Assembly (NCBI GenBank): GCA_022340465.1
Contig: JAJDNW010000022.1
Span: 1 to 64,000 of the forward strand
Length of the DNA stretch: 64,000 bases
Direction: 5' to 3'
Source: Deltaproteobacteria bacterium
GTDB lineage: Bacteria; Desulfobacterota; Desulfobacteria; Desulfobacterales; B30-G6
Part shown: one piece after another, positions 1 through 64,000 of the stretch
Position numbering within the stretch: the stretch's first letter is position 1
Layout: every line of letters begins with the position of its first letter
The notes under the pieces: model-generated
What the model was told of the DNA's origin: nothing
Databases searched by the model: none
The model's input: only the letters and a program-made list of their open reading frames with translations
Translations under genes and position numbers: made by a program

Positions 1-326
1 TCCCAGCTTAGTTCCAGGGGGGATGTAAGGAGGTAGGTGTTTTGGTTGAAATCCTCCGGTCCGAACACTTCGATACCATTGACCAGGATCGAGGCACTGC
101 TGATGCCGTCTTCGATTCGTTTGTCACCGTCACTCTTTCCGTTTCTCACGACAATGGTGCCGTAACCGGGAACGGCGCGGAACGTATTTTCATATGTGTC
201 CGGTGCATCTGAAAACCTGAGATACTGCTGGGGACCGAGCAAGGTGGTTTCCCCACCGAATGCGGACGGCATCGAAGCGAGGGCGGCAAAGAAAAGGACA
301 AGGATAAAAAAAGCGGCTTTTTTCAT
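1..326 (-). CDS. Secreted protein, C-terminus cut by window start
   Basis: The reading frame opens at an ATG (RC of 324-326) preceded by GGAGGAAATC and runs off the left edge without a stop. The first about 24 residues form a signal peptide (MKKAAFFILVLFFAALASM, then SAFG). The mature part reads like a beta-rich domain: a segment with 'TIVVRNGKSDG', 'SASILVNGIEVFGPEDFNQN' and 'LLTSPLELSW', a pattern I know from Ig-like or repeat-containing extracellular proteins of Desulfobacterota where an 'NGVEV..P.DFN' motif is followed by 'NTLSVEL'. Function unknown; export is the supported statement. Confidence 0.7.
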   Translation of the reverse strand, partial: MKKAAFFILVLFFAALASMPSAFGGETTLLGPQQYLRFSDAPDTYENTFRAVPGYGTIVVRNGKSDGDKRIEDGISSASILVNGIEVFGPEDFNQNTYLLTSPLELSW

Positions 327-541
327 GATTTCCTCCTTTGAGGTTCGTTCGAATTTTTTCTTGTGTCATGATGCCAAAGGAAAAATAAAAGGCAATCCTG
401 CAAAGTTTCCCAAAATATACGGTAGTAATTTAGGTGTTATGGAGGGAGCTCATTCAAGCTTCGCGGTATTGAACAATTGAAACCCCGGTGTTATGGATAT
501 CGAACCGGTGTGGAAAAGGCGCTGCAAAAGGGGGCTGTATC

Positions 542-883
542 ATGATCGACTCATTTTCTTTCGGAGCCATGGTGATCGACGGGCATGCCTACCATTCCGA
601 CCTGATCATCTATCCGGACGGGCGGATCCGGGATTCATGGTGGCGGGGCAGGGGGCATGTGCTGTCGATGGGTGACATCGTTGACCTGGTGGGGATGCGC
701 CCGAAAATTATCATCGCCGGGACGGGTGTCGACGGACGGATGAAACCCGAAAAGGGCCTCGAGAAGCACCTGGCGGAAAAAGGTGTGCAATTGATGGCGG
801 GCCCCAATAAAAAGGCGGTGGACTGGTTTAATGGCTTGCACGCATCCGAGAGGGTCGGTGCCTGTTTTCACCTGAGCTGTTAA
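542..883 (+). CDS. Mth938-like (DUF498/COG1504) domain protein
   Basis: 113 residues from ATG 542, which follows the purine-rich AAAAGGGGGC; an in-frame upstream start at 488 is possible but has no ribosome-binding site. The order 'IDGHAYHSDLIIYPDGRIRDSWWRGRGH' followed by 'IIIAGTGVDGRMKP' and a C-terminal 'GPNKKAVDWFNGL' is characteristic of the Mth938/NDUFAF3-like fold. Homologues are small cytosolic proteins; in mitochondria a relative assists complex I assembly, but the bacterial role is not established. It stands alone, 132 bp ahead of hisS; the gap contains a small hairpin (CCTAAA/TTTAGG near 887-906). Confidence 0.8.
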   Translation: MIDSFSFGAMVIDGHAYHSDLIIYPDGRIRDSWWRGRGHVLSMGDIVDLVGMRPKIIIAGTGVDGRMKPEKGLEKHLAEKGVQLMAGPNKKAVDWFNGLHASERVGACFHLSC

Positions 884-1015
884 AACCTAAAATCGTTCAA
901 TTTAGGCGAAATATTCCTAAATGTTCCGATTCATATTGACTCGCCTGAAGTTTCCCTGTAATTATCTAAGTTTATTGATTTTATCTGAAAACTAAAAAAA
1001 GATTCAGGAACAGCG

Positions 1016-2269
1016 ATGATACAGCTCATCAGAGGATTCAAGGACATATTGCCGGGTGAGGTCGAGGTGTGGCAGCACATCGAGTCAGTGGCCCGGGCGC
1101 TTTTCGAGGATTTCGGATTCAAAGAGATCCGCATTCCCATCATGGAGAAAACCGAGCTTTTCGCCAGAAGCATCGGGGAGGATACGGACATCGTGGAAAA
1201 AGAGATGTACACGTTTCCAGACCGCAAAGGCGACCTGATCACCTTGAGGCCGGAGGCCACGGCATCCATCTGCCGGTCATACATCCAGCACAAGATGTAC
1301 GCCGACGACCCGGTCAAAAAATTTTATACCATCGGGCCCATGTTCCGCAGGGAGAGGCCTCAGAAGGGGCGTTACCGGCAGTTTTATCAGATCAACGCGG
1401 AAATATTCGGTGTGGGATCGCCCCTGGCGGACGTGGAGCTGATTTTTCTGCTCAAAACCCTGTTCGAGCGGCTGTCGGCCGGGGATGTGGAGGCGCACAT
1501 TAATTCCCTGGGATGCCCCGAATGCCGCCCGGTTTTCAAAACCGCCCTTAAAACGTACATAGCGTCCCACGCGGATTCGCTCTGTTCGGACTGTGCGCGG
1601 CGCAAGGACCGCAACCCTTTGAGGGTTCTGGACTGCAAGGTGCCGAATTGCAGGCAAGCCATGGAAGAAGCGCCCTCCATCATCGACCACCTGTGTCCGG
1701 CCTGTGCACAGCATTTCGATGTGGTACAGGCATCGCTCGATTCTCTGAAGGTACCCTTTGTGGTGGACAAACGGCTTGTCAGGGGACTGGACTACTACAC
1801 CAGGACGACGTTCGAAATTCAGACCCGTTCCCTGGGTGCTCAGAGCGCCGTTGCCGGCGGGGGGCGCTACGACGGGTTGGTGAAGATGCTGGACGGGCCG
1901 GAGATGCCGGCCACCGGGTTTGCCATCGGTTTCGACCGCTTGACCGAAGTGGCCGCCCTGGACAGGGACGCCTATATCAAAAAGCCGGACCTGTTCATTG
2001 CCGCGCTGGGCGAGGAAAGCGGTTCTCAAGCCTTCGAGTGGCTTTGTGCATTGGGGGCCATGGGGATGCGGGCCGAAATGGATTTCGAGGGCCGCAGCCT
2101 GAAAAGCCAGATGAAGCGCGCCGGGAAAAGCGGTGCGCGCTACACCCTGATCGTGGGCGAAGACGAGCGGCGGAAAGGGGCGGCCATCCTGCGCGACATG
2201 CATACCAGAGAGCAGGTGGATGTCCCGCTGGACAACCTGGTGGAAAAACTGATACCGCTGATCCGGTAA
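1016..2269 (+). CDS. hisS: Histidyl-tRNA synthetase
   Basis: 417 residues, normal length for bacterial HisRS. Class II motif 2 is visible at about 110-123 (FRRERPQKGRYRQF), the histidine-specific 'RGLDYYTRTTFE' at about 256-266, and motif 3 as 'GGGRYDGL' (281-288) with 'AIGFDRL' (303-309). An anticodon-binding domain fills the C-terminus. Between motif 2 and 3 lies a Cys-rich insertion (CPEC 167-170, C190, C193, C207, C212, CPAC 227-230) that could bind zinc; such an insertion occurs in a subset of bacterial HisRS. The start ATG has AGGAACAG just upstream. Followed by a dispersed repeat and then aspS, the common hisS-aspS neighbourhood. Confidence 0.96.
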   Translation: MIQLIRGFKDILPGEVEVWQHIESVARALFEDFGFKEIRIPIMEKTELFARSIGEDTDIVEKEMYTFPDRKGDLITLRPEATASICRSYIQHKMYADDPVKKFYTIGPMFRRERPQKGRYRQFYQINAEIFGVGSPLADVELIFLLKTLFERLSAGDVEAHINSLGCPECRPVFKTALKTYIASHADSLCSDCARRKDRNPLRVLDCKVPNCRQAMEEAPSIIDHLCPACAQHFDVVQASLDSLKVPFVVDKRLVRGLDYYTRTTFEIQTRSLGAQSAVAGGGRYDGLVKMLDGPEMPATGFAIGFDRLTEVAALDRDAYIKKPDLFIAALGEESGSQAFEWLCALGAMGMRAEMDFEGRSLKSQMKRAGKSGARYTLIVGEDERRKGAAILRDMHTREQVDVPLDNLVEKLIPLIR

Positions 2270-2313
2270 ATCAATCTAATTCAAGGGCCGGGGAGTTTTA
2301 GCTTAAGCCTTTT

Positions 2314-2411
2314 GTCATTCCTGCGGAGGCAGGACACGCAGTGAAGCGTCAGCACTATCCGGAAAGCGATTAGCCGAATGCTCTGGATCCCCGCCTGCGC
2401 GGGTATGACGG
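2314..2411. repeat. Dispersed inverted-repeat element between hisS and aspS
   Basis: Left arm GTCATTCCTGCGGAGGCAGG (2314-2333) and right arm CCCGCCTGCGCGGGTATGAC (about 2390-2410) are imperfect inverted copies, about 56 bp apart; each arm is itself a small hairpin. 'TCATnCCnGCGnAGGCnGG' arms are a familiar intergenic repeat type in Proteobacteria and Desulfobacterota. The rest of the 322-bp gap (2270-2591) shows no gene. Confidence 0.6.
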
Positions 2412-2591
2412 AATAAACACCCCGATGGCTCGTCTAATTGGATATATTTATCAGGCTTGGAAAAAATAATCGAAGATAATAAGCATTGGAAAGGGTTGCT
2501 GTGCATCCATTTCAACGCCGTAAAAATGCGGCGTGCCGGTGTGAACTGTCGATCGCAGAAATTTGTTTCTAATGAATGAGAGGAGCGACCA

Positions 2592-4379
2592 TTGTCAGAT
2601 AATCTTGGAAGTATGCGCAGGACCCATCACTGCTGCGAACTCGGCGGTGCGGACATCGACAGGGAAGTGGTGCTCATGGGCTGGGTGCAGCGCAGGCGCG
2701 ACCACGGCGGGGTTATATTCATCGATCTGCGGGATCGAAACGGCATTACCCAGGTGGTTTTCAACCCGGAGTTGGACTCCGAGGTCCATGCCAAGGCGCA
2801 TGTCTTGCGCAGCGAGTACGTCATCGGGGTGCGGGGAAAGGTGGAAAAGCGGCCCGAGGGCATGATCAACCCCAACCTGGTCACCGGGGAAATCGAAGTG
2901 CTGGTGACGGAGCTCAAGATATTGAACCGGGCGGCCACACCACCGTTCCAGATCGAGGACACCGTGGATGTCTCCGAAACCATACGGCTGCAGAACCGGC
3001 ATCTGGACCTGAGGCGGCCGCAACTGCAGAAAAGCATCATTACCAGGCATAGGGCCGCCGCCGCCGTGCGCCGCTACCTGAATGACAAGGGATTCATCGA
3101 CGTGGAGACCCCTTTCCTGACCCGCAGTACGCCGGAGGGGGCGCGGGACTATCTGGTCCCCAGCCGCGTGAACCCGGGCCAGTTTTATGCCTTGCCCCAG
3201 TCGCCGCAGATATTCAAGCAGCTTTTGATGATAGCCGGTTTCGACCGGTACTATCAGATCGCGCGCTGTTTCCGTGATGAAGACCTCCGGGCGGACAGGC
3301 AGCCTGAGTTCACCCAGATCGATATCGAAATGTCATTTGTTGGAGAGGACGATATCATGGATCTGGGCGAGGGCATGATCCTTTCGCTTTTCAAGGAGGT
3401 CCTGGGCGTCGAACTGGCGTCGCCGTTTCCGCGGCTCACCTATGAAGAGGCCGTCGACCGGTACGGGCTGGACAAGCCGGACACCCGTTTCGGCCTGGAG
3501 CTGAAGGAGATTTCCGATATTGTCGAGAATTCGGGCTTCAAGGTGTTTTCGTCGGTGGTGAAGAAGGGCGGCATGGTCAAGGCGCTCAACGCCAAGGGCT
3601 GCAGCGGTTTTTCGCGCAAGGAGATCGACGACCTGACCGAGTTCGTGGCCATTTACAAGGCCAAGGGCCTGGCCTGGATCAAGGTTCGCGAGGACGAGTG
3701 GCAGTCGCCCATCACCAAGTTTTTCAGCGATGAAGAAAAGGCGCGCATGAAAACCAGACTCGACATGGAGCCCGGGGACCTGGTTTTCTTCGTGGCCGAC
3801 CAGCCCAAGGTGACCAACGAGGCCCTGGGACACTTAAGGAACCACATCGGCGCTAAACTGGGTCTGATCGATCAGGATGCTTTCAATTTCGTCTGGGTGA
3901 CGCATTTTCCGCTGATGGAATACGACGAAACGGAAAACCGCAACCAGGCGCTGCACCACCCGTTCACCGCTCCCCTGGAGGAAGACTACGACAAGCTGGA
4001 ATCCGACCCCATTGCGGTCCGGTCGCGGGCCTACGACCTCGTGCTGAACGGTTTTGAAATCGGCGGCGGCAGCATCCGTATTCACCGCAAGGAGGTTCAG
4101 GAGCGTGTGTTTGATGCCCTGGGATTGACGCCGGAAACCTACGAAGAGAAGTTCGGTTTTCTGATTTCCGCCCTGGAGTCCGGGGCGCCGCCGCACGGGG
4201 GGATCGCCTTCGGGTTCGACCGGTTGGTGATGCTCATGTGCGGTCAGCCCTCCATACGGGACGTCATCGCCTTTCCCAAGACGCAGCGAGCCGCGTGCCT
4301 TTTGACCAGCGCGCCGTCCGAAGCCTCCAAAAGCCAGCTGGATGAGCTGTGTCTCAAGGTCAAACCGATCGCCACCTAA
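2592..4379 (+). CDS. aspS: Aspartyl-tRNA synthetase
   Basis: 595 residues, typical of the large bacterial AspRS. N-terminal OB-fold anticodon domain ('[23 protein letters not shown]'-type start), class II core with '[20 protein letters not shown]', motif 2 '[14 protein letters not shown]', the GAD insertion in the middle, and motif 3 '[12 protein letters not shown]' near the C-terminus. A TTG start at 2592 is chosen because AGGAG lies 6 bases upstream (2581-2585); an ATG seven codons later (2613) is the alternative. Whether it is discriminating for tRNA-Asp or also charges tRNA-Asn cannot be decided; a tRNA-Asn gene is present at 7371-7446 but no asnS or gatCAB is seen here. Confidence 0.96.
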
Positions 4380-4380
4380 A

Positions 4381-4483
4381 TAATTAAACCGGCAAATAAG
4401 TAAACTGTCAAAAACAAGGAAACATAGCAATAAAGGCATTTCGGATACGTTATCGAAAACGTACCCTTCTGCCGGTTTAATTA
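4381..4483. repeat. 13-bp perfect inverted repeat bracketing the aspS-AEC gap
   Basis: TAATTAAACCGGC at 4381-4393 is exactly complementary to GCCGGTTTAATTA at 4471-4483; the arms start one base after the aspS stop and end one base before the next ATG. Inside is a second small dyad, TACGTT...AACGTA, near 4446-4463. It could be a long-looped terminator, an operator pair, or a relic of an inserted element. Confidence 0.5.
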
Positions 4484-4484
4484 T

Positions 4485-5408
4485 ATGATGAACATCCTCA
4501 CAACGATTGTACCCATTTTCGCCATCATCCTTCTGGGATGGGGCTCTCACCGGCGGGGGTTCATTCCCGCGGAATTCATCGGACCGGCCAACAGCCTGGT
4601 TTTCTACATAGCCATACCGGCCATGGTTTTCAACGCCGTTGCCAGGGCAAACCTCAAGGCGCATTTCGACCTGAGTGTGCTGGCGCTGACACTGGGTACG
4701 GTGGTGGCGGGGTATGCTGCGGCATGGGGGGCCGGCGCTTGGAAAGGGTTGCGGGGCGGGAAGCTGGGAACCTATATCCAGAGCGGGTTCCACGGTAACC
4801 TGGGATATATCGGTTTGGCGGTGGCCTTCTACTACCTGGGCGAGGAGGGGTTCGTCAAGACCAGCATATTGCTCGGCTTCATGATGATTTTGCAGAACCT
4901 CCTCAGCGTGTTCGCCCTGACCGTGAACTCCGAGGACAATAAGGGAGCTTACGACTGGACGCTGATCCTGCGCAAGGTGGCGGGCAATCCGGTCATCGCC
5001 TCCGCCCTTGCCGGCATCGTCTTTTCTCTGCTGGAAATTCCCGTGCCCCTGGTTGTGAAGAGGAGCCTGGACATCCTGAGCGGTCTGGCGCTTCCCATGG
5101 CACTGCTCATCATCGGTGCGTCCATCTCATTGGAATTGATCCGGATCAAACTGCGGCCGGTTCTATCGACCATGACCATCAAACTGGTCCTGCTGCCGGG
5201 AATGGGGTTTCTTCTGTTTCGGCTCTTCGGCCTGCCTGCCGGGGACTTTCTTCCCGGCCTCATCCTGCTGGCATCGCCGGCCGCCACCATCTCCTATGTC
5301 ATGGCCAAGGAGATGGGCGGCGATCCCGATTTCGCCGTGGCCTCCATCTCGGCCAGCACGCTGGTGTCCTCCGTCACCTTCACCATCTGGCTCAACCTGG
5401 CCGGTTAG
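4485..5408 (+). CDS. AEC family transporter (auxin efflux carrier/malate permease type)
   Basis: 307 residues, very hydrophobic, about ten membrane segments, with the family's symmetric arrangement of two five-helix halves. N-terminal 'IVPIFAIILLGWGSHRRGFIP' and 'NSLVFYIAIPAMVFNAVA', then 'GFHGNLGYIGLAVAFYYLG' and a C-terminal 'LILLASPAATISYVMAKEMGGD' match the AEC/MadL-like permeases that move organic acid anions or other small solutes. Two adjacent ATGs (4485, 4488) are possible starts. Substrate cannot be predicted; it is a single-gene unit followed by a convergent methyltransferase gene. Confidence 0.88.
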   Translation: MMNILTTIVPIFAIILLGWGSHRRGFIPAEFIGPANSLVFYIAIPAMVFNAVARANLKAHFDLSVLALTLGTVVAGYAAAWGAGAWKGLRGGKLGTYIQSGFHGNLGYIGLAVAFYYLGEEGFVKTSILLGFMMILQNLLSVFALTVNSEDNKGAYDWTLILRKVAGNPVIASALAGIVFSLLEIPVPLVVKRSLDILSGLALPMALLIIGASISLELIRIKLRPVLSTMTIKLVLLPGMGFLLFRLFGLPAGDFLPGLILLASPAATISYVMAKEMGGDPDFAVASISASTLVSSVTFTIWLNLAG

Positions 5409-5499
5409 CGTATGGCGGGATTCAATATCGATGCGGGGACCGGAGAAGATGATGCAAACCCGGTGGGCGGCTCAAGCTCAAGCTTCGCTGGTAAGTCTT

Positions 5500-6252
5500 C
5501 TAAGGTGCACTGAACAGGTATAAGGCCCACCCCAGGCAGTCACGCCCCCACTGCAGGTAGCCGGTTCGGTGCTTGCGCATGGTATTGAGGAGCGCCTCCG
5601 CGTCCGGATCATCGGGATGGGCTGCCACGTACCGCTCGGCAGCTTGCCACTGGAGCCCCTCGTACCTGTCCCAATCATCCTCAGAGGAGACGACGGCGTA
5701 CAAGAATATAAGACCCAGGTCCATGCCGGCCTGAACGTTGCTCGAGTGAGAGCCGTACGACGCGGCCTCCTGTTCGGTCAGTTTCAGGTATTCCGGATCT
5801 GGAGGAATCTTCCAGAATGGCTCCCCTACGAGCACGAGACCGCCGGGTCTAACCATCGTTTGCAGGGCCTCGAGCGTTCGCTTGTGCCCCTGATAGACCC
5901 AGGAGGCGCCGATGCATGCGGCCAGGTCCAGACGCCTTTGCCGGTCCAGTTCATACGTGCCGCCATCCATGTTCAACAGGTCGATACGATCTGTGAGTTG
6001 CCGGGCGGTGACGTTCTTTCGCGCTTCTTCGAAGGTGACGGGAGACAGGTCGATCCCCGTGCCCGTTACCTCGTACCGTTCCGCGATGAGGCAGAGAAAC
6101 TCGGCCTTGCCGCAAGCCACGTCCAGGACGTGCCCGCCGTCAGGCAGGCGCAGGAGGTCGATGAGCTCCTTGGTTTTGGCCAGGCTCATCGGGTTCATGA
6201 TCGTATGGTCCGTGTGGGTGATGCCAAAATATTTCCACATATCCATGTCCAC
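5500..6252 (-). CDS. Class I SAM-dependent methyltransferase
   Basis: 250 residues. Motif I of the Rossmann methyltransferase fold is clear at about 40-46 (VLDVACGKAEF), with acidic motif II 'TGTGIDLSP', motif 'LDLAACIGASWVYQGH' and 'MVRPGGLVLVGEPFW' as motif III. The N-terminus 'MDMDMWKYFGITHTDHTIMNP' and a C-terminal tryptophan/tyrosine-rich helical part are common in stand-alone small-molecule methyltransferases. Acceptor unknown. The promoter region (6341-6376) carries a MarR/TetR-style palindrome, so expression is probably inducible. Start ATG at 6252, or 6246. Confidence 0.85.
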   Translation of the reverse strand: MDMDMWKYFGITHTDHTIMNPMSLAKTKELIDLLRLPDGGHVLDVACGKAEFLCLIAERYEVTGTGIDLSPVTFEEARKNVTARQLTDRIDLLNMDGGTYELDRQRRLDLAACIGASWVYQGHKRTLEALQTMVRPGGLVLVGEPFWKIPPDPEYLKLTEQEAASYGSHSSNVQAGMDLGLIFLYAVVSSEDDWDRYEGLQWQAAERYVAAHPDDPDAEALLNTMRKHRTGYLQWGRDCLGWALYLFSAP

Positions 6253-6340
6253 GGGTGAGTCCTTTCATCGTTGTCTTACAATCACCACGACAGAACCACC
6301 GGAGCCAGCAAACCTCAAGTGGCTGTCGGCAGCGCTCATT

Positions 6341-6376
6341 GCTGTGTTATATACAACTTAGTTGTGAATGGCACAA
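6341..6376 (-). promoter_or_regulatory. Methyltransferase promoter with overlapping palindromic operator
   Basis: On the minus strand a -35-like TTGTGC (6376-6371), 17-bp spacer and -10 TATATA (6353-6348) lie about 90 bp ahead of the methyltransferase start. The spacer is occupied by ACAACTAAGTTGT (6365-6353), a perfect 13-bp palindrome of the kind bound by MarR/TetR-family repressors. Binding there would block RNA polymerase. No candidate repressor gene is adjacent. Confidence 0.5.
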
Positions 6377-6554
6377 CAGCCAACGGGAAACAATCATATT
6401 CTCGATCAGATCCCACTGACAAACGCCGGGAAAATCAATAAAAAGATGATGCGTGATTAGGGCCTGTTTCTAAAAAGGGCCCGGACGTTGCCAACTGTTT
6501 GCGCCGATATGTCTTTCCATGATGGCTCATTGGAATGGGCAGGCGGGTTCGCCG
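6377..6554. other. Intergenic, nothing recognised
   Basis: Together with the promoter this fills the 451-bp gap between the methyltransferase start and the small gene at 6704. I see no coding frame with protein-like composition and no structured RNA apart from the terminator next door. Confidence 0.5.
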
Positions 6555-6588
6555 AAAAAAAACAGGCGGGGCCGAATCCGGCCCCGCC
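6555..6588 (-). terminator. Strong intrinsic terminator (minus strand)
   Basis: Ten-base perfect stem GGCGGGGCCG (6565-6574) with CGGCCCCGCC (6579-6588), loop AATC, and on the minus strand an uninterrupted run of eight T (6562-6555) two bases after the stem. It ends transcription arriving from the small gene at 6704-6961. Confidence 0.85.
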
Positions 6589-6703
6589 CGGCGTTGCTTA
6601 CGATCGTCCCAGAGCGGTTAAAAGTTCACAAGGGCGTCCCCCAGAGGATAAGCCAGGGTTTTCCGCTTTTCCTACCGTTTCAGACCAATATCCTGCACAA
6701 TCC

Positions 6704-6961
6704 CTACTTGGGCATTATAAACACATCGGTAAGCGGTTCGACGTCTTCCGTCCATACCGCATGCCATTCATCGCTGTCGATGACGGGGGTGATCCCTATA
6801 ATTGCTTTAAGATACGAGGCCTGCTGGTCGGTCATGGTGTGCTTGGAAATCTGCTCGAGCGCGTAACCGGACATGTCATACACATACATCCCGAAAAGCT
6901 GGTTGATGGTTCGCTTGTGGATGCCGTTGTTGTTTGAACCTTTTACAACGATTAACCTCAA
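6704..6961 (-). CDS. Small hypothetical protein
   Basis: Up to 85 residues from a TTG at 6961; an internal ATG at 6889 would give 61 residues and neither has a clear ribosome-binding site. The sequence has a plausible amphipathic composition ('GYALEQISKHTMTDQQASYLKAIIG') and an acidic C-terminal part ('DSDEWHAVWTEDVEPL') ending 'DVFIMPK'; no family recognised. The main reason to keep it is the strong minus-strand terminator about 115 bp beyond its stop, which shows this strand is transcribed here. The transcript could instead be a non-coding RNA. Confidence 0.4.
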   Translation of the reverse strand: MRLIVVKGSNNNGIHKRTINQLFGMYVYDMSGYALEQISKHTMTDQQASYLKAIIGITPVIDSDEWHAVWTEDVEPLTDVFIMPK

Positions 6962-7334
6962 ATTGATTCTACGCCAAACGCTATTCTAATTGCGTTTAGA
7001 TTGCAGTCCGTAAGCTATGATGAAAACAGATGGGATCAACTGCCTATTATTTCTTTATCTACAGCCAAATTTGTTTTGGTTATAAAATTTTCCGTGGAAA
7101 ATCTGTTGAATAGCGGTTGTCATCTTATTCGGCTACCTGACTGATTAGTAAGAAATATTTCTTATGGTGGACATCGTTTGTATCGGAACATATCCATGAC
7201 AACCGGTATAGCTGATGAATGCCTTTGTAGCCGGGGTAGTTGTGTTGGTGCAACCGTCGCGGGACACCATTGCTTTTACCGCAACAATATCATCCGGTGG
7301 ATTCGCTTAGGAGGTTGTAGACCCAGTGTCGCAT
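6962..7334. other. 373-bp intergenic stretch without a recognisable gene
   Basis: AT-rich. The only regular structure is a 16-bp perfect palindrome TAAGAAATATTTCTTA at 7149-7164. No coding frame, tRNA or terminator is visible until the tRNA terminator at 7335. Confidence 0.5.
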
Positions 7335-7362
7335 AAAAAAAGGCCGGGATGGACTCCCGGCC
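7335..7362 (-). terminator. Intrinsic terminator of tRNA-Asn
   Basis: Perfect 8-bp stem GGCCGGGA (7342-7349)/TCCCGGCC (7355-7362) with loop TGGAC; on the minus strand it is followed directly by seven T (7341-7335). It begins 9 bases after the tRNA CCA end. Confidence 0.88.
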
Positions 7363-7370
7363 ATTATTTT

Positions 7371-7446
7371 TGGCTCCCCAGCACGGACTTGAACCGCGGA
7401 CCCGATGGTTAACAGCCATCTGCTCTGCCGACTGAGCTACTGGGGA
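7371..7446 (-). tRNA. tRNA-Asn (GUU)
   Basis: 76 nt on the minus strand. Acceptor stem TCCCCAG... pairs with ...TGGGGA, discriminator G, and the CCA end is encoded. D-arm 'GTAGCTCAGTCGGCAGAGC', anticodon loop CTGTTAA giving anticodon GTT (Asn), T-arm with GGTTCAAGTCC. A promoter lies upstream and a terminator downstream, so it is a monocistronic transcript. Confidence 0.95.
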
Positions 7447-7500
7447 TCAGTTGGGTGGTGAATTTTTCGATAGCCCGGCAAATTCACACGAACAACGTCG

Positions 7501-7528
7501 ATTATTATATCCCTGTCCGGCTTGTCAA
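7501..7528 (-). promoter_or_regulatory. Sigma-70-type promoter of tRNA-Asn
   Basis: Minus-strand TTGACA (7528-7523), 16-bp spacer, AATAAT (7506-7501). The predicted start is about 48 bases before the tRNA 5' end. Confidence 0.6.
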
Positions 7529-7614
7529 GAAAAATTTGGACCGTTTGGCCCATTATCGTGGATTCGGGACAAGTTTGCAGCCAGCCGGTCGTCATGCGGG
7601 GCCGGTTTCGATTT

Positions 7615-8349
7615 TTAACGTGCCATTTTAATTACAAGCGCTTTCCCATGCTCGCTCAACCCCAGCGCCTCTATTTCCCGCGCCAGCTGGTCCTTTGTGC
7701 CGTATCCCCCGGCGTAGCCGTTCAGACGGGCCGCAACGGTGGACGCCACCAGGTCACGGTGGTCAGGGTAGATGGCTGTCAGTTCACGCACGAGGCCGGC
7801 GTGCTGTTTCAGGATGTATTTCTGATGGTAGCCTTCAGCCATGGTGAAGGTTCGCACTGGAAGGATCCTGGTGGTGACTGTCTGGCCGGATTTTTGCTCC
7901 AGGGCCTGTTTGGAAGCCAGGGCCGTTTTTCGCTGCCGGTCGTTGTGAAAGAAGACGGCGTGCATGTATTGTCCCGGCGTGTTCCGGCCTGTCGGTGTAT
8001 GGCTTTCCCAGACGACATTCAGAAGCTGGGCATAGGTGATGCGTGTGGGGTCGAAATCAACCTGCACCGTTTCCGTGTGGTCACCTATCCGCATGTATGT
8101 GGGCGCCGCCTTTTTACCTCCGGCATACCCCACACGCGTCCGGATCACTCCCTCGACAATCCCGAACCGGGATTCAACACCCCAAAATCAGCCCAATCCG
8201 AAAGAGGCGGTTTCGAAGGTGGGCGGTGCCGCGGCATCCAGAGGCGCCAATGCCACCTGCCCTGCAAACGCCGTCCTTTGACCCAAAAACAGGGCGAGCG
8301 TGAACAGCACGGCATGCATTATGGATGTTAACAGTTTGTTTATTTTCAT
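7615..8349 (-). CDS. msrA: Peptide methionine sulfoxide reductase A, selenoprotein with signal peptide
   Basis: 244 residues if the in-frame TGA at 8190-8188 is read as selenocysteine (residue 54). Upstream of the TGA the frame encodes a signal peptide (MKINKLLTSIMHAVLFTLAL, cleavage near AFAG) and 'PTFETASFGLG'; downstream it continues 'FWGVESRFGIVEGVIRTRVGYAGG', so the family motif GCFWG appears as G-U-F-W-G with the catalytic position encoded by TGA. Later hallmarks are present: 'HTETVQVDFDP', 'GQYMHAVFF', 'AEGYHQKYI'. No other Cys occurs, so there is no resolving cysteine. A SECIS-like hairpin follows the TGA. A GTG at 8388 is an alternative start. The enzyme would reduce Met-S-sulfoxide outside the cytoplasm. 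A mutated pseudogene is the alternative, but the perfect placement of the TGA argues against it. Confidence 0.85.
8158..8174 (-). promoter_or_regulatory. Bacterial SECIS-like hairpin of msrA
   Basis: On the mRNA the stem AATCCC / GGGATT closes a five-base loop GGTTC and begins 13 nt after the UGA. Distance and a GG/GU-containing apical loop agree with SelB-recognised bacterial SECIS elements such as that of E. coli fdhF, where the upper stem-loop begins about 11 nt after UGA. The hairpin lies within the coding sequence, as is usual in bacteria. Confidence 0.7.
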
Positions 8350-8608
8350 TTTTTTATCTCTTATTGAACCGCTTTTGCCGCTTTTCACAACTTTTTTCCG
8401 ATGTACCTTTGATTTACCGTAATCACGATTTGCCTGACTGTCATTCCGGCCAGCTATTTTTGTTTTTGATTATTTCAAAGAAGTGTTTATTATTATTTGA
8501 ATCATAACAGAACAGGGGCAGCATTTGCGGATGGATCTCCAGGGCGTCTCCACCATAAAACTGAGGTCTATCCGTTTATCTGTCCGTAATCGAAACCGGG
8601 AGAGGACC

Positions 8609-9346
8609 ATGAGAATGATGAAAATTGTAGGTATGATACTGGCCCTGGGGGCAATGATCGTTGGTACGGCTTTTGCTGAGGAGCCTGCCGACAAGCCATG
8701 GAAGGATGAAGCGGAGTTTTTATTTGTTCAAACGGGCGGCAATACCGATATCAGTACGCTGGCTTTTAAAAATTTGCTGACATACGATTTTACGGACGCG
8801 CTCACGGGCACCTGGAACATCGGCGCGTTGTACACCGAAACCGATGGCGATAAGTCGGCCGAACGCTACTATACAGACCTGCGTGCGGATTATGCGGTCA
8901 CGGAACGTTGGTATGGCTATGCGTTAGGTGGTTGGTTGCGGGATGAGTTCGCGGGATTTGATGAACGGTACTACCTGGGGCCCGGTGCCGGGTATAAAAT
9001 ACTGATTGGGCCGCGGCATTTTTTGGTGGCTGAGGCCGGGTTGTCTTATGCCCATGAGGATTACGTGACGGAAAAACCCGCGAGCTTCATAGAGGGGCGC
9101 GCCTACGGCAAATATGAATATGCTTTTACAGAGAAAAACAGATTTTCTCTGTGGTCGGAATACCTGCAGGACTTTGATGACGGGGATAATTTCAAAGTCA
9201 ATTCGGAGGCGGCCGTCGTATCGGCTCTGAACGATATCCTTTCCCTCAAGGTGTCTTATGGCGTACGCTATCAACATCGCCCCATACCCGACGATCTGGA
9301 AAAGACGGACACGGTGCTTGGGGCGGCTATCGTGGTAACCTACTAG
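8609..9346 (+). CDS. DUF481 (YdiY-type) outer-membrane beta-barrel protein
   Basis: 245 residues from ATG 8609, preceded by GGGAGAGG at 8598-8605. A signal peptide (MRMMKIVGMILALGAMIVGTAFA) is followed by 'WKDEAEFLFVQTGGNTDISTLAFKNLLTYDF', alternating beta strands with periodic aromatic residues, and a C-terminal strand ending in Tyr, all typical of DUF481 beta-barrels. Family members are salt-induced or stress-related outer-membrane proteins with no known enzymatic role. It is divergent from the msrA gene. Confidence 0.85.
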   Translation: MRMMKIVGMILALGAMIVGTAFAEEPADKPWKDEAEFLFVQTGGNTDISTLAFKNLLTYDFTDALTGTWNIGALYTETDGDKSAERYYTDLRADYAVTERWYGYALGGWLRDEFAGFDERYYLGPGAGYKILIGPRHFLVAEAGLSYAHEDYVTEKPASFIEGRAYGKYEYAFTEKNRFSLWSEYLQDFDDGDNFKVNSEAAVVSALNDILSLKVSYGVRYQHRPIPDDLEKTDTVLGAAIVVTY

Positions 9347-9433
9347 TGTTGTGTCCTAAACCAAACCGGATGACTAAAATTCAAACGAGTCAGACATAGA
9401 TGTCAGGCACGTCATTCATCTCGATCCTGAGGT

Positions 9434-10051
9434 TCATTCCCTGATCAGGTTGCCGGTCAGAAAGGTCCCGGCAATGGCCAGGGACTCCATGTCGAGGTAG
9501 TGCTCCGCCGATCGGCGGAAAAGGATCGAGCACTGAGCGGGAAATTCGGCATCCCCGTCGTTGAACCGCAGCAGGACGGGGATTCGGGGCAGCGCCTTGA
9601 ATGCCAATGAGAGGTCGTAGGCGGCCCCGTCCTCGACAGCCGTTGCCCCCAGTCTCCTGGAGGCGCGTTCGAGCTTGTCCAACCTGCCGGAAAAGGTGGT
9701 TTCGATGGTTTTGTTGGTGTTGCTGTTGAAGTAACCGGTGAGGGGGCCGGCGTCCTTGAATTCACGGTAGGTCACCCAGATGCCGTCCGGCACGACTTCT
9801 TCCGGGCACACCAGTATGTATTTGCAGAGGACGACGCTCACGGCGAAATTAGCCCTTTTTCCCCGGGCATCGGTGACGCCTGCGGCGGAAACGTTGTACG
9901 TATCCCCGTAAAAGTCGATGGCCAACGCATTGCCCGATACCTTGGCGCCCAGCACATCCGCTCTGGCCAGACAGTCAATGCCTGCGAGCTGCTTCAGGTA
10001 GTTTTGGTAGGTTTCTTCGAATACAGCCGCCTTTTTCACCTCAGGGCCCAT
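9434..10051 (-). CDS. DUF3786 domain protein
   Basis: 205 residues. Recognised by 'YQNYLKQLAGIDCLARADVLGAKVSGNALAIDFYGDTY', 'LCKYILVCPEEVVPDGIWVTYREFKDAGPLTGYFNSNTNK', and the C-terminal 'ALPRIPVLLRFNDGDAEFPAQCSILFRRSAEHYLDMESLAI'. DUF3786 proteins are found in anaerobes, often near corrinoid or CODH/ACS genes, with no proven function. The start overlaps the end of the preceding 63-aa gene by 11 bp, so the two are co-translated. Confidence 0.85.
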   Translation of the reverse strand: MGPEVKKAAVFEETYQNYLKQLAGIDCLARADVLGAKVSGNALAIDFYGDTYNVSAAGVTDARGKRANFAVSVVLCKYILVCPEEVVPDGIWVTYREFKDAGPLTGYFNSNTNKTIETTFSGRLDKLERASRRLGATAVEDGAAYDLSLAFKALPRIPVLLRFNDGDAEFPAQCSILFRRSAEHYLDMESLAIAGTFLTGNLIRE

Positions 10052-10232
10052 TACCGCCGCCTTTTTTGAGTGCTTCTATCTGCCGCATGACCTCGTCGTA
10101 CTCGTCCTCCAGGGCAAGCAGGTCCATCATGACCGGCGGTTTCACGGAATGGGCCGGCAGCCGGCGCTTGGTTTCCGCTATTTCCTCCTCCAGTTCGGCA
10201 AGCCGTTTTTTCAGGTCTTCAATTGTGTTCAC
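10041..10232 (-). CDS. Small coiled-coil protein
   Basis: 63 residues from a GTG start at 10232 preceded by GAGGT. The first 25 residues are a heptad-patterned Leu/Glu/Lys helix (IEDLKKRLAELEEEIAETKRR), followed by 'LPAHSVKPPVMMDLLALEDEYDEVMRQIEAL' and a Gly/Lys-rich tail. I know similar short proteins from other Desulfobacterota but no function. Translationally coupled to the DUF3786 gene, which suggests a partner or chaperone-like role. Confidence 0.75.
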   Translation of the reverse strand: MNTIEDLKKRLAELEEEIAETKRRLPAHSVKPPVMMDLLALEDEYDEVMRQIEALKKGGGNGP

Positions 10233-10450
10233 GGTATACCTCTAAACTACGAGATGCGATAAAAAATCATTCATCACGAAATCACGAAAGTTCGAAAACT
10301 CGAAAAAGACCTAAATGTTAAACAAAAAGGTCGGGTTCTTGGGGTGTCAAAGCATTATTTATTTGGTTCTGTTTTCCCATCAATATGGTTAATCTTTGTG
10401 ATCTTTGTGACTTTGTGGTTAAAGGGCTTCCTATAGCTCTTTGCTTGGCT

Positions 10451-11197
10451 TTACGGTATCGTGTCTACGGCCGCAAACCTGGGTTCGTGCAGGGGCAGAA
10501 GAATGTCGGCCATCTCCCTGACCTTCAGCACGATGTCATAGGATTCCTGAACATCGAGGTGGGTTCCCGGGGGGATCACTTCCATTTCCATGGCCCTTAT
10601 CTCCACGGGCGGATTGAAATTCTCGTCGATAACGCAGAACCCGGTAATGGCGGCCGTGCCTTCGTCTGTGTCGACAAGCACGGTCTGTCCGCCTTTTGTG
10701 TGGGCGGGTGTGTGCACGACCCGTATGCCGGGTACGATGGCGGTGTCTTCTGTGATGACGCGCAGTTGCCCGCTTTCCTCGACGTCTTCGATGTAGTCTT
10801 CAAGATAGCGGAAATCGAGCGGGTGCGGGTTGTGGATGCTTTCGAGCTCCTTTGCATGCACGTAGATGGCGGCGTTCGGACACTTGTAGTCATTTTCGCA
10901 GTGATCGTTGTGCAGGTGGGTGTGGATGATGATGTCGATGCCCTCCGGCGTGAGATTCCACCGGGACAGTCCTTCCTCGAAGGTGTATATATGGCCGCCC
11001 AGGGATTCTTCCCTGTCGGCCGACTGGATGGGGCTCATCTCCCCGGTGTCCACCAGTATGCTTTTGTCCCCCCCCTCGAGATACCAGCAGTAAATTGGAA
11101 TGGTGTAGGTTTGGCCGTAGCCGTGCTGGTAGGTCATCATGGTTTTGTCGAAGATTTTGGAGCCCATGACGATAGGGTGTATCTTGTACATTGTCAT
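10451..11197 (-). CDS. Metallo-beta-lactamase-fold hydrolase, N-acyl homoserine lactonase-like
   Basis: 248 residues from ATG 11197, which follows GGGGGGAAACAGGG; an upstream in-frame ATG at 11269 lacks support. The dinuclear metal site is intact: HTHLHNDHC (HxHxDH), a later His in 'VVHTPAHTKGGQTV', an Asp in the final third and a C-terminal His ('LLPLHEPRF'). The N-terminal 'IPIYCWYLEGGDKSILVDTG' matches the AHL-lactonase branch (AttM/AiiA-like). The substrate may be a lactone but these families also hydrolyse other esters. Stand-alone gene. Confidence 0.82.
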   Translation of the reverse strand: MTMYKIHPIVMGSKIFDKTMMTYQHGYGQTYTIPIYCWYLEGGDKSILVDTGEMSPIQSADREESLGGHIYTFEEGLSRWNLTPEGIDIIIHTHLHNDHCENDYKCPNAAIYVHAKELESIHNPHPLDFRYLEDYIEDVEESGQLRVITEDTAIVPGIRVVHTPAHTKGGQTVLVDTDEGTAAITGFCVIDENFNPPVEIRAMEMEVIPPGTHLDVQESYDIVLKVREMADILLPLHEPRFAAVDTIP

Positions 11198-11322
11198 AAC
11201 CCTGTTTCCCCCCGGTTCATTGTTTGTTTCAATTCTATCGATATAATGCAGACGGCAAGGGCGGGTCAAGTTCTTTGCATTTTAATGAAAACCACAAAGG
11301 CATAAAGGACACGAAGCAAATA

Positions 11323-11393
11323 GGGGACGTTCATAAATATATAAATAACTACAGGTGTAATATAAAGTTATTTATATATTTATGAACGTCCCC
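11323..11393. repeat. 71-bp perfect palindromic element, copy 1
   Basis: Two 28-bp arms, 11323-11350 and 11366-11393, are exactly complementary and enclose a 15-bp spacer (ACAGGTGTAATATAA). Outer ends are GGGGACGTTCATAAA. A second copy with identical arms and a changed spacer lies at 46227-46297. No transposase gene is present in it. It looks like a non-autonomous or REP/MITE-type element; association with an IS200/RAYT-like transposase elsewhere is inference. Confidence 0.85.
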
Positions 11394-11407
11394 AATCTTT
11401 CGGGGGA

Positions 11408-11451
11408 GGGAATATGTTGGCCCGCCACCTTCGGCGGGTCAGCATATTCCC
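11408..11451. other. 19-bp-arm hairpin beside the palindromic element
   Basis: GGGAATATGTTGGCCCGCC (11408-11426) pairs with GGCGGGTCAGCATATTCCC (11433-11451) with two mismatches and loop ACCTTC. It lies between palindrome copy 1 and the echA stop-codon hairpin and has no T-run, so it is not a classical terminator. Confidence 0.6.
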
Positions 11452-11462
11452 TTGTGTTTTAA

Positions 11463-11503
11463 CGGCGAAGCCGCGTCGTATAAAAATTGGGCGCCAATTT
11501 TTA
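11463..11503 (-). terminator. Stop-codon hairpin with GC box at the end of echA
   Basis: Starting with the echA TAA, a 23-bp hairpin (arms TAAAAATTGG/CCAATTTTTA, 3-base loop; 11481-11503) is followed on the minus strand by a small GC hairpin (CGGC GAA GCCG, 11463-11473). One of six similar gene ends in this window. Probably a transcription end; may be a dispersed repeat. Confidence 0.6.
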
Positions 11504-12271
11504 TTTGCCGGTAAAGACGGGGTCTCTTTTTTCGAGAAAGGCGGTAAACCCTTCCACACAGTCCTGTGACTTTCCGACGATCTGAGAGCCTTCGTTTTCG
11601 ACCCGCAGCCCTTCATCGAGCCCCTCGTAAGATCCAGCGGCGATTGCTTTGAGTACGCAACTAACGGCAATGGGAGGCCTTTTAGCCAGTTTGCCGGCAA
11701 ATGCGAGCACGTCCGCCATCAGATTTTCAGGGGAAGAAGTTTGATTGACAAGCCCTATTTCCAGCGCTTCTTCAGCGCCGACTTTTTTGCTGAAAAGCAT
11801 CATATCCAGCGCTTTGGCTTTTCCCACCACTAGGGGAAGGCGCTGCGTGCCGCCCCATCCGGGAATGATGCCCAGGTTCAGTTCGGTGAGTCCCAGCATT
11901 ACCTTGGGGGCGTCCGCCATGATCCTGAACTGGCAGCACAGGGCCAATTCCAGCCCGCCGCCCAAGGCAAAACCGTTGATGGCCGCGATGACCGGTTTGG
12001 GGAAACGGTCGATGCGCCGCCACAGTTCCCGGCCCTTGGGGCCGGTTACATGGCCGTTGGCGGCGTCACTCACGTCGAAACCAGCGGAAAAGCACTTTTC
12101 CCCGGCACCGGTGAGGACGACGACGCGGACATCTTTGTCATTTTCGACGTCATCGACGGCCTTTTCGAAATCCAGCATGGTGGCCATGTTCCAGGCATTT
12201 GCCGGGGGATGGTCGATGGTGATGATGGCGACGTGATCTTTTTTTTCTATTTTGATGTTTTCAAGTTCCAT
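11501..12271 (-). CDS. Enoyl-CoA hydratase/isomerase (crotonase family)
   Basis: 256 residues, standard length. Oxyanion-hole segments 'CFSAGFDVSD' and 'NGFALGGGLELALCCQFRI' are present, and both catalytic glutamates can be placed: one in 'GGGLELAL', the second in 'LGLTELNLGIIPGWGGTQRLP'. It hydrates trans-2-enoyl-CoA to 3-hydroxyacyl-CoA in beta-oxidation. It is the last gene of a minus-strand set thiolase, acyl-CoA dehydrogenase, hydroxyacyl-CoA dehydrogenase, hydratase, separated from the preceding one by 136 bp. ATG 12271 follows AAGGAAAG. Confidence 0.92.
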   Translation of the reverse strand: MELENIKIEKKDHVAIITIDHPPANAWNMATMLDFEKAVDDVENDKDVRVVVLTGAGEKCFSAGFDVSDAANGHVTGPKGRELWRRIDRFPKPVIAAINGFALGGGLELALCCQFRIMADAPKVMLGLTELNLGIIPGWGGTQRLPLVVGKAKALDMMLFSKKVGAEEALEIGLVNQTSSPENLMADVLAFAGKLAKRPPIAVSCVLKAIAAGSYEGLDEGLRVENEGSQIVGKSQDCVEGFTAFLEKRDPVFTGK

Positions 12272-12368
12272 GGTCTTTCCTTAACGCCAAAAAAGGAACC
12301 AAAAAGGCACAAAGAATTTGCTTCTGGTTGCCGGCCTTTGTGGTTTATAAATTTTCTTTCAAGTAAAA

Positions 12369-12410
12369 GCGACGCAGTTGCGTTTCATAACATCGCGGAA
12401 CACGATTTTA
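12369..12410 (-). terminator. Stop-codon hairpin with GC box at the end of the hydroxyacyl-CoA dehydrogenase gene
   Basis: The TAA stop begins a 23-bp hairpin (12388-12410; TAACATCG/CGATTTTA, one mismatch), followed on the minus strand by GCGACGCAGTTGCG (12369-12382). Nearly the same 40-odd bases recur at 54609-54650 after an unrelated gene. Confidence 0.55.
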
Positions 12411-13559
12411 TTTATACCCGCCGTCCTTGATCATCCGGGTCGGCTTGAAAATCTCCTTGCCGAATTTTTCGGCCAGGCCTTCGAGCCGCTTGGCCAGGTC
12501 GTCGGGCTCCAACCCCTTGATCAGGGCGATGGGGCCGAAGGGGCTGCCGGTGGCGTTAATGACGGCCGTGTCCACATCCTCCAGGGCACAGGCACCTTCG
12601 GCGACTATTTTGGTGGCTTCGTTGGCGTTGACGATGGCCAGATCCATGGGGTCGAACGTGTCGGTGGCCTTGGACAGATCGATTTCCGGACGGCCAGCCG
12701 ACCAATCGAAAAGCCCCTTGCCGGTTTTCTTGCCCAGTTCATTGGCTTTGACCTTGGCGGCAAGGGTTTTGCCGGCTCGGAAATCCTCGTGGATCGCTTC
12801 GGCAAAATAGGCACTGGCGTGAAAATTGATGTCCAGGCCGGTGTAGTCCATGGTTTCGTAGGGCCCCATTGGCGACCCCATGTTTCTGAAAATGGCGTCC
12901 ACCGCTTCGGGTTCGATGTTGCCCTGATCCAGGACACAACCCAGCAGAACGGCGGCAGGGGCCTGTACGCGGTTGACGATGAACCCCGGCACATCCTTGT
13001 GCACCTTGACCGGCACCTTGTTGTTTTTCACCACGAAATCGTAGCCGATCTGCACGGCTTCATCGCTCGTTTGCTCCCCCCGGATTACCTCCACCAGCTT
13101 CATCAGGACAGCCGGGTTGAAATAGTGAAGCCCCAAAACCTTTTCGGGGCGGTTGGTGACCGCCGCAATTTCGGTGATTCTCATGGTGGACGTGTTGGAG
13201 GCGAACAGGGTGCGGGCGGGTGCGGCCGCATCCATGGCCTTGAACGTTTCCTTTTTCAGGTCCATGATTTCCGGAATGGCTTCGATGACCAGATCCGCTT
13301 CCTTGACGGCTTCCGCGAGATCCGTCACGGGAACCATCAGTTCCTTTTTTACCTTTTCAAAGTGTTCCGCCGGCACCTTGCCTTTGGAAACCAGCTTTTC
13401 CAGGCTGGCGTTGATGCGGCCGACTCCCTTGTCGACAAATTCCTGCTTGATGTCGCGCAAAAAGACTTTGTAGCCGGCAATGAGGGCGACTTCCGCAATG
13501 CCGTGCCCCATGTCCCCGGCGCCGATGACTGCAATGGTTTTGATGTCGTCTATGTTCAT
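12408..13559 (-). CDS. 3-hydroxyacyl-CoA dehydrogenase
   Basis: 383 residues, longer than the 280-310 of single-domain HBD proteins because of a duplicated C-terminal domain. N-terminal NAD-binding fold with 'IAVIGAGDMGHGIAEVALIAGYKVFLRDI' (about 7-35); catalytic His in 'VLGLHYFNPA' and Glu in 'LVEVIRGEQTSDE'; 'VKVHKDVPGFIVNRVQAPA' continues the family pattern. It oxidises 3-hydroxyacyl-CoA with NAD+. ATG 13559 has AGGAGG upstream; the protein ends in Lys directly before a stop-codon hairpin. Confidence 0.93.
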   Translation of the reverse strand: MNIDDIKTIAVIGAGDMGHGIAEVALIAGYKVFLRDIKQEFVDKGVGRINASLEKLVSKGKVPAEHFEKVKKELMVPVTDLAEAVKEADLVIEAIPEIMDLKKETFKAMDAAAPARTLFASNTSTMRITEIAAVTNRPEKVLGLHYFNPAVLMKLVEVIRGEQTSDEAVQIGYDFVVKNNKVPVKVHKDVPGFIVNRVQAPAAVLLGCVLDQGNIEPEAVDAIFRNMGSPMGPYETMDYTGLDINFHASAYFAEAIHEDFRAGKTLAAKVKANELGKKTGKGLFDWSAGRPEIDLSKATDTFDPMDLAIVNANEATKIVAEGACALEDVDTAVINATGSPFGPIALIKGLEPDDLAKRLEGLAEKFGKEIFKPTRMIKDGGYK

Positions 13560-13676
13560 TTTTCAATCCTCCTTTAATCGTATGAACCTCAAGGTTGCGA
13601 TGTTGAGGTAAATAAAGGTGCATCCATGCGACCTGTCATGGTCGCCTTGCAGCGCAGTTGTTTTGCAAGGCTTTTG

Positions 13677-15494
13677 TTAAAGTCCGCCGAAGCCGTCGTT
13701 GTCAATTTCGAGGGCTGCCGGACACCCGGCGGCAATGGCATCCATTTTTCCCAACACCTCGGGCAGAATGGTTTTAGCGAAGAATTCGGCGGTTTTGATT
13801 TGGCCGTTGTAGAAGGAGAGGTCCTTCTTTTTGGCATTGCCGGCCAGTTGGGTCGATGCCACGCTTGCCCGCCACAACAGCATCCAGGCCATGATGGTGT
13901 CGCCGATGACATTCAAGAAGGGCAGGGAGTGGGCGAAAGCGGCTTTAAACTCCGGTGACATGGCCCTTTTGCCCATGATCATGGCGAGTTCCGCCAGGCG
14001 GTTGGCGGCTTTCCGGACATCTTCGGCAATGGAGCCCAACGCCTCGAACTCCTTTGCTGCGGCAATGGTTTTGTTGATCTCTTCCAGCAGGCTCATGAAG
14101 ACCCGGCCCTCCTTGCGGCCGAGCTTGCGGGCCAGCATATCCATGGCCTGAATGCCGCTGGTACCTTCATAAATGGAGCCGATCTTACAGTCCCGGGCGT
14201 ATTGTTCCACCGGGTAGTCCTGGCAATAACCGGCACCGCCGTACACCTGGATGGCCTGGATGCAGACTTCATGCCCCTTGACAGCCAGGTAGTCCTTGAT
14301 GGAAGGCGTGAGCATGTCGAAAAGATCGCCGTACTTCTCCCGTTCTTCCGGGGTTTCTCCGACGACGCCCCTGGTGGCGCAGAGAGACAGGTAGTGGAAG
14401 AAGCTCTGCATGCCGTTAACGTAGGACTTCATCCACAACAGATTGCGGCGCACATCCGGATGTTCGATGATGGGCGCGGACGGTGCGCTGTGATCCTTGA
14501 AGTCTTCGAGCCGGCGTCCCTGGATGCGCTCCCTGGCGTAGTTCACGGCCAGGAGGTAGGCGGCCGAGGCATAGGACAATCCCTGCAGGCCGACGCCCAT
14601 CCGGGCGCCGTTGATCATGTTGAACATCACTTTCATTCCCTCCCGGGGTTGCCCTAGAAGGTAGCCGATGCATTTTCCCCTGCTGCCCAGGGCCATGCTG
14701 CAGGTGGCACTGGCGTGGATGCCATGCTTTTCTTCGGCGCCGGTGCAGATGATGTCGTTGCGTTCGCCCAGGCTGCCGTCGTCGTTGACAAAATATTTAG
14801 GCACGATGAAGATGGAAATGCCCTTGGTCCCCGGAGGATCCCCCTCGATGCGCGCCAGCACGGGATGAATGATGTTTTCGGCTAGATCCTGCTCGCCGTT
14901 GGTGATGAATATCTTGTTGCCGGTCAGGGTGTAGGTGCCGTCCGCGTTTTTAACGGCAGTGGTTTCGAGGGAGCCCACGTCACTTCCGGCCTCGGATTCG
15001 GTCAGCAGCATGGTGCCGCCCCATTTGCCGGCGATGATGTTGGGGATGTATTTTTCCTTCTGTTCGGGGGTGCCGTAGAGGTCAATCAGCTTGGCCGTGC
15101 CGTTGCCCATGCTGGCATATGAAAAAAGCGCCCAGTTGGCGGCGAGAAAATACTGGGAACAGGCGGCGCTGACAAAGCCCGGCGCTCCCTGACCGCCCAT
15201 TTCCGGCGACACGGCTAGGGTCTGCCATTCACCCTCCAGAATCAGCTTGTAAGGATCATGAAAGCAATCGGGCACCTTGACCGCGCCCTTGTCGAATCGA
15301 ATCCCCTGTTTGTCGCCCTCGGCCAGCGTGGGAAGCATTTCCTTGATGGCAAGCGCCCTGGCTTCGGTGATGATCATGTCGCAGGTTTTTTTGTTGAACT
15401 CCTTGTAAAGGTCGTTTTTTAGGAGTGACTCCGACTGCATCTGTTCCCAGATCACAAAGTCGAGATCCCGCCTGTCTACTAGTTGTTGTGCCAT
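13677..15494 (-). CDS. Acyl-CoA dehydrogenase, large (DmdC-like) type
   Basis: 605 residues, about 200 more than classical acyl-CoA dehydrogenases; the extra C-terminal helical domain is typical of the ~600-residue ACAD branch that includes DmdC and related enzymes. 'MLLTESEAGSDVGSLETTAVKNADGTYTLTGNKIFITNGEQDLAENI' is the FAD/substrate signature, and 'QVYGGAGYCQDYPVEQYARDCKIGSIYEGTSGIQAMDML' holds the Glu in the position of the usual catalytic base. FAD-linked, passing electrons to ETF (no etf genes here). ATG 15494 with AGGAG about 12 bp upstream. Confidence 0.93.
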   Translation of the reverse strand: MAQQLVDRRDLDFVIWEQMQSESLLKNDLYKEFNKKTCDMIITEARALAIKEMLPTLAEGDKQGIRFDKGAVKVPDCFHDPYKLILEGEWQTLAVSPEMGGQGAPGFVSAACSQYFLAANWALFSYASMGNGTAKLIDLYGTPEQKEKYIPNIIAGKWGGTMLLTESEAGSDVGSLETTAVKNADGTYTLTGNKIFITNGEQDLAENIIHPVLARIEGDPPGTKGISIFIVPKYFVNDDGSLGERNDIICTGAEEKHGIHASATCSMALGSRGKCIGYLLGQPREGMKVMFNMINGARMGVGLQGLSYASAAYLLAVNYARERIQGRRLEDFKDHSAPSAPIIEHPDVRRNLLWMKSYVNGMQSFFHYLSLCATRGVVGETPEEREKYGDLFDMLTPSIKDYLAVKGHEVCIQAIQVYGGAGYCQDYPVEQYARDCKIGSIYEGTSGIQAMDMLARKLGRKEGRVFMSLLEEINKTIAAAKEFEALGSIAEDVRKAANRLAELAMIMGKRAMSPEFKAAFAHSLPFLNVIGDTIMAWMLLWRASVASTQLAGNAKKKDLSFYNGQIKTAEFFAKTILPEVLGKMDAIAAGCPAALEIDNDGFGGL

Positions 15495-15557
15495 TTTCTT
15501 CTATTCTCCTGATTCTGTTAGCATGCTTGAATTTGAATAACACTAAGGGACGCAATG

Positions 15558-16766
15558 TTATCGTTGCAGGTTTTCAATGACCGTCGCTACGCCGAGTCCG
15601 CCGCCGCAGCAGGAGCCGAACACGCCGTAACGGCCGCTGTTGCGGATCAGGTGGCGCATGGCGAACATGCCGATGCGAGCCCCGGAGGCGCCGTTGGGAT
15701 GGCCAAAGGCGATGGCTCCGCCCATGGGGTTCCACTTCTCCATGTCGATTTTTTCGCCGGTCTGTTCTTCTATCTCCTTGATGACCGCCAGGTTTTGTAC
15801 GGCAAAGGCCTCGTTGCACTCCAGGACATCCATGTCGGAAATCTTCAGCCCTGCGCGTGCGATGGCCTGGGGCATGGCGTAGGCCGGTCCGATGCCCATG
15901 ATTTTGGGATCGCAGCCGTAATCTGCACCAGCCAGCCATTTGGCCATGGGTTCGTAGCCGAGCTCCTTGGCTTTTTCGGCACTCATCATGAGTACAAAGG
16001 CGGAGCCATCGTTCTGGCCCGAAGAATTGCCGGCCGTGACCGTGCCGCCCGCTTTGAAAACCGGCGGCAGTTTTGCCATTCCTTCCAATGTTGACTGGGG
16101 ACGCGGGTGCTCGTCAACATCAAATACAACCTCCGGGGTTTTACGGGTGGCCGGGATGGTGACCGGTACTATTTCTTCTTTAAAATACCCGGCCTCCATG
16201 GCGGCCTTGGCCCGCATCTGGCTGTTGTAGGCAAATTCGTCGGATGCTTCCCGGGGGATGTCATACTTTTCCTGCAGGTTTTCCGCGGTGATGCCCATGC
16301 CGATGCACTCTTCGGCTACCGGAGACAGCTGCGGCGGAATCGGCATCGGCGGAATCAGCTTATATGGTGGTGTGGCCATGGAAAATTTAATGGCCATCTG
16401 GCTGTAGGATTCCATGCCGCCGGCAATGATGATGTCAGCTTGATTGGCCAGAATCTTCCAGGCGGCATGGTTGATGGAGTCGATGGCACTGCCGCATTGC
16501 ATTTCTACGTAGGAGGCCGATGTTTCGTATCCGAGGGCTGACCCCAGCATGGCGAAGCGGGCCGGGTTGCCGGACTGCGAACATCCAGTGGCTGACCCCA
16601 GAAATACACTTTCCACATGTGCCTTTTCCATGATTTTGGTTTTCTCGAGGAGTCCGTCTATACCGATGGTCCCTAGTTTTGAACAATAAATGTCTTTCAA
16701 GGTTCCGCCCATACGCCCGAATGCGGTACGGACGCCATCAACAATTACCGCTTCTCTTTGTGCCAT
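15558..16766 (-). CDS. Thiolase (acetyl-CoA acyltransferase)
   Basis: 402 residues. All catalytic elements are visible: nucleophile Cys in 'EMQCGSAIDS' (about residue 90), His in 'NPMGGAIAFGHPNGASGAR', second Cys in 'GSCCGGGLGVATVIE'. It cleaves 3-ketoacyl-CoA to acetyl-CoA, or condenses two acetyl-CoA. First gene of the minus-strand beta-oxidation set; ATG 16766 follows AAGGAG. Its upstream region contains palindromes likely bound by the MerR regulator encoded on the opposite strand. Confidence 0.95.
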   Translation of the reverse strand: MAQREAVIVDGVRTAFGRMGGTLKDIYCSKLGTIGIDGLLEKTKIMEKAHVESVFLGSATGCSQSGNPARFAMLGSALGYETSASYVEMQCGSAIDSINHAAWKILANQADIIIAGGMESYSQMAIKFSMATPPYKLIPPMPIPPQLSPVAEECIGMGITAENLQEKYDIPREASDEFAYNSQMRAKAAMEAGYFKEEIVPVTIPATRKTPEVVFDVDEHPRPQSTLEGMAKLPPVFKAGGTVTAGNSSGQNDGSAFVLMMSAEKAKELGYEPMAKWLAGADYGCDPKIMGIGPAYAMPQAIARAGLKISDMDVLECNEAFAVQNLAVIKEIEEQTGEKIDMEKWNPMGGAIAFGHPNGASGARIGMFAMRHLIRNSGRYGVFGSCCGGGLGVATVIENLQR

Positions 16767-16829
16767 TGAATTAATCTCCTTTTCAATTGATGGCCGGTTG
16801 CCGACCCGTTACGTTTTATCCGTTTAGCG

Positions 16830-16860
16830 GTATAAACATTAAATATGTTTATGTTTATAC
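16830..16860. promoter_or_regulatory. Operator-like inverted repeat between the beta-oxidation genes and merR
   Basis: GTATAAACAT (16830-16839) and ATGTTTATAC (16851-16860) are perfect 10-bp complements around an 11-bp spacer; the arms also form the tighter dyad ATAAACAT/ATGTTTAT. It lies 64 bp upstream of the thiolase start. Further along, TGTCAA (16920-16925) and TTGACA (16955-16960) form mirrored -35-like boxes for the two divergent transcription units. MerR-family regulation is inferred from position only. Confidence 0.55.
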
Positions 16861-17065
16861 GAAAATGTTTAATAAACTATATGAAATCGCCGATATCTAT
16901 ATGATATAATAAAATTAACTGTCAATAGAAAAAGACGTAAAATATTTTTATTTCTTGACAGTGATCGCGAAGATGGATAATCAGAGGTAAGAAACCACAA
17001 AAAAATGTTTATTGGTATGAAGCCAATTTAAGAGCATTCCCATTCAAGCTGCCGGGTAAAGAACC

Positions 17066-17788
17066 GTGAAAATCAGTGAATTGACAACGCGAACGGCTGT
17101 TTCCAAAGAAACTATCCATCACTATATCCGTGAAGGCCTTCTCAGGAAACCCAGAAAAACGGGTAAGAATGCAGCGGATTACGGTGATGCCTATGTTCGC
17201 CAGGTGCGCCTGATAAAAGAACTGCGGGATCATTATTTTCTGCCTTTGCCGGTCATTAAAAAAATAATGAAGGAACAGAAGGGGCAGACGCCTGCCGAAC
17301 AGGCTTCTTTTCGGGTGCAGAGCGAATACCTGCGTCCTATGGAGCGATTTTTCCCCCGGGACGTTGTGGGCAAGGACGCTTTCCAGGAATCCACGGGCCT
17401 GGGGCGCTACTGGCTGGACAAGCTGGAGGAATGGGGGATTATTTCTGCTTGCACGGACGGGGAAAAACGTGTTTACAGTTATGAAAACGTGGTTATCGGA
17501 CGGTTGATGGTGGATATGGACCGTCTGGGTTTCGGCCCCAGGGATGGTTACGACCCCCAAAACCTGAAACCGATATCTGATTTTATTAAGCGTTATCTGG
17601 CTGCCAGCACCCGTGACTACCTGGAGCGCAATGCGGAAAAGCTCGATTCCCCGGACTTCTATGAAAAAAGAGGCCAGTTCGTTGAACTGATGAGCCTTTT
17701 TTTGTACTACCTGTACCGCCGGATTTCCGGGGATGCGGCACACGACAGCCAGAGAAAACCGGCAGCCCCTTCCGAAACGTCGATATAG
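17066..17788 (+). CDS. MerR-family transcriptional regulator
   Basis: 240 residues. The N-terminus 'MKISELTTRTAVSKETIHHYIREGLLRKPRKTGKNAADYGDAYVRQVRLIKELRDHYFLPLPVIKKIM' is the MerR winged helix-turn-helix; the rest is a longer effector domain with no metal-binding Cys cluster. By position it may control the divergent beta-oxidation genes and the downstream molybdoenzyme/acyl-CoA genes, as the MerR-type LiuR does for branched-chain acyl-CoA degradation in other bacteria. Start: ATG 17066 is in 'ACCGTGAAAATC', strictly a GTG at 17066; no strong ribosome-binding site. The molybdoenzyme gene follows after 66 bp. Confidence 0.85.
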   Translation: MKISELTTRTAVSKETIHHYIREGLLRKPRKTGKNAADYGDAYVRQVRLIKELRDHYFLPLPVIKKIMKEQKGQTPAEQASFRVQSEYLRPMERFFPRDVVGKDAFQESTGLGRYWLDKLEEWGIISACTDGEKRVYSYENVVIGRLMVDMDRLGFGPRDGYDPQNLKPISDFIKRYLAASTRDYLERNAEKLDSPDFYEKRGQFVELMSLFLYYLYRRISGDAAHDSQRKPAAPSETSI

Positions 17789-17854
17789 AGGTCATTTCAG
17801 TGCCAACAGGAACTCAACCTATGTGGAGCTGCCTCGAAAAAAGGAGATAGCACA

Positions 17855-20080
17855 ATGGATGTCAGCGCAGATCAATCAACCGCGGGCGACGATGTTCGCA
17901 TCGTCAGAACCACATCGACCTTCGATTGCGGAGGCAGGTGCCCCCTGAAGCTGCACGTCAAGGATAACCGGATTCTGCGCATCGAGGGCGACGACATCGG
18001 CGATCCCGACAAGGAGCTGAGAACCTGTCTCCGGTGCAGGGCTTTCCGGCAGTACGTCCACCACCCGGAAAGGCTCATGCACCCTTTGAAAAGGGCGGGG
18101 GAAAAAGGCGAGGGACGCTTCGAGCGGATTTCCTGGGACGAAGCCCTGGACACGCTCGCCGGCAAGTTGAAAAGCGTCAAGGAAAAATACGGCAATGCCT
18201 CGATACTGCTGGCCACCGGCGGCGGCTACCTTGCGGGATTGCACAACGGGGGGTTGGCCGCCACCAGGCTGCTGAACCAGTTCGGCGGCTTTACCACCCA
18301 CTACGGCAACATCTCTTCCGAGGGCGCGGTTTGGGCCTCACTGACGCAGTACGGTTCGGTCATGGTCGGCAACAGTCGTGAGGACCTTCTCAATTCCAGG
18401 TTGATCATTCTCTGGGGATGGGATCCGGCCCGGATGATTTCCGGTACCAACACCATGTACCATCTGATCAAGGCCAGGGAGAACGGTGCTAAAGTGATTG
18501 CCATCGATCCCCGCTACCACGACACGGCGGCGGCGGTGGCCGACGAATGGATCCCCATATATCCCAGTACGGACACGGCCATGATGGTGGCCATGGCCAA
18601 CGTGATGATCAAAGAGGGGCTGCACGACCAGCTTTTCCTGGACAGGTACACGGTGGGGTTCGACAAGTTCAGGGCCTATGTCACGGGCGAGGAGGACGGG
18701 GTGGCCAAAACCCCGGCCTGGGCGGCGGAGATAACCGGCGTTCCCGCAGAAACCATCGAACGGATCGCCAGGCTTTACGCCCAAACCAAACCGGCCGCTC
18801 TGATGGACTGCCAGGGGCCGGCACGCAGTGCCATGGGCGAGCAGTACAACCGTTGTGCCGCCACCCTGTGCGCCATGACCGGCAACGTGGGGCGGCCCGG
18901 CGGCAGTGCGGGCGGCGGTCTCATGGGCATCCCCATCGGGCACATGTTTCGCATGTCGGCCATTCCGCCGGGGAAAAACCCGGTGGAACTGGAAGGGCCC
19001 AAGGTCAAGGGGACCCTGGACATCCGGCTGCGTGTGGCCAAGCGCATTCACATCAACACCATTTTCGACGCCATCCTGGAGGGCAAGGCCGGCGGCTACC
19101 CGGCGGACATCAAGATGATGTGGTCCATGTGCAACAACTACATCAACCAGACGGGCAACAGCAACAAGGCCCATCGGGCCTTGAAGCAGCTGGATTTTCT
19201 GGCGGTGAACGAGCTTTTCATGACGGCGACGGCACGTCATGCCGACATCGTGCTGCCGGTGACCTCGGCGGCAGAGCGTTCCGACCTGACCCGGCCCTGG
19301 CCGTCGGGCCCCTATTTCACCTTCATGAACCGGGCCCTCGACCCCCTGGGGGAATGCAAGTCCGATCTGGACATCGCCGGAGAGCTGGCGGAAAGGCTGG
19401 GCATCGAAAACTTCAACCCGTTTACCGAGGAAGACATTCTGCGCATGTTCGTGGAAAAAAATCCGGAAACGGCCAAGCTGGTCCCGGACTTCGATGCCTT
19501 TCGGAAAAACGGCATCCAGCGGGTGGCATTGGAAAAGCCCATTATCGCTTTTCAAAAACAGATCGAGGACCCGGAAAACCATCCCTTCGACACACCCTCC
19601 GGCAAAATCGAAATCTACTCCCAGCGGGTGGCCGACCTGGACAATCCGCTGTGCCCGCCCATTCCGAAATACATGCGGGTTCCGGAAGACCGTTTCGACC
19701 CGCTGGCCGCAACATACCCCCTGCAGCTGATATCGCCCCATCCCAGAAACCGGGTACATTCCGAGTTGTACAAGGTCGAATGGCTGCGAGAGGTGGAGTC
19801 TCACCGGGCCTGGATCAACCCGGTGGATGCGGCGGTGCGGGGCATTGCCGACGGTGAGGAGATCCAGGTGTTCAATGACCGCGGCCGGGTGGCCATACCG
19901 GCGCGAGTGACCGAAAGGATCAAGCCGGGAGTGATCGCCATCTTCGAGGGGGCCTGGTACCAGCCCGACGAAAACGGCGTTGACCGGGGAGCCTGTGCCA
20001 ACACGCTTACGCGGGATGCCTACTCGGGCGGCGGCGCGGCCGTGCTGAACACGACGTTGGTAGAGGCCGAAAAAGTTTGA
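17855..20080 (+). CDS. Molybdopterin oxidoreductase (DMSO reductase family), catalytic subunit
   Basis: 741 residues, cytoplasmic (no Tat signal). N-terminal Fe-S module: C25, C29, C58, C61 ('DCGGRC' and 'TCLRC'); the first Cys of the usual CxxxCxxxC is Ser21, while C61 replaces the usual Gly, so ligand use is unusual. Then 'RISWDEALDTLA', the 'HYGNISSEG' region (about 149-157) where a Ser could be the Mo ligand as in DmsA, 'ILWGWDPARMISG', 'AIDPRYHDTAAAVADEWIPIYPSTDTAM', and the C-terminal MGD-binding domain ('PLQLISPHPRNRVHSELY...'). ATG 17855 follows AAGGAG. The 188-aa ferredoxin encoded next is its electron partner. Substrate unknown; neighbours point to an acyl or carboxylic compound. 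Confidence 0.9.
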   Translation: MDVSADQSTAGDDVRIVRTTSTFDCGGRCPLKLHVKDNRILRIEGDDIGDPDKELRTCLRCRAFRQYVHHPERLMHPLKRAGEKGEGRFERISWDEALDTLAGKLKSVKEKYGNASILLATGGGYLAGLHNGGLAATRLLNQFGGFTTHYGNISSEGAVWASLTQYGSVMVGNSREDLLNSRLIILWGWDPARMISGTNTMYHLIKARENGAKVIAIDPRYHDTAAAVADEWIPIYPSTDTAMMVAMANVMIKEGLHDQLFLDRYTVGFDKFRAYVTGEEDGVAKTPAWAAEITGVPAETIERIARLYAQTKPAALMDCQGPARSAMGEQYNRCAATLCAMTGNVGRPGGSAGGGLMGIPIGHMFRMSAIPPGKNPVELEGPKVKGTLDIRLRVAKRIHINTIFDAILEGKAGGYPADIKMMWSMCNNYINQTGNSNKAHRALKQLDFLAVNELFMTATARHADIVLPVTSAAERSDLTRPWPSGPYFTFMNRALDPLGECKSDLDIAGELAERLGIENFNPFTEEDILRMFVEKNPETAKLVPDFDAFRKNGIQRVALEKPIIAFQKQIEDPENHPFDTPSGKIEIYSQRVADLDNPLCPPIPKYMRVPEDRFDPLAATYPLQLISPHPRNRVHSELYKVEWLREVESHRAWINPVDAAVRGIADGEEIQVFNDRGRVAIPARVTERIKPGVIAIFEGAWYQPDENGVDRGACANTLTRDAYSGGGAAVLNTTLVEAEKV

Positions 20081-20145
20081 TCCTGAGATAATCTTGCGTC
20101 TTTGTGCTTCCAACCAGATACGTTTTTTCATAATGGAGCGAAACC

Positions 20146-20712
20146 ATGCAAATCGGATTTTATTTTGACCAGACCCGTTGTACCGGGTGCAATGCGTGCA
20201 GGGTTGCCTGCAAGGATTGGAACGACATCCCGGCGGGTCCGGAAAACTGGATGCGGGTGGCAACCACCGAAAAAGGGCGCTGCCCCGAGGTCTATGTCGC
20301 CTATACCGTGGCCACCTGCTGGCACTGTGTTCAGCCTGTTTGTGTGCCGGCCTGCCCCGAAAAGGCCATCACCAAGCGGGAAGGGGACGGCATTGTCATC
20401 GTGGACAGCCAGGCCTGCGCCGGGAACGACGCCTGCGATGCCAAATGCCTGAAAGCCTGTCCCTACGACGCGCCCCAGTTCGGCCCCGAAAAAGGGGCCA
20501 AGATGCGAAAATGCAATTACTGTGTCGACCGGTGGGAGGCCGGCAAACTGCCCGACTGTGTAGAAGCCTGCCCGGTGCGTGCGTTGGATGCCGGTCCGCT
20601 GGAGGAGCTGGAGAGGAAATACGGCACGCACAGGGAAGCCGAAGGCTTTGCCTATTCGAAACGGACCAGGCCCGCAGTGGTTTTCAAACCCAAACCGAAT
20701 GTCACCGCTTAA
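20146..20712 (+). CDS. DmsB-like four-cluster ferredoxin subunit
   Basis: 188 residues with four Cys groups as in DmsB/PsrB/NrfC: 'CTGCNACRVACKDW', 'CWHCVQPVCVPACP', 'CAGNDACDAKCLKACPYDAPQ', and 'CNYCVDRWEAGKLPDCVEACPVRALDAG'. It passes electrons between the molybdoenzyme encoded upstream and another carrier. No membrane anchor (DmsC/NrfD) gene follows, so the pair may work with a soluble partner such as ferredoxin or NAD-linked enzymes. ATG 20146 has GGAG nearby. Confidence 0.92.
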   Translation: MQIGFYFDQTRCTGCNACRVACKDWNDIPAGPENWMRVATTEKGRCPEVYVAYTVATCWHCVQPVCVPACPEKAITKREGDGIVIVDSQACAGNDACDAKCLKACPYDAPQFGPEKGAKMRKCNYCVDRWEAGKLPDCVEACPVRALDAGPLEELERKYGTHREAEGFAYSKRTRPAVVFKPKPNVTA

Positions 20713-20730
20713 TCATATAAGGAGGCCCGT

Positions 20731-21561
20731 ATGCCCGCGGTCGATTTGAGTGTTATCGGAAAAAAGAACGACCCCGTCAAGGTGGCATACACCTGGAAGG
20801 ATGTGGTTTTGTACGCTTTGAGCGTGGGGGCCGATGAAAAGGAACTTTCACTGGTGTATGAAAGTGCCCCAGGGGGATTGAAGGTGCTGCCGAGCTACTG
20901 CGTGATCCTGGCGGGGCGGGCGTTTCCTCACGTGGGCGACATCGACTGGCCGCTGTTCCTGCACGGCGAGCAGCGCATCCGGCTGCACAAGCCGCTGCCC
21001 CCCGAAGGAGAAGTGATCCAGACGGGTGAAGTCAGAAACATCTACGACAAGGGCAAGGCGGCGGTGTACGATATTCAGGTTACCGGCCGGGCAAAAGACG
21101 GTGAACTGTTGTACGAGGCCGGGTATGTCAATTTCTACCTCGGGGCGGGCGGATTCGGCGGGGATTCCGGACCCAAGACCGAACGCCTCGAGCCACCGGA
21201 GGGAGCCGGGCCGGATTTCCGTGTGACCGCAAGGGTGCCCGCCTCCCAGGCGGCGCTTTACCGGCTCAACGGGGATTTCAATCCCCTGCACATCGATCCG
21301 GCGGCGGCCCGGAGGGCCGGGTTCGACCGGCCGATTCTGCATGGCCTGTGCAGTTACGGGTATGCGACTCGCGCCGTGATCGAGGGCTGTTTGTCCGGCG
21401 ACACGGAGCGGCTCAAAGCATTCGACGCTCGATTTTCAAGCCCGGTATACCCCGGGGACACCTTGACAACCGAGGGGTGGAAATCCGACGGCGGATATAT
21501 CGTCCGGGTGAGCACGCCTGCGGGCCCGGTTATAACCAATGCGTTTGCCGCTCTCATTTAG
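20731..21561 (+). CDS. MaoC-like enoyl-CoA hydratase 2
   Basis: 276 residues with two hotdog domains, like the eukaryotic and bacterial hydratase-2 proteins. The C-terminal half holds the signature 'YRLNGDFNPLHIDPAAARRAGFDRPILHGLCSYG' with catalytic Asp and His; the N-terminal half starts 'VAYTWKDVVLYALSVGA' and 'VLPSYCVILAG'. It would make (R)-3-hydroxyacyl-CoA from trans-2-enoyl-CoA. RBS GGAGG 19 bp after the ferredoxin gene stop region. Different stereochemistry from the crotonase encoded at 11501, so this operon is not simply a second copy of beta-oxidation. Confidence 0.92.
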   Translation: MPAVDLSVIGKKNDPVKVAYTWKDVVLYALSVGADEKELSLVYESAPGGLKVLPSYCVILAGRAFPHVGDIDWPLFLHGEQRIRLHKPLPPEGEVIQTGEVRNIYDKGKAAVYDIQVTGRAKDGELLYEAGYVNFYLGAGGFGGDSGPKTERLEPPEGAGPDFRVTARVPASQAALYRLNGDFNPLHIDPAAARRAGFDRPILHGLCSYGYATRAVIEGCLSGDTERLKAFDARFSSPVYPGDTLTTEGWKSDGGYIVRVSTPAGPVITNAFAALI

Positions 21562-21612
21562 ACTGCTCCGGAAAAACCGGTGCTCCCGCAAAAAAAACGG
21601 AGAAGGGTTTTG

Positions 21613-23451
21613 ATGACGGAAGATACGAACAAGCACCAGCAGGACCTCGTTACCCCCCTTCAGTATTGGGGCAAGCGGCTGTCCCTGTTGCGGCGGCTGC
21701 CGACAATCATCAGAACGGCCAGGCACATCGGTAGCATCGCCGTGGATAACCGGGAATCGTGGGGCGGTATGTTGGAGCAATCCGCCGCCCGTTTCCCCGG
21801 CAATGCGGCCATCAAGTCCACCGACGGGCACTACACCTGGAAGGCGTTCAACGAAGGAGCCAACCGCCATGCCCACTATTTCATCTCACGGGGGCTGAAA
21901 AAAGGGGACACGGCCGCGGTTTTTCTGGAGAACCGGCCGGAGCTGCTCATGGTTTACAGCGCCATGGGCAAAATTGGCGTGTGCAATGCCATGATCAACA
22001 CCAACCTGCGCCTGGATGCACTGCGACACTGCCTTACCCTGAATCCGGCTATGGCGTTTATCGTGGGCGAAGAGGTCCTGGACGCTTTCGAGGCGGTCAG
22101 GGCCGATCTGGGAGTTACGGAGGGGCAGCTTTATTTCCTGCGGGACAAGGGGAAAAAGGGCATGCCTGCCGGATACACCGACCTTGCCGGGGCAGTGGAG
22201 GAAATGCCCGCCGTCAACCCGGAAACCACGGCCGGGGTCAAACCCGCGGATGCCCTGGCCTACGTGTTCACTTCGGGCACCACCGGCGGCATGCCCAAGG
22301 CGGCTGTCATCACGCACGGGCGGCTGGTGAGAAGCGCCTATTACAATGGTAAGATCGTCCTCGACATGCGGCCGGGCGACACCCTGTACGTGCCCCTGCC
22401 GTTTTTTCACACCAACGCCCTGGCCTTGAGCTGGCCGGCTGTTTTTCTGAACGGTTCGGCCGTGGCCCTGCGCCGCAAGTTCAGCGTCAGCAACTTCTGG
22501 AGCGATGTGGACGCGTATAATGCAACGGCATGGTGCTACATCGGTGAGCTGTGCCGCTACCTGATGAACCAGCCGCCCAGGGCGGACGACCGCGACCACC
22601 CCCTGACCAAGATCATCGGCAACGGGCTCCGGCCAGACATCTGGAAAGCCTTTAAAACCCGGTTCGGCATCAAAAAGGTCTTCGAAATCTACGGCGCGGC
22701 CGAGTCGAACCTTTATTTCGTGAATCTGCTCAACCTCGACTGCACCCAGGGAACTTGCTCGCTTCCCTACAGCATCGTCGCATACGATGTCGAAGCGGAT
22801 GAACCCGTCAGGGAGCCGGACGGCACCATGCGGAAGGTGGGGACAGGTGAAGCGGGCCTGCTGCTGGGGGAGATATCGGCGGACAATCCTTTTGCCGGCT
22901 ACTCGAGCAAACAGGCCACGGAATCGAAGATCATCCGGGATGTTTTTACCAGAGGGGATGCCTGGTTCAACACCGGCGATCTGGTTCGGGACATCGGATA
23001 CGGCCACATCCAGTTCGTGGATCGCACGGGCGACACTTTCCGCTGGAAGGGTGAAAACGTGTCCACCACGGAAGTCGAGAAGGTTGCCGGCGGCTTTGAC
23101 CGGATCGCGCTTTCAGCCGTCTACGGCGTGGCGATGCCGGGGGGGGACGGAAAGGCGGGCATGGTGGCCGTCGTTCCGGAGGGCCCTGCCGAAGATTTCG
23201 ATTTCAAGGGGCTGGCAGTCCATTTCATGCAGGCCCTGCCTTCCTACGCCGTGCCCAAATTCTTGCGTTTGAACACCGGGTTGGCCCTGACGCCAACCCA
23301 CAAGATCAAGAAGGTCGACCTCAAGAAAGAGGGATTCGACCCCTCGGTGGCAACGGATCCGCTGTTTGTCCTGCTGCCGGGGAGTGATGCGTACACGCCG
23401 TTGACGGCCGACGTTTTCAAAGAGATTAAGGATGGGAAATATAAATTCTAA
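21613..23451 (+). CDS. Long-chain acyl-CoA synthetase, FATP-like
   Basis: 612 residues from ATG 21613 preceded by AGAAGGG; an upstream in-frame start at 21580 is less likely. AMP-binding P-loop 'YVFTSGTTGGMPKAAVITHG', 'IYGAAESN' motif, 'WFNTGDLVRDIGYGHIQFVDRTGDTFRWKGENVSTTEVE', and the catalytic Lys region 'LTPTHKIKKVDLKKEGFD'. The 'KG(D)T.A.FLENRPELL' start and 'FRWKGENV' are typical of the fatty-acid transport protein/very-long-chain acyl-CoA synthetase branch, whose members activate long-chain or bulky (e.g. sterol or bile acid) acids. The last 20 bp overlap the next gene. Confidence 0.93.
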   Translation: MTEDTNKHQQDLVTPLQYWGKRLSLLRRLPTIIRTARHIGSIAVDNRESWGGMLEQSAARFPGNAAIKSTDGHYTWKAFNEGANRHAHYFISRGLKKGDTAAVFLENRPELLMVYSAMGKIGVCNAMINTNLRLDALRHCLTLNPAMAFIVGEEVLDAFEAVRADLGVTEGQLYFLRDKGKKGMPAGYTDLAGAVEEMPAVNPETTAGVKPADALAYVFTSGTTGGMPKAAVITHGRLVRSAYYNGKIVLDMRPGDTLYVPLPFFHTNALALSWPAVFLNGSAVALRRKFSVSNFWSDVDAYNATAWCYIGELCRYLMNQPPRADDRDHPLTKIIGNGLRPDIWKAFKTRFGIKKVFEIYGAAESNLYFVNLLNLDCTQGTCSLPYSIVAYDVEADEPVREPDGTMRKVGTGEAGLLLGEISADNPFAGYSSKQATESKIIRDVFTRGDAWFNTGDLVRDIGYGHIQFVDRTGDTFRWKGENVSTTEVEKVAGGFDRIALSAVYGVAMPGGDGKAGMVAVVPEGPAEDFDFKGLAVHFMQALPSYAVPKFLRLNTGLALTPTHKIKKVDLKKEGFDPSVATDPLFVLLPGSDAYTPLTADVFKEIKDGKYKF

Positions 23452-23719
23452 AGTGAAGATCGCCATCAAGTACTGCGGCGGCTGCAATCCGGAGTTTGAC
23501 CGTGAAGAGGCGGTGGATGAAATGCTGAGCAGGCTTGGTCAGACGGTGGAGGTGCTTGCCCTGGACGACCCGGCCGTGGAAATGGTTGTCGCCGTTCAAG
23601 GCTGCCCTGTATCCTGCGCCGATCTGGATGCGCACCAGGGTAAAACCATTGTCACCCTTTCGAGCCGGGATGCCGTGGAGCAGTTTCAACCGCAAGGGGG
23701 CGGCCATGGGACTGGATGA
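23432..23719 (+). CDS. Small CGGC-motif protein
   Basis: 95 residues. Two Cys pairs: C15/C18 in 'KYCGGCNPEFDR' and C58/C62 in 'QGCPVSCADL', separated by 40 residues, suggest a metal or Fe-S site or a redox disulfide. I know proteins with 'YCGGCNP.YDR' from anaerobes but cannot name a family. The start overlaps the synthetase gene by 20 bp and the end overlaps the thioesterase gene by 14 bp, so it is translated with both. Role unknown. Confidence 0.75.
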   Translation: MGNINSKVKIAIKYCGGCNPEFDREEAVDEMLSRLGQTVEVLALDDPAVEMVVAVQGCPVSCADLDAHQGKTIVTLSSRDAVEQFQPQGGGHGTG

Positions 23720-24152
23720 AACCATCAGCGCCAATTTCAAGGCGGCGCTGCTCAACCGGCTGCCGGAGCGGATGCCGTTCTGGAAGCTGTTGGGCATCGA
23801 GTTCATGGACGTGGGCAAAGGGTGGGCCCGCATGCGCCTGCAGTTTGCCGAAAAGTTGACCAGTTCCCTGGGCATCGGCCACGGTGGAGCCCTGTTCGCG
23901 CTGGCGGATTCGGCCGGCAGCATGGCTCTGGTGACCCTGATGGAAAAGGGGGAGATGGTCACGACCATCGAAATGAAAATCAATTACATCAAACCGTTTA
24001 CGGGCGGGTTCGCCGTGGCTGAAGCCACGATTCTGCACTGCGGAAAAAAGACGGCTTTGGGGGATGTCGAGATCAGGGACGGGAAGGGGATTTTACTGGC
24101 CAAAGGGTCGGGCACGTTTTTGCGGCGACCGGCCGCCACTCCAGCTGCATAG
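23706..24152 (+). CDS. PaaI-family hotdog thioesterase
   Basis: 148 residues from ATG 23706 (longer in-frame versions have no homologous look). Motif 'GIGHGGALFALADSAGSMAL' carries the helix-capping HGG(A)...D of the PaaI/HGG hotdog thioesterases; 'TTIEMKINYIKPF' and 'LGDVEIRDGKGILLAKGSGTFL' follow. It would hydrolyse acyl- or aryl-CoA, perhaps releasing CoA from a dead-end product of the operon. Last gene of the six-gene plus-strand unit; hairpin 24210-24231 follows. Confidence 0.9.
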   Translation: MGLDETISANFKAALLNRLPERMPFWKLLGIEFMDVGKGWARMRLQFAEKLTSSLGIGHGGALFALADSAGSMALVTLMEKGEMVTTIEMKINYIKPFTGGFAVAEATILHCGKKTALGDVEIRDGKGILLAKGSGTFLRRPAATPAA

Positions 24153-24209
24153 GGCTTGAACTGCGATAGCGGGCGAATCATGAAAGGTAAAATTCCTTAC
24201 GATGAAGAT

Positions 24210-24231
24210 TCCCCGCTGCCTGCAGCGGGGA
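24210..24231. terminator. Hairpin after the thioesterase gene
   Basis: TCCCCGCTGC (24210-24219) with GCAGCGGGGA (24222-24231), loop CT; perfect 10-bp stem, only a short T-run (GTTTC). Lies between convergent genes and may end transcription from either side. Confidence 0.55.
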
Positions 24232-24335
24232 GTTTCAAACCTCACTCAGACGGTTAACCTCGGCCGGGGAGGCAGGCGCGGCACGAGCTCGAACGAAAAC
24301 GGGCGGCATCGGAGAGTGCCAGGACACCGGAAATG

Positions 24336-24752
24336 TCATAGATGCAGGGCGCACCTTTTTCCGTCGATATCGACGGTGGTTTTCGAATAGGTCAACTTGC
24401 GGATGATCTTGCCCTCCTTGAAATGCATGACATCCACGCCGCGCCGTTTTTCGGGCCGGCCTTCCTGCCCTTTTTCGAACGACGGCCATTTTAGCTGCCA
24501 CCGGTAGAGGACCTTCTGCGCGTCCTCGTCGATGAAGGTCTCCTCCTCGATGAAGCGGAAACCACCGTTGTTGGCAAACCACGGGGCCCAGGCTACGCGC
24601 AGGGCCTCCTTGCCGCGCACGGTTCCGCCGGTCCAGTTTTCGAAGGTAACCTCGGCGTGAAACAGCGCCATCACGCCATCGAGATCATAGTTGTCCCAGG
24701 CGCTGTTCCACTTTCTCAAAGCATTTTCGATTTCATTTTTGGTCAGTTTCAT
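24336..24752 (-). CDS. SnoaL/NTF2-like fold protein
   Basis: 138 residues. 'ALRKWNSAWDNYDLDGVMALFHAEVTFENWTGGTVRGKEALRVAW' followed by beta strands with 'KVLYRWQLKW' and 'GVDVMHFKEGKIIRKLTYS' is the typical SnoaL-like polyketide cyclase/ketosteroid isomerase-like fold. These small cone-shaped proteins bind hydrophobic ligands; catalytic role unclear here. Lies 36 bp downstream of the amidohydrolase gene on the same strand. Confidence 0.8.
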   Translation of the reverse strand: MKLTKNEIENALRKWNSAWDNYDLDGVMALFHAEVTFENWTGGTVRGKEALRVAWAPWFANNGGFRFIEEETFIDEDAQKVLYRWQLKWPSFEKGQEGRPEKRRGVDVMHFKEGKIIRKLTYSKTTVDIDGKRCALHL

Positions 24753-24788
24753 GGCCTCGCCTTTTCTAAACGATCACACGTTAGCGGT

Positions 24789-26450
24789 TCAGGGTGAATA
24801 TCGCAGTACTCGGCCCGGTTTGACCCCTTGTACATACCGGCCGTTTTCTACAACCCATTGCCCGTTTGACATCACCTTTTGGATACCTCCGGGCCGTTGG
24901 GCCGTATTTTTGACGGTTGTGTTGTCCGCAATTGTATCGGGTTCAAACAGGACCAGGTCGGCATAGCAACCGGGTTCGATTTTTCCCCGGTTCCTGATAC
25001 CGAACCAGTCCGCTGTTTTCCCGCTCATTTTGGCGACGGCTTTGCCGAGGCTCAGCGTTTTTTTCTCCCTGACAAACCTGCCCAGAATCCTTGGAAAGGC
25101 GCCGTAGGAGCAGGGATTGGGAAATCCCTTGGAAATGAGCAGGGTATCGGTTTCAAACAAGCAGAGAGGATGCCGCATCATTATTTCAATCAACCATTCG
25201 TTTTGGTCATCGCCGCTGTACCCCCAGGTCAGCTGCAGGGCTTTTCCGCCGCTTTCCTTGATGATTTTCAACATGGCGTCGAGGGGTTCCACCTGTTCCC
25301 TGGCGGCTATTTCAACCAGGTTCAGGCCATTGTACTTTTCACCGGCTTTGTACCTGGCTTCCATGATTTGTATCTCTTTCAGGTCGAACCCCAGCAGAAA
25401 TTTAGCCATGTTGAGCTCGCGTTTCAAGCGTTTGACAGCTTTGGGGTTTTCCAGATTTTCCTCAAGGTTTTCAGTGAACCAGGCAGGCAGAAATACGGTG
25501 AGGTAACTATTGCCGCAAAAATGAGGGTAAATGTCCATCATGACCCGCAGTCCCTTGTCCTGCGCCTCTGCAATCATCTGCAGGGCCTTGTGCACCGTGG
25601 TCCAGCTTTTACGGCCCACAAAAATAAAATGGGAAATCTGGATTTTGACGCCGGTCTTGATGCCGATGGAAAGAACCTCGTCCAGCGCCCTGAGATTATG
25701 CGGTTTTCCGAAAAAGGGAATGATGGGATAGGAACCCGAGTAGCGGGACAGGGCACGGTTGTGCACAGTCAGTATGCGGTCTTTTCCCGCGACGATATCA
25801 GCCAGTTTTTCCAGGTCGCTCGTCGGTGAAAACAATCCGGGCGGGTACATCAGACCCAGGGAAAAACCGAAGGCACCCTGATCCAAGGCTTCTTGCGTCA
25901 AGGCCATGATCCGCTTCATCTCTTCCCCGTCGGGTTGCCTGACGACATCGTTCAAGGCGGCAATGTGCACGGCACCGTGCCCCAAAAGCTGCACGTTATT
26001 GAACAGGAGGCCTTCGGAACGATCCAGGTGGTCCAGGAAGCCCTCCATGTTTTTCCACTGGATGTCGAGAGGTTTTTCCAGCAGGAACTCGGAATACGCC
26101 TGAAGGGCCTTCATGCTTTTTGGGCTGACAGGGGCCGGTGAAAATCCGCAGTTGCCGGTGATCACGGTTGTAACGCCCTGCTCGATGAGCGGATATAAAA
26201 TATCCTGATGATTGGGCAGCGGCAGCGTCCAGTCAAAGTGGGAGTGGCAATCGATAAAGCCGGGAGATACCGCCAGCCCCCGGGCGTCAACCGCCTGATC
26301 GCTTTCGCTTGACAACAGGCCTTGGGCATCTGCGGATTCGGCGTGGGCAACGGCGGCGATGCGATCGTTTTCGACCAGAAGATGACCGTAAAACGGCTCT
26401 TTTCCTTTACCGTCAACGATCATGCCGTTTTTAACGAGTATTTTTGACAT
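24789..26450 (-). CDS. N-acyl-D-amino-acid deacylase-type amidohydrolase
   Basis: 553 residues. Amidohydrolase fold with the N-terminal metal ligands in 'VSPGFIDCHSHFDW' (H69, H71), 'GVTTVITGNCGFSPAPV' as in D-aminoacylases, mid-domain 'QISHF', and the C-terminal 'KIEPGCYADLVLFEPDTI'. Family members deacylate N-acyl-D-amino acids; dihydroorotase-like paralogues also exist. The neighbours (Lrp-type regulator 32 bp upstream, amino-acid exporter LysE divergent) support an amino-acid substrate. Confidence 0.88.
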   Translation of the reverse strand: MSKILVKNGMIVDGKGKEPFYGHLLVENDRIAAVAHAESADAQGLLSSESDQAVDARGLAVSPGFIDCHSHFDWTLPLPNHQDILYPLIEQGVTTVITGNCGFSPAPVSPKSMKALQAYSEFLLEKPLDIQWKNMEGFLDHLDRSEGLLFNNVQLLGHGAVHIAALNDVVRQPDGEEMKRIMALTQEALDQGAFGFSLGLMYPPGLFSPTSDLEKLADIVAGKDRILTVHNRALSRYSGSYPIIPFFGKPHNLRALDEVLSIGIKTGVKIQISHFIFVGRKSWTTVHKALQMIAEAQDKGLRVMMDIYPHFCGNSYLTVFLPAWFTENLEENLENPKAVKRLKRELNMAKFLLGFDLKEIQIMEARYKAGEKYNGLNLVEIAAREQVEPLDAMLKIIKESGGKALQLTWGYSGDDQNEWLIEIMMRHPLCLFETDTLLISKGFPNPCSYGAFPRILGRFVREKKTLSLGKAVAKMSGKTADWFGIRNRGKIEPGCYADLVLFEPDTIADNTTVKNTAQRPGGIQKVMSNGQWVVENGRYVQGVKPGRVLRYSP

Positions 26451-26482
26451 ACGTTTGTCCTATGGTTGGGATTTCAATCCGA

Positions 26483-26944
26483 TCACGGCAGCGGCACCGC
26501 CGCATTTTTGTCCACCGATGTCGACAGCACGATGGCGGTTTGCGTTTTTCCGAAAGGGCTGAGGCGCGCAACCACCGCTTCGAGTGCGGGCAGGTCTTCC
26601 ACTTGAACATGCATGATGAAAGAAGCCTCACCGCTTATGTGGTGGCAGGCGGTGACCTGGTCCATCCCGGCTGCCAGGGCCTTTACCGATTTATAATTTC
26701 GGGGATCGGTGGTCAGGTTGATGAAAGCGGCGACGGTCCGGCCGACTGCCTCGGGCGCGATTCTGGCATGGTAGCCCCTGATAATGCCGGCATCCTCCAG
26801 TTTTTTAATCCGCTCAGACACCGCCGGCGCCGACAATCCCACCTTTCTGCCGATACGGCTGACAGGCGTCCTGGCATTTTCCTGCAAGAGGGAAAGAATT
26901 TTTAACCCGATCGGGTCCAGTAATTTTTCAAATTGAAGGTTCAT
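26483..26944 (-). CDS. Lrp/AsnC-family transcriptional regulator
   Basis: 153 residues. N-terminal helix-turn-helix 'LDPIGLKILSLLQENARTPVSRIGRKVGLSAPAVSERIKKLEDAGIIRGYHARI' and C-terminal RAM ligand-binding domain ('ACHHISGEASFIMHVQVEDLPALEAVVARLSPFGKTQTAIVLS'). Encoded immediately upstream of the amidohydrolase and divergent from lysE, an arrangement usual for Lrp-type control of amino-acid export or catabolism. Confidence 0.92.
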   Translation of the reverse strand: MNLQFEKLLDPIGLKILSLLQENARTPVSRIGRKVGLSAPAVSERIKKLEDAGIIRGYHARIAPEAVGRTVAAFINLTTDPRNYKSVKALAAGMDQVTACHHISGEASFIMHVQVEDLPALEAVVARLSPFGKTQTAIVLSTSVDKNAAVPLP

Positions 26945-27073
26945 GCCTGAAAAGCCTTTTATTTGTAAGTGAACCGGGCGAAAAAGCGTGGGATAACCAT
27001 GGCGCCGGCGACGAAAATACGATAGTTTTACCCTCAGGCTTGCAACGCTAAGGGGTACCGTCGGGAAAAACGC

Positions 27074-27766
27074 ATGATCTCCATAATGCTCAATGGATTT
27101 TTTACCGGATTACTGCTTCAAATAGCTATCGGTCCGGTGTTCTTTTTTCTTCTCAATATCTCTCTGCAGAAAACGATTGCGGACGGACTGGTTGCCGTTC
27201 TTGCCGTAACAATCGTGGATTATCTGTTCATCACCCTGGCGGTACTGGGTGTTGGAAAATTGTTGGAAAAGCCTAAAATAAAGCTCGCTGCAGGAATCAC
27301 AAGCTCCTTCGTACTTGTATGGTTCGGCATTGCAATGATGCTATCCGCCAACCAAGACCATTTTCATGATATCGCGAATACGGTCGTTGAATCAAACGTT
27401 ATTTCAAGCTTTACGGCTGCATTCGTGTTGACAATTTCCAGCCCGCTCACCATCGTTTTCTGGACAAGCCTGTTTGCAGCCAAAGCGATCGAAAAAGGCT
27501 ATACGCAAAAGCAGCTGGCGGGCTTCGGGTTTGCGGCGGGATTGGCCACACTCGTCTTTCTCGGGCTTTCCGTTTCCCTGCTTTCAAGCATCAAGGCGTC
27601 AATACCCGCACAGCTTCTCCGGACAGCCAATATAACCGTGGGCGCGGTGCTGATTGTTTATGGGATGCTGCGGCTATCGAAAATCGTCCTGCCATTGCAC
27701 ACCTCAACGGTTGACCAGGTATATCCCAACGCAGACCAGCAGGAGGGCCACGATCAACACCGGTGA
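27074..27766 (+). CDS. LysE-family amino-acid exporter
   Basis: 230 residues, six predicted membrane helices. 'GFFTGLLLQIAIGPVFFFLLNISLQKTIADGLVAVLAVTIVDYLFI' is the LysE/RhtB start with the conserved 'GP' helix turn. Divergent from the Lrp gene, so probably under its control. The last 63 bp overlap the end of the convergent DMT transporter gene. Confidence 0.88.
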   Translation: MISIMLNGFFTGLLLQIAIGPVFFFLLNISLQKTIADGLVAVLAVTIVDYLFITLAVLGVGKLLEKPKIKLAAGITSSFVLVWFGIAMMLSANQDHFHDIANTVVESNVISSFTAAFVLTISSPLTIVFWTSLFAAKAIEKGYTQKQLAGFGFAAGLATLVFLGLSVSLLSSIKASIPAQLLRTANITVGAVLIVYGMLRLSKIVLPLHTSTVDQVYPNADQQEGHDQHR

Positions 27767-28615
27767 AATCGGATCTTTCAAGAGCAGGCCGCCGGCAAGG
27801 ACCCCCATGAGCGGTGTCAGGAAGGTGAAGGAAGCCAGACGCGACGGCGGATAGGTGCGAATCAACCAGAACCACACGAGGTAAGTGACAAAGGCCACCC
27901 AGACGGTCTGATACAAAAGAGAGCCGACAATCAAGGGCGTCAACGTGGTGATGCCGGGCTCGTTCCTCGTCCAGGAGGCGGCCAGCAGCACAACCGCAGA
28001 CACGACCAGCTGGTACAAAAGGACTTTGCCGGGCCTGATCTTCACCAGGGGGGATGCTTTGATCAGCACCGTGGTGGCTCCCCAGAAAACAGCCGCCCCC
28101 ACCAGCATACTGTCGCCGATGAGCATTTGCATGGAGGGCAGGCCCATGGATTCCCTAAAGGCCAGTACAATGCCAAGGAAGGCAGTGCACAGGCCGGCAA
28201 CCTGAATCCTGCTGAGGTTTTCGCCGGGAATGAACAGCTGGGCGCCCAGTGCCACCACGAAAGGGGATAGGTACAGGAAAATACTGGACCGGGAAGCGAG
28301 GGTAAAGTCGAGGCCCCAGTACACCAGCAGGAACTCCATGGCAAAGAGTGTGCCGGCGGCAATCCCCCACCACAGGGTGCCGTCTCTTTCCCACAGCGGT
28401 TCCCGGCGCATCAGCATCCACATGAGGATCAAAAGGGATGCACCGGCGGAGCGAAGGCCGCTTTGCAACAGGGGGGCAACGGCCTGATTGGTGACCTTGA
28501 TGGCCACCTGGTTCAGGCCCCAGCTGCCGCAGAGAATGAACAGCAAAAAGATGGCGCCGGCATCCAGGGTCCGCTTTTTTGCAACGGGGCCGGATCCGGC
28601 TGCTGCGGATTTCAT
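27704..28615 (-). CDS. EamA/DMT-superfamily transporter
   Basis: 303 residues from ATG 28615, which overlaps the upstream gene's stop by 4 bp (ATGA). Ten membrane helices in two EamA repeats: 'FILCGSWGLNQVAIKV' and 'FWGATTVLIKASPLVKIRPGKVLLYQL' start the halves; the end 'FTFLTPLMGVLAGGLLLKDPISPVLIVALLLVCVGIYLVNR' is diagnostic. Exports or imports small metabolites, substrate unknown. A longer frame start at 28831 lies inside the previous gene and is rejected. Confidence 0.9.
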   Translation of the reverse strand: MKSAAAGSGPVAKKRTLDAGAIFLLFILCGSWGLNQVAIKVTNQAVAPLLQSGLRSAGASLLILMWMLMRREPLWERDGTLWWGIAAGTLFAMEFLLVYWGLDFTLASRSSIFLYLSPFVVALGAQLFIPGENLSRIQVAGLCTAFLGIVLAFRESMGLPSMQMLIGDSMLVGAAVFWGATTVLIKASPLVKIRPGKVLLYQLVVSAVVLLAASWTRNEPGITTLTPLIVGSLLYQTVWVAFVTYLVWFWLIRTYPPSRLASFTFLTPLMGVLAGGLLLKDPISPVLIVALLLVCVGIYLVNR

Positions 28616-29718
28616 GCACCCTCCGGTTTTTGGACGCCTGCGCTGAACAGAATCATGTAAAGGATATATCCGTAGGCAATCAAGGCAGGGATGGCAAAGG
28701 AGCGAAAGTAGGTTCCCAGGGGGGCGAGCACGATGGCCGTCAACCAGTGCACGGCGATGACGGTTTGCGAGTGCAGCCTGATGGGGAAGTCGTCCTTTCT
28801 GCAGATGACGGCCAGGCCGCTCAGGTTCCAACCGTAAAGCGATGCGAACGAGTGCATCCGCAGCAGATACTTCAGATGCTCGTGGTTATAGTCGGGCCTG
28901 AACTCCAGGGCGATGTATATGATGCCGGTGATGGCGGTGTACCAGAGGAAAAACATGCCTGAGGTCAGAAAGCTTTTCTGTTGAACCCGGTCGCTTAGGT
29001 CTTTATACATGAAGTAGATCAGCACCACCGAAAAAAAGAGGATCGTGGTCACCACCAGCTGGGGAATGAGCTTCTCGAACAGGATGAAAAGGAAAAAGAT
29101 GATGACGCCCAGGTTGACGTTCCAGAATCCCATGTTTTTCAGGCGCAGTACCAGGCGCGAAACCTTCTGACGCATGAACGAAAAGATGATCGACATGGTG
29201 ATCAGCGAGATCGGGAAGGAGAACCCCAGGAAAAAGGTGTCCAGGGTAAGCTTTTGAAGCGATACCAGCTTCAGGTATTGGTTGTTCAGGATTACCAGTC
29301 CCGAAATGGTGAGCCCCATGCTCAGACACAGCAGGGAGGCCTGGTGGAATTTTGCGGCGACCGGCGCTCCCGATTGGAAAAAATTGAACGGGAAAAGGGA
29401 GAATTTCCGGATCCTCACCGAATCCACGATGATTGCCATGGCAAAGGCCACCAGCATGGCAGGCAGATAACAATTCATGAAGGCCAGCAGCGCATAGGCC
29501 AGTGACAATATCAGGAAGGACAAGGCTTTTTTGGAAAGCTTGGTGCGGCCTTCGGAGAAATAGATCAATATGGTGCCGCCGCTGCAAAGATTGAAGAGAA
29601 AAATGTGCAGACGCTCAAAATTATACAGGGTGGTGCCCGGAATGAACAGCTGCAGAAAGCCGAACAAAAGGGCGATAAACATCAACACCATCAAAAACAG
29701 CCTCAGCCGGAGACTCAT
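28612..29718 (-). CDS. Polytopic membrane protein of unknown function
   Basis: 368 residues with about eleven hydrophobic segments spread over the whole length, including 'FLMVLMFIALLFGFLQLFIPG', 'LAYALLAFMNCYLPAMLVAFAMAI' and 'YFRSFAIPALIAYGYILYMILF'. 'LLRMHSFASLYGWNLSGLAVI' contains a His and Trp pattern reminiscent of haem- or quinone-linked membrane proteins, but no family is recognised. Overlaps the DMT transporter gene by 4 bp, so the two are translationally coupled and may form one transport or envelope function. Confidence 0.7.
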   Translation of the reverse strand: MSLRLRLFLMVLMFIALLFGFLQLFIPGTTLYNFERLHIFLFNLCSGGTILIYFSEGRTKLSKKALSFLILSLAYALLAFMNCYLPAMLVAFAMAIIVDSVRIRKFSLFPFNFFQSGAPVAAKFHQASLLCLSMGLTISGLVILNNQYLKLVSLQKLTLDTFFLGFSFPISLITMSIIFSFMRQKVSRLVLRLKNMGFWNVNLGVIIFFLFILFEKLIPQLVVTTILFFSVVLIYFMYKDLSDRVQQKSFLTSGMFFLWYTAITGIIYIALEFRPDYNHEHLKYLLRMHSFASLYGWNLSGLAVICRKDDFPIRLHSQTVIAVHWLTAIVLAPLGTYFRSFAIPALIAYGYILYMILFSAGVQKPEGA

Positions 29719-29744
29719 GATAGGTTCCTTTCTTTAATTATTCA

Positions 29745-29767
29745 TAATGGTTGCGCAGCAACCATTA
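29745..29767 (-). terminator. Stop-codon hairpin after the TIGR01777 gene
   Basis: TAATGGTTGC/GCAACCATTA arms with loop of 3, beginning with the TAA stop of the gene at 29765-31141. Same 23-bp size as four other stop-codon hairpins in the window; no GC box follows and the next start codon on this strand is only about 27 bp away. Confidence 0.5.
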
Positions 29768-31141
29768 TTTGCCGAGCAGATGCCGCAGCGCTCCCTCCAG
29801 TTCCGGGTGCCGGAATCGATACCCGGTTGCCAGTATTTTTTCGGGCTCGACCCTGGTGCTGGACAAAAGGACCTCCTTGCCCATCTCCCCAAAAACCAGC
29901 TTGATCAGCCAGGCCGGGATGCTGAAAAAGGCGGGCCGTGAGAGGACCCTGCCCAGGGTGCGGGTCAGTTCCAGATTGGTTACCGGGTTCGGGGCCACAA
30001 GATTGACGGGTCCTGAAAGCGTGTCGTCGTTGATGGCTTGGTAAACGGTCCCGATCAGGTCATCCATGCCGATCCAGCTCATGTACTGCCTCCCTGTCCC
30101 CACCTTGCCCCCCAGGCCCATTTTGAAGGCGGGCAAAAGACGCTTGAGAGCGCCGCCCATGGGGGTCAACACAACGCCGATGCGCAGAAAGACGGTGCGA
30201 ATTCCTTTCGCAAGGGCCGGGAAGGCGGCCTGCTCCCAATCGTCGCACACGCCGGATATGAAATCGGCGCCGCACTCGTTGGCTTCGGTCATGACGTCGT
30301 TGCCCCTGTCCCCGTAATAGCCGATGGCCGAGGCGCATAAAAAAGCGCCGGGGGGCTTTCGAAGGCTGGCTACGCTTTCCGCGATCAGCGCGGTGGTGGC
30401 GTTGCGGCTTTCGACGATGCGCTTCTTTTTTTCGGGGGTCCATCTTCCCTGTCCGATGTTTTCCCCGGAGAGATGGATCACCACGTCGAAATCGCTCTCA
30501 GCGTCGATGTCAATCACCCGGCTGCGGGGGTCCCAGAAGCGTTCATCCGTGTTCGGACGCGGTTGATGGCGCACCAGGCGGGTGATGCGGTGGCCGCCCG
30601 TGGTGAAAAAAGGGACCAGGGATGAGCCGACCAGGCCGCTGGCACCTGACAGAAGGATGTGCAGGGGCTTTTGATCAGGTCTGGCGAGGTGGCTCACCAG
30701 ATCCTCCGCAGTCGTTGCGTGGCGATAACGGAAAATACGCGCCAGCTTTTTGCGGACGGCGCTACCGCCGAAAAGGTTTCCAAAAGGGGACAGCGGCAAG
30801 GCGAAATCGACACGGTCTTCCATCAGGGAACTGCCGTCTTTTCCGGGCAGGAAGGTGTGGGTGTGCTCCCATTTTTTAAAGGGGCCCCTGGCCTGCCTGT
30901 CTCGGAACATGCGGTTTTTTTCATAATGCGTGTGTTCTGCAACCCACCTTATTTTCAGCGGCAGCGGGCCCGCTTTGAGCTTCATTTCCACACGCGTACC
31001 CGTATCGATGCCCGGGCCCTTGGATATGACTTCTAGGGGGTCCCATGGCGGGCTTAGCCGTTCCAGGGCGCCGGGTCGTTCGTGCCACTTGAACACTTCC
31101 TCGGCCGGGGCATCTATTTGGCTTCGTTTTTTAAAGATCAT
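29765..31141 (-). CDS. TIGR01777-family NAD-dependent epimerase fused to an SRPBCC domain
   Basis: 458 residues in two parts. Residues about 1-150 are a START/SRPBCC-like ligand-binding domain ('FKKRSQIDAPAEEVFKWHERPGALERLSPPW', 'GPFKKWEHTHTF'). From about 160 follows the SDR fold: 'HILLSGASGLVGSSLVPFFTTGGHRITRLVR', 'VVIHLSGENIGQGRWTPEKKKRIVESR', 'CASAIGYYGDRG', and the C-terminal DUF1731 ('LLSSTRVEPEKILATGYRFRHPELEGALRHLL'). This fusion is common in bacteria; some members have been called cell division inhibitor SulA-like in error. Function unknown. Confidence 0.9.
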   Translation of the reverse strand: MIFKKRSQIDAPAEEVFKWHERPGALERLSPPWDPLEVISKGPGIDTGTRVEMKLKAGPLPLKIRWVAEHTHYEKNRMFRDRQARGPFKKWEHTHTFLPGKDGSSLMEDRVDFALPLSPFGNLFGGSAVRKKLARIFRYRHATTAEDLVSHLARPDQKPLHILLSGASGLVGSSLVPFFTTGGHRITRLVRHQPRPNTDERFWDPRSRVIDIDAESDFDVVIHLSGENIGQGRWTPEKKKRIVESRNATTALIAESVASLRKPPGAFLCASAIGYYGDRGNDVMTEANECGADFISGVCDDWEQAAFPALAKGIRTVFLRIGVVLTPMGGALKRLLPAFKMGLGGKVGTGRQYMSWIGMDDLIGTVYQAINDDTLSGPVNLVAPNPVTNLELTRTLGRVLSRPAFFSIPAWLIKLVFGEMGKEVLLSSTRVEPEKILATGYRFRHPELEGALRHLLGK

Positions 31142-31353
31142 GGGGGGTGGTTATGCCTCATGTCAGCGGATAATGATACATAAGTGTCTCACCTAATTTG
31201 ACCGTTTCAAATTCAGGGTGACCGGTATCATTGGACTACACTATTTAACGGCAGGGTGCAAGAAGGCTGAAAAAACACCGTTGCAACGGGGCGAGGGCCA
31301 ACATGCCGCACAGCGAGTGGTTTCATGCATCCATGCGGATTTGGGATGTTTTC

Positions 31354-31370
31354 TGGCACGTTTTTAGCAT
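31354..31370 (+). promoter_or_regulatory. Sigma-54-type promoter
   Basis: CTGGCACGTTTTTAGCA: the -24 GG (31355-31356) and -12 GC (31367-31368) are 10 bases apart, and TGGCACG is a full match to the -24 consensus. It lies 159 bp before the DVU0772-type gene in a 387-bp gap (31142-31528) that has no other gene. A sigma-54 activator gene exists at 46343-47671; whether it acts here is not shown. Confidence 0.65.
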
Positions 31371-31528
31371 GATAGGGTGACAAGCGTTCGGTCAGCGCGA
31401 TGAATCGAAGCGCATCGCCGCAAGCTGGGGCGCCGATATAGAAGAAAGCGCAGGATGGTCCCTTGAAAGATGTGTCAAGGGTTCATACCTTAGGCATAAG
31501 AAAAAACGACAGCAGGGAGGTCGTTAGC

Positions 31529-31885
31529 ATGAATCTGAATGATATCAAAAAAAAGCGGGACCTGGTGGACTCGATCGACTGGGATATGACGCCCGAGGAG
31601 GCTGTGAGACTCTACCTGGAGTGGGGCAACAACTGGGCGCGCGGCAACTACGTGATTCGGTCTAAAGACGATGTGACCCACTACTTCGTTGTGAACACCT
31701 GGAACGAGGAGCCGGTCATCTATCTTGTCCGGCGTAGTTCCGAGGAGGCCGAAGAATTGGCGGAGTTCCGAATGCCGCGGCGTTTGAGAGAAGCCTACCT
31801 AAAGAAAAATGGGAACTTGAAAGGCGTGTATGCCGTTGAAGGGGAAGTTCGCGACTGGCTGAAGCAGGAACTGGAGGCTGCCTGA
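31529..31885 (+). CDS. DVU0772-family protein
   Basis: 118 residues from ATG 31529, with AGGGAGG at 31514-31520; an upstream start at 31463 is less likely. 'MNLNDIKKKRDLVDSIDWDMTPEEAVRLYLEWGNNWARGNYVIRS' and 'YFVVNTWNEEPVIYLVRRSSEEAEELA' are what I recall as the DVU0772 family, small cytosolic proteins of Desulfobacterota with no known role. Its position behind a sigma-54 promoter and ahead of a rubrerythrin gene points to stress or redox response. Confidence 0.8.
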   Translation: MNLNDIKKKRDLVDSIDWDMTPEEAVRLYLEWGNNWARGNYVIRSKDDVTHYFVVNTWNEEPVIYLVRRSSEEAEELAEFRMPRRLREAYLKKNGNLKGVYAVEGEVRDWLKQELEAA

Positions 31886-32029
31886 AGGCGCCCGTAAGGA
31901 TTTGGCTTGAATCGGAAATGAAAATGTGAAAAATAAGTGTCATGGCAGGAAGGGTCGCCCCCTCGGCTGAAAGTTTTGTTTATAGAGCCGTAAATTTTTA
32001 AAACTAATTCTTTAAAGGAGGAGGTTGTA

Positions 32030-32491
32030 ATGAATTTCAATTCTGTGGAAGAGATCGTCGAGTATGCTCTGGACAAAGAAAAAGAGGCTGTTGAATTCTA
32101 CACGGAACTCAGCCAGAACGAAACCTTCAAGGCCGCTAAAGAAACCTTCCTGCAATTTGCCGAAGAGGAGAAAAAGCATGTCCGGCTGCTGGAGAACTTC
32201 GGTAACGACAAGGTGAAAATCGGAGAATACAAATTTGAGTGGATCCCCGATATGAAACGCAGCGACTACATGGTGGATGTCGAGTATGAACCGGGAATGC
32301 ACTACACTGATATTTTGCGGCTGGCCATGAAGCGTGAAGAAAAGTCCCTGAAACTTTACAACGAACTGTCTGAAAAGGCGGACAGTGACGATTTCGTAAA
32401 CATGTTCAAGATGCTCTGCCAGGAGGAGGCCAAGCACAAACAGATCCTGGAGACCATTTACGACGATTTCATGGCCGAGCAGGGCGACTAA
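32030..32491 (+). CDS. Rubrerythrin-like di-iron protein without rubredoxin domain
   Basis: 153 residues, the four-helix ferritin-like part only. Di-iron ligands appear as 'EKEAVEFYTEL', 'FAEEEKKHVRLL' (ExxH), 'REEKSLKLYNEL' and 'QEEAKHKQIL' (ExxH). No C-terminal CxxC rubredoxin domain, so electrons would come from a separate partner. Very strong RBS (AAGGAGGAGG). Probably peroxide or oxygen detoxification; downstream of the DVU0772 gene with 144 bp between. Confidence 0.9.
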   Translation: MNFNSVEEIVEYALDKEKEAVEFYTELSQNETFKAAKETFLQFAEEEKKHVRLLENFGNDKVKIGEYKFEWIPDMKRSDYMVDVEYEPGMHYTDILRLAMKREEKSLKLYNELSEKADSDDFVNMFKMLCQEEAKHKQILETIYDDFMAEQGD

Positions 32492-32514
32492 GAAAAAAAG
32501 TTGTTAATCGACAC

Positions 32515-32554
32515 AAAAAAGCCCTCCAGCAAGGTATTGCAGGAGGGCTTTTTT
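32515..32554. terminator. Bidirectional intrinsic terminator
   Basis: AAAAAAGCCCTCC (32515-32527) with GGAGGGCTTTTTT (32542-32554), plus an inner GCAA/TTGC pairing. T-runs on both strands serve the rubrerythrin gene and the convergent thioesterase gene. Confidence 0.9.
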
Positions 32555-32579
32555 AGTTAAAAGCTATCCATCGAGCGCT

Positions 32580-33080
32580 TTAACAGTTGGCACTGTCTTC
32601 GCGGCACTGTTTCTCCTTGGTCTTTTCAGCCAGGCGCACCTGGCGTCTGTTAATGGCTTCCCTGTTGCGTCTCTTTTCGTCCTTGGTGAGTATCTCAATC
32701 GGCGGAACCGGTGCCGGCCGGTTGTTTTCATCCAGGGCGACAAAGGTGAGATAGGCCGATGCCGTGTGCCGGACCGTCCGAGTGATGATATCCTCGGCTT
32801 CCACCCTAGCGCCGATTTCCATGGAGGTTTTGCCTACCATGTTGATGCTGGCCTTGACGGTCAAGATATTGCCGATGAACACCGGGTGGTGGAAATCGAG
32901 GCGGTCGATGGACGCCGTCACCACGTTGGTGCCGGTATGCCTGATGGCCACGACACCAGCGACGTCGTCAATGTGCTTCATGACAACGCCTCCGTGCATG
33001 ATACCGGCGAGGTTGGCGTCATGCTGGGACACGATGTGCCGCATGATGACGCTGCTGTTTTTAACTGTTTTCGCTTCCAT
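32580..33080 (-). CDS. Acyl-CoA thioesterase (YciA/BFIT hotdog type)
   Basis: 166 residues. 'MRHIVSQHDANLAGIMHGGVVMKHIDDVAGVVAIRHTG' gives the family's Asn/Asp and HGG elements; 'ASIDRLDFHHPVFIGNILTVKASINMVGKTSMEIGARVEAED' continues the hotdog fold. Hydrolyses acyl-CoA esters of broad chain length. A basic tail (EKRRNREAINRRQVRLAEKTKEKQ) extends beyond the fold. Confidence 0.9.
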   Translation of the reverse strand: MEAKTVKNSSVIMRHIVSQHDANLAGIMHGGVVMKHIDDVAGVVAIRHTGTNVVTASIDRLDFHHPVFIGNILTVKASINMVGKTSMEIGARVEAEDIITRTVRHTASAYLTFVALDENNRPAPVPPIEILTKDEKRRNREAINRRQVRLAEKTKEKQCREDSANC

Positions 33081-33153
33081 CCTAATTACTCCAGAATGTA
33101 ACGTTCGATCGTATAATAGCGGCGACCCGTCGCGGCGGAGCTAAAGCAGCGAA

Positions 33154-33218
33154 GGCGGAAGCCGCGTCATATAACCGAATGGCCGCCGGGTTCTGAAGGC
33201 CCGGCGGCCATTCGGTTA
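33154..33218 (-). terminator. Stop-codon hairpin (19-bp arms) and GC box after the thioredoxin-reductase-like gene
   Basis: TAACCGAATGGCCGCCGGG (33172-33190) and its exact complement 33200-33218 form a 47-bp hairpin that starts with the gene's TAA; on the minus strand GGC TTCC GCC (33163-33154) follows. Longer stem than the other five stop-codon hairpins but the same plan, including the downstream 'TATGACGCGGCTT'. Confidence 0.65.
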
Positions 33219-34862
33219 TTTCCAGTAGGGGTCGATCAGATCTTCGAATATGACGGTGGCGGCTTCCGCCCCCTGGCCTGCGGCGGTGACGATCTGCTTG
33301 AATCCGCCGGCAACGTCTCCGGCCGCGTATATGCCGGGAATGTTGGTGCGGTAGTTGTCATGCTGGATGTACCCCTCTTCACTGAGTCGGATGCCGAGCT
33401 TTTCGGCCAGACTGTTGGAGGGATCATAGCCAATAGCCATGAACACGCCGTTGACCTCAAGCGTTGACTCCTCCCCGGTCCGGTTGTTTTTGAGCACGAC
33501 CGATTCAACGTTGTGGCTTCCGTTGATTCCCACCACCTCGGTATTGAAAAGAATGGGGATGTTGTTTTGAACGAGGTTCTGGATCAGTACTTCCTGGGCT
33601 TTGAGCGTGTCTTTGCGGTGGACCATGGTGACCTCCACACCCACATTCTTGAGGTAGAGGGCTTCCGTGGCGGCACTGTTGCCGCCGCCAATAATGATGA
33701 CCTTGCGCCCTTTGAAAAGCTGACCGTCGCAGGTGGCGCAGTAGCTGACACCGTGGCCCCCCAGCCGCTGTTCACCGGGGACACCCAGGTGGCGGTGGCT
33801 CGCCCCCATGGTCATCAACACGGAACGGGTGAGGAACTTGCGACGGCTGGTCTGAACCGTAACCGGTTCACCGGGCTGAATGTCCACCACTTCCTCGCCG
33901 GGAAAGATGCGGACATATTCCAAGGCATGGGTGACCATGATGTCCACCAGGGTTTTACCGCCTACCTGCTTCAGGCCCGGGTAATTTTCAACCACCGGGG
34001 TCAGGGCAATCTGACCTCCCAAAACGCCTTTTTCCACCACGACCGTCTTCAACCCGCTGCGGGCGGCATAGATGCCGGCGCTCAGGCCGGCCGGTCCCCC
34101 GCCGATGACGACCAGGTCGGTTTGGATCTCCTTTTCCTGGCTTTCGGGAATAAAAACGGTTTGCTGCTCCATTTTGTCAAGCGAGGCTACGAACAGCTCC
34201 TCCGATTGGGCGCCCTGGGCGATGAGCACATCGTTGGCATAGGTCTGAGGTACGGATTGTGCCGAGTACTGGTTCGCCAGTTCCGGGTTGGCCTGGATGT
34301 CGATGATTTCCAGGGATATCTGCCCAGGTTTTTCGATGGCGGCTTTGAGGGTGTTCAAGGCCTGTTGCGGGCAGTAGGGACAGGAGGCACTGACAAACAC
34401 TTTGACGTTTCGGGGTTGGTCGATTCTTTGGAGGACCTGCAGTGCCTGGGGATTCAGATTGCTTTCCCCCGTGCCGATCAGCAAAAGAGCCTCCAGGAAT
34501 ATGCGCCCCTCCTCTCCAAGGGGGGCTCCCAGCCATTTCAGATTGTATTTTTCGGGCGCCAGGAGAATGGTCGGTGAACCCTGTATGTCCCATTTACGGG
34601 CCAGCTCATGGCCGAGATCATATTCCCGCATGGTTATTTTGTCGGTCATCTGGCGGAAGAAGCGGATGGCCTGCCGGGCGGCATCGGTAAAAACATCGTT
34701 TACGCCGGGCTGGGCGAAAAGATAAATGGGAATTTCTTCCTTTATGTCCTTGAAAAGGCGCGCTATTTCCCGCTGCGCTTTTTCGATTTGAGCCTGTTCG
34801 ATTTGAGCCCGTTCCATTTCGGCGTTGTCAAACGCTCCCGGGTCATTGTTTGCCATATCCAT
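33216..34862 (-). CDS. Thioredoxin reductase fused to an N-terminal glutaredoxin-like (PDO) domain
   Basis: 548 residues. About 1-45 is a Glu/Gln-rich helix ('ERAQIEQAQIEKAQREIARLF'). Then two thioredoxin folds as in archaeal protein disulfide oxidoreductase; the second has the active CPYC ('VSASCPYCPQQALNTLK'). From about 250 follows the FAD/NADPH enzyme: 'DLVVIGGGPAGLSAGIYAARSGLKTVVVEKG', redox CxxC in 'SYCATCDGQLF', 'VIIIGGGNSAATEALYLKNVG', 'GIYAAGDVAGG'. The layout resembles AhpF with the CxxC carrier at the N-terminus. It would supply electrons to peroxiredoxins or protein disulfides; no ahpC nearby. ATG 34862 after GGAGG. Confidence 0.92.
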   Translation of the reverse strand: MDMANNDPGAFDNAEMERAQIEQAQIEKAQREIARLFKDIKEEIPIYLFAQPGVNDVFTDAARQAIRFFRQMTDKITMREYDLGHELARKWDIQGSPTILLAPEKYNLKWLGAPLGEEGRIFLEALLLIGTGESNLNPQALQVLQRIDQPRNVKVFVSASCPYCPQQALNTLKAAIEKPGQISLEIIDIQANPELANQYSAQSVPQTYANDVLIAQGAQSEELFVASLDKMEQQTVFIPESQEKEIQTDLVVIGGGPAGLSAGIYAARSGLKTVVVEKGVLGGQIALTPVVENYPGLKQVGGKTLVDIMVTHALEYVRIFPGEEVVDIQPGEPVTVQTSRRKFLTRSVLMTMGASHRHLGVPGEQRLGGHGVSYCATCDGQLFKGRKVIIIGGGNSAATEALYLKNVGVEVTMVHRKDTLKAQEVLIQNLVQNNIPILFNTEVVGINGSHNVESVVLKNNRTGEESTLEVNGVFMAIGYDPSNSLAEKLGIRLSEEGYIQHDNYRTNIPGIYAAGDVAGGFKQIVTAAGQGAEAATVIFEDLIDPYWK

Positions 34863-34962
34863 GGTTTCATATCCTCCAACATGCTGTCTTTATAAACACC
34901 TATGTCAATTTAGGAAATAATGTTGCGGTCAACACAGGCATCCGTTTCCCTTGTTTGGGAGG

Positions 34963-36135
34963 CTATCGGTCGCTAATAGGCACGAAGGCGCACTCATCCG
35001 GCCCGCAATATTCCCCTACATAATCCGATTCCGGCCGGTACAGTGCCGGTTTGGGTGCTGCGTCGGCGAACTGCTCTTCCAGAACATGGGCACACCATCC
35101 GGCAATCCTGGAAACGGCGAATACCGGTGTAAAGAGGTCGGTGGGGATGCCCATGTAATAATAGAGCGAGGCGCTGTAGAAGTCGACATTGACATAGATA
35201 TCCCTGCCCTTTTTTTCCTTGAAGGCGGCCTTGCCCTTGATTTCGAGTGCCTTGGAAAGTTCATACCAGCGTGTGTCACCGACGCGTTCACCCATGGTTT
35301 TGGACATGGGCGCCAGGATATGCGCCCGGGGATCGTCGGTTTGATAAACGGCATGGCCGAGTCCCATGATGACACCGCCTTCTTCAAGGGTTTTGCGGAC
35401 ATAGGCATCGACGTTGTCGACAGAACCGATCTCGAGCAGCATCCGCATCACCCGCGTATTGGCGCCGCCGTGGAGGGCTCCGGAAAGAGAGCCCACGGCC
35501 GCCCCGACAGCTGCGTACATGTGGGCACGTGTGGAGGCCACCTCCCTGGCCGCGAAAGTCGACGCATTGAACGAGTGTTCGGCATGCAGGACAAGACAGG
35601 TGTCGAAATAACCGGCCAACGCTTCATCCGGTACCTCGCCTTTGAGCATGTAAAGGAAATTGGCGGCATGACTCAAATCGGGATTAGGAGCTATGGGCTG
35701 CCGGCCGTTGCGAATCCTGTCCCAGGCTGCTACGATGGTGGCAAATTTGGCGATCATGCGGAGAGCCATGCGAACGGAACCATCCCGGGTTTCATCGCCC
35801 AGGTCCGGATCGTATTGTGCCAGGATGGCCACGGAAGCCTGCAGAATATCCATGGGCAGCACATCCTTGCGACTTGCCTGGAGAAAAGCGACGAGTTGTT
35901 CGGGGATCGCTCTTTGTTCCGACAGGCGCTTTTTGAAATCCGCGAGTTCGTTTTTGCCGGGCAGCTTTTCGTAAAGCAGAAGATAAGCGATTTCTTCGAA
36001 GGACACTTTTCCTGCAAGATCCTTGACAAGATACCCGCGGTAAACGAGCTTGCCGAGTGCCCCGTCCACATCACTTATTTTTGTGCTGGCGATCGTAACG
36101 CCCCTCAATCCAGTGTTGATCGTTTTTTCTTCCAT
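34963..36135 (-). CDS. gltA: Citrate synthase (2-methylcitrate synthase possible)
   Basis: 390 residues, the short-form citrate synthase of about 380-440. Active-site His and Asp in 'LHAEHSFNASTFAAREVAST', 'MGLGHAVYQTDDPRAHIL' and 'VNVDFYSASLYYYMGIPTDLFTPVFAVSRIAGW'. It condenses acetyl-CoA with oxaloacetate; 2-methylcitrate synthases look the same at this level. ATG 36135 after GAGGTGAGAA. Upstream 395 bp has no gene. Confidence 0.92.
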   Translation of the reverse strand: MEEKTINTGLRGVTIASTKISDVDGALGKLVYRGYLVKDLAGKVSFEEIAYLLLYEKLPGKNELADFKKRLSEQRAIPEQLVAFLQASRKDVLPMDILQASVAILAQYDPDLGDETRDGSVRMALRMIAKFATIVAAWDRIRNGRQPIAPNPDLSHAANFLYMLKGEVPDEALAGYFDTCLVLHAEHSFNASTFAAREVASTRAHMYAAVGAAVGSLSGALHGGANTRVMRMLLEIGSVDNVDAYVRKTLEEGGVIMGLGHAVYQTDDPRAHILAPMSKTMGERVGDTRWYELSKALEIKGKAAFKEKKGRDIYVNVDFYSASLYYYMGIPTDLFTPVFAVSRIAGWCAHVLEEQFADAAPKPALYRPESDYVGEYCGPDECAFVPISDR

Positions 36136-36530
36136 TTCTCACCTCATGCCTGGTTGGGAGTGAAGCATTTGTTATAACCAACTACCAAATTCCATGCCAG
36201 AATGCCCACAAAATGGGTTTCTTTAAGATATTTTTTGTATGTTGCCTTTGCAACGGGTTTCCAGGGGGGAGTGGTGTGCAGATGCCGGGCCTTTTAAGTG
36301 TAAGATGACAAAAAAATGTTTCACAATTATGGGTATTGAGACAGATGTGTATCAACCTCATCGGTTCAATGCGACAAAAGAAAACAGGTGCCGCTCACAG
36401 GAAATGCGGCCGCCCTTGCGGGGCATCTTGCCGGAAGCGTGCACACGGCGGGTCCGCCGCAACCGCCCCTTCGGAAAAAAGCCGATGGATCGAGTGGGGG
36501 CGTTGTTCCCGTGCACAAAAAAGAGCGTGG
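36136..36530. other. 395-bp intergenic stretch without a recognised gene
   Basis: Contains the citrate synthase promoter side and the end of the Fur-family gene. Short open frames exist on both strands but have no protein-like composition or ribosome-binding sites. No hairpin with T-run seen. Confidence 0.5.
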
Positions 36531-37007
36531 TCAGTCGTTTACCGCGGTCTGGCGGCTTTTGCGCGTACACTCCGGGCAAAGACCGGTAAATTCGAGATTG
36601 TGGCCTATGATTTCATAAACCGTGGCCTCGTACAACTCGTCCTCGATCTGGTTCAGCGGTGCGATGGGTGCATCGTCCACACGATCGCACTGAACACAGC
36701 GGATATGATAATGCTTGCTGCAAACACCATCATAGCGCTTCAGGGACCCACTGAGCTCGAGTTTCTGAATTTCCCCAAGCTGGCACAGCACCTCCAGGTT
36801 GCGGTAGACGGTGCCCAGGCTGATTCTGGGCAGCCGCTTGCGGACTCTCTCGTACAGTTCATCCGCGCTGGGGTGGTCATTTCTGCTCCTCAACTCTTCG
36901 AGGATGACCATGCGCTGCCGTGTCGTTCTCAGGGCTTTTTCTTTTGGCTGTAACTGCATCACTACTGCTGTCACCGTCGCATTGCGCCTCTTGGGGCCTT
37001 TTGGCAT
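36531..37007 (-). CDS. Fur-family transcriptional regulator
   Basis: 158 residues from 37007, or 142 from an ATG at 36959, which fits the family length better; neither start has a strong RBS. Winged helix 'ALRTTRQRMVILEELRSRNDHPSADELYERVRKRLPRISLGTVYRNLEVLCQLGEIQKL', then the metal-sensing domain with 'HYHIRCVQCDRVDD' and the second Cys pair 'CPEC'. It may be Fur, PerR or another metal/peroxide sensor. The zinc-ribbon gene just upstream is likely co-transcribed. Confidence 0.9.
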   Translation of the reverse strand: MPKGPKRRNATVTAVVMQLQPKEKALRTTRQRMVILEELRSRNDHPSADELYERVRKRLPRISLGTVYRNLEVLCQLGEIQKLELSGSLKRYDGVCSKHYHIRCVQCDRVDDAPIAPLNQIEDELYEATVYEIIGHNLEFTGLCPECTRKSRQTAVND

Positions 37008-37039
37008 TGGGCCGCCAGGAGAAGCGCCTTATTTTTTCT

Positions 37040-37261
37040 TTACAGGTCGACCCACATATCGGCTTCGTTTCCGCAACTGCTGCAGGTGCCGATCCCCTTG
37101 ACGCGCTGTTTGCGGCCGGATTGGGCCGAATTCTGGGAAGCGGTTCGGGGGGCATCGGCGGTGTCGGTTTCAGGCAGGGTGCAGGTCACTACCATTTCCG
37201 CCTCGCTGCCACACTTTTCGCACTTGCACACCTGTTTTATCTGTTTTACGGTCTCACTCAT
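37040..37261 (-). CDS. Small two-CxxC zinc-ribbon/rubredoxin-like protein
   Basis: 73 residues from ATG 37261 (AGGAG 7 bp upstream); an earlier in-frame start at 37288 lacks this. Two knuckles, 'CKCEKCGS' and 'CSSCGN', with a Thr/Ser/Ala-rich linker of about 40 residues. A third pair could be formed with 'VVTCTL'. Encoded 33 bp upstream of the Fur-family gene, so perhaps a redox or metal partner of the regulated system. Confidence 0.75.
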   Translation of the reverse strand: MSETVKQIKQVCKCEKCGSEAEMVVTCTLPETDTADAPRTASQNSAQSGRKQRVKGIGTCSSCGNEADMWVDL

Positions 37262-37490
37262 CGCACACTCCTGAAAAGTTATTGTCAATGCGGTTGAAAG
37301 CCGATCAGTACTGAATTAAATCAGCAATGCGGCCAAGATTCAATATTAAAATCAAAAAATTGTTTCGATTCTGTCCACTCCGTGCTAAAAAAGAAAATAT
37401 GTCACCACTTCCAACGGGGTCTTAAACAATCAGTATAACATATAGAAATAAATTTTTAAATTGATCATTTCGTCGCAGCTGCATGGACCG

Positions 37491-38834
37491 ATGATATTCC
37501 TCCGCAATAGAAAAGGCTATGATTTAAACCTTTCCGGGAAGCCATCGCCGCAGGTATCGGTGAGAGATATACCTGAATTTGTTGCGCTTACGCCGGAAAA
37601 GATACCTTTTGTCAAACCAAGGCTGAAGGTGAAAGAGGGCACTCGGGTTCGCATCGGGTCCCTGGTGTTCGAAGACAAGCGCAATCCGGCCATTCGATTT
37701 TTGTCCCCCGGTTGCGGCCGTGTGTCCGAGATTGCCTTCGGCCCCCGCCGGGTTATCAGGAAAGTGGTCGTGCAATTGGACGGAGAAGAACGGCACGAAT
37801 CATTTTCAAGCTACTCCGAGCCGCAACTGGCGGAGGTGTCGCGAACGGAGCTGGTGGAGGCCATCCTCCAGGGGGGGCTGTGGTGCCTTTTAAAAAAGCT
37901 TCCTTTCGGAGATATTCCGGACCCGCAGGAGGTGCCTCCGGTCATCATCGTGAGCCTCGATTCCCGAGAACCTTTTCAACCCAATCCGGCGGTTTACCTG
38001 AAGGGCAAGGAAGATTTACTGGCTTTCGGCATCCGCATTCTTGAAAAATTATGCCCGTCGGTACAGGTTTCGATCCACAAGGAGAACGAGGCGCTTGCCG
38101 CGGGGCTGAATGGAATGCTGACCCACTGTGTGAGCGGGCCGTATCCGGCCGGCGATGCCGGGGTGCTGCATTATCGCATCAAAAACAGCCCGGATGACAA
38201 CCGGGCCTGGTGCATCAAGGGGCAGGACGTTTTACTGCTGGCCGAATTGATCGGGACGGGAACGTATCCGACCGACAGAACCGTGGTGCTAGGCGGCAGC
38301 CGGGCTCCGCAACAGCTGCACGTGAAAACGCGCATGGGGGCACCGCTGGCCTATATTGCCGGAAATTCAAGCCGGGAATCCGGACGCAACCGCTACATCG
38401 TCGGCGGACTTTTTAAAGGGTACACGGCTGACAAGGACTCGTTTCTGGACTTGTACGCCACGTCCCTCACCATCCTTCCCGAGGGCGATGACAAGGTGTT
38501 TTTGGGCTTTATCCGGCCGGGGCTGCACCAGCCCAGCCGCTCCCGGACATTTCTCTCGAGTCTCAAAACGTCGCCCTTTACGGTGGATTGCGGAATGCAC
38601 GGTGAGGAGCGGGCCTGTATCAACTGCGGCTACTGTGACGATGTCTGCGCAGTGGATATCCTGCCCCAGTTTACCTTGAAGTGCACGCTCGCAGGGGAGG
38701 TGGAGGATTCCCTGGCACACGGACTGCTGGACTGCGTAGAGTGCGGCCTGTGCACCTTTGTGTGCCCATCAAAGATCGATATCTGTGCCGCACTGAAATC
38801 GGCAAAGGCCGGGTATTACAAAGAGATCGGCTGA
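37491..38834 (+). CDS. nqrA: Na+-translocating NADH:quinone reductase subunit A with two [4Fe-4S] motifs
   Basis: 447 residues from ATG 37491, chosen because 'MIFLRNRKGYDLNLSGKPSPQV' aligns with other NqrA starts; TTG 37461 is the alternative. The body matches NqrA ('IPFVKPRLKVKEGTRVRIGSLVFEDKRNPAIRFLSPGCG', 'LIGTGTYPTDRTVVLGG'). The C-terminus carries two full ferredoxin motifs: C376, C379, C382, C386 (CINCGYCDDVC) and C415, C418, C421, C425 (CVECGLCTFVC), as in RnfC. In Vibrio NqrA these positions are mostly non-Cys. TATAAC at 37434-37439 could be the -10. First of six nqr genes, then 57 bp to nqrB. Confidence 0.93.
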   Translation: MIFLRNRKGYDLNLSGKPSPQVSVRDIPEFVALTPEKIPFVKPRLKVKEGTRVRIGSLVFEDKRNPAIRFLSPGCGRVSEIAFGPRRVIRKVVVQLDGEERHESFSSYSEPQLAEVSRTELVEAILQGGLWCLLKKLPFGDIPDPQEVPPVIIVSLDSREPFQPNPAVYLKGKEDLLAFGIRILEKLCPSVQVSIHKENEALAAGLNGMLTHCVSGPYPAGDAGVLHYRIKNSPDDNRAWCIKGQDVLLLAELIGTGTYPTDRTVVLGGSRAPQQLHVKTRMGAPLAYIAGNSSRESGRNRYIVGGLFKGYTADKDSFLDLYATSLTILPEGDDKVFLGFIRPGLHQPSRSRTFLSSLKTSPFTVDCGMHGEERACINCGYCDDVCAVDILPQFTLKCTLAGEVEDSLAHGLLDCVECGLCTFVCPSKIDICAALKSAKAGYYKEIG

Positions 38835-38891
38835 TCGCTCGGCCGCAGGGAGCCGTTTCCCTGCGGTGGGGTGATCAAGGGTCGAGGATAT

Positions 38892-40076
38892 ATGAAGCTG
38901 ATAGCTGACATTTTTGAAAAAAGCCGCCCCCTGTTCGAGGAGGAAGGTAAGCTGGCCAGATGGTTCCCGCTGTTTGAAGCCACGGAATCCTTTTTTTTTA
39001 TTCCAGGCCTGACAACCAAAAGAGATGCCCACGTGCGGGACAGCCTGGATGTCAAGCGCTTTATGAGTTTTGTCATCCTGGCGTTGCTGCCGCCGTTTCT
39101 TTTCGGTGTCTACAACGCCGGGCATCAGGCGAGCCTGGCATCGGGGTTGAGCCCGGCGCCCATTGCGGTATTCCTGAGAGGGATCTGGATCGTCCTGCCG
39201 CTCGTGATTATTTCATACGGGGTCGGCTTTTTCTGGGAGATCCTGTTTGCCGTGGTCAGAAAGCACCCCATCAGTGAGGGGCTTCTGGTTACCGGTTTGC
39301 TTTTTCCGCTTACCCTGCCGCCGACCATACCGCTGTGGCAGGCAGCCGTGGGCATGTCGTTCGGGGTGGTGATCGGCAAGGAGGTTTTCGGGGGTACCGG
39401 CAGAAACATTCTCAACCCGGCATTGACCGGCAGGGCGTTCCTTTTCTTTGCCTATCCCGGCAACATGTCCGGGGACGCTGTTTGGATGGTCGTGGAAAAG
39501 GCCAAGGCCGGCCTCGCGGACGTTGTCAGCGGCGCCACGCCCCTGGCCATTGCCGGCATCACCGGCCCCCAGGAAAAGATCGAATCCGCTCTCGACGCGG
39601 CCGGGTATCCGTTTATCAAACTGCTCCTGGGGAACTATCCGGGCAGCATCGGGGCGACATCGGCGCTCTTGTGCCTGGCGGGGGCGGTTTTACTGGTGAT
39701 CGTGGGAATCGCCAGCTACCGCATTATCGCCGGAGGGATCCTGGGGGCGCTGGCAACGGGTTTTTTCCTCAATTTCGTTGCCTCGGGAACCGCATCGGCC
39801 TGGTTCACGCTCAATCCTTTTTACCATCTGGTGATGGGCGGATTTGCTTTCGGCATCGCTTACATGGCCACCGATCCGGTGACGGCGCCGGGTATGGACA
39901 AATCCAAATGGGTCTATGGCTTTCTTATCGGCATGCTGACGGTGCTGATAAGGATCTTCAACCCGGCATACCCGGAAGGCATCATGCTGGCCATATTGTT
40001 CATGAACCTTTTTTCACCGCTGTTCGATCATTTAGAAATCAAGATGAAGCTGAAAAAAAGGGTGGTCAATGTCTGA
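38892..40076 (+). CDS. nqrB: Nqr subunit B
   Basis: 394 residues from ATG 38892 after GAGGATAT. Integral membrane flavoprotein; the covalent FMN site 'SGATPL' is at 213-218 (Thr216). 'HPISEGLLVTGLLFPLTLPPTIPLWQAAVGMSFGVVIGKEVFGGTGRNILNPALTGRAFLFFAYP' is the conserved core shared with RnfD. Together with NqrA it forms the quinone-reducing side. Overlaps nqrC by 8 bp. ApbE, needed for FMN attachment, is not in the window. Confidence 0.96.
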   Translation: MKLIADIFEKSRPLFEEEGKLARWFPLFEATESFFFIPGLTTKRDAHVRDSLDVKRFMSFVILALLPPFLFGVYNAGHQASLASGLSPAPIAVFLRGIWIVLPLVIISYGVGFFWEILFAVVRKHPISEGLLVTGLLFPLTLPPTIPLWQAAVGMSFGVVIGKEVFGGTGRNILNPALTGRAFLFFAYPGNMSGDAVWMVVEKAKAGLADVVSGATPLAIAGITGPQEKIESALDAAGYPFIKLLLGNYPGSIGATSALLCLAGAVLLVIVGIASYRIIAGGILGALATGFFLNFVASGTASAWFTLNPFYHLVMGGFAFGIAYMATDPVTAPGMDKSKWVYGFLIGMLTVLIRIFNPAYPEGIMLAILFMNLFSPLFDHLEIKMKLKKRVVNV

Positions 40077-40806
40077 CAACCTCAGGTCCATTTTCTTTGC
40101 CGTCGTCACCGCCCTTGTCTGCAGCCTTCTCCTGACTGCGGCCTACAGCGGTTTGCGGCCTTTCCAGCAGGAAAACATCGAGGTGGACCGCAAGAAGAAC
40201 ATCCTCAAGGCCGTCGGGCTTCTGGAAGAGGGTCATGCTTACAGCCACGATGGGATCAAGGCCATGTATGCCGAGAACATCGTCTGCATGCGGGTGGATG
40301 CCGAAGGGCGTGTAATGGAAAAGGGGGCGGGGGGCGGAAAGGGGCTTCCCATATATCTCTACCGGCGGGATGGCGAGGTGGTGGCCTATGTGGTGCCGAT
40401 CAATACCCGGGGGCTCTGGGGCAAGATTCACGGCTACCTGGCTTTAGAGAGTGACGGGTCCACGGTGTCCGGATTCACGGTTTACCAGCACAACGAAACA
40501 CCCGGGTTGGGGGGCGAGATCGAAAAAGAGTGGTTTCAGAAAAATTTCAAAGGCAAGAAAATTGTCGATCAGCAAGGTCGTTTCGTCTCCATCGGTATTG
40601 CCAAGCCGGCGGCGATCGCCGCTATGGACGCGGCCGAAAAGATCAACTATGTGGACGGCATCAGCGGCGCCACCCTCACGGGGCGCTTTCTGACGGCGGG
40701 GCTCAAGAAGATTCTGAGTGAGTATGAACCGGTTTCCATCCGGTTCCGCAGCAAGGAGATGCTGCGGGTGCCTAAGGGGTCGGCGGCATGCGGGGAGAGT
40801 CAATGA
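40069..40806 (+). CDS. nqrC: Nqr subunit C
   Basis: 245 residues: one N-terminal membrane helix (SIFFAVVTALVCSLLLTAAYSGL), then a periplasmic FMN-binding domain with 'DGISGATLT' (Thr202 as FMN attachment site) and 'HNETPGLGGEI'. The protein is shorter at the end than some relatives but complete. Translationally coupled to nqrB and nqrD. Confidence 0.95.
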   Translation: MSDNLRSIFFAVVTALVCSLLLTAAYSGLRPFQQENIEVDRKKNILKAVGLLEEGHAYSHDGIKAMYAENIVCMRVDAEGRVMEKGAGGGKGLPIYLYRRDGEVVAYVVPINTRGLWGKIHGYLALESDGSTVSGFTVYQHNETPGLGGEIEKEWFQKNFKGKKIVDQQGRFVSIGIAKPAAIAAMDAAEKINYVDGISGATLTGRFLTAGLKKILSEYEPVSIRFRSKEMLRVPKGSAACGESQ

Positions 40807-41420
40807 AGTTAACTCAAACGAAGCATTTCAAGACATTTTCGGAACCGTTGATCCAGAACAACCCTATTTCCATGCAGATGCTGGGAATCTGCTCCGCTCT
40901 GGCGGTGACGGTTCAGATGAAAACCGCTGTGGTGATGGGCCTGTCCCTCACCTTTGTGCTGGCGTTTTCCAACCTGGCCATATCGATCATGCGCCGGGTC
41001 ATTCCACGCAACATCCGTATGATTGTGGAACTGAGCGTGATCGCCACGCTGGTGATCATCGCCGACCAGGTTCTCAGGGCTTTTTTTTACGATATCAGCA
41101 AACAGCTGTCCGTATTCGTGGGGTTGATCATCACCAACTGCATCGTCATGGGGCGGGCGGAAACCTTCGCCCTGGGCAATCCGCCCGGGCTGTCCTTTCT
41201 CGACGGACTGGGCAACGGCGCCGGGTATGGATCGGTTCTGGTTTCCGTGGCCCTCATCCGGGAGACCTTGGGTGCGGGCAAGTTTCTGGGAGTGGCCATT
41301 GTACCGGAATTCGTTTACCGGGCGGGATATGAAAACATGGGATTCATGCAGCTGGCCCCGGCCGCCTTCATCATCATCGGCCTTTTGGTGTGGCTGCAGA
41401 AAACCCTGTCAAAAGAATGA
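40803..41420 (+). CDS. nqrD: Nqr subunit D
   Basis: 205 residues from ATG 40803, overlapping the nqrC stop by 4 bp (ATGA). Six membrane helices; Fe-binding cysteines of the NqrD/E pair in 'LGICSALAV' and 'IITNCIVMG'. '[22 protein letters not shown]' is the family start. Confidence 0.95.
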
Positions 41421-41436
41421 ACCACAGCGTGCGCTC

Positions 41437-42045
41437 ATGGAAGACCTTATAAGCATATTTCTAAATTCCGTTTTTGTGGGCAATATTCTCCTGGCCTATT
41501 TTCTGGGGATGTGCTCCTTCGTGGCTATCTCCAAGAACATGGATACGGCCATCGGGCTGGGGGTCGCCGTGGTGTTCGTTCTGTCCATCACCGCTCCCGT
41601 CAACTGGATCATCTACCGCTTCCTGCTGGCCCCCGGGGCACTTTCCTGGGCCGGGCTGCCCGATGTCGACCTCAGTTTCCTGAAATTCATCACCTTCATT
41701 GCCGTCATTGCGGGCATCGTTCAGGCGGTGGAGATGGTCATCGACCGGTTCTCTCCGGTTCTGTACAATGCCCTGGGTGTGTTTCTGCCGCTTATCACCG
41801 TGAACTGCGCCATTCTCGGGACCAGCCTTTTCATGGTCGAGCGCAATTACAGTTTCACGGAGTCGCTGGTGTTCGGTGTCGGCTCGGGGACCGGCTGGCT
41901 GCTGGCCATCGTCTCCATGTCCGCCATCCGCATAAAACTGCGCTATGCGGATGTTCCGGAGGGCCTTCAGGGCTTCGGCATCACCATGATCGTAACCGGC
42001 CTCATGGCAATGGGTTTTATGCTTTTCAGTGGGATCACCCTATGA
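41437..42045 (+). CDS. nqrE: Nqr subunit E
   Basis: 202 residues from ATG 41437. '[39 protein letters not shown]' and '[25 protein letters not shown]' with the two conserved Cys of the intramembrane Fe site. The -start chosen lies 16 bp after nqrD; longer in-frame versions read through nqrD and are rejected. Confidence 0.95.
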
Positions 42046-43268
42046 TCTATGTCGCCGCCATCATCGTTTTTTCAGGGGTCATCCTGCTGCTTGTGGGCAT
42101 GCTGCTGCTCGTCGAGGCCAGGGTGGTTCGCAAGGGCAACTCGCAGGTGGTCATCAATCAGGATGCGGAAAAACCTCTCAAAATCCCGGTGGGAACCACC
42201 CTGTTGAAGGCCCTGTCCAACAACGACATTTTCATCCCTTCCGCCTGCGGGGGGGGCGGTTCCTGCGGCATGTGCAAGTGCCGGGTCGAAAAAGGGGTGG
42301 AGACCTACCTGCCCACGGAGCTCGTGCATATCAGCAGGAAGGAAAAGCAGGAAAACATCCACCTGGCCTGCCAGCTCAAGGTGAAAGACGACCTGATGAT
42401 CCGGATCCCCGAGGAGATCCTGGACGTCAAAAAATACAACGCCACGGTTATTTCCAACGAGAACGTGGCCACTTTCATCAAGGAACTGGCCATAGAGCTG
42501 GACCCGGGCGAAACCCTCGATTTCAATGCGGGCGCCTACATTCAGATCGACATTCCGGAATACACCCTTTCCTTTGCCGCATTGCGCAAACGGGTGGGGG
42601 CCAAATTCAGGCCGGCATGGGACCGTTTCAACCTGTGGGGATTGAAATCGAAGAACGAGGAGCCGATATTCAGGGCCTATTCACTGGCCAACCCGCCGTC
42701 GGAAAGATCGGTTCTGCGGTTCACCGTCAGGATAGCCACTCCTCCGCCGGGGGCCAAGGCCGTCCCGCCGGGGATGGGCTCGTCATACATCTTCAATCTG
42801 AAGGAAGGCGATCGGGTGACCTTGAGCGGTCCCTACGGCGATTTTTTTGTCAACGACACCGAACGGGAAATGTGCTTCATCGGGGGCGGAGCCGGCATGG
42901 CACCGCTGCGCAGCCAGATCTTGCACCAGCTCAATACCGTGGGCACCAAAAGAAAGCTCACTTTCTGGTACGGCGCGCGGTCACTGCAGGAACTTTTTTT
43001 CGAGGAGGAATTCAGGGCGCTCGAAAAGAAATTTGACAATTTCACCTATTATGTCGCCCTGTCCGACCCCCAGCCGGAGGACAACTGGAAGGGCATGACC
43101 GGGTACATCCATCAGAATCTTCACGATCACTATTTAGCCGACCACGAAGATCCCACCGAGATCGAGTACTATTTGTGCGGCCCCCCCATCATGGTTCAGT
43201 CCATTGAGGATATGCTGGACAGCCTGGGGGTGGAACCGGAGATGATTAAATTCGACAAATTTTCCTGA
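42042..43268 (+). CDS. nqrF: Nqr subunit F, NADH dehydrogenase
   Basis: 408 residues, ATG overlapping the nqrE stop by 4 bp. One membrane helix ([23 protein letters not shown]), [2Fe-2S] ferredoxin domain with C69, C75, C78 and C110 ([14 protein letters not shown] ... LACQ), FAD domain ('[11 protein letters not shown]') and NAD domain ('[16 protein letters not shown]', '[17 protein letters not shown]'). This is the NADH entry point, complete and normal. Confidence 0.96.
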
Positions 43269-43275
43269 CAAGACA

Positions 43276-43608
43276 CTAAAAGGCCATTTTTTCGGGCGGT
43301 CGGCGTTCGGGAACGTATTCCTCGGTGATTTCTCCCCGGTTCCACGCTTCCGAAACGTACAGGTTGCAGTAGCAGCTGCCGAACTCCGCCACATCCGGTT
43401 CGCGATAGACACAGGGGCAGATGATGTCGCGGTCGGCCTCTTTATCGCCGGCGGCCAGACGGCACGGGCAGACCATGTAGCCGTAACGCTCCTTGTTGGT
43501 CAAAAGGGCCTCGAGCAGGTCGAAGACCCGTTCCCGGTCTTTGTTGAAGAAATAGCCTTTAGGCTCCTGAACCTTTTTCAACTTTTCGAACAGCTCTTGA
43601 GCGTCCAT
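43276..43608 (-). CDS. Ferredoxin:thioredoxin reductase catalytic subunit
   Basis: 110 residues, right for FTR beta. All family cysteines are placed: C47, C49 (VCPCR), C64, C66 (CPCVYR), C79, C81 (CYCNLY), which hold the [4Fe-4S] cluster and adjacent redox disulfide. FTR moves single electrons from ferredoxin to a thioredoxin/glutaredoxin disulfide. The gene starts at the same base where the glutaredoxin gene ends, and converges on nqrF with a 7-bp gap. The variable FTR subunit is absent, as usual outside oxygenic phototrophs. Confidence 0.93.
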   Translation of the reverse strand: MDAQELFEKLKKVQEPKGYFFNKDRERVFDLLEALLTNKERYGYMVCPCRLAAGDKEADRDIICPCVYREPDVAEFGSCYCNLYVSEAWNRGEITEEYVPERRPPEKMAF

Positions 43609-43862
43609 TACAATCCCAATGCCTCCTTGATCTCTTTTTCCTTATATCCCACGATCACCTTGTCCCCGATAATCAATGTGGGAAAGGAGCATCTGGGATT
43701 GACCTTTTTGACATCCTCCAAAATGGCCTTGCGTTCTTCACCTTCCAAAAGGTCCACGTCCACGAAATCGTATTCGATGGTGCATTCGGACAGCAGCCTT
43801 TTGGTGGATTTGCAGTGGCTGCATGTGCTCAGGGTGTAGAGTTTTACGTCTTTTTCAGCCAT
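43608..43862 (-). CDS. Glutaredoxin-family protein
   Basis: 84 residues. Active site 'STCSHCKSTKRLL' (C14, C17), 'YDFVDVDLLEGEERKAILEDVKKVNPRCSFPTLIIGDKVIVGYKE' with the cis-Pro. Encoded directly before FTR-beta (shared boundary base), so it is the likely FTR substrate in place of thioredoxin. Promoter presumably in 43863-44016. Confidence 0.93.
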   Translation of the reverse strand: MAEKDVKLYTLSTCSHCKSTKRLLSECTIEYDFVDVDLLEGEERKAILEDVKKVNPRCSFPTLIIGDKVIVGYKEKEIKEALGL

Positions 43863-44016
43863 GAGAGATCCTTTTCCTTACTGTTCACTGTGGTTGTCTT
43901 TACATCCTCCTAATCTGAGTTTTCAGCTTAGGATCCGCCATCATCCACTTTGGTGTCGGCAGTGACACCCAACGTATGACATGTATACAGATCAATGTAA
44001 AATGAAAATTTAGCGC

Positions 44017-44045
44017 TTGACAGCCTAAGTTCCGCCTGATATTTT
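44017..44045 (+). promoter_or_regulatory. Sigma-70-type promoter of cooS
   Basis: TTGACA (44017-44022), 17-bp spacer, TATTTT (44040-44045); start expected near 44052, about 83 bases before the cooS ATG. Confidence 0.6.
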
Positions 44046-44134
44046 ATTAGTAATGATTCTTGTTAAGATATCAATAGTAAGATTTTATTACGTTTCCATT
44101 GAACCATAACAATCTTTCCACGAAGGGAGAAAAA

Positions 44135-46108
44135 ATGGAAAAGAAAAAAGTACCATCCAGTAAAAAAGAACTCGATATCAGCCAGGTGACAACCTGTGAT
44201 GCAACCGCGCAAATGCTTCTCAAGGCCAAACGCGACGGTGTCGAAACCGCTTTTGACCGGGCGTTGAACATGAAGGCCTGCCCGATCGGGGCGGACTCGG
44301 CCTGCTGCAAACACTGCGCCATGGGCCCCTGCCGGTTGAACGCCAAAACCCCTTACGACAAGGTCGGGGTCTGCGGGGCCACCATCGACACCATCATGGC
44401 CCGTAATTTTGCCAGGATGGTGGCATCCGGTGCCGCAGCGCATACCGACCACGGCATGAGCATGCTGGACCTGTTCCGCGAGGTGGTCAACGGTAATATT
44501 ACCGATTATGAAATCAAGGACACCATCAAGCTGGAGGCGGTTGCAGAGTCCGTGGGCATCGAGACCGAGGGGAAATCCGTAAAAGAGATCGCCCTGGAGC
44601 TGTATGCCGAACTCGAGCGCACCTATACCCAGGTGGAGGGAGAAATTCCCTTTGCCAAACGCGTTCCCCCCAAAACCCTTGAGATGTGGCGCAAGCACGG
44701 TATTGTTCCGCGTGGGGCGATGCGCGAGATAATGGAACTGATGCACAGGACCCACATGGGGGTGGACCAGCACTATGAAAACATCACCAAACAGTGCAGC
44801 CGGACCGCTCTGGCGGACGGCTGGGGCGGTTCCATGGTGGCCACGGAAATTTCCGACATTCTTTTCGGGACGCCGTCGCCCATCAGCATCGAAGTCAACA
44901 TGGGAGTGCTCAAGGAGGACCAGGTCAACATCATCGTTCACGGCCACGAGCCCAACCTGTTCGAATCCATGATTGCCTCGGTGAACGAGCCGACGCTGCT
45001 GGCGGCCGCCAAAGAAGCCGGCGCCAACGGCATCAACCTGGTGGGCATGTGCTGTTCCGGAGCCGAGGTACTGGTGCGGCACGGCATTCCGCATGCCGGC
45101 AACTTCATGTCCACCGAAGCCATCCTGGTCACCGGAGCAGTGGACGCCATGACCGTCGACGTGCAGTGCATCAAGCAGGGATTGGCCAAGGTGGCCGAGT
45201 GCTACCAGACTCCCTTGATAACCACCAACCCCCGCTGCCACATCGAAGGGGCTCAGCATGTGGAATTTCACGAACACGAGCCCCGCGGCTGTACGGACGA
45301 AATCGTGATCAAGGCCATTACGAGATTCAAAAACCGAAGCGCCGTCATCGAAATCCCCAAGCAGAAAAACGTCGGGGTCCACGGATTCTCCCACGAGTAC
45401 ATCAAGTATATGCTGGGCGGCTCTTTCAGGGGCTCCTACTGGCCGCTGAACGACAACATCATCAACGGAAGAATACGGGGCGTCGCCGGTGTGGTCGGCT
45501 GCACCAATCCCCGGGTCAAACAGGACTATGTCCATGTGGAGCTGGTCAAGGAGCTGATCAAGAACGATGTCCTGGTGCTGCAGACCGGCTGTTCCCAGAT
45601 CGCGCTTTCCAAGGCCGGGCTGACCACGCCGGAAGCCGCCGTTCTGGCGGGAGAGGGGCTGCGGGAGGTCTGTGAAACGGTGGGTATGCCGCCCGTTCTG
45701 GGCATCGGCTCCTGTGTTGACAACAGCCGCATTCTGATCGCCGCATCGGAGATGGTGCGGGTGGGTGGATTGGGCGACAGCATTGCCGATCTGCCGGCGG
45801 CCGGCGCCGCACCGGAGTGGATGAGCGAAAAGGCCATCAGCATCGGTCACTATTTTGTGGCTTCCGGCGTTTACACGGTATTCGGCGTGACGTTTCCCAT
45901 TGTGGAGGAAACCAAATTCCACAAGCTGCTTTTCGGCGGCCTGGAAGAGCAGGGCATGGGCAAGTGGGGCTTCACCCCGGACCCCTACGAGATGGCGAGA
46001 CTGATGATTGCCCACATCGATAAAAAACGGCAGGCGCTGGGCCTCGACAAGGGCAAGGAGCGCGTGCTTATCGATATGGCCGACCGCCGGGCGCTGGACG
46101 CCGCATAA
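44135..46108 (+). CDS. cooS: Anaerobic Ni-carbon monoxide dehydrogenase catalytic subunit
   Basis: 657 residues from ATG 44135 (AGGGAG upstream); an earlier in-frame TTG at 44099 is less likely. N-terminal Fe-S ligands C49, C57, C58, C61, C66 and C80 ('GADSACCKHCAMGPC', 'KVGVCGA') for the B and D clusters. C-cluster region: 'HGHEPNLFESM', 'GINLVGMCCSGAEVLVRHGIPHAGNF', 'VDVQCIKQGL', 'VVGCTNPR', 'QTGCSQIALS', 'GIGSCVDNSR'. Oxidises CO or reduces CO2 with ferredoxin. No ACS, CooF or CooC gene is adjacent, so it is a stand-alone monofunctional enzyme, followed by a terminator. Confidence 0.96.
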   Translation: MEKKKVPSSKKELDISQVTTCDATAQMLLKAKRDGVETAFDRALNMKACPIGADSACCKHCAMGPCRLNAKTPYDKVGVCGATIDTIMARNFARMVASGAAAHTDHGMSMLDLFREVVNGNITDYEIKDTIKLEAVAESVGIETEGKSVKEIALELYAELERTYTQVEGEIPFAKRVPPKTLEMWRKHGIVPRGAMREIMELMHRTHMGVDQHYENITKQCSRTALADGWGGSMVATEISDILFGTPSPISIEVNMGVLKEDQVNIIVHGHEPNLFESMIASVNEPTLLAAAKEAGANGINLVGMCCSGAEVLVRHGIPHAGNFMSTEAILVTGAVDAMTVDVQCIKQGLAKVAECYQTPLITTNPRCHIEGAQHVEFHEHEPRGCTDEIVIKAITRFKNRSAVIEIPKQKNVGVHGFSHEYIKYMLGGSFRGSYWPLNDNIINGRIRGVAGVVGCTNPRVKQDYVHVELVKELIKNDVLVLQTGCSQIALSKAGLTTPEAAVLAGEGLREVCETVGMPPVLGIGSCVDNSRILIAASEMVRVGGLGDSIADLPAAGAAPEWMSEKAISIGHYFVASGVYTVFGVTFPIVEETKFHKLLFGGLEEQGMGKWGFTPDPYEMARLMIAHIDKKRQALGLDKGKERVLIDMADRRALDAA

Positions 46109-46119
46109 CCGTCGACTGT

Positions 46120-46151
46120 ACCATGGCCGGTGAGGCATTGCCGGCCATGGT
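46120..46151 (+). terminator. Terminator hairpin after cooS
   Basis: ACCATGGCCGG (46120-46130) and CCGGCCATGGT (46141-46151), 11-bp perfect stem, followed by TCTCCTCTTTC. Confidence 0.75.
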
Positions 46152-46226
46152 TCTCCTCTTTCAATGTCAGCTGCTATCCCGCATGGACCACTATTCGGTC
46201 TTCGCTCTTCTTTTAGGGGACGTTTA

Positions 46227-46297
46227 GGGGACGTTCATAAATATATAAATAACTACAGGTGCGATGCCAAGTTATTTATATATTTATGAACGTCCCC
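46227..46297. repeat. 71-bp perfect palindromic element, copy 2
   Basis: Arms 46227-46254 and 46270-46297 are identical to those at 11323-11393; the 15-bp spacer (ACAGGTGCGATGCCA) differs from copy 1 after the seventh base. The 11 bases TTTAGGGGACG just before the element are a partial duplication of its left end (near 46212-46230), as if the element was inserted next to or over an older end. Confidence 0.85.
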
Positions 46298-46342
46298 TAT
46301 TTTGTTAATGGTATCTCAAGCGTGCGTCGGCCGCCTGTAATA

Positions 46343-47671
46343 TCAGGAATTACGGGACTGGCTGCCCAGAAAGCGGTACAGGGTGGCGCGGCCGACACCC
46401 AGCAGCTTGGCGGCCTTGGCCTTGTTGCCTCCGGTTTTGATCAGGGCTTCCTCCACCATGGCGGCATCCAATTTGCGGGTCGGGCCTCTTCTGGGTTTAT
46501 CGACGACAACCTCCCTCAACTCCATGGGAAGGTCACCGGGCCTGATGATGTCGCCACGGGATCTGACGATGGAAAACTGGACCGCATTCTGGAGTTCCCT
46601 CACGTTTCCAGGCCAGTGGTAGTCCATCATCGTGGCCAGGGCCTCGTCCGAGAAGACCGGGACCTCACTGCCCGACCCCCCTGGAAACTGTTTCAGGAAA
46701 TGATCGACAAGCAGGGGGATGTCGTTTTTTCTCTCTCTCAAGGGAGGGACGGTAATCGGGATGACATTCAGCCTGTAGTAGAGGTCTTCCCGGAAGTTGC
46801 CGTTACGGACCTCTTTTTTGATATCCTTGTTGGTCGCGCTGATCACCCTTACATTGACGGACGTCGTCTTTTCGCCGCCGACTTTTTCGAAAGAGCCCTC
46901 CTGCAGGAAGCGCAGGAGTTTTACCTGCATGAGCTTGGGCAGTTCGGATATTTCGTCGAGAAATATCGTGCCGCCGTCCGCCAGTTCAAAACGGCCCCTT
47001 TTGTCCCTGATGGCACCGGAAAACGCCCCTTTGACGTGTCCGAACAGTTCGCTTTCGATGAGGCCTTCCGGCAGGGCGCCGCAGTTGATGGGAACGAAGG
47101 AAGCACCTCCGCGACGGCTTTCATTGTGGATGGCGTGGGCCACGAGCTCCTTGCCGGTCCCGGTTTCACCGAAAATGTGCACCGGAAAATCGTATTCGGT
47201 AACATCGCGGATCTGACGGAAAACGGAAATCATCTTGCTGTCGCGACCGATGATATTGGAAAAACTGAACAGTTTGCCGGAATCCATTTTGAGGTCGATG
47301 AGTTCGGTCATGTCGCGTAACGTGGCCAGTGCGCCAACGTCTTGACCGTCTTCATCCTTCATCATGATCACCGACATTTCGATGGTGCGGTTTTGCCCGG
47401 AGGGGGTGGTGAAGTTGATGGTGTGTTCGCACATGTTCTGGAGGTTCGGGGTGTTGCCGCAAAAAGAGCAGCGATTGCCGCAAAAGGGTTCGCCGAAAGC
47501 CTGGTGGCAGTCACGTCCGAGCACGTCCGCCCGCTTGAATCCGGTGATATTCTCGGCGGCATCGTTGAAGAAGAGGATTTTCCTGTTGATGTCATGTGCC
47601 AGGATTCCCTCCTTGAGGTTATTTAGAATGTATTCGAGACTCTTGCGGTCTGCCAGCGTTTTGAAGATCAT
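46343..47671 (-). CDS. Sigma-54-dependent regulator with Cys-rich PAS domain
   Basis: 442 residues. PAS domain about 1-125 ('ILAHDINRKILFFNDAAENITGFKRADVLGRD') with a Cys-rich segment 'FCGNRCSFCGN...MCEH' that could bind a metal or Fe-S centre. AAA+ domain with Walker A 'GETGTGKE', the sigma-54 loop as 'GAFSGA' (Ser for Thr of GAFTGA), Walker B 'GGTIFLDEI', and 'LYYRLNVIPITVPPLRERKNDI'. C-terminal Fis-type helix-turn-helix ('GGNKAKAAKLLGVGRATLYRFLG'). No receiver domain, so it senses directly. Neighbours cooS and palindrome copy 2; targets unknown, with one sigma-54 promoter seen at 31354-31370. Confidence 0.93.
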   Translation of the reverse strand: MIFKTLADRKSLEYILNNLKEGILAHDINRKILFFNDAAENITGFKRADVLGRDCHQAFGEPFCGNRCSFCGNTPNLQNMCEHTINFTTPSGQNRTIEMSVIMMKDEDGQDVGALATLRDMTELIDLKMDSGKLFSFSNIIGRDSKMISVFRQIRDVTEYDFPVHIFGETGTGKELVAHAIHNESRRGGASFVPINCGALPEGLIESELFGHVKGAFSGAIRDKRGRFELADGGTIFLDEISELPKLMQVKLLRFLQEGSFEKVGGEKTTSVNVRVISATNKDIKKEVRNGNFREDLYYRLNVIPITVPPLRERKNDIPLLVDHFLKQFPGGSGSEVPVFSDEALATMMDYHWPGNVRELQNAVQFSIVRSRGDIIRPGDLPMELREVVVDKPRRGPTRKLDAAMVEEALIKTGGNKAKAAKLLGVGRATLYRFLGSQSRNS

Positions 47672-47800
47672 GATATGGCCATATATATTATTGAAATGAT
47701 TTTGTCAAAAAAATCGGCGTCCTTGAACATTGGAATCCGTGAGCGGCGGATACCTTTTGCCACGATTCTCCGGGCTGCCGCCGCGATGGCGGATCAAATC

Positions 47801-47840
47801 TGTTTTAGCCTATCCTCAAGGTCGAGGATAGGCTAAAACA
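47801..47840. other. 17-bp perfect hairpin ahead of sfsA
   Basis: TGTTTTAGCCTATCCTC (47801-47817) and its exact complement (47824-47840) enclose AAGGTC. It lies between the divergent sigma-54 regulator and sfsA genes, 38 bp before the sfsA ATG. Not followed by a T-run strong enough for a terminator; may be an operator or leader structure. Confidence 0.6.
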
Positions 47841-47877
47841 AGTTTTCTTGCAACAATCGCTGAGGTATGAATACCCC

Positions 47878-48618
47878 ATGATCGTGGATACGGTGAAAAG
47901 AATCGATGCCTACGGGCTTTCCTGGCCCAGATTGTTCCGGGGAACCCTGGTGAAGCGTTACAAGCGCTTTCTGGCCGACGTGCGATTGGAGGACGGCAGC
48001 CTGGTGACGGCTCACTGCCCCAATTCAGGAACCATGATGGCCTGTTCCCGTCCCGGGAGGCCGGTCTACATCTCTTTCCACGACAACCCCAAGCGCAAAT
48101 TGAAATACACCTGGGAAATTATCGACATGCCCGCCTCCCTGGTAGGCGTCAACACACTGGTTCCCAACCGGCTGGTTAGAAAGGCCATCGAAGACGGGCA
48201 GGTTGAGGAACTCCGCGGATACGAACGGGTGGTTGCCGAGGTAAAAACCAGTGACAAATCCCGTATCGACCTCATGCTCGAAAAACAGGACGGCCCCGAC
48301 TGTTTTGTCGAGATCAAAAACTGCACGCTGGTGGAAAATCGGGTGGCCAGGTTTCCGGATGCGGTTACCATAAGGGGGCGTAAGCACCTCAAGGAACTGC
48401 AGCGCCTGGTCCGGGAAGGGTACCGGGCGGCCATGTTTTTCCTGGTTCAGCGCATGGATGCGCACCGTTTTCACCCTGCAGACGACATCGATCAGGCCTA
48501 CGGCCGGGAACTCAGGCGGGCGCACCGCAACGGGGTCGAAATCCTGGTGTACGATGTGGCCATCGACCTGGCGACCATTCGCCTGAACAACAAACTGCCC
48601 TACGATTTGCAAGGCTGA
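47878..48618 (+). CDS. sfsA: SfsA family DNA-binding protein
   Basis: 246 residues from ATG 47878; a TTG at 47848 in frame is less likely. 'LFRGTLVKRYKRFLADVRLEDGSLVTAHCPNSGTM' and 'VGVNTLVPNRLV', 'SRIDLMLEKQDGPDCFVEIKNCTLV.....ARFPDAVTIRGRKHLKEL' define SfsA. Its catalytic-looking D..E..K residues resemble restriction-like nucleases; in E. coli it affects sugar fermentation genes, mechanism unsettled. Confidence 0.93.
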   Translation: MIVDTVKRIDAYGLSWPRLFRGTLVKRYKRFLADVRLEDGSLVTAHCPNSGTMMACSRPGRPVYISFHDNPKRKLKYTWEIIDMPASLVGVNTLVPNRLVRKAIEDGQVEELRGYERVVAEVKTSDKSRIDLMLEKQDGPDCFVEIKNCTLVENRVARFPDAVTIRGRKHLKELQRLVREGYRAAMFFLVQRMDAHRFHPADDIDQAYGRELRRAHRNGVEILVYDVAIDLATIRLNNKLPYDLQG

Positions 48619-48674
48619 GAAAACGCCCGAGTGGTTGGTTGCCAAATCAGGCGCTTTTCCCGCAAGGCACCTTG

Positions 48675-48703
48675 TTGACAAAACCCTTTGTGTCCTTTAT
48701 GCA
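48675..48703 (+). promoter_or_regulatory. Promoter-like sequence before the Fe-S protein gene
   Basis: TTGACA (48675-48680), 17-bp spacer, TATGCA (48698-48703), about 78 bp before the ATG at 48781. Confidence 0.45.
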
Positions 48704-48780
48704 ATTGTGATTCATATACAGTTCTCAATTTAGAACAGCATAACCATATTATGGCAGGGACTACGTATAAGGAGACGAAG

Positions 48781-49938
48781 ATGGTGGAAGATCGTTTGAG
48801 GGAAAAGTACGTGGCGGCGGCAGAAGTGGTCTGCAAACAGGGCATGGTCCAGTTTCCGGTGAGTGAAACGGCCGTCGCCATCATCAAGAATGTCGTGGGG
48901 CCGGTCGAAGAGGAGCTTGATTTCATCTGCGCATTCAGTGAGAAACCGTCACAGGGCGTGGAGCAACTGACGGCTTCCAGCGGGCTGCCGGCGGAAAAGG
49001 TGGACGCACTGGCCGCCAGCCTGGCCAGGAAAGGGCTGATCTTCAACCAGCCCAGTTCTTCGGGCGTCATGGTTTACCGGCTGCTGCCGCTCATGCTGGT
49101 GGGGGTCATGGAGTACAAATTCATGGTGCCGCTCGAAGGCACCGACGAGGAGCGCGAACTGGCGGAGCTTTTCGAGACGCTTTTGAGCGACCTCAGGGAC
49201 GATATTCAGAACAACTATGACACCATAATGCCGTTGTTCAGGGCGTCGCCGGCGACGGACCGGACGGTTCCGTCGAGCGTGGGCGAAGACGGCGGCACGA
49301 TCAGGACCATTCCCGTGGACCAGCCTGTGGAAACGGGGGATGAATTCATCGTTCCCAGCCAGACCGTGCGGGAAATTATCGAAAAATTCGACGACATCGC
49401 CGTGGGGCACTGTTTCTGTCGCCAGCGAAGGGGACTTTTGGGGGACGCCTGCGCCACAAAAGCGCCCACGTTGAACTGTTTTACCTTCGGCAAGTCCGCC
49501 CGGCACACGGCCGCCCAGGGATTCGCCAAGATGGTTTCCCGCGAGGAGGCTTTCGACATCATGCTGGAGGCCGAGAAGGCCGGGCTGGTGCACAAAGCCT
49601 TTCATCCGGGTTCCAGGGAAAACGCTCCGGAAACCAGCATCTGCAACTGCTGCAAGGACTGCTGCGACACGTTCAATCTGTGGCGCAACGGCACCATGCC
49701 GATGATCAATTCCACCTACCATCTGGCCGTTGTCGACGACAGTGCCTGCAGTGGCTGCGAGACCTGCGTGGGTTGGTGTCCCGTGGATGCCATCGCCTTG
49801 AACGATGATGGTGTCGCCGTATCGGATGAGAACACCTGCATCGGCTGCGGCGTCTGTGCCCGCTTCTGCCCCGAGGAGGCCATTTCCCTCAAAGAGGGGT
49901 TGCGAAAGGTGTTCGCCCTGCCGCCGCGCATGCGCTGA
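48781..49938 (+). CDS. Large multi-domain [4Fe-4S] ferredoxin protein
   Basis: 385 residues from ATG 48781 (GGAG upstream). The N-terminal 130 residues look like a winged-helix-type domain ('LRE...VSETAVAIIKNVVGPVEEELDFICAF', 'LASLARKGLIFNQ'). Then 'GHCFCRQRRGLLGDACATKAPTLNC' and 'CNCCKDCC' Cys groups, and two classical [4Fe-4S] motifs 'CSGCETCVGWCP' and 'CIGCGVCARFCP'. This mixed architecture is common in anaerobic Desulfobacterota but its role is not known. It precedes the convergent ferredoxin at 49975 and may belong to the hcp stress group. Confidence 0.85.
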   Translation: MVEDRLREKYVAAAEVVCKQGMVQFPVSETAVAIIKNVVGPVEEELDFICAFSEKPSQGVEQLTASSGLPAEKVDALAASLARKGLIFNQPSSSGVMVYRLLPLMLVGVMEYKFMVPLEGTDEERELAELFETLLSDLRDDIQNNYDTIMPLFRASPATDRTVPSSVGEDGGTIRTIPVDQPVETGDEFIVPSQTVREIIEKFDDIAVGHCFCRQRRGLLGDACATKAPTLNCFTFGKSARHTAAQGFAKMVSREEAFDIMLEAEKAGLVHKAFHPGSRENAPETSICNCCKDCCDTFNLWRNGTMPMINSTYHLAVVDDSACSGCETCVGWCPVDAIALNDDGVAVSDENTCIGCGVCARFCPEEAISLKEGLRKVFALPPRMR

Positions 49939-49981
49939 ACCTAAATGCCGCCCGCAGCCGGCAGCGGGTGGCATTTAGGTT
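49938..49981. terminator. Bidirectional terminator between convergent genes, includes the minus-strand TAA
   Basis: AACCTAAATGCC/GGCATTTAGGTT arms with further pairing of GCCCGC and GCGGGT around an 8-base loop. Both genes end inside it: TGA of the left gene at 49936-49938, TAA of the right one at 49977-49975. Confidence 0.75.
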
Positions 49982-50721
49982 GAAATGGCCTTTTCTTCCA
50001 GGATGTTGCCGCGGGTGCTGACGACCACTTTGGTCAGCGGTATGTTCTTGCCCGCCTTTTCCAGCCCTTTGGTAATGATAACGGGCAGCCCTGAGCAGCA
50101 GGGCACCTCCATGACCACGGTGGTGATGCTCCTGATGTTGGCCGTGGCGAAAATTTGGGCGAATTTGTCGATATAGCCCTGGACATCGTCGAATTTTGGG
50201 CATCCCACCATGACTGCTTTGCCTTTCAAAAAGCGCTTGTGGAAATCGGGGATGGCCAGGGGGGCGCAGTCCGCCACCACTAACAGATCCGCGTTGTTTA
50301 GAAACGGCGCGTGGGGCGGCACCAGGTTGATCTGGACCGGCCAGTGGCCCAGGGCGGATTCAAGGCCGGCAATGGCCATGGGCTTGTTGGCGCTCTCGCA
50401 GGCCGTGGAAGCAAAAGACTGAACCTGGCTGGAAGGGCAGCCGCAGGCAAGCGTTTCACTTTTTTTCTTCTTTTCGAGGCCGGCCAGGTGTCCTTCCACC
50501 GCCTCTTCGTCAAACTCATCGGCTTCACGCTCCACCAGGGTCAGGGCGTCATTGGGGCACTCCCCGATGCAGGCGCCCAGGCCGTCACAGAAGATCTCGG
50601 CAACCACCTTGGCCTTGCCGTCCACTATTTTGAGCGCACCTTCGGCGCAGCCGGGCACACACTGCCCGCAGCCGTCACAGCGCTCTTCGTCGATTTCGAT
50701 TATCTTGCGCATGACTTTCAT
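49975..50721 (-). CDS. Ferredoxin-domain protein
   Basis: 248 residues. N-terminal two [4Fe-4S] motifs: 'CDGCGQCVPGCAEGAL' and the second with an insertion 'CDGLGACIGECPNDAL'. The rest ('ACGCPSSQVQSF', 'VVADCAPLAIPDF', 'VMVGCPKFDD', 'VVMEVPCCSGLP') has extra conserved Cys, including a CC pair, in a Rossmann-like fold. Proteins of this type are often encoded close to hcp in Desulfobacterota; possible electron carrier to Hcp. The first Met (50721) or M4 (50712) may be the start. Confidence 0.82.
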   Translation of the reverse strand: MKVMRKIIEIDEERCDGCGQCVPGCAEGALKIVDGKAKVVAEIFCDGLGACIGECPNDALTLVEREADEFDEEAVEGHLAGLEKKKKSETLACGCPSSQVQSFASTACESANKPMAIAGLESALGHWPVQINLVPPHAPFLNNADLLVVADCAPLAIPDFHKRFLKGKAVMVGCPKFDDVQGYIDKFAQIFATANIRSITTVVMEVPCCSGLPVIITKGLEKAGKNIPLTKVVVSTRGNILEEKAIST

Positions 50722-50860
50722 GTCGTTTTCCTCAATTTATTGTGTTCTGTAAACAGTAGTCAAAAAAAATTTTCATCAGGAAACCACGAAAAAAACAATT
50801 AACATTTCGTGCTTTTTGAATTTCGTGTTTTCGTGATTTATGACAAGCAGATCATGACTA

Positions 50861-51589
50861 TTAAAGCCTGAACACTTTCCGTGCCTCCGTCTTGCCGCTT
50901 TCGGTCAGAAACGCACAGGCGATCAATTCCGTCAGTTTTTGGTCGGATTTCGGGTTTTCTTTGTGACTGGTTTCAATATTTACGATCATGTCGGAATCAT
51001 AAAGTACCCTGAAGTTGACGCTTTCCTCGTTGCCGGGGTGATGGTGATGCCCGACGATATCGCAGACTTCTTCGATCAGTTCCTCTTTGGCGCCCAGCTT
51101 TTCGAGAATTCCGCGGGCGATGGGGGGGCCTTCTTTTTCCTGGTGCCGGGCGGCAGTGCTGTTGTACTTTCGCTCGGCTTCATGGATGCCGATGTCGTGG
51201 AGGTAGGCGGCGCACAATATCACCGCCAGGTTGCCGCCTTCTTTTTTTCCGATGCGCTCTGCATAGCGGGCCACTTTGGTGGCATGACCGATCCGTTTGA
51301 AGTCGGCTTTGAAGTAGCGCTTCATTTCGATGGCCACGCGGTCTTTCAAGAGATCTTCTTTGGCGGCCAACAGTTCCGGCGGCAGGGTTCCCATGCACTG
51401 CTCGGCGAACTCGCAGTAGGAGGCGCAGCCAAAATCCATTTTGGGATTGATGAAACGGTGTCCGCATCGGCTGCATTTACGGGCGGTGTCGTCCTTGAAG
51501 AACTCCACGCTGTTGCCGCACTTGGGGCACTTTTCATCGAAGATCGCTTCCGGTTTCCAGTAACGGCTGTCTTGTCCTGGGCATTTCAT
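50861..51589 (-). CDS. HD-domain phosphohydrolase with N-terminal zinc ribbon
   Basis: 242 residues. Zn-ribbon 'CPKCGNSVEFFKDDTARKCSRCGHRF' near 20-45, then 'MDFGCASYCEFAEQC', then an HD domain: 'IGHATKVARYAERIG', 'AAYLHDIGIHEAE', 'DIVGHHHHPG', 'YDSDMIVNIE'. HD proteins hydrolyse nucleotides or cyclic dinucleotides. Between the ferredoxin and hcp genes on the same strand, so possibly part of the same stress unit. Confidence 0.85.
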   Translation of the reverse strand: MKCPGQDSRYWKPEAIFDEKCPKCGNSVEFFKDDTARKCSRCGHRFINPKMDFGCASYCEFAEQCMGTLPPELLAAKEDLLKDRVAIEMKRYFKADFKRIGHATKVARYAERIGKKEGGNLAVILCAAYLHDIGIHEAERKYNSTAARHQEKEGPPIARGILEKLGAKEELIEEVCDIVGHHHHPGNEESVNFRVLYDSDMIVNIETSHKENPKSDQKLTELIACAFLTESGKTEARKVFRL

Positions 51590-51668
51590 GATGAAACCTT
51601 TGGTGTTTAGTATTTGGTGTTTGGTATATCCGCTCCCTTGCTTTCCAACGCAGCTTGAAAATGGGCCC

Positions 51669-51733
51669 AGGGATTCCAGGGGGCAAGTGGTTTCCGATTT
51701 CGAACCCTTACCCCCCTGGTTTTTCGAATCCCT
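51669..51733 (-). other. Long imperfect hairpin between hcp and the HD gene
   Basis: AGGGATTC (51669-51676) pairs with GAATCCCT (51726-51733), and inside CCAGGGGG with CCCCCCTGG, about 65 nt in total. Downstream of the hcp stop hairpin on the minus strand, so it may stabilise or end the hcp transcript. Confidence 0.5.
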
Positions 51734-51739
51734 ATAGTA

Positions 51740-51781
51740 GCGGCGCAGCCGCGTTTGCTAAAAATTACGAAGCAATTTTTA
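51740..51781 (-). terminator. Stop-codon hairpin and GC box at the end of hcp
   Basis: TAAAAATT (51781-51774 read on the minus strand) begins with the hcp TAA and pairs with AATTTTTA 7 bases later (23 bp overall, 51759-51781); GCGGCTGCGCCGC follows on the minus strand (51752-51740). Same plan as at 11463-11503. Confidence 0.6.
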
Positions 51782-53407
51782 TCCGAGGATGGCCTTCAGA
51801 TCCTCGTCCGGTGTCGTTATGGGCATAATATTGAAATTCTTAACCAGTACGTCAAGCACGTTGGGGGAAATAAACGCCGGCAGGCTCGGTCCGAGCCGGA
51901 TGTCCTTGATCCCCAGGTGCAGCAGAGAGAGCAGGATGACACAGGCCTTCTGCTCATACCATGACAATACCATGGAGAGCGGCAGGTCGTTGACATCGCA
52001 TTCGAAGGCGTTGGCCAAGGCGACCGCAATCTGCACGGCGGAGTAGGCGTCGTTGCACTGGCCCACGTCCAGGAGCCTGGGAATGCCGCCGATGTCCCCG
52101 AGATCCATGTCGAAGAAACGGAATTTGCCGCAGGCCAGGGTCAATACAACACTGTCCGCGGGCACCTTTTCGACAAATTCGGTGTAGTAGTTGCGGCCGG
52201 GCTTGGCGCCGTCGCAGCCGGCAACCAGGAAGAAGTGCCTGATAGCCTTGTTTTTCACGGCTTCGATGACCTTGTCGGCCACGCCCAGGACGGCATTGCG
52301 GGCAAAGCCCACCATGACGGACTTACCGGGGGCATCCTCCTCAAACCCCGGCATGGCCAGCGCTTTTTCGACAAGCGGGGTGAAGTCTTTATCGACGAGG
52401 TGCGTCACGCCGGGCCAACCCACCAGGCCGGTCGTATAGATATTGCCCTTGTATTCATCTCTGGGTTTCTGGATGCAGTTGGTGGTCATCAGGATGGGCC
52501 CCGGGAAGGCGGCGAACTCCCTGGCCTGATTCTGCCAGGCGGTCCCGTAATGGCCGTAAAAGTGGTCGTATTTTTTAAGCTCCGGATAACCGTGACAGGG
52601 CAGCATCTCACCGTGGGTGTACACGTTGATGCCCTTGCCCTGACTTTGCTTCAGTACTTCTTCCAGGTCCTTGAGGTCGTGACCCGAGACCAGGATGGCC
52701 TTGCCCTTCTTCGCCCCCAGGGGGACACTGGTGGGGACGGGATGGCCGTAGGTCCCCGTGTTGCCGGCATCCAGAAGTTCCATGGCCTTGAGATTCACCT
52801 CGCCGCATTTCAGCGCCAGCCCGACGAGTTCGTCAACACCGATGTCGTCGTTGAGGGTGGCTGCCAGGCCTTCATAGATGAAGGCGTAAATGGCATCGTC
52901 CGTCTGGCCGAGGATACGGGCGTGGTCGGCATAGGCCGCCAGCCCCTTGATGCCGTATACGATAAGTTCTCTCAAGGAAAGGATGTCGGGGTTGAGATCG
53001 GGATTGGCCTTGACCCCCACGCCTCCCCCCTGGGCGACGAGTTCGTCCTTGGTGGCAGCCGCCTGAAAAACGGCGGCTGGCGCCGTGAAATCGACCTTGC
53101 CTCCTGCCGCGGCCACTTTTACCTTGAGCGCTTCCCTCAATTCGACGCTTCGATTGATCAGTTTGACGAAGCGTTCGGCATCGAAATTGACGTTGGTCAG
53201 GGTGGAAAAAATGGCTTCGCAGGTAAACCGGTCGACCTCGCTACTCCTGACACCGACCTTGCTACCCTCCACTGCATAGAGGGAGAGCCCTTTGAGCGCA
53301 TGAATCAAAAGATCCTGCAGGGCGGCCGTATCGGGCTGCTTCCCGCAAACGCCTATTTTGGTGCACCCTTCGCCCTTTGCCGTCTGCTCACATTGAAAAC
53401 AAAACAT
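51779..53407 (-). CDS. hcp: Hybrid cluster protein (hydroxylamine/nitric oxide reductase)
   Basis: 542 residues, class I Hcp spacing of the proximal cluster: C3, C6, C15, C21 ('CFQCEQTAKGEGCTKIGVC'). The hybrid-cluster ligands sit in 'HGEMLPCHGYPEL', 'TTNCIQKP', 'AGCDGAKPGRNYYTEF' and 'GDIGGIPRLLDVGQCNDAYSA'. Function in nitrosative stress, NO or hydroxylamine reduction. ATG 53407 after AAGGAGG. The divergent hcpR and a perfect HcpR-type site lie upstream. Confidence 0.96.
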   Translation of the reverse strand: MFCFQCEQTAKGEGCTKIGVCGKQPDTAALQDLLIHALKGLSLYAVEGSKVGVRSSEVDRFTCEAIFSTLTNVNFDAERFVKLINRSVELREALKVKVAAAGGKVDFTAPAAVFQAAATKDELVAQGGGVGVKANPDLNPDILSLRELIVYGIKGLAAYADHARILGQTDDAIYAFIYEGLAATLNDDIGVDELVGLALKCGEVNLKAMELLDAGNTGTYGHPVPTSVPLGAKKGKAILVSGHDLKDLEEVLKQSQGKGINVYTHGEMLPCHGYPELKKYDHFYGHYGTAWQNQAREFAAFPGPILMTTNCIQKPRDEYKGNIYTTGLVGWPGVTHLVDKDFTPLVEKALAMPGFEEDAPGKSVMVGFARNAVLGVADKVIEAVKNKAIRHFFLVAGCDGAKPGRNYYTEFVEKVPADSVVLTLACGKFRFFDMDLGDIGGIPRLLDVGQCNDAYSAVQIAVALANAFECDVNDLPLSMVLSWYEQKACVILLSLLHLGIKDIRLGPSLPAFISPNVLDVLVKNFNIMPITTPDEDLKAILG

Positions 53408-53609
53408 GGTTGCCTCCTTTACATTAGAAACGTTCAGTTATTTTTTTAGGGTCATTACCAATTTGCCAACGCTTTTCCTTAAACGTGATACCGAGTTTAT
53501 CCTTATTTCTAACGCTAAAAATTATTGTTTGATGCTTTTTCATCCATGCACTCAAGCACCAATTGCCTGATGTTGATGTGCAGTTTATGGGATCGTGAAC
53601 AATTTTTCC

Positions 53610-53623
53610 TTGACTTAAGTCAA
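53610..53623. promoter_or_regulatory. HcpR-type operator palindrome
   Basis: TTGACTTAAGTCAA, a perfect 14-bp palindrome; TTGACnnnnGTCAA is the pattern I recall for HcpR sites of Desulfobacterota. On the hcp strand CATAAA (53589-53584) begins 28 bases from its centre, close to a class II (-41.5) activator arrangement; for hcpR the centre is about -64. So one site could serve both genes. Confidence 0.75.
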
Positions 53624-53645
53624 CACCAAATAAAATTTTTAACGC

Positions 53646-53674
53646 TTGACCATGAAAATAAGGCGTGAAATAAT
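53646..53674 (+). promoter_or_regulatory. Sigma-70-type promoter of hcpR
   Basis: TTGACC (53646-53651), 17-bp spacer, AATAAT (53669-53674). The untranslated leader to ATG 53780 is about 100 bases and contains a GCGGC GCA GCCGC box (53736-53748) like the ones at gene ends. The rest of the 372-bp hcp-hcpR gap holds no gene. Confidence 0.55.
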
Positions 53675-53779
53675 GCAACCCGCTTATATCTATAGTAAAA
53701 ATTAAATCAAAAAAATATTCACCACAAAATTTTTTTTGCGGCGCAGCCGCATCCAATTTTAACGCGCAGCGATAAAATT

Positions 53780-54463
53780 ATGGAAAAAATACTTGAAATC
53801 ATAGCGCAGATTCCGATTTTCGAAGGTTTGTCCGAAGCGGAGTTGAAAGAACTGCGCCGGATAGCCAGGGACAGGTTTTACAACAAGGGGCAAACCGTTT
53901 TTTCAGAGGGTGACGAAGGAAACGGCTTTTACGTCGTGGCGGCGGGCAAGGTGAAGATCTACAAGATGTCGCAGGAGGGCAAGGAGCAGATCCTGCATAT
54001 TTATGGACCGGGCAATCCCTTTGGCGAGGTGCCGGTGTTTTCGGGTAAAAGGTTCCCGGCCAATGCCCAGACCCTCTCGAAAAGCCACCTTCTGTTTTTT
54101 CCCCGTACGTCCTTTATAACGTTGATTTCCAACAACCCATCCCTTTGTCTGAATATGCTGGCGGTGCTTTCCATGCGTTTGCGGCAGTTCACCGTCCAGG
54201 TGGAGAATCTGTCTCTCAAGGAGGTTCCCGGCCGGCTTGCGTCCTATCTCCTTTACCTGGCGCGGGAACAGGAGAACGGGCACGTCGTTTCCCTGCCCAT
54301 TTCCAAGGGGCAACTGGCCAGTCTTCTGGGAACCATCCCCGAAACCCTGTCCCGGATCCTGGCAAAAATGAGCGGCCGCCGGTTGATAGGGGTGGAGGGC
54401 GGCCGTATCGACCTGCTGGACCCTGCGGGGCTGGAGGAACTTGCCGAGACCGGGAAACTGTAA
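53780..54463 (+). CDS. CRP/FNR-family regulator, HcpR-like
   Basis: 227 residues. Cyclic-nucleotide-type sensor domain ('IPIFEGLSEAELKELRRIARDRFYNKGQTVFSEGDEGNGFYVVAAGKVKIYK', 'GPGNPFGEVPVFSGKRFPA'), dimer helix, and C-terminal helix-turn-helix 'ISKGQLASLLGTIPETLSRILAKMS' with the PETLSR recognition helix. No N-terminal Cys set, so not an FNR-type Fe-S sensor; HcpR proteins bind haem or sense NO. Divergent to hcp. A CooA-like CO role is possible given cooS at 44 kb, but position favours hcp. Confidence 0.9.
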   Translation: MEKILEIIAQIPIFEGLSEAELKELRRIARDRFYNKGQTVFSEGDEGNGFYVVAAGKVKIYKMSQEGKEQILHIYGPGNPFGEVPVFSGKRFPANAQTLSKSHLLFFPRTSFITLISNNPSLCLNMLAVLSMRLRQFTVQVENLSLKEVPGRLASYLLYLAREQENGHVVSLPISKGQLASLLGTIPETLSRILAKMSGRRLIGVEGGRIDLLDPAGLEELAETGKL

Positions 54464-54547
54464 TTACGAATTTGCGAAGTGAATTATTTTAACTAGAAAT
54501 TGCATTTATTTGTGGAAGAGCGATATCGGAATCCGCAGGATTTAGGC

Positions 54548-54592
54548 AAAATTCCCCAATACCCTGCAGTTTGCTGCAGGGAGAGGAATTTT
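54548..54592 (+). terminator. Terminator after hcpR
   Basis: Outer arms AAAATTCC (54548-54555) and GGAATTTT (54585-54592), inner stem CCCTGCAG/CTGCAGGG with loop TTTG, then GTTCTTTC. Confidence 0.75.
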
Positions 54593-54608
54593 GTTCTTTC
54601 GAACAGGA

Positions 54609-54650
54609 GCGACGTAGTTGCGTTTCATAAAATCGTGAAACACGATTTTA
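54609..54650 (-). terminator. Stop-codon hairpin with GC box at the end of the HMA gene
   Basis: TAAAATCGTG/CACGATTTTA arms with 3-base loop (54628-54650) begin with the gene's TAA; GCGACGTAGTTGCG (54609-54622) follows on the minus strand. Almost the same sequence as at 12369-12410. Confidence 0.6.
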
Positions 54651-54851
54651 TTTTGCCGGATAATTGATTTCCTGCAGTTTTTCCTTGATCAGGGCCAGGC
54701 TTGCCGGGGCGTCCCACTCCACGTGCACGACCTTGGATTCCGGGTCTCCGGAAACGGCGCCGACACCCTCCATTTCACTCAATTCATTCTTGATGGCGGC
54801 CACACAGTGGCCACAGGATATATTGGGTATGGTTAGATCTTGCTTTTCCAT
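54648..54851 (-). CDS. Heavy-metal-associated (HMA) domain protein
   Basis: 67 residues, a single HMA fold: 'LTIPNISCGHCVAAIKNELSEMEGVGAVSGDPESKVVHVEWD'. The metal-binding motif is 'ISCGHC' (usual MxCxxC with Ile for Met, Ser before Cys). A copper chaperone or a small redox-metal protein. Overlaps the end of the sulfite-reductase-like gene by 19 bp, so translated together with it. Confidence 0.9.
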   Translation of the reverse strand: MEKQDLTIPNISCGHCVAAIKNELSEMEGVGAVSGDPESKVVHVEWDAPASLALIKEKLQEINYPAK

Positions 54852-55663
54852 GGTTTTTTCCTTTCCTTTTCGAATTCAGCGGACAATTTTTCAAAATCGG
54901 CAGGTTGCAACAGGTTGGCAAATCGTTGGCCTTTTTCGCTGTGCCGCTTATAGAAACTAATGCAGTAATCCACGATGGCAAGTACGTCGCTTTCGTCGAA
55001 TATGCCGGGCAATTCCCTGGCCAGTTGAGGATGCCGCCCCAGTTTGCCCCCCAGAAGAACCCTGAACCCCCTCCTATCTTCGGCGATGGTGCCGGTTGGA
55101 CAGGCAGCGATACATTTGCCGCAGTGCATGCAGGCATTAACGTCGATCGTCGGCCGGTCGGCCTCGGCGGGCAGTGCAGCGCAGTCGTCGGGACAGTCGT
55201 CGACACACGCGCGGCAGGCCGAGCAGGGTTCATCGGTCACCTGCGGTACGGCCGCCCCGATAATACCGATGTCTTTGATCTGGGGCTGGGAACAGGCATT
55301 GGGGCATTCCGCCAGGGCCACCCTGAATTCATGGTGGAACTTCAGGTCCGTGCCGACCTTGTTTTTCAAAAAGGCCAGGATGTCCGCTTTTTCGAAAATC
55401 CGTTCGATTTTTTCCAGCAGACGGTCGGTTTGCAACACCCGGTTGGGGCATCCAGCCCCGCCAAAACAGGTGCTCACCTGATAACCCTTCACCTCTTTGC
55501 CCATGTCGGCCATAAAGCGTTCCCGCGTTCGCTTGACGTCGGCCAGGGAAACGGTCTTTTTCCCGGCCCCGGCAGTCTCCGCCTCCACCCGCGTACGAAC
55601 TTTTTTGCGAACAAAGAAGGGTACCTTTTTTAAAGCCTGTTCGGCCTCCTGACTCCAGCGCAT
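54833..55663 (-). CDS. Small sirohaem sulfite/nitrite-reductase-like protein with ferredoxin domain
   Basis: 276 residues. Residues 1-50 resemble the PCP_red domain ('WSQEAEQALKKVPFFVRKKVRTRVEAETAG'). Then a half sulfite-reductase unit with the sirohaem-[4Fe-4S] Cys set C66, C72 and C120, C124 ('STCFGGAGCP', 'ALAECPNACSQP'), then two [4Fe-4S] motifs (C147, C150, C153, C157; C178, C181, C184, C188), and a return to the reductase fold. Resembles low-molecular-mass assimilatory-type reductases with an inserted ferredoxin. Substrate could be sulfite, nitrite or hydroxylamine; the hcpR neighbourhood favours nitrogen. Confidence 0.85.
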   Translation of the reverse strand: MRWSQEAEQALKKVPFFVRKKVRTRVEAETAGAGKKTVSLADVKRTRERFMADMGKEVKGYQVSTCFGGAGCPNRVLQTDRLLEKIERIFEKADILAFLKNKVGTDLKFHHEFRVALAECPNACSQPQIKDIGIIGAAVPQVTDEPCSACRACVDDCPDDCAALPAEADRPTIDVNACMHCGKCIAACPTGTIAEDRRGFRVLLGGKLGRHPQLARELPGIFDESDVLAIVDYCISFYKRHSEKGQRFANLLQPADFEKLSAEFEKERKKPWKSKI

Positions 55664-55907
55664 AGCCGTTCACTCCAAAACACCGGCGGTTTTAATAAAT
55701 CGTTCGCAAAGCGTTTGGTATTTTTTCAAATCTATAACCGTTAACAAGGTAAAAGCCTGCCGGCCGGTGCGGTATTATTCCTCGGCAATCGTTGTGCCTT
55801 ATTTTGGGCTATAGGCCCGGATTTATAAGTAGCTATTCTACCTTCCTGAATGTTGATACGCCCCCTACCTGTTGCTACGGGCAAGAGGACACAACGCCCG
55901 ACACCCG

Positions 55908-56222
55908 TCACCGTTGTTTGTCCAGCACTTCCTGGGCCCATCCCATGGCGGCGATCATGTTGGGGAAGCCGGTGGTGGTGATAGACAGAAGGATAGCTTG
56001 CCGAATTTCATCTTCGGTCGCCTGCGATGCGAGCGCCTTGCGCACGGCCGACATGACGGCACCCCTGGAATTCACCCCCACGGCGATGCCGAGTTTGATC
56101 AGATCCTGCGATTTGTTGTCCAACGGTCCTACATCACGGCAGATGCGGCCCAACGTTTTGTAATGATCGGTGATTTCGGGATACCTCTTGGAAAAATTTT
56201 CGAATGTTTTGGGTAGATACAT
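55908..56222 (-). CDS. Carboxymuconolactone decarboxylase/AhpD-like protein without CxxC
   Basis: 104 residues. 'KLGIAVGVNSRGAVMSAVRKALASQATEDEIRQAILLSITTTGFPNMIAAMGWAQEVL' matches the AhpD-like fold, but the CxxC of peroxidase members is absent (NSRGAVMSA). Role in peroxide defence therefore unlikely; function unknown. ATG 56222 after GAGG. Followed by 244 bp to the sulfite-reductase-like gene with nothing recognised. Confidence 0.82.
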   Translation of the reverse strand: MYLPKTFENFSKRYPEITDHYKTLGRICRDVGPLDNKSQDLIKLGIAVGVNSRGAVMSAVRKALASQATEDEIRQAILLSITTTGFPNMIAAMGWAQEVLDKQR

Positions 56223-56312
56223 GGGGCCTCCTCTGTTTGGCGTTGCGGTGCTGTTTATTTAAATGGTCACTCGAGCCCTTTATGTCAACAAAAAGCTGTA
56301 TCAACCTAGTAT

Positions 56313-56344
56313 AGGCGGCACCCCCGCCATAGGCGGGTAAGCCT
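56313..56344. other. Small GC hairpin upstream of resB
   Basis: CCCGCC (56323-56328)/GGCGGG (56332-56337) with outer AGGC/GCCT; no T-run on either strand. Confidence 0.4.
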
Positions 56345-56457
56345 CGACAACCCCTCAAGGCAGGCCAAAATTATCTCTTGGATATTGGAATTTATGGAAT
56401 TGACATAGGTCGAGGTAATATCTATCTTGAAAAGATATTCCAAACGTGAGGAGATAC

Positions 56458-57897
56458 ATGAAAAGCAACCATCCGGTCTGGAAATTATTCGTGTCGGTAA
56501 AGCTGACCGTTTTCCTGCTGCTCTCCCTGGCCGCAACCTCGGTTATCGGGACGGTTATCAAACAGAATGCCACCCCGGACTATTATTTTCATAAATTCGG
56601 TCCGTTTTTTTCCCGCCTGTTCGATGTGCTGGGCATTTTCGACATGTACCATGCATGGTGGTTTCAGCTGCTGTTGATTTTATTGATCGCCAACGTCGTG
56701 GTCTGCTCCATCGATCGGCTTACGGCAACATGGAAACTGGTTTTTCCTAAAAAGAAAACCTTCAACCCAACCCGCTTTGAAAAGGTTAAAGAAAAGCAAA
56801 CCTTTTCCACAAAACGCCCGCCGAGTGAACTGGAAAACGCGTATTCTTCCTTCGCCGCCAAAAAAATGGGTCGCCCGCAGGTGGAAAAGGCAACGGACGG
56901 TTTCCTCGTCTTTGCGGAAAAATGGCGTTGGACGCGGTTCGGGGTATATATCGTACACTTCAGCGTCATTTTGCTCATCGTGGGCGCCATCATCGGCAAC
57001 CTGTTCGGCTTTAAAGGGTTTGTCACCATACCCGAAGGGGATTCCGTCGATCGGGTTCAGATCAGAAACAGCCGGCGCATGCAGCCGTTGGGATTCACGA
57101 TTCGCTGTGATGATTTCTTTGTCAGTTTTCACGATACCGGGGCTCCCAAGGAGTTTCGTTCCAGCTTGACCATTCTGGAAAATGACAAGCCGGTGATGAC
57201 CAAAGACGTCATCATGAATCACCCCCTTCGATACCGGGGCATCAGCATCTTCCAGTACAGTTACGGGGAAATGGCGCCTGAAAAAATGCCGGGGCATGAC
57301 TTTTCCACCGACGACATTCACTTGAATTTTACCGTCAAATCCTCAGGGATGGTATATAAGCGCAGGGTGGAGATCGGCAAGCCGGTAGAGATCCCTGAAG
57401 GGTTGGGGCGTTTTACCCTGATGGAATTCAGACCTTCGGCCGATTTCAGAGGGCAGAACATCGGGGCGGCACTGGTAGGGGTGCTGACACCGTCGGACGG
57501 AGCGCCGGTGGAGGTGCTTTTGCCGCTGCACTTTCCAAATTTCGATAAAATGAGGCGTGGCGCAGTGGTGATATCCGTGGCCGATCAGAAAAAGGAAACC
57601 TTTTCACCGGCGAAAAAAGAACATATCCGCTACTATACCGGACTGGAGGTGAACAAGGACCCGGGGGTCTGGGTGGTTTACAGCGGATTTGTCATTATGA
57701 TCGTCGGGTGCTTCGTGACTTTTTTCATGTCGCACCAGCAATTCTGCATAAAGGTCACGCGCAGCGAGCACGGCAGCAGCATCGAGGTCATGGGGGTCGC
57801 CAACAAAAACAAGATCGGCATGCAGCGCAAGGTGGCGGCCATCGCCGAGCAACTCAAAAAAAATGAACCGGGTGTTTCAGAAAAAAATAAGGGGTAG
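56458..57897 (+). CDS. resB: Cytochrome c biogenesis protein ResB/Ccs1
   Basis: 479 residues from ATG 56458 with GAGGAG just upstream (a GTG four codons earlier is weaker). N-terminal helix 'VKLTVFLLLSLAATSVIGTVIKQN', 'MYHAWWFQLLLILLIANVVVCSIDRL', third helix 'FGVYIVHFSVILLIVGAIIGNLFGF', long periplasmic domain, and a last helix near the end ('VYSGFVIMIVGCFVTFFMSHQQ'). System II haem ligation to c-type cytochromes, acting with CcsA. Followed by ccsA after 3 bp. Confidence 0.92.
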   Translation: MKSNHPVWKLFVSVKLTVFLLLSLAATSVIGTVIKQNATPDYYFHKFGPFFSRLFDVLGIFDMYHAWWFQLLLILLIANVVVCSIDRLTATWKLVFPKKKTFNPTRFEKVKEKQTFSTKRPPSELENAYSSFAAKKMGRPQVEKATDGFLVFAEKWRWTRFGVYIVHFSVILLIVGAIIGNLFGFKGFVTIPEGDSVDRVQIRNSRRMQPLGFTIRCDDFFVSFHDTGAPKEFRSSLTILENDKPVMTKDVIMNHPLRYRGISIFQYSYGEMAPEKMPGHDFSTDDIHLNFTVKSSGMVYKRRVEIGKPVEIPEGLGRFTLMEFRPSADFRGQNIGAALVGVLTPSDGAPVEVLLPLHFPNFDKMRRGAVVISVADQKKETFSPAKKEHIRYYTGLEVNKDPGVWVVYSGFVIMIVGCFVTFFMSHQQFCIKVTRSEHGSSIEVMGVANKNKIGMQRKVAAIAEQLKKNEPGVSEKNKG

Positions 57898-57900
57898 CCG

Positions 57901-58740
57901 ATGAACAGCTCTCAATTATTGTCCTTTGTCACGTTCGCGTATGGTTTTGCCGCGACGCTGTATATCGTGGCCTGGGTCTTTAAAAAAGCTTCGCCGGCTC
58001 GGATTGCCAAATGGGCCCTCATGATCGGCGCCGTTGCCAATGCCGCCGGATTTTTGCTGCGGTGGAAAGAATCGTATGCCATCGGCTACGGCCATGTGCC
58101 CCTTTCCAACATGTACGAATCCCTGGTCTTTTTCGCCCTGACCATCGGAGCTATCTACCTGTTCATCGAGTTTCGCTATAAAACACCCGTGTTGGGTGCC
58201 TTTGCAACCCCCATCGCTTTTCTGGCCATGGCCTACGCTTCCCTGTCGCCCCACGCCAGTGACAAAATCCAGCCCCTGATTCCCGTTCTGAAAAGCAACT
58301 GGCTGATCGCCCATGTGATGACATGCTTTCTTGGCTACTCGTCCTTTGCCGTGGCTTTCGGCATCAGCCTCATGTACCTGATCAAACACCGGGCGCCGGA
58401 CCGGGAGGGCGGGATTTTGGGACGGCTTCCCGGGTTGAAAGCACTGGACGAGCTTACCCATCAGATGGTCATGTTCGGTTTCCTGTTTCTTTCCGTGGGC
58501 ATCATCACCGGTGCGGTGTGGGCCAATTCCGCCTGGGGCACGTACTGGTCCTGGGACCCCAAGGAGACCTGGTCCCTGATCACCTGGTTTGTCTACGCCA
58601 CGCTGCTGCACGCACGCATGATGCGGGGGTGGTACGGGAAGAAAATAGCCTATCTGTCTATTATCGGATTCGGCGCTGTGATGTTTACCTATTTCGGCGT
58701 CAATTTCCTACCCGGGTTGCACAGCTACGGGTCCATGTAG
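57901..58740 (+). CDS. ccsA: Cytochrome c biogenesis protein CcsA/ResC
   Basis: 279 residues, eight membrane helices. Haem-handling motif 'WGTYWSWDPKETWSLITWF' (WWD-type) and conserved His residues ('HVPLSNMYESLVFF', 'HVMTCFLGYSSFAVAFG', 'LHARMMRGW'). Together with ResB forms the haem exporter/synthetase. Location straight before rnfC suggests that a c-type cytochrome is linked to the Rnf function. Confidence 0.93.
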   Translation: MNSSQLLSFVTFAYGFAATLYIVAWVFKKASPARIAKWALMIGAVANAAGFLLRWKESYAIGYGHVPLSNMYESLVFFALTIGAIYLFIEFRYKTPVLGAFATPIAFLAMAYASLSPHASDKIQPLIPVLKSNWLIAHVMTCFLGYSSFAVAFGISLMYLIKHRAPDREGGILGRLPGLKALDELTHQMVMFGFLFLSVGIITGAVWANSAWGTYWSWDPKETWSLITWFVYATLLHARMMRGWYGKKIAYLSIIGFGAVMFTYFGVNFLPGLHSYGSM

Positions 58741-58908
58741 CCCCAAGCGCTTCATACGGAACACCTTAATCTCAGGTTTTTGCAGCACTGAGGTTAAAAA
58801 TGACAATTTTCGCCACAAACGCTTGCTTTTTTGGGGGGCATTGGGTAAAGGCTGACACGTTTTTTCGAGACGATCGAATATCAGCCAGTTTTACCAGGAG
58901 TGTTAACG

Positions 58909-60297
58909 ATGCCCAAGTTCCGCAGGGCCTACAAATCGAACAAGGAGATCGGCTGGTTTCCGGGCAACGGAACCTTCGACCGGGGCGTGCATCCTCCCGA
59001 ACGCAAAACGTTCTCCGGTGACGCCGCCATAGAGATCGTACCCACCCCGGAAAAAGTGGTTTTACCCCTGCTGCAGCACATTGGGGGCCCCTGCACCCCC
59101 GTGGTCAAGCCCAAGCAGGAGGTCCTTTTCGGTGACAGGGTCGGCAAGGGGGAGGCTTTTGTTTCGGCTTCTCTGCATGCGCCGTTGAACGGGATCGTCC
59201 AGAAAATGGAGGTGGCCACCCTGGCCAACGGGAGGCACGTGCAGGCCATTGCCATTCGAAGCCACGGAGAGCAGACTTCCGGCCAGGACCTGTGGGACCA
59301 GATGTACGGAGGCAAGTGGCCCCAGAAAACATACCAGGCCATGGATCCGGAAAAAATCAGTGCGGCCATTCACGACGCGGGTATTGTCGGACTCGGCGGT
59401 GCGGCTTTTCCCACGCATGTTAAAATCTCTCCGAATGAAAAAAAACCCATCCACACGCTGATCGTCAACGGGTGCGAGTGCGAACCGTATCTGACCACGG
59501 ATTACCGGTTGATGGTGGAAGCGCCGGAAGCGATCGTGGCCGGGGCCATGCTTGCACTGCGTGCGGTGGGTGCCAAGAAAGCCTACATCGGCGTCGAGGA
59601 CAACAAGGTGGAGGCCATTGCATCCCTGCGACGGACAGCCGCCGGTGCAGGGATCAATATTGCCATCTTGAAAACGAAATATCCACAGGGCAGCGAAAAG
59701 CACCTGATCAAGGCGGTCCTGAACCGCGAAGTCCCTCTGGGCGGCCTTCCCTCGGATATAGGGGTCGCCATGACCAATGTCGCCACGGTCACATCCATTG
59801 CCCGGGCGGTCATGCGGCGTATACCGCTGACGCATCGGGTTGTCAGTGTCACCGGCGGCGGCATTGCCCAGCCAAAAAACCTGCTGGTTCCCATCGGCAT
59901 ATCCATGGGGGCTTTGATCGAATTCTGCGGCGGCCTGCGTAAAACAGCCGCCAGGATGGTGGCCGGAGGCCCCATGATGGGCTTCTCCTTCAGCAACCTG
60001 AATATGCCCGTCACCAAAGGCACGAGCGGCATCACGGTGCTGACCCACGCCGAAATCCGCCGGGTGGATCAAACGGTTTGCATCCGGTGCGGCCGGTGTG
60101 TGGATGTGTGTCCCATGAATCTGGTGCCCACCAAGCTGGCCATGGCTTCCCGCCTGCAGGAACTGAACGTGGCACGGACCTATAATATTATGGCATGCTT
60201 CGAGTGCGGTTCCTGTGCCCATATTTGTCCTGCAGGCCTGCCGTTGGTGCAGCTTATCCGCACCGGTAAAGCCATGTTGGCGAAAGAGGCAGCGTAG
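58909..60297 (+). CDS. rnfC: Rnf complex subunit C
   Basis: 462 residues from ATG 58909 with AGGAG at 58896-58900. 'GLGGAAFPTHVKISP', 'LIVNGCECEPYLTTDYRLM', then two C-terminal [4Fe-4S] motifs 'CIRCGRCVDVCPMNLVP' and 'CFECGSCAHICPAGLPLVQ'. Lacks the long C-terminal repeats of E. coli RsxC. NADH/NAD binding site of the Rnf ion pump. First gene of the rnf operon; separated from ccsA by 168 bp that includes TTAATCTCAG/CTGAGGTTAA, a possible terminator or leader hairpin. Confidence 0.95.
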   Translation: MPKFRRAYKSNKEIGWFPGNGTFDRGVHPPERKTFSGDAAIEIVPTPEKVVLPLLQHIGGPCTPVVKPKQEVLFGDRVGKGEAFVSASLHAPLNGIVQKMEVATLANGRHVQAIAIRSHGEQTSGQDLWDQMYGGKWPQKTYQAMDPEKISAAIHDAGIVGLGGAAFPTHVKISPNEKKPIHTLIVNGCECEPYLTTDYRLMVEAPEAIVAGAMLALRAVGAKKAYIGVEDNKVEAIASLRRTAAGAGINIAILKTKYPQGSEKHLIKAVLNREVPLGGLPSDIGVAMTNVATVTSIARAVMRRIPLTHRVVSVTGGGIAQPKNLLVPIGISMGALIEFCGGLRKTAARMVAGGPMMGFSFSNLNMPVTKGTSGITVLTHAEIRRVDQTVCIRCGRCVDVCPMNLVPTKLAMASRLQELNVARTYNIMACFECGSCAHICPAGLPLVQLIRTGKAMLAKEAA

Positions 60298-60301
60298 CGC
60301 C

Positions 60302-61273
60302 ATGATCGATAAGACAGACACCGCTTCGCCGGAAATTCACGTGGCGCCGTCGCCCCACGTGTCGAACATGGGCATGACGACCCGGGGGATGATGCGCGAT
60401 GTGTTGATCGCCCTCGTTCCCGTAACCGCAGCGGCATTTCTTTTCTTCGGGTGGCTGGCAGCCAAGCAGCTGATAATCTGCCTTGCGGCGTGTCTTGCGG
60501 CCGAAGCCGTTTTTACCCACATGCGGGGAAAACAGTTGTCCTTGACGGACCTGTCCGCCATCGTCACCGGTTGCATTCTGGGGCTTTCCCTGCCGGCAAC
60601 GGCACCCTGGTACGTGGGCTGCATCGGCTCCATCGTGGCTATCGGCATCGGCAAGATCGTGTTCGGCGGGTTGGGCATGAACATTTTCAACCCGGCCATG
60701 GTAGGAAGGGCGTTTGTGATGATCGCCTTTGCCGGCAGCATGGCGGCTTCCGGATATATTCTTCCCGGTGAAAGCGTGGATGTTATTTCTCAGGCAACGC
60801 CTCTGACGGCTTTCAAGCAGTCCGGTATGGTGATGCCGCTGGCGTCACTGGTTCTGGGTAGCGTCAACGGCTCTCTCGGTGAAACCAGCGTGGTGGCGTG
60901 TCTTTTGGGCGGCATCTATCTTTGTTGGCGCCGTGCGGCGGCCTGGGAAATACCGGCCGGCATTTTGACGAGCGTGTTGGTTCTCGCCGGGATAGTGAAC
61001 CTGGTCAACCTGACGTCCGACTGGACGGTCCTGCATCAGATGGCCAGCGGGTCCCTGCTGTTCGGCGCTTTTTTCATTGCGACCGATCCGGTCACGAGCC
61101 CGCTTACCGCGAGGGGCCGGTGGATTTACGGAGTCGGCATCGGCGCGGTGATCATGCTGCTGCGTCTGTTTTCCGGTTATCCCGAAGGTGTCATGTTTGC
61201 GGTACTGCTGATGAACGCGCTTACGCCCCTGATCAACCGGTGGAACATACCACGGCCCTTCGGAGGTGCATAA
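60302..61273 (+). CDS. rnfD: Rnf complex subunit D
   Basis: 323 residues from ATG 60302. Membrane flavoprotein; the FMN site appears as 'ISQATPL' (SQAT in place of SGAT). 'GMNIFNPAMVGRAFVMIAFAGSMAASGYILP' and 'FFIATDPVTSPLTARGRWIYG' are conserved with NqrB. Starts 4 bases after rnfC. Confidence 0.94.
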   Translation: MIDKTDTASPEIHVAPSPHVSNMGMTTRGMMRDVLIALVPVTAAAFLFFGWLAAKQLIICLAACLAAEAVFTHMRGKQLSLTDLSAIVTGCILGLSLPATAPWYVGCIGSIVAIGIGKIVFGGLGMNIFNPAMVGRAFVMIAFAGSMAASGYILPGESVDVISQATPLTAFKQSGMVMPLASLVLGSVNGSLGETSVVACLLGGIYLCWRRAAAWEIPAGILTSVLVLAGIVNLVNLTSDWTVLHQMASGSLLFGAFFIATDPVTSPLTARGRWIYGVGIGAVIMLLRLFSGYPEGVMFAVLLMNALTPLINRWNIPRPFGGA

Positions 61274-61957
61274 GTGACGCAGGCGCAGACATCGGAAAAC
61301 GGTAAAATGCCGGCCCCGAGGAAAGGCGGACATCTTTTCCAGGCCTGGCTGGTGTTGCTGCTTGCGGTTATTTTCGGTGCATGTTTATCAGCCGTGCATG
61401 TCAGCCTGAGCGGCAGGATTTCCGATAACAAGCTGAACGAAAGCCTGGAAAAGATTCCCGAACTGATCTGGGGCGGTATGGAGCAAGGCGCCCCTCCTGA
61501 CCAAGCGTCGATAGATATCGCCCCGGGGAGGATAGCGGTAACCAGTGGCCAACGCACGACCTACTATCCTGTTTTCCGGGTGAATGCAGAAGGGGCACTG
61601 GCAGGATGGGTGCTCAAGGCCGCCGGGCAGGGGTATGCCGGGAAAGTCGAGCTTCTCCTGGGGCTGAATCCGGCCGGAGACAAGATTACCGGGCTGTTCG
61701 TACTGGGGCAGTCGGAAACGCCGGGACTGGGCAACAAGATAAGCTCCCCCGAATGGCTGGCCCAGTTTGCAGGGCAGCGGACGGCCGCTCCCCTGAAAGT
61801 GGTAAAGGGCGGCGAGCCCGCGCCGGGGGTTATCGATGCCATAACCGGGGCCACGATCTCATCGCGAAGCGTGACCGGCATCGTCAACCGGGCCATCGGG
61901 GAAACGCGGGGCCTCCTCACCCCCGAACAGATGAAGCTCACTGAAAGGTCGCAATGA
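61274..61957 (+). CDS. rnfG: Rnf complex subunit G
   Basis: 227 residues from a GTG immediately after the rnfD stop. N-terminal membrane helix (AWLVLLLAVIFGACLSAVHVSLSG), FMN-binding domain with 'SETPGLGNKI' and covalent flavin site 'ITGATISSRSV'. Overlaps rnfE by 4 bp. Confidence 0.94.
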   Translation: MTQAQTSENGKMPAPRKGGHLFQAWLVLLLAVIFGACLSAVHVSLSGRISDNKLNESLEKIPELIWGGMEQGAPPDQASIDIAPGRIAVTSGQRTTYYPVFRVNAEGALAGWVLKAAGQGYAGKVELLLGLNPAGDKITGLFVLGQSETPGLGNKISSPEWLAQFAGQRTAAPLKVVKGGEPAPGVIDAITGATISSRSVTGIVNRAIGETRGLLTPEQMKLTERSQ

Positions 61958-62580
61958 TGGCAAACCTTCCAACCCCAATGGAGCGGTTCGTGCAGGGCAT
62001 ACTGCCCGAAAACCCGGTATATCGTCAGTTTCTGGGGCTCTGCCCCACACTGGCGGTGACCAACGGGCTGAAGCAGGCCATGACCATGGCCCTGGCGGTG
62101 GGCGTCGTCCTGCTGTGCGCCAACACCATCGTCAGCCTGATTCGCAACCTGTTGAAGCCGCACCTGCGCATCGTCGTTTTTACCCTGACCATCGCTACCT
62201 TTGTCACCGTCGTGGACCGGGTGCTGGCAGCCTACATGTACCAGATGAGCAAGACACTGGGTCCCTACATCCCGCTGATCATCGTAAACTGTATCATCAT
62301 CTGCCGCTGTGAAGTGTGTGCTTCGCGGCAGTCAGTGGGCACCGCCGCGGCGGACGCCATCGGGCAATCCATCGGATTCGGGCTTGCCCTTGCCAGCATC
62401 GCCACGGTGCGGGAAATCCTGGGGACCGGCACGCTGGCCGGTTTTCAGGTGATGCCGGACAGCTGGCCGGCCTGGGTGGTGATGGTGCTGCCGCCCGGGG
62501 CTTTTATGACCTTCGGCCTGCTGGTGGCCCTGGTCAACTGGATCGACAGCATCCGTCGTAAAAGCGAGAGGAGGGGATAG
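61954..62580 (+). CDS. rnfE: Rnf complex subunit E
   Basis: 208 residues; ATG 61954 overlaps the rnfG stop (or the next ATG, 61957). Six helices, 'FLGLCPTLAVTNG' and 'LIIVNCIIICRCE' hold the intramembrane Fe-S cysteines. Longer linkers at C-terminus ('KSERRG'). Confidence 0.94.
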   Translation: MMANLPTPMERFVQGILPENPVYRQFLGLCPTLAVTNGLKQAMTMALAVGVVLLCANTIVSLIRNLLKPHLRIVVFTLTIATFVTVVDRVLAAYMYQMSKTLGPYIPLIIVNCIIICRCEVCASRQSVGTAAADAIGQSIGFGLALASIATVREILGTGTLAGFQVMPDSWPAWVVMVLPPGAFMTFGLLVALVNWIDSIRRKSERRG

Positions 62581-62583
62581 GCC

Positions 62584-63288
62584 ATGGATTATTTGTTCGA
62601 CATCCTGCTGATTTCCCTGAGCGCGGCGTTGATAAACAATTTCGTACTCTACTATTTTGTGGGTATCTGCCCTTTTATCGGCGTGTCCAGGCAGGTGGGC
62701 ATGGCCGTGGGCATGGGAAGTGCGGTCACCTTTGTCATGACGGTGGCGGTATTCCTGAGCTGGTCGATCACCACGCTCATTCTGGTGCCGGGAGCACCCC
62801 TCTCCAGCTGGGTGGCGGGATTTTTCCTGCCGGCAGAGCAGGCAGCCGCTATCGATATGACCATTCTGACCTACATTGTTTATATATTTTCCATTGCCTC
62901 CTCGGTGCAGTTCGTGGAGATGTATGTGCGCAAGTTCTATCCGTCGCTGTACAAGACCTTCGGTGTGTTCCTGCCGCTGATTACCACCAACTGCGCCATT
63001 TTGTTCGCCTGCCTGACCGTGATGAGCAACATCGTCGGCGTTGAGAATCCGGAGGAGGCCTGGGATTTGGGGCGCGCGCTGGCCCTGGGATTTTTCGGCG
63101 GAGTCGGGTTCACCATTGCCATCGTAATCATGGCGGGAATACGCGAGGAACTCGATATGTGCGATGTCCCCAAGGTTTTCCGGGGAACGGCCATTACCCT
63201 CATCGTGGGGGGAATACTGGCCATGGCCTTCATGGGGTTCACCGGGGTCGACAGCGGCATCCGGGTGGCGGTGACCGGTGCCCCGTGA
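62584..63288 (+). CDS. rnfA: Rnf complex subunit A with an extra loop
   Basis: 234 residues against about 190 for most RnfA. '[34 protein letters not shown]' and '[16 protein letters not shown]' keep both Cys of the cluster. The added length is a loop after the third helix ('[25 protein letters not shown]'), similar to the loop in NqrE, a longer '[10 protein letters not shown]' region and a C-terminal tail. The loop would lie on one membrane face and may contact another subunit. Confidence 0.93.
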
Positions 63289-63457
63289 TCGGGTTCGCAG
63301 GTGGTCAGAAGGCGAGTCGGTAAGCGTGTCTACGGCCGCTGAGTTGACTCCCAACCTCATGGACGACTGACCACACACAGGATTTACACTGAATAATGAA
63401 AAGCATGCAAGTCGGACTGAACGAAGATAGCGGGAACCACTCGCATGGGGTGGCACG

Positions 63458-64000
63458 ATGACCTGGGTGACCATTGGATTGTCGGCCGGGACCCTTTTCG
63501 GCATGGCCATCGTGCTGACGAGCATCCTGGGATGGGCCAACAAAAAATTTTATGTCGATGTCGACGAGAGGGTGTTGGCCGTTCTCGACGCGCTTCCCGG
63601 GGCCAACTGCGGCGGGTGCGGTTACGTGGGGTGCGGAGAATATGCCGAGGCCGTCGTGCTGGAAAAAGAGGCGGTGAATCTGTGCACCGTGGGGGGACAG
63701 AACTGTGCCGTGGCGGTGGCCGGCATCATGGGCGTGGAGGTGGGCACCATGCTGCCTTTTCGCCCCATTATTCACTGCGGGGCCCACTATGACGACCGCC
63801 TGGGACGCAGCGCGTACCGCGGCGAGGAACGATGTACGGCCGCCAATCTGGTGACGGATGTCCAGGGATGCATTTACGGATGCCTCGGGTTCGGTGACTG
63901 CGCCCGGGCGTGCAATTTCGATGCGCTGCACGTTGTCGACGGACTGGCCACGGTGGATTATGAGAAATGTGTGGGCTGCGGCGCCTGCGCCAAGACCTGT
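63458..64000 (+). CDS. rnfB: Rnf complex subunit B, cut by window end
   Basis: At least 181 residues from ATG 63458. N-terminal membrane helix (VTIGLSAGTLFGMAIVLTSILGW), then the RnfB Fe-S domain 'LPGANCGGCGYVGCGEYAEAVV' with Cys in 'NLCTVGGQNC', then 'CIYGCLGFGDCARACNFDALHVV' and the start of a ferredoxin motif 'CVGCGACAKTC' at the edge. 169 bp after rnfA; more ferredoxin motifs are expected beyond. Confidence 0.93.
   Translation, partial: MTWVTIGLSAGTLFGMAIVLTSILGWANKKFYVDVDERVLAVLDALPGANCGGCGYVGCGEYAEAVVLEKEAVNLCTVGGQNCAVAVAGIMGVEVGTMLPFRPIIHCGAHYDDRLGRSAYRGEERCTAANLVTDVQGCIYGCLGFGDCARACNFDALHVVDGLATVDYEKCVGCGACAKTC

Follow-up and report, generated by a model that had tools for sequence, protein, structure and literature searches.

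A predicted exported selenocysteine MsrA and its family in Desulfobacterota

The msrA gene at 8349-7615 on the minus strand of the window (the whole stretch of 64,000 nucleotides analysed here) very probably makes an exported selenoenzyme, with selenocysteine (Sec) inserted at an in-frame TGA codon and with MsrA repair taking place in the cell envelope. Its reading as a selenoprotein is supported by selenocysteine machinery in the genome, TGA in full-length relatives, purifying selection and a covarying hairpin, while Sec insertion, export and activity of the protein are what we infer from these sequences.

The gene and its putative recoding hairpin

The gene is a single frame of 244 residues, with ATG at 8349, TAA at 7617-7615 and one in-frame TGA at 8190-8188, which corresponds to residue 54. 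Frame translation and alignment to MsrA confirmed the proposal of the first-pass annotation that this TGA occupies the position of the catalytic Cys in the GCFWG motif. As that annotation had also stated, the frame holds no Cys codon, leaving Sec as the only catalytic chalcogen by codon and the resolving Cys absent. With Cys put at the TGA, the product matched PF01625 at 136.8 bits (curated Pfam cut-off 23.7) and TIGR00401 at 126.4 bits (cut-off 108.1), and the catalytic domain, including Glu93, was placed at residues 48-185 (7795-8208, minus strand) by Pfam and alignment. The C-terminus matched PF20939 (30 bits, cut-off 23.7), the Pfam domain bearing the selenoprotein MsrA name; this helical domain, typical of Sec-MsrA, covers residues 199-234 (7648-7755, minus strand). 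Beside the gene in the window, we found no MsrB; a divergent DUF481 protein lies upstream and a tRNA-Asn downstream, and a tRNA was the only match in an Rfam scan of the msrA region.

The genome (4.39 Mb in 162 contigs, 95% complete) encodes SelA, SelB and SelD, the last itself carrying an in-frame TGA, as well as a tRNA-Sec with anticodon TCA, such that all of selA, selB, selC and selD are present.

A hairpin (AATCCCG-GTT-CGGGATT, 8174-8158 on the minus strand) starts 13 nt after the TGA, where it had been noted before as lying at bSECIS spacing, and its apical loop, GTT, opens with G at +21 nt. These features agree with the bSECIS rule of a small apical loop that has G at its first or second position and lies 16-37 nt downstream of the UGA (PMC13188914). 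Folding, which the first-pass annotation had proposed as a check, did not single out the hairpin by free energy: the minimum free energy structure of the 41-nt stretch was another fold (-9.9 versus -8.7 kcal/mol for the hairpin), and the window sequence alone was not stabler than shuffles (z-scores of -0.45 and +0.47). Folding of the window stretch gave no signal and was rejected as proof of a SECIS element.

The support for the putative bSECIS is comparative, consisting of covariation and a synonymous-codon control. Across 71 distinct family sequences, 86.7% of cells in the stem were paired, and variable stem pairs showed exchanges among A-U, C-G, G-C and U-A. Double-changed cells numbered 50 against 19.2 in shuffles, and the covariation score was 0.259 against 0.087 in shuffles, none of which scored as high, and 0.016-0.064 with slid pairing partners; the shuffles keep shared ancestry, and these numbers are therefore not probabilities. 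In three members (L171, L173 and L177; GACTCC-AGGTTC-GGAGTC) the helix register appears by eye to be shifted by one base. When synonymous codons were substituted according to family usage, the longest stem averaged 4.8 instead of 6.5 bp and the mean energy weakened from -11.1 to -7.1 kcal/mol; elsewhere in the gene, the real sequences showed no comparable excess over recoding. Taken by itself, the window sequence had its stem equalled by 5% of its synonymous recodings, and Cys-type MsrAs scored likewise gave stems of 4 to 7 bp, so stem length in a single sequence is not diagnostic. Residues after Sec vary jointly (Glu-Ser with Ile, Asp-Ser with Ser, Glu-Ala with Leu), a pattern that codons constrained to pair in a hairpin would produce, in which case the RNA element shapes the protein sequence.

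Fold, family and known relatives

The AlphaFold2 model built on the family alignment had a mean pLDDT of 91.6, with C-terminal helices at about 95-97 over most of their domain. Its best fold match was Clostridium oremlandii MsrA (4lwj; TM 0.90 by target length, 41% identity), and the best solved relatives by sequence were all this natural selenoprotein. CoMsrA (Clostridium/Alkaliphilus oremlandii; PDB 4lwj, 4u66; PMC4479559, PMC4333827) resembles the window protein in having a catalytic Sec and no other Cys, and the two share the catalytic Glu, the C-terminal helical domain and one tree clade. By sequence and fold, the window protein is of this two-domain, 1-Cys type. Glu93 aligns with Glu55 of CoMsrA, a residue whose change has been studied (PDB entries 4lwl, 4lwm), and is invariant in 50 members. 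The proteins differ at the N-terminus: CoMsrA, of 209 aa, has Sec at position 16, preceded by 15 residues and no signal peptide (PMC4479559), whereas 53 residues, beginning with the predicted export signal, precede Sec in the window protein. The Sec form of CoMsrA has 20 times the activity of the Cys form and is reduced by glutaredoxin, not by thioredoxin (PMC4479559). The earlier suggestion that Sec would be recycled directly by a reductant, with no resolving Cys involved, is consistent with the published behaviour of CoMsrA, there via glutaredoxin.

In the tree, the two-domain family splits from Cys MsrAs (SH-aLRT 99) and CoMsrA falls among Desulfobacterota sequences; with weak inner branches and a root set only for drawing, the tree gives no direction for Sec-Cys change. 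Four haloarchaeal Cys MsrAs (L011-L014) with a similar C-terminus form a long branch nested among the Sec forms, possibly reflecting Sec-to-Cys conversion after transfer. The same genome also encodes Cys MsrA-MsrB fusions (L006 and L008), which belong to the same reaction class, and L006 has a signal-like N-terminus. Unlike the window protein, both carry a catalytic Cys within a GCFWC motif, lack the helical domain and fall in a separate clade.

Conservation, selection and predicted export

Both other genomes of the genus carry TGA at msrA. A search of 389 genomes of the order gave 52 matches scoring 240 bits or higher, every one with a single TGA and none with Cys, and reading of the loci confirmed GUFW at this site; below 240 bits, only fragments were found until Cys-type MsrAs appeared at about 151 bits and lower. 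Likewise, the 28 matches above 245 bits among 395 genomes of the phylum all have TGA at the catalytic site, and the next match (175 bits) has Cys and consists of the catalytic domain alone, without the helical domain. Whether close relatives carry Cys or TGA, a check proposed at the outset, was thus answered by TGA in every full-length relative found. Two of the collected loci (L009 and L107) are one gene, present in a genome of the order and on contig JAIVHE010000156.1 of a Desulfobacteraceae MAG; this assigns the window to Desulfobacterales. One of the 28 matches in the phylum (L155 from 1069 on, genome G737) has two TGAs, reading GUFU with the second at the expected Trp, for which recoding, mutation and sequence error are alternatives. 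Viral contigs yielded only two relatives, both more distant.

We consider it extremely improbable that the gene is the dead remnant of a canonical MsrA in which mutation or sequencing error turned the Cys codon into TGA. Usual gene calling does split the frame, as had been anticipated (the ORF list shows 7615-8148 alone), and two relatives have damaged copies, one of the same genus (G002; L004, near 1830) in which about 100 internal residues are deleted and the frame changes, and one (G027) without the first half of the gene. Genuine loss or an assembly fault may explain each; with two damaged copies, it follows that the Sec-msrA gene can be lost. However, the TGA stands at the same codon in every full-length relative, the sel genes are present, and the window copy shows no other disabling change. 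Compared with the same-genus copy, dS was about 1.04 and dN about 0.23 over the 185 codons after the TGA, and the 20 codons before it were also constrained (pN 0.15, pS saturated). The gene is therefore not a pseudogene, since purifying selection acts both before and after the TGA. The combination that the first-pass annotation had named as favouring a pseudogene, Cys in relatives together with other disabling mutations in this copy, was not found.

The selenoprotein is predicted by inspection to begin with a Sec-type signal peptide at residues 1-29 (MKINKLLTSIMHAVLFTLALFLGQRTAFA, then GQ; 8263-8349, minus strand), with n-, h- and c-regions, the hydrophobic segment AVLFTLALFLG and a cleavage site placed by eye; the AlphaFold model has a helix at residues 3-23. 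A simple hand-made rule scored the N-terminus as signal-like in 69 of 81 family members, 27 of them carrying a lipobox-like motif and 8 a twin-arginine motif; as a control, the rule was positive for 18 of 84 ORF frames of the window. Of the 12 members that failed it, most have a signal recognisable by eye and represent missed Tat motifs, truncated contigs or threshold cases. Sec-MsrAs of this clade would thus normally be exported, by Sec, lipoprotein or Tat signals. The earlier view that this is an unusual secreted Sec-MsrA stood as to the predicted signal, but not as to its rarity, signals being the rule in the clade.

That the protein is instead a cytoplasmic Sec-MsrA, whose N-terminus is a membrane anchor or results from a wrong start and is neither cleaved nor exported, seems improbable. 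Such a reading would suit the signal-less CoMsrA (PMC4479559), the nine of 81 members classed as anchor-like and showing no clear cleavage site, and one member (L133) in which no signal was visible by eye in the survey. However, the hydrophobic N-termini of the family include lipoboxes and twin-arginine motifs, which are export marks, and adjoining MsrB proteins bear export signals too. Even an uncleaved anchor, with positive charges before its hydrophobic segment, would by the positive-inside rule still be expected to put the domain outside.

Neighbouring genes and proposed envelope repair

Twelve loci have a gene for MsrB or MsrA-MsrB beside Sec-MsrA on the same strand; each of these neighbours has an export signal by eye, and two were confirmed as SelR/MsrB by Pfam. 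Sec-MsrA itself was already known in Deltaproteobacteria, where it was listed in 2006 for Syntrophobacter fumaroxidans (PMC1794560), and it has been listed for marine metagenomes (PMC2398784); where these papers list Sec-MsrA, they give nothing on export, a two-domain clade or MsrB neighbours. A literature search found no exported Sec-MsrA, covering open papers only and thus being weak evidence of novelty. Judged from sequence, normal export of the Sec-MsrA of this clade, and exported MsrB or MsrA-MsrB beside it in 12 loci, appear to be new here.

Under the exported selenoenzyme reading, SelB and tRNA-Sec, guided by the hairpin, would insert Sec at the TGA, and the N-terminal signal would direct export of the product through the inner membrane, probably into the periplasm. 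There, the Sec selenolate would attack the S-sulfoxide of oxidised Met in envelope proteins, yielding Met and a selenenic acid. The mature protein contains no resolving Cys, so direct reduction of Sec would fall to an outside donor; an external thiol or selenol could act on Sec54 in this way, as glutaredoxin does for CoMsrA. Possible reductants are a periplasmic thioredoxin-like protein fed by CcdA/DsbD, small thiols or sulfide. The genome does encode a CcdA/DsbD-type membrane protein, and our guess is that it could feed electrons outward to Sec-MsrA.

No dedicated reductant was found beside msrA in the source genome. Glutaredoxin was rejected as a neighbour, with none beside the gene and two elsewhere that showed no signal by eye, and NF041383 (VPGUxxT) was rejected as a partner, having no match above its cut-off. 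A small Cys-type glutaredoxin is encoded in the window at 43653-43847 (minus strand), and a glutaredoxin-like frame of 73 aa elsewhere (L219, about 1490-1700; C24:119701-119877), with TGA in DTUPFT, is likely a cytoplasmic selenoprotein. Just after the L008 MsrA-MsrB gene lies a small frame with an in-frame TGA and a signal-like N-terminus (L214, 1396-1839; genome C44). It reads ATFYVHU-YSVGKAALEGLDGV...YDPEKVT, resembles a heavy-metal-associated fold by eye and is a candidate second exported selenoprotein beside msrAB. Proteins with the molybdopterin oxidoreductase domain PF00174, whose class includes the periplasmic Met-sulfoxide reductase MsrP, occur near Sec-msrA at about seven loci (among them L126, L169 and L190).

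A broader proposal, which we put forward tentatively and regard as rather unlikely, is that Desulfobacterota operate a selenium-dependent repair system in the envelope, in which exported Sec-MsrA acts on S-sulfoxides and exported MsrB on R-sulfoxides. Its Sec would be recycled with no resolving Cys involved, and the donor might be sulfide or an exported selenoprotein dedicated to this role. To our knowledge, no Msr has such a recycling route. An exported Sec-only MsrA raises the question of which donor reduces the selenenic acid outside the cytoplasm. Because the catalytic half of the protein is lost in usual gene calling, envelope Met repair is likely mis-annotated across a large group of anaerobes.

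Follow-up and report, generated by a model that had tools for sequence, protein, structure and literature searches.

Does the NqrA subunit of the Na+-pumping NADH:quinone oxidoreductase (Na+-NQR) ever have a place for iron–sulphur clusters? Going by the relevant passages of the literature, it does not. A section of a 2025 review has NqrA without a redox cofactor and an origin of NQR in Bacteroidota (PMC12174285), and a 2025 Rnf paper, where it touches on the matter, has the NqrA cofactors as lost (PMC11889175). The published view, as set out in portions of that review and of a 2014 study of NQR origin (PMC4014512), is that NqrA shed its clusters after the loss of RnfB, and that NQR came from Bacteroidota or Chlorobi. 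The same portion of the 2014 study reports the loss of the NqrA cysteines and has some Desulfobacteraceae as ‘anomalous’ early branches, and makes no mention there of the cysteines of these. Genome papers on sulphate reducers name Nqr in the passages concerned and leave clusters uncommented (PMC2702500, PMC4046663, PMC5109826, PMC11887813). The question is raised afresh by an operon in a 64,000-nucleotide stretch of DNA from a Deltaproteobacteria bacterium, the whole of which is here called the window. Its features are as follows.

37491 to 38834, forward strand: nqrA, 447 residues from the ATG at 37491 (457 from an alternative in-frame start, TTG at 37461); NqrA with a C-terminal domain of the RnfC two-[4Fe-4S] type
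38616 to 38648, forward strand: first cysteine motif of nqrA, CINCGYCDDVC, residues 376-386 counted from the ATG and 386-396 from the TTG
38733 to 38765, forward strand: second cysteine motif of nqrA, CVECGLCTFVC, residues 415-425 from the ATG and 425-435 from the TTG
38892 to 40076, forward strand: nqrB, TIGR01937 471.2 bits (cut-off 349.9)
40069 to 40806, forward strand: nqrC, TIGR01938 181.3 bits (cut-off 144), with an SGAT flavin-attachment motif
40788 to 41420, forward strand: nqrD, TIGR01939 281.2 bits (cut-off 244.85)
41437 to 42045, forward strand: nqrE, TIGR01940 309.3 bits (cut-off 247.55)
42042 to 43268, forward strand: nqrF, TIGR01941 556.1 bits (cut-off 295), with [2Fe-2S], FAD and NAD domains

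The operon is thus a complete nqrABCDEF in the canonical order, nqrA first. NqrB to NqrF each exceed their NCBIfam equivalog cut-off and NqrA is the only subunit below, its scores being 284.3 bits against 321.05 for TIGR01936 and 422.7 against 450 for NF003761; at its C-terminal end the RnfC model scores 78.0 bits (best over 382-452), and Pfam 4Fe-4S dicluster domains are recognised as well. The input module is NqrF, in place of RnfB, and has the Pfam domains Fer2, FAD_binding_6 and NAD_binding_1. The flavin-attachment threonine (SGAT) is in both NqrB and NqrC, and NqrD and NqrE have two cysteines each where the ligands of the D/E [2Fe-2S] cluster are expected. ApbE was found in the window genome; a search of that genome for NqrM gave no match, as did its control. 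With the Vibrio cholerae Na+-NQR (PDB 8a1u, 7xk3, 8acw) the complex shares the six genes, their order and the NqrA fold. However, V. cholerae NqrA is described, in the review section already cited (PMC12174285), as cofactor-free, whereas that of the window has eight ligand cysteines, and the complex is therefore classed as a variant of Na+-NQR and not as a plain member.

How far can these cysteines be trusted as ligands? The best PDB match of the window NqrA is V. cholerae NqrA (E 1.5e-57, residues 9-445 in the TTG numbering), and Clostridium tetanomorphum RnfC matches it mainly at 381-451, gap-free, with eight of eight cysteines falling on RnfC cysteines. In an alignment of 83 window-type NqrA, 2 of a deeper type to which we return, 12 canonical NqrA and 16 RnfC, all eight are present in 16/16 RnfC, in both deeper-type rows and in 83/83 window-type rows, the last count being biased as the patterns by which 80 of these 83 were retrieved contain first-motif cysteines. 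In the same alignment the window NqrA has eight further cysteines, and these are variable. In the 12 canonical rows, taken from plasmid records, the only route to other phyla, and from genomes of the window's own phylum, Met, Ile, Tyr, Leu and other non-Cys residues occupy the first six ligand positions, and Cys is found at the last two in 9 rows. In V. cholerae NqrA all that is left of the region is CTFVC, the other six ligands being gone, and three Bacteroidota rows have, on our reading of the alignment, none of the eight. A preliminary description of the window had pointed to both motifs, at residues 376-386 and 415-425, and had described Vibrio-type NqrA as lacking most of the cysteines save a CTFVC-like remnant; the numbering is correct for the ATG start at 37491, and the V. 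cholerae alignment bears out the description. Besides the cysteines, few residues are common to the eight-cysteine, deeper-type and RNF rows and missing from the canonical ones (two rows, L157 and L177, were omitted from this comparison). The eight-cysteine feature is real and conserved beyond chance; the ligand set is well supported, and most likely it binds two [4Fe-4S] clusters.

The modelled structure points the same way. A full-length model of the window NqrA (pLDDT 80.7) gave Z scores of 41.3-41.9 against the four listed entries for the V. cholerae complex, and of 26.7-27.9 against RnfC. Because confidence in its C-terminal domain was low (pLDDT about 42-67), the domain was modelled separately (pLDDT 79.0, pTM 0.67), and is then closest to the RnfC ferredoxin domains at Z 7.8-8.5, values near 8 being moderate by the tool's own note, though none of the other rows reaches the RnfC ones and the sequence alignment is in accord. 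Next come HdrC-like proteins (4.4-5.5), V. cholerae NqrA (5.1-5.4) and FrdB (4.9-5.1). As modelled, the C-terminal domain has the RnfC ferredoxin fold. The likeness to the RnfC of RNF complexes (PDB 7zc6, 9eri, 8ahx) therefore extends to the register of the eight cluster cysteines and the fold of the ferredoxin domain, but not to the FMN site, which RnfC has and the window NqrA is without, nor to electron input, for which RNF uses RnfB and the window complex NqrF. With small changes allowed, the RnfC FMN motif (GMGGATFPTHVK) is present in 12/16 RNF rows and missing from all window-type, deeper-type and canonical NqrA rows; one of the four RNF rows that are without it belongs to a second RNF of the window genome, considered at the end.

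Is the window an oddity? A search independent of cysteines, with the whole-length profile TIGR01936 on 58 relatives and 297 genomes of the phylum, yielded 34 NqrA-like loci that were read: 27, the window included, are window-type and all of these have the eight cysteines, 2 are deeper-type and also have them, and 5 are canonical, with the set missing. NF003761 was also run on 194 genomes of the window's order, a second sample; NqrA was found (E <= 1e-30) in 88 of them, all of which were read, and the eight-cysteine form is present in 84. One of the 84 (G519) has both forms, a canonical one (the pair L220/L221) being there as well; only a canonical C-terminus was found in three (G473, G569 and G005), and one (G556, locus L238) was kept out of the eight-cysteine count as the stretch is partly masked. 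In G005 there is, besides its canonical NqrA, a fragment with 49% identity to that of the window, which meets a contig edge before the domain (L144, L145). Outside the order, the window type was met in one genome of the phylum sample, G133, whose listed contamination is 8%. Scanning named genomes with patterns brought up 152 relatives, and both motifs are in all of the best 80 of these, a count (80/80) subject to the same retrieval bias as above; the titles of the 80 are Desulfobacterales, Desulfobacteraceae, ‘Deltaproteobacteria’ and unspecified bacteria. At 56 of the 80 named loci nqrA to nqrF are together, the remainder having fewer genes and many being cut by contig ends. Complete chromosomes with eight-cysteine NqrA are those of Desulfonema magnum, Desulfosarcina widdelii and D. 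alkanivorans. The eight-cysteine form is the usual NqrA in this order of sulphate reducers. That it might be the common form across Bacteria, and so no novelty, had been considered in the preliminary description; it is typical of the order and nearly absent elsewhere in the phylum sample, other phyla having been reached via plasmid records only. The complex is, as judged from these genomes, an NQR variant with a cluster-ligand-bearing NqrA that is normal in one order of sulphate reducers. Two departures from the full operon may be mentioned. On the Desulfonema magnum chromosome (L077:8001-17332) nqrA, B and C are together and nqrD, E and F do not occur in the next 6 kb, another locus (L071) being similar; and in an early-branching eight-cysteine row (L149, G038:C8) some 3 kb separates nqrA and nqrB.

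Does the complex still work with a quinone? The N-terminal quinone-site region of NqrB is present in the window type and RnfD rows are without it in the alignment. The residues E157 and G158 (V. cholerae numbering) are there in 78/78. Where V. cholerae NqrB has Gly141 the window has Phe, and the 78 have Phe in 59 cases, Leu in 15, Tyr in 3 and Ser in 1. According to a passage in one structural paper, ubiquinone would be blocked by any side chain at this point (PMC10643135). That Phe, Leu or Tyr at this position signifies loss of the quinone site was considered and dropped: the menaquinone-type NQR of Prevotella (Segatella) bryantii has, like the window, a bulky residue there, a Leu in the model that the relevant part of the publication presents, and uses menaquinone (PMC10739449). 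A menaquinone-type site in NqrB would be the simplest reading. In the window genome MqnA and MqnD were not found, and MenB-like matches were below cut-off.

The deeper type just alluded to is a mosaic of Rnf and Nqr. It was found at two loci, L142 (G100:C299) and L143 (G135:C106), in the only two genomes of their class in the collection and, among 395 genomes of the phylum, the only two with a match to the mosaic NqrA at E <= 1e-60. Both are drafts and L142 ends before nqrF. An RNF-like core is there combined with NqrF and an eight-cysteine A subunit. The A subunits are nearer RnfC (236.1 and 221.2 bits, against a cut-off of 245.95) than NqrA (114.4 and 97.0), and both have the eight cysteines and a broken FMN motif. 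At L143 the C subunit is nearer RnfG (95.0 versus 63.6), D and E score much the same either way, B scores higher as NqrB (329.5 bits) than as RnfD (282.9, itself above the RnfD cut-off), and F is above the NqrF cut-off (311.0 against 295). No RnfB-like ORF was seen on either mosaic contig. NqrF and an FMN-less, eight-cysteine NqrA are thus common to the mosaic and the window complex, but the mosaic core is nearer RNF or even, and its A subunit nearer RnfC. It would appear that an RNF core has here acquired NqrF, which makes the mosaic look like a stage before the complex of the window.

What, then, is the place of the eight-cysteine form in the descent of NQR from RNF? A tree of joined NqrB, D and E, rooted on RNF, was made with 53 rows and again with 50, after removal of three long branches (L157, L177 and L159) that were also left out of the trees of NqrB only, the NqrA N-terminal part and the ferredoxin domain. 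The trees took 23 window-type rows, and the alignments A3 and A2 held 77/81 and 42/81 possible rows, respectively. After RNF the deeper type branches off, and then the window's clade (support 100/98 with 53 rows and 100/99 with 50) and the canonical clade (93/88 and 93/87) are sisters. On that order, retention of the eight cysteines with a single loss in the canonical line is one change. A tree with Bacteroidota first, which the AU test did not reject (p 0.26), would entail two, either a double loss or one loss with a regain. In the NqrB-only tree Bacteroidota do branch off ahead of the window's clade, to which the remaining canonical rows are adjacent, while the NqrA N-terminal tree has the window's clade (99/96) apart from the canonical one (96/87), two rows being misplaced with respect to the RNF root. 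Retention of the cluster ligands with one loss in the canonical line is favoured, not proven. The eight-cysteine NqrA would then look like the ancestral form, a living step between the older pump and NQR. The preliminary description had ventured that this might be an intermediate form. That idea gains from the retention of the RnfC ligands, the loss of the FMN motif and the position of B, D and E between the RNF-like mosaic and canonical NQR; it loses from the alternative placement, in which the window type is sister to part of the canonical line.

Could the domain instead have come straight from RnfC, whether in the annotation or in evolution? That the protein is a misnamed RnfC, or the whole an assembly artefact, is hardly credible. 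The C-terminal domain is indeed of RnfC type and the carriers are mostly metagenome assemblies, but misnaming is ruled out by the near end-to-end alignment with NqrA and by nqrB to nqrF downstream, and artefact by the same arrangement in the complete chromosomes of Desulfosarcina widdelii and D. alkanivorans. A regain, in which a canonical NqrA recombined with RnfC, deserves more attention, although it too is very unlikely. RNF operons do exist in the same genomes, the order in the NqrB-only tree would suit a regain, and the AU test leaves standing a union of the ferredoxin part with RnfC (p 0.157, 67 columns). Yet with the cysteine columns taken away, the tree of the ferredoxin part groups it with canonical NqrA (97/93) and not with RnfC. 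Also against a regain, its identity over 76 positions is 28% to the RnfC of the window itself and 36% to that on contig 14 of the same genome, compared with 31-33% to two canonical forms; it is 36% to one deeper-type row. The B, D and E tree, moreover, makes retention the single-change history.

If the ligands were retained, what are they for? The neighbourhood is one place to look. Around 81 loci, 67 of them with more than 1.5 kb upstream and 45 downstream, no conserved partner gene is fused to the operon or inside it. Recurrent neighbours are an upstream gene of about 390 residues (38 loci), a gene of about 150 residues (23), an FtrB-like gene (15) and a CODH-like one (10). From its ORF we take the first, as it occurs in the window, to resemble citrate synthase, and the second is presumably Fur-like. 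No RnfB-like ORF stands beside the window operon; among 85 loci there is one, a two-motif ORF at a locus edge. After nqrF, the window has:

43276 to 43608, reverse strand: FtrB-like ferredoxin-thioredoxin reductase chain
44099 to 46108, forward strand: CO dehydrogenase catalytic subunit

NqrF being intact and RnfB-like ORFs absent save for that edge case, NADH is the likely main electron donor of the complex.

The proposal that follows starts from the ligands and their strict conservation, the modelled RnfC-like fold of the domain, the lost FMN motif, the intact B to F subunits and, with the uncertainty given above, the branching order. On balance we think it probable that the complex is a Na+-pumping NADH:quinone oxidoreductase with an ancestral, cluster-bearing NqrA, whose clusters would be a second cytoplasmic redox port, operating in either direction. 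Electrons from NADH would enter at NqrF and pass by the D/E cluster and the flavins of C and B to the riboflavin of NqrB, with Na+ as the presumed coupling ion and a quinone as the presumed acceptor. If assembled and redox active, two [4Fe-4S] clusters in NqrA would occupy the same place as in RnfC, close enough to that riboflavin for electron transfer. From the pertinent parts of two structural papers, the riboflavin of RnfD is 11.7 Å from the nearer RnfC cluster (PMC9588780), and that of NqrB is 11.6 Å from the bound quinone (PMC10643135). The FMN/NAD(H) site that RnfC has would be missing from NqrA. The clusters may form a one-electron cytoplasmic port beside the quinone site of NqrB, in exchange with a soluble carrier, and the riboflavin would have two neighbours to which to give, or from which to take, electrons. 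In RnfC it is FMN that makes the hydride step to NAD+; with FMN absent no such step is expected in NqrA, and the partner should be a one-electron carrier. Should the port be genuine, it and the mosaic together would order the passage from RNF to NQR, with gain of NqrF and loss of FMN first, and loss of the clusters last and in the canonical line only.

What tells against a port is that we know of no outlet for NqrA clusters in the absence of FMN. They might then be bound and yet purely structural, holding the C-terminal domain of NqrA to NqrB, with electrons going from riboflavin to quinone as in Vibrio. The missing FMN, the want of a known partner and the kept quinone region of NqrB would all fit, and canonical NqrA is itself held, in the review section cited, to be structural (PMC12174285); even so we regard this as unlikely, if a serious contender. 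Canonical NqrA keeps its fold with the ligands replaced, so the fold does not need clusters, and the keeping of all eight ligands in each of the 83 rows, retrieval bias and all, argues for redox use. A specific form of the port, overlapping with it, is input from reduced ferredoxin through the NqrA clusters to riboflavin and on to quinone, which would make the complex a ferredoxin:quinone oxidoreductase as well; use of ferredoxin-type electrons in addition to NADH was the other idea of the preliminary description. RnfC-type cluster sites beside riboflavin would suit such a route, as would the nearness of CODH at 10/81 loci and of FtrB-like genes at 15/81. But these neighbours lie outside the operon, RnfB is absent from it, and at least two RNF complexes are available to ferredoxin in this genome, all of which leaves ferredoxin input rather improbable. 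Equally doubtful, though of wider reach, is a three-way meeting at the riboflavin of NADH (through NqrF), quinone (NqrB) and a ferredoxin-type partner (NqrA), by which one Na+ pump would link three pools in sulphate reducers, possibly with confurcation. To return to the port, it would be a one-electron one whichever the partner and the direction.

To our knowledge, NqrA has no assigned function, and a cluster-bearing NqrA offers a direct route to what this subunit does. The named strains with complete chromosomes, Desulfosarcina widdelii and D. alkanivorans, make the claim testable at the bench. An eight-cysteine NqrA is at odds with the accepted description of the subunit, and as whole operons with NqrF carry the ligands, gain of NqrF did not require their loss; nor does the favoured tree need an origin of NQR in Bacteroidota. 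The sequences of eight-cysteine NqrA are already public. No description of a cluster-bearing NqrA was found in the portions of open-licence full texts that came up, supplements excluded, and an earlier mention elsewhere is possible. Parts of NQR and RNF have been reused in other ways: the section concerned of one survey describes NQR/RNF-like flavinylated systems of Actinobacteria and CPR (PMC8238504). Those, however, are NqrB/RnfD-NqrF fusions with one electron path, in contrast to the six-subunit complex of the window with its cluster-bearing NqrA (PMC8238504).

There remains the RNF of the window genome, of which there are at least two. One operon is in the window itself (58900 to 63288, forward strand):

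58900 to 60297, forward strand: RnfC, FMN motif intact, 503.9 bits to the rnfC model
60305 to 61273, forward strand: RnfD
62584 to 63288, forward strand: RnfA-like ORF

It is preceded by ORFs that we assume to be ResB-like (56446-57897) and CcsA-like (57901-58740). The other is on contig 14 (L150, G000:C14), and its RnfC has the eight cysteines and is without the FMN motif. Going by the passages on Rnf in a paper on Desulfobacteraceae, it is probably the Rnf2 of that family (PMC11887813).
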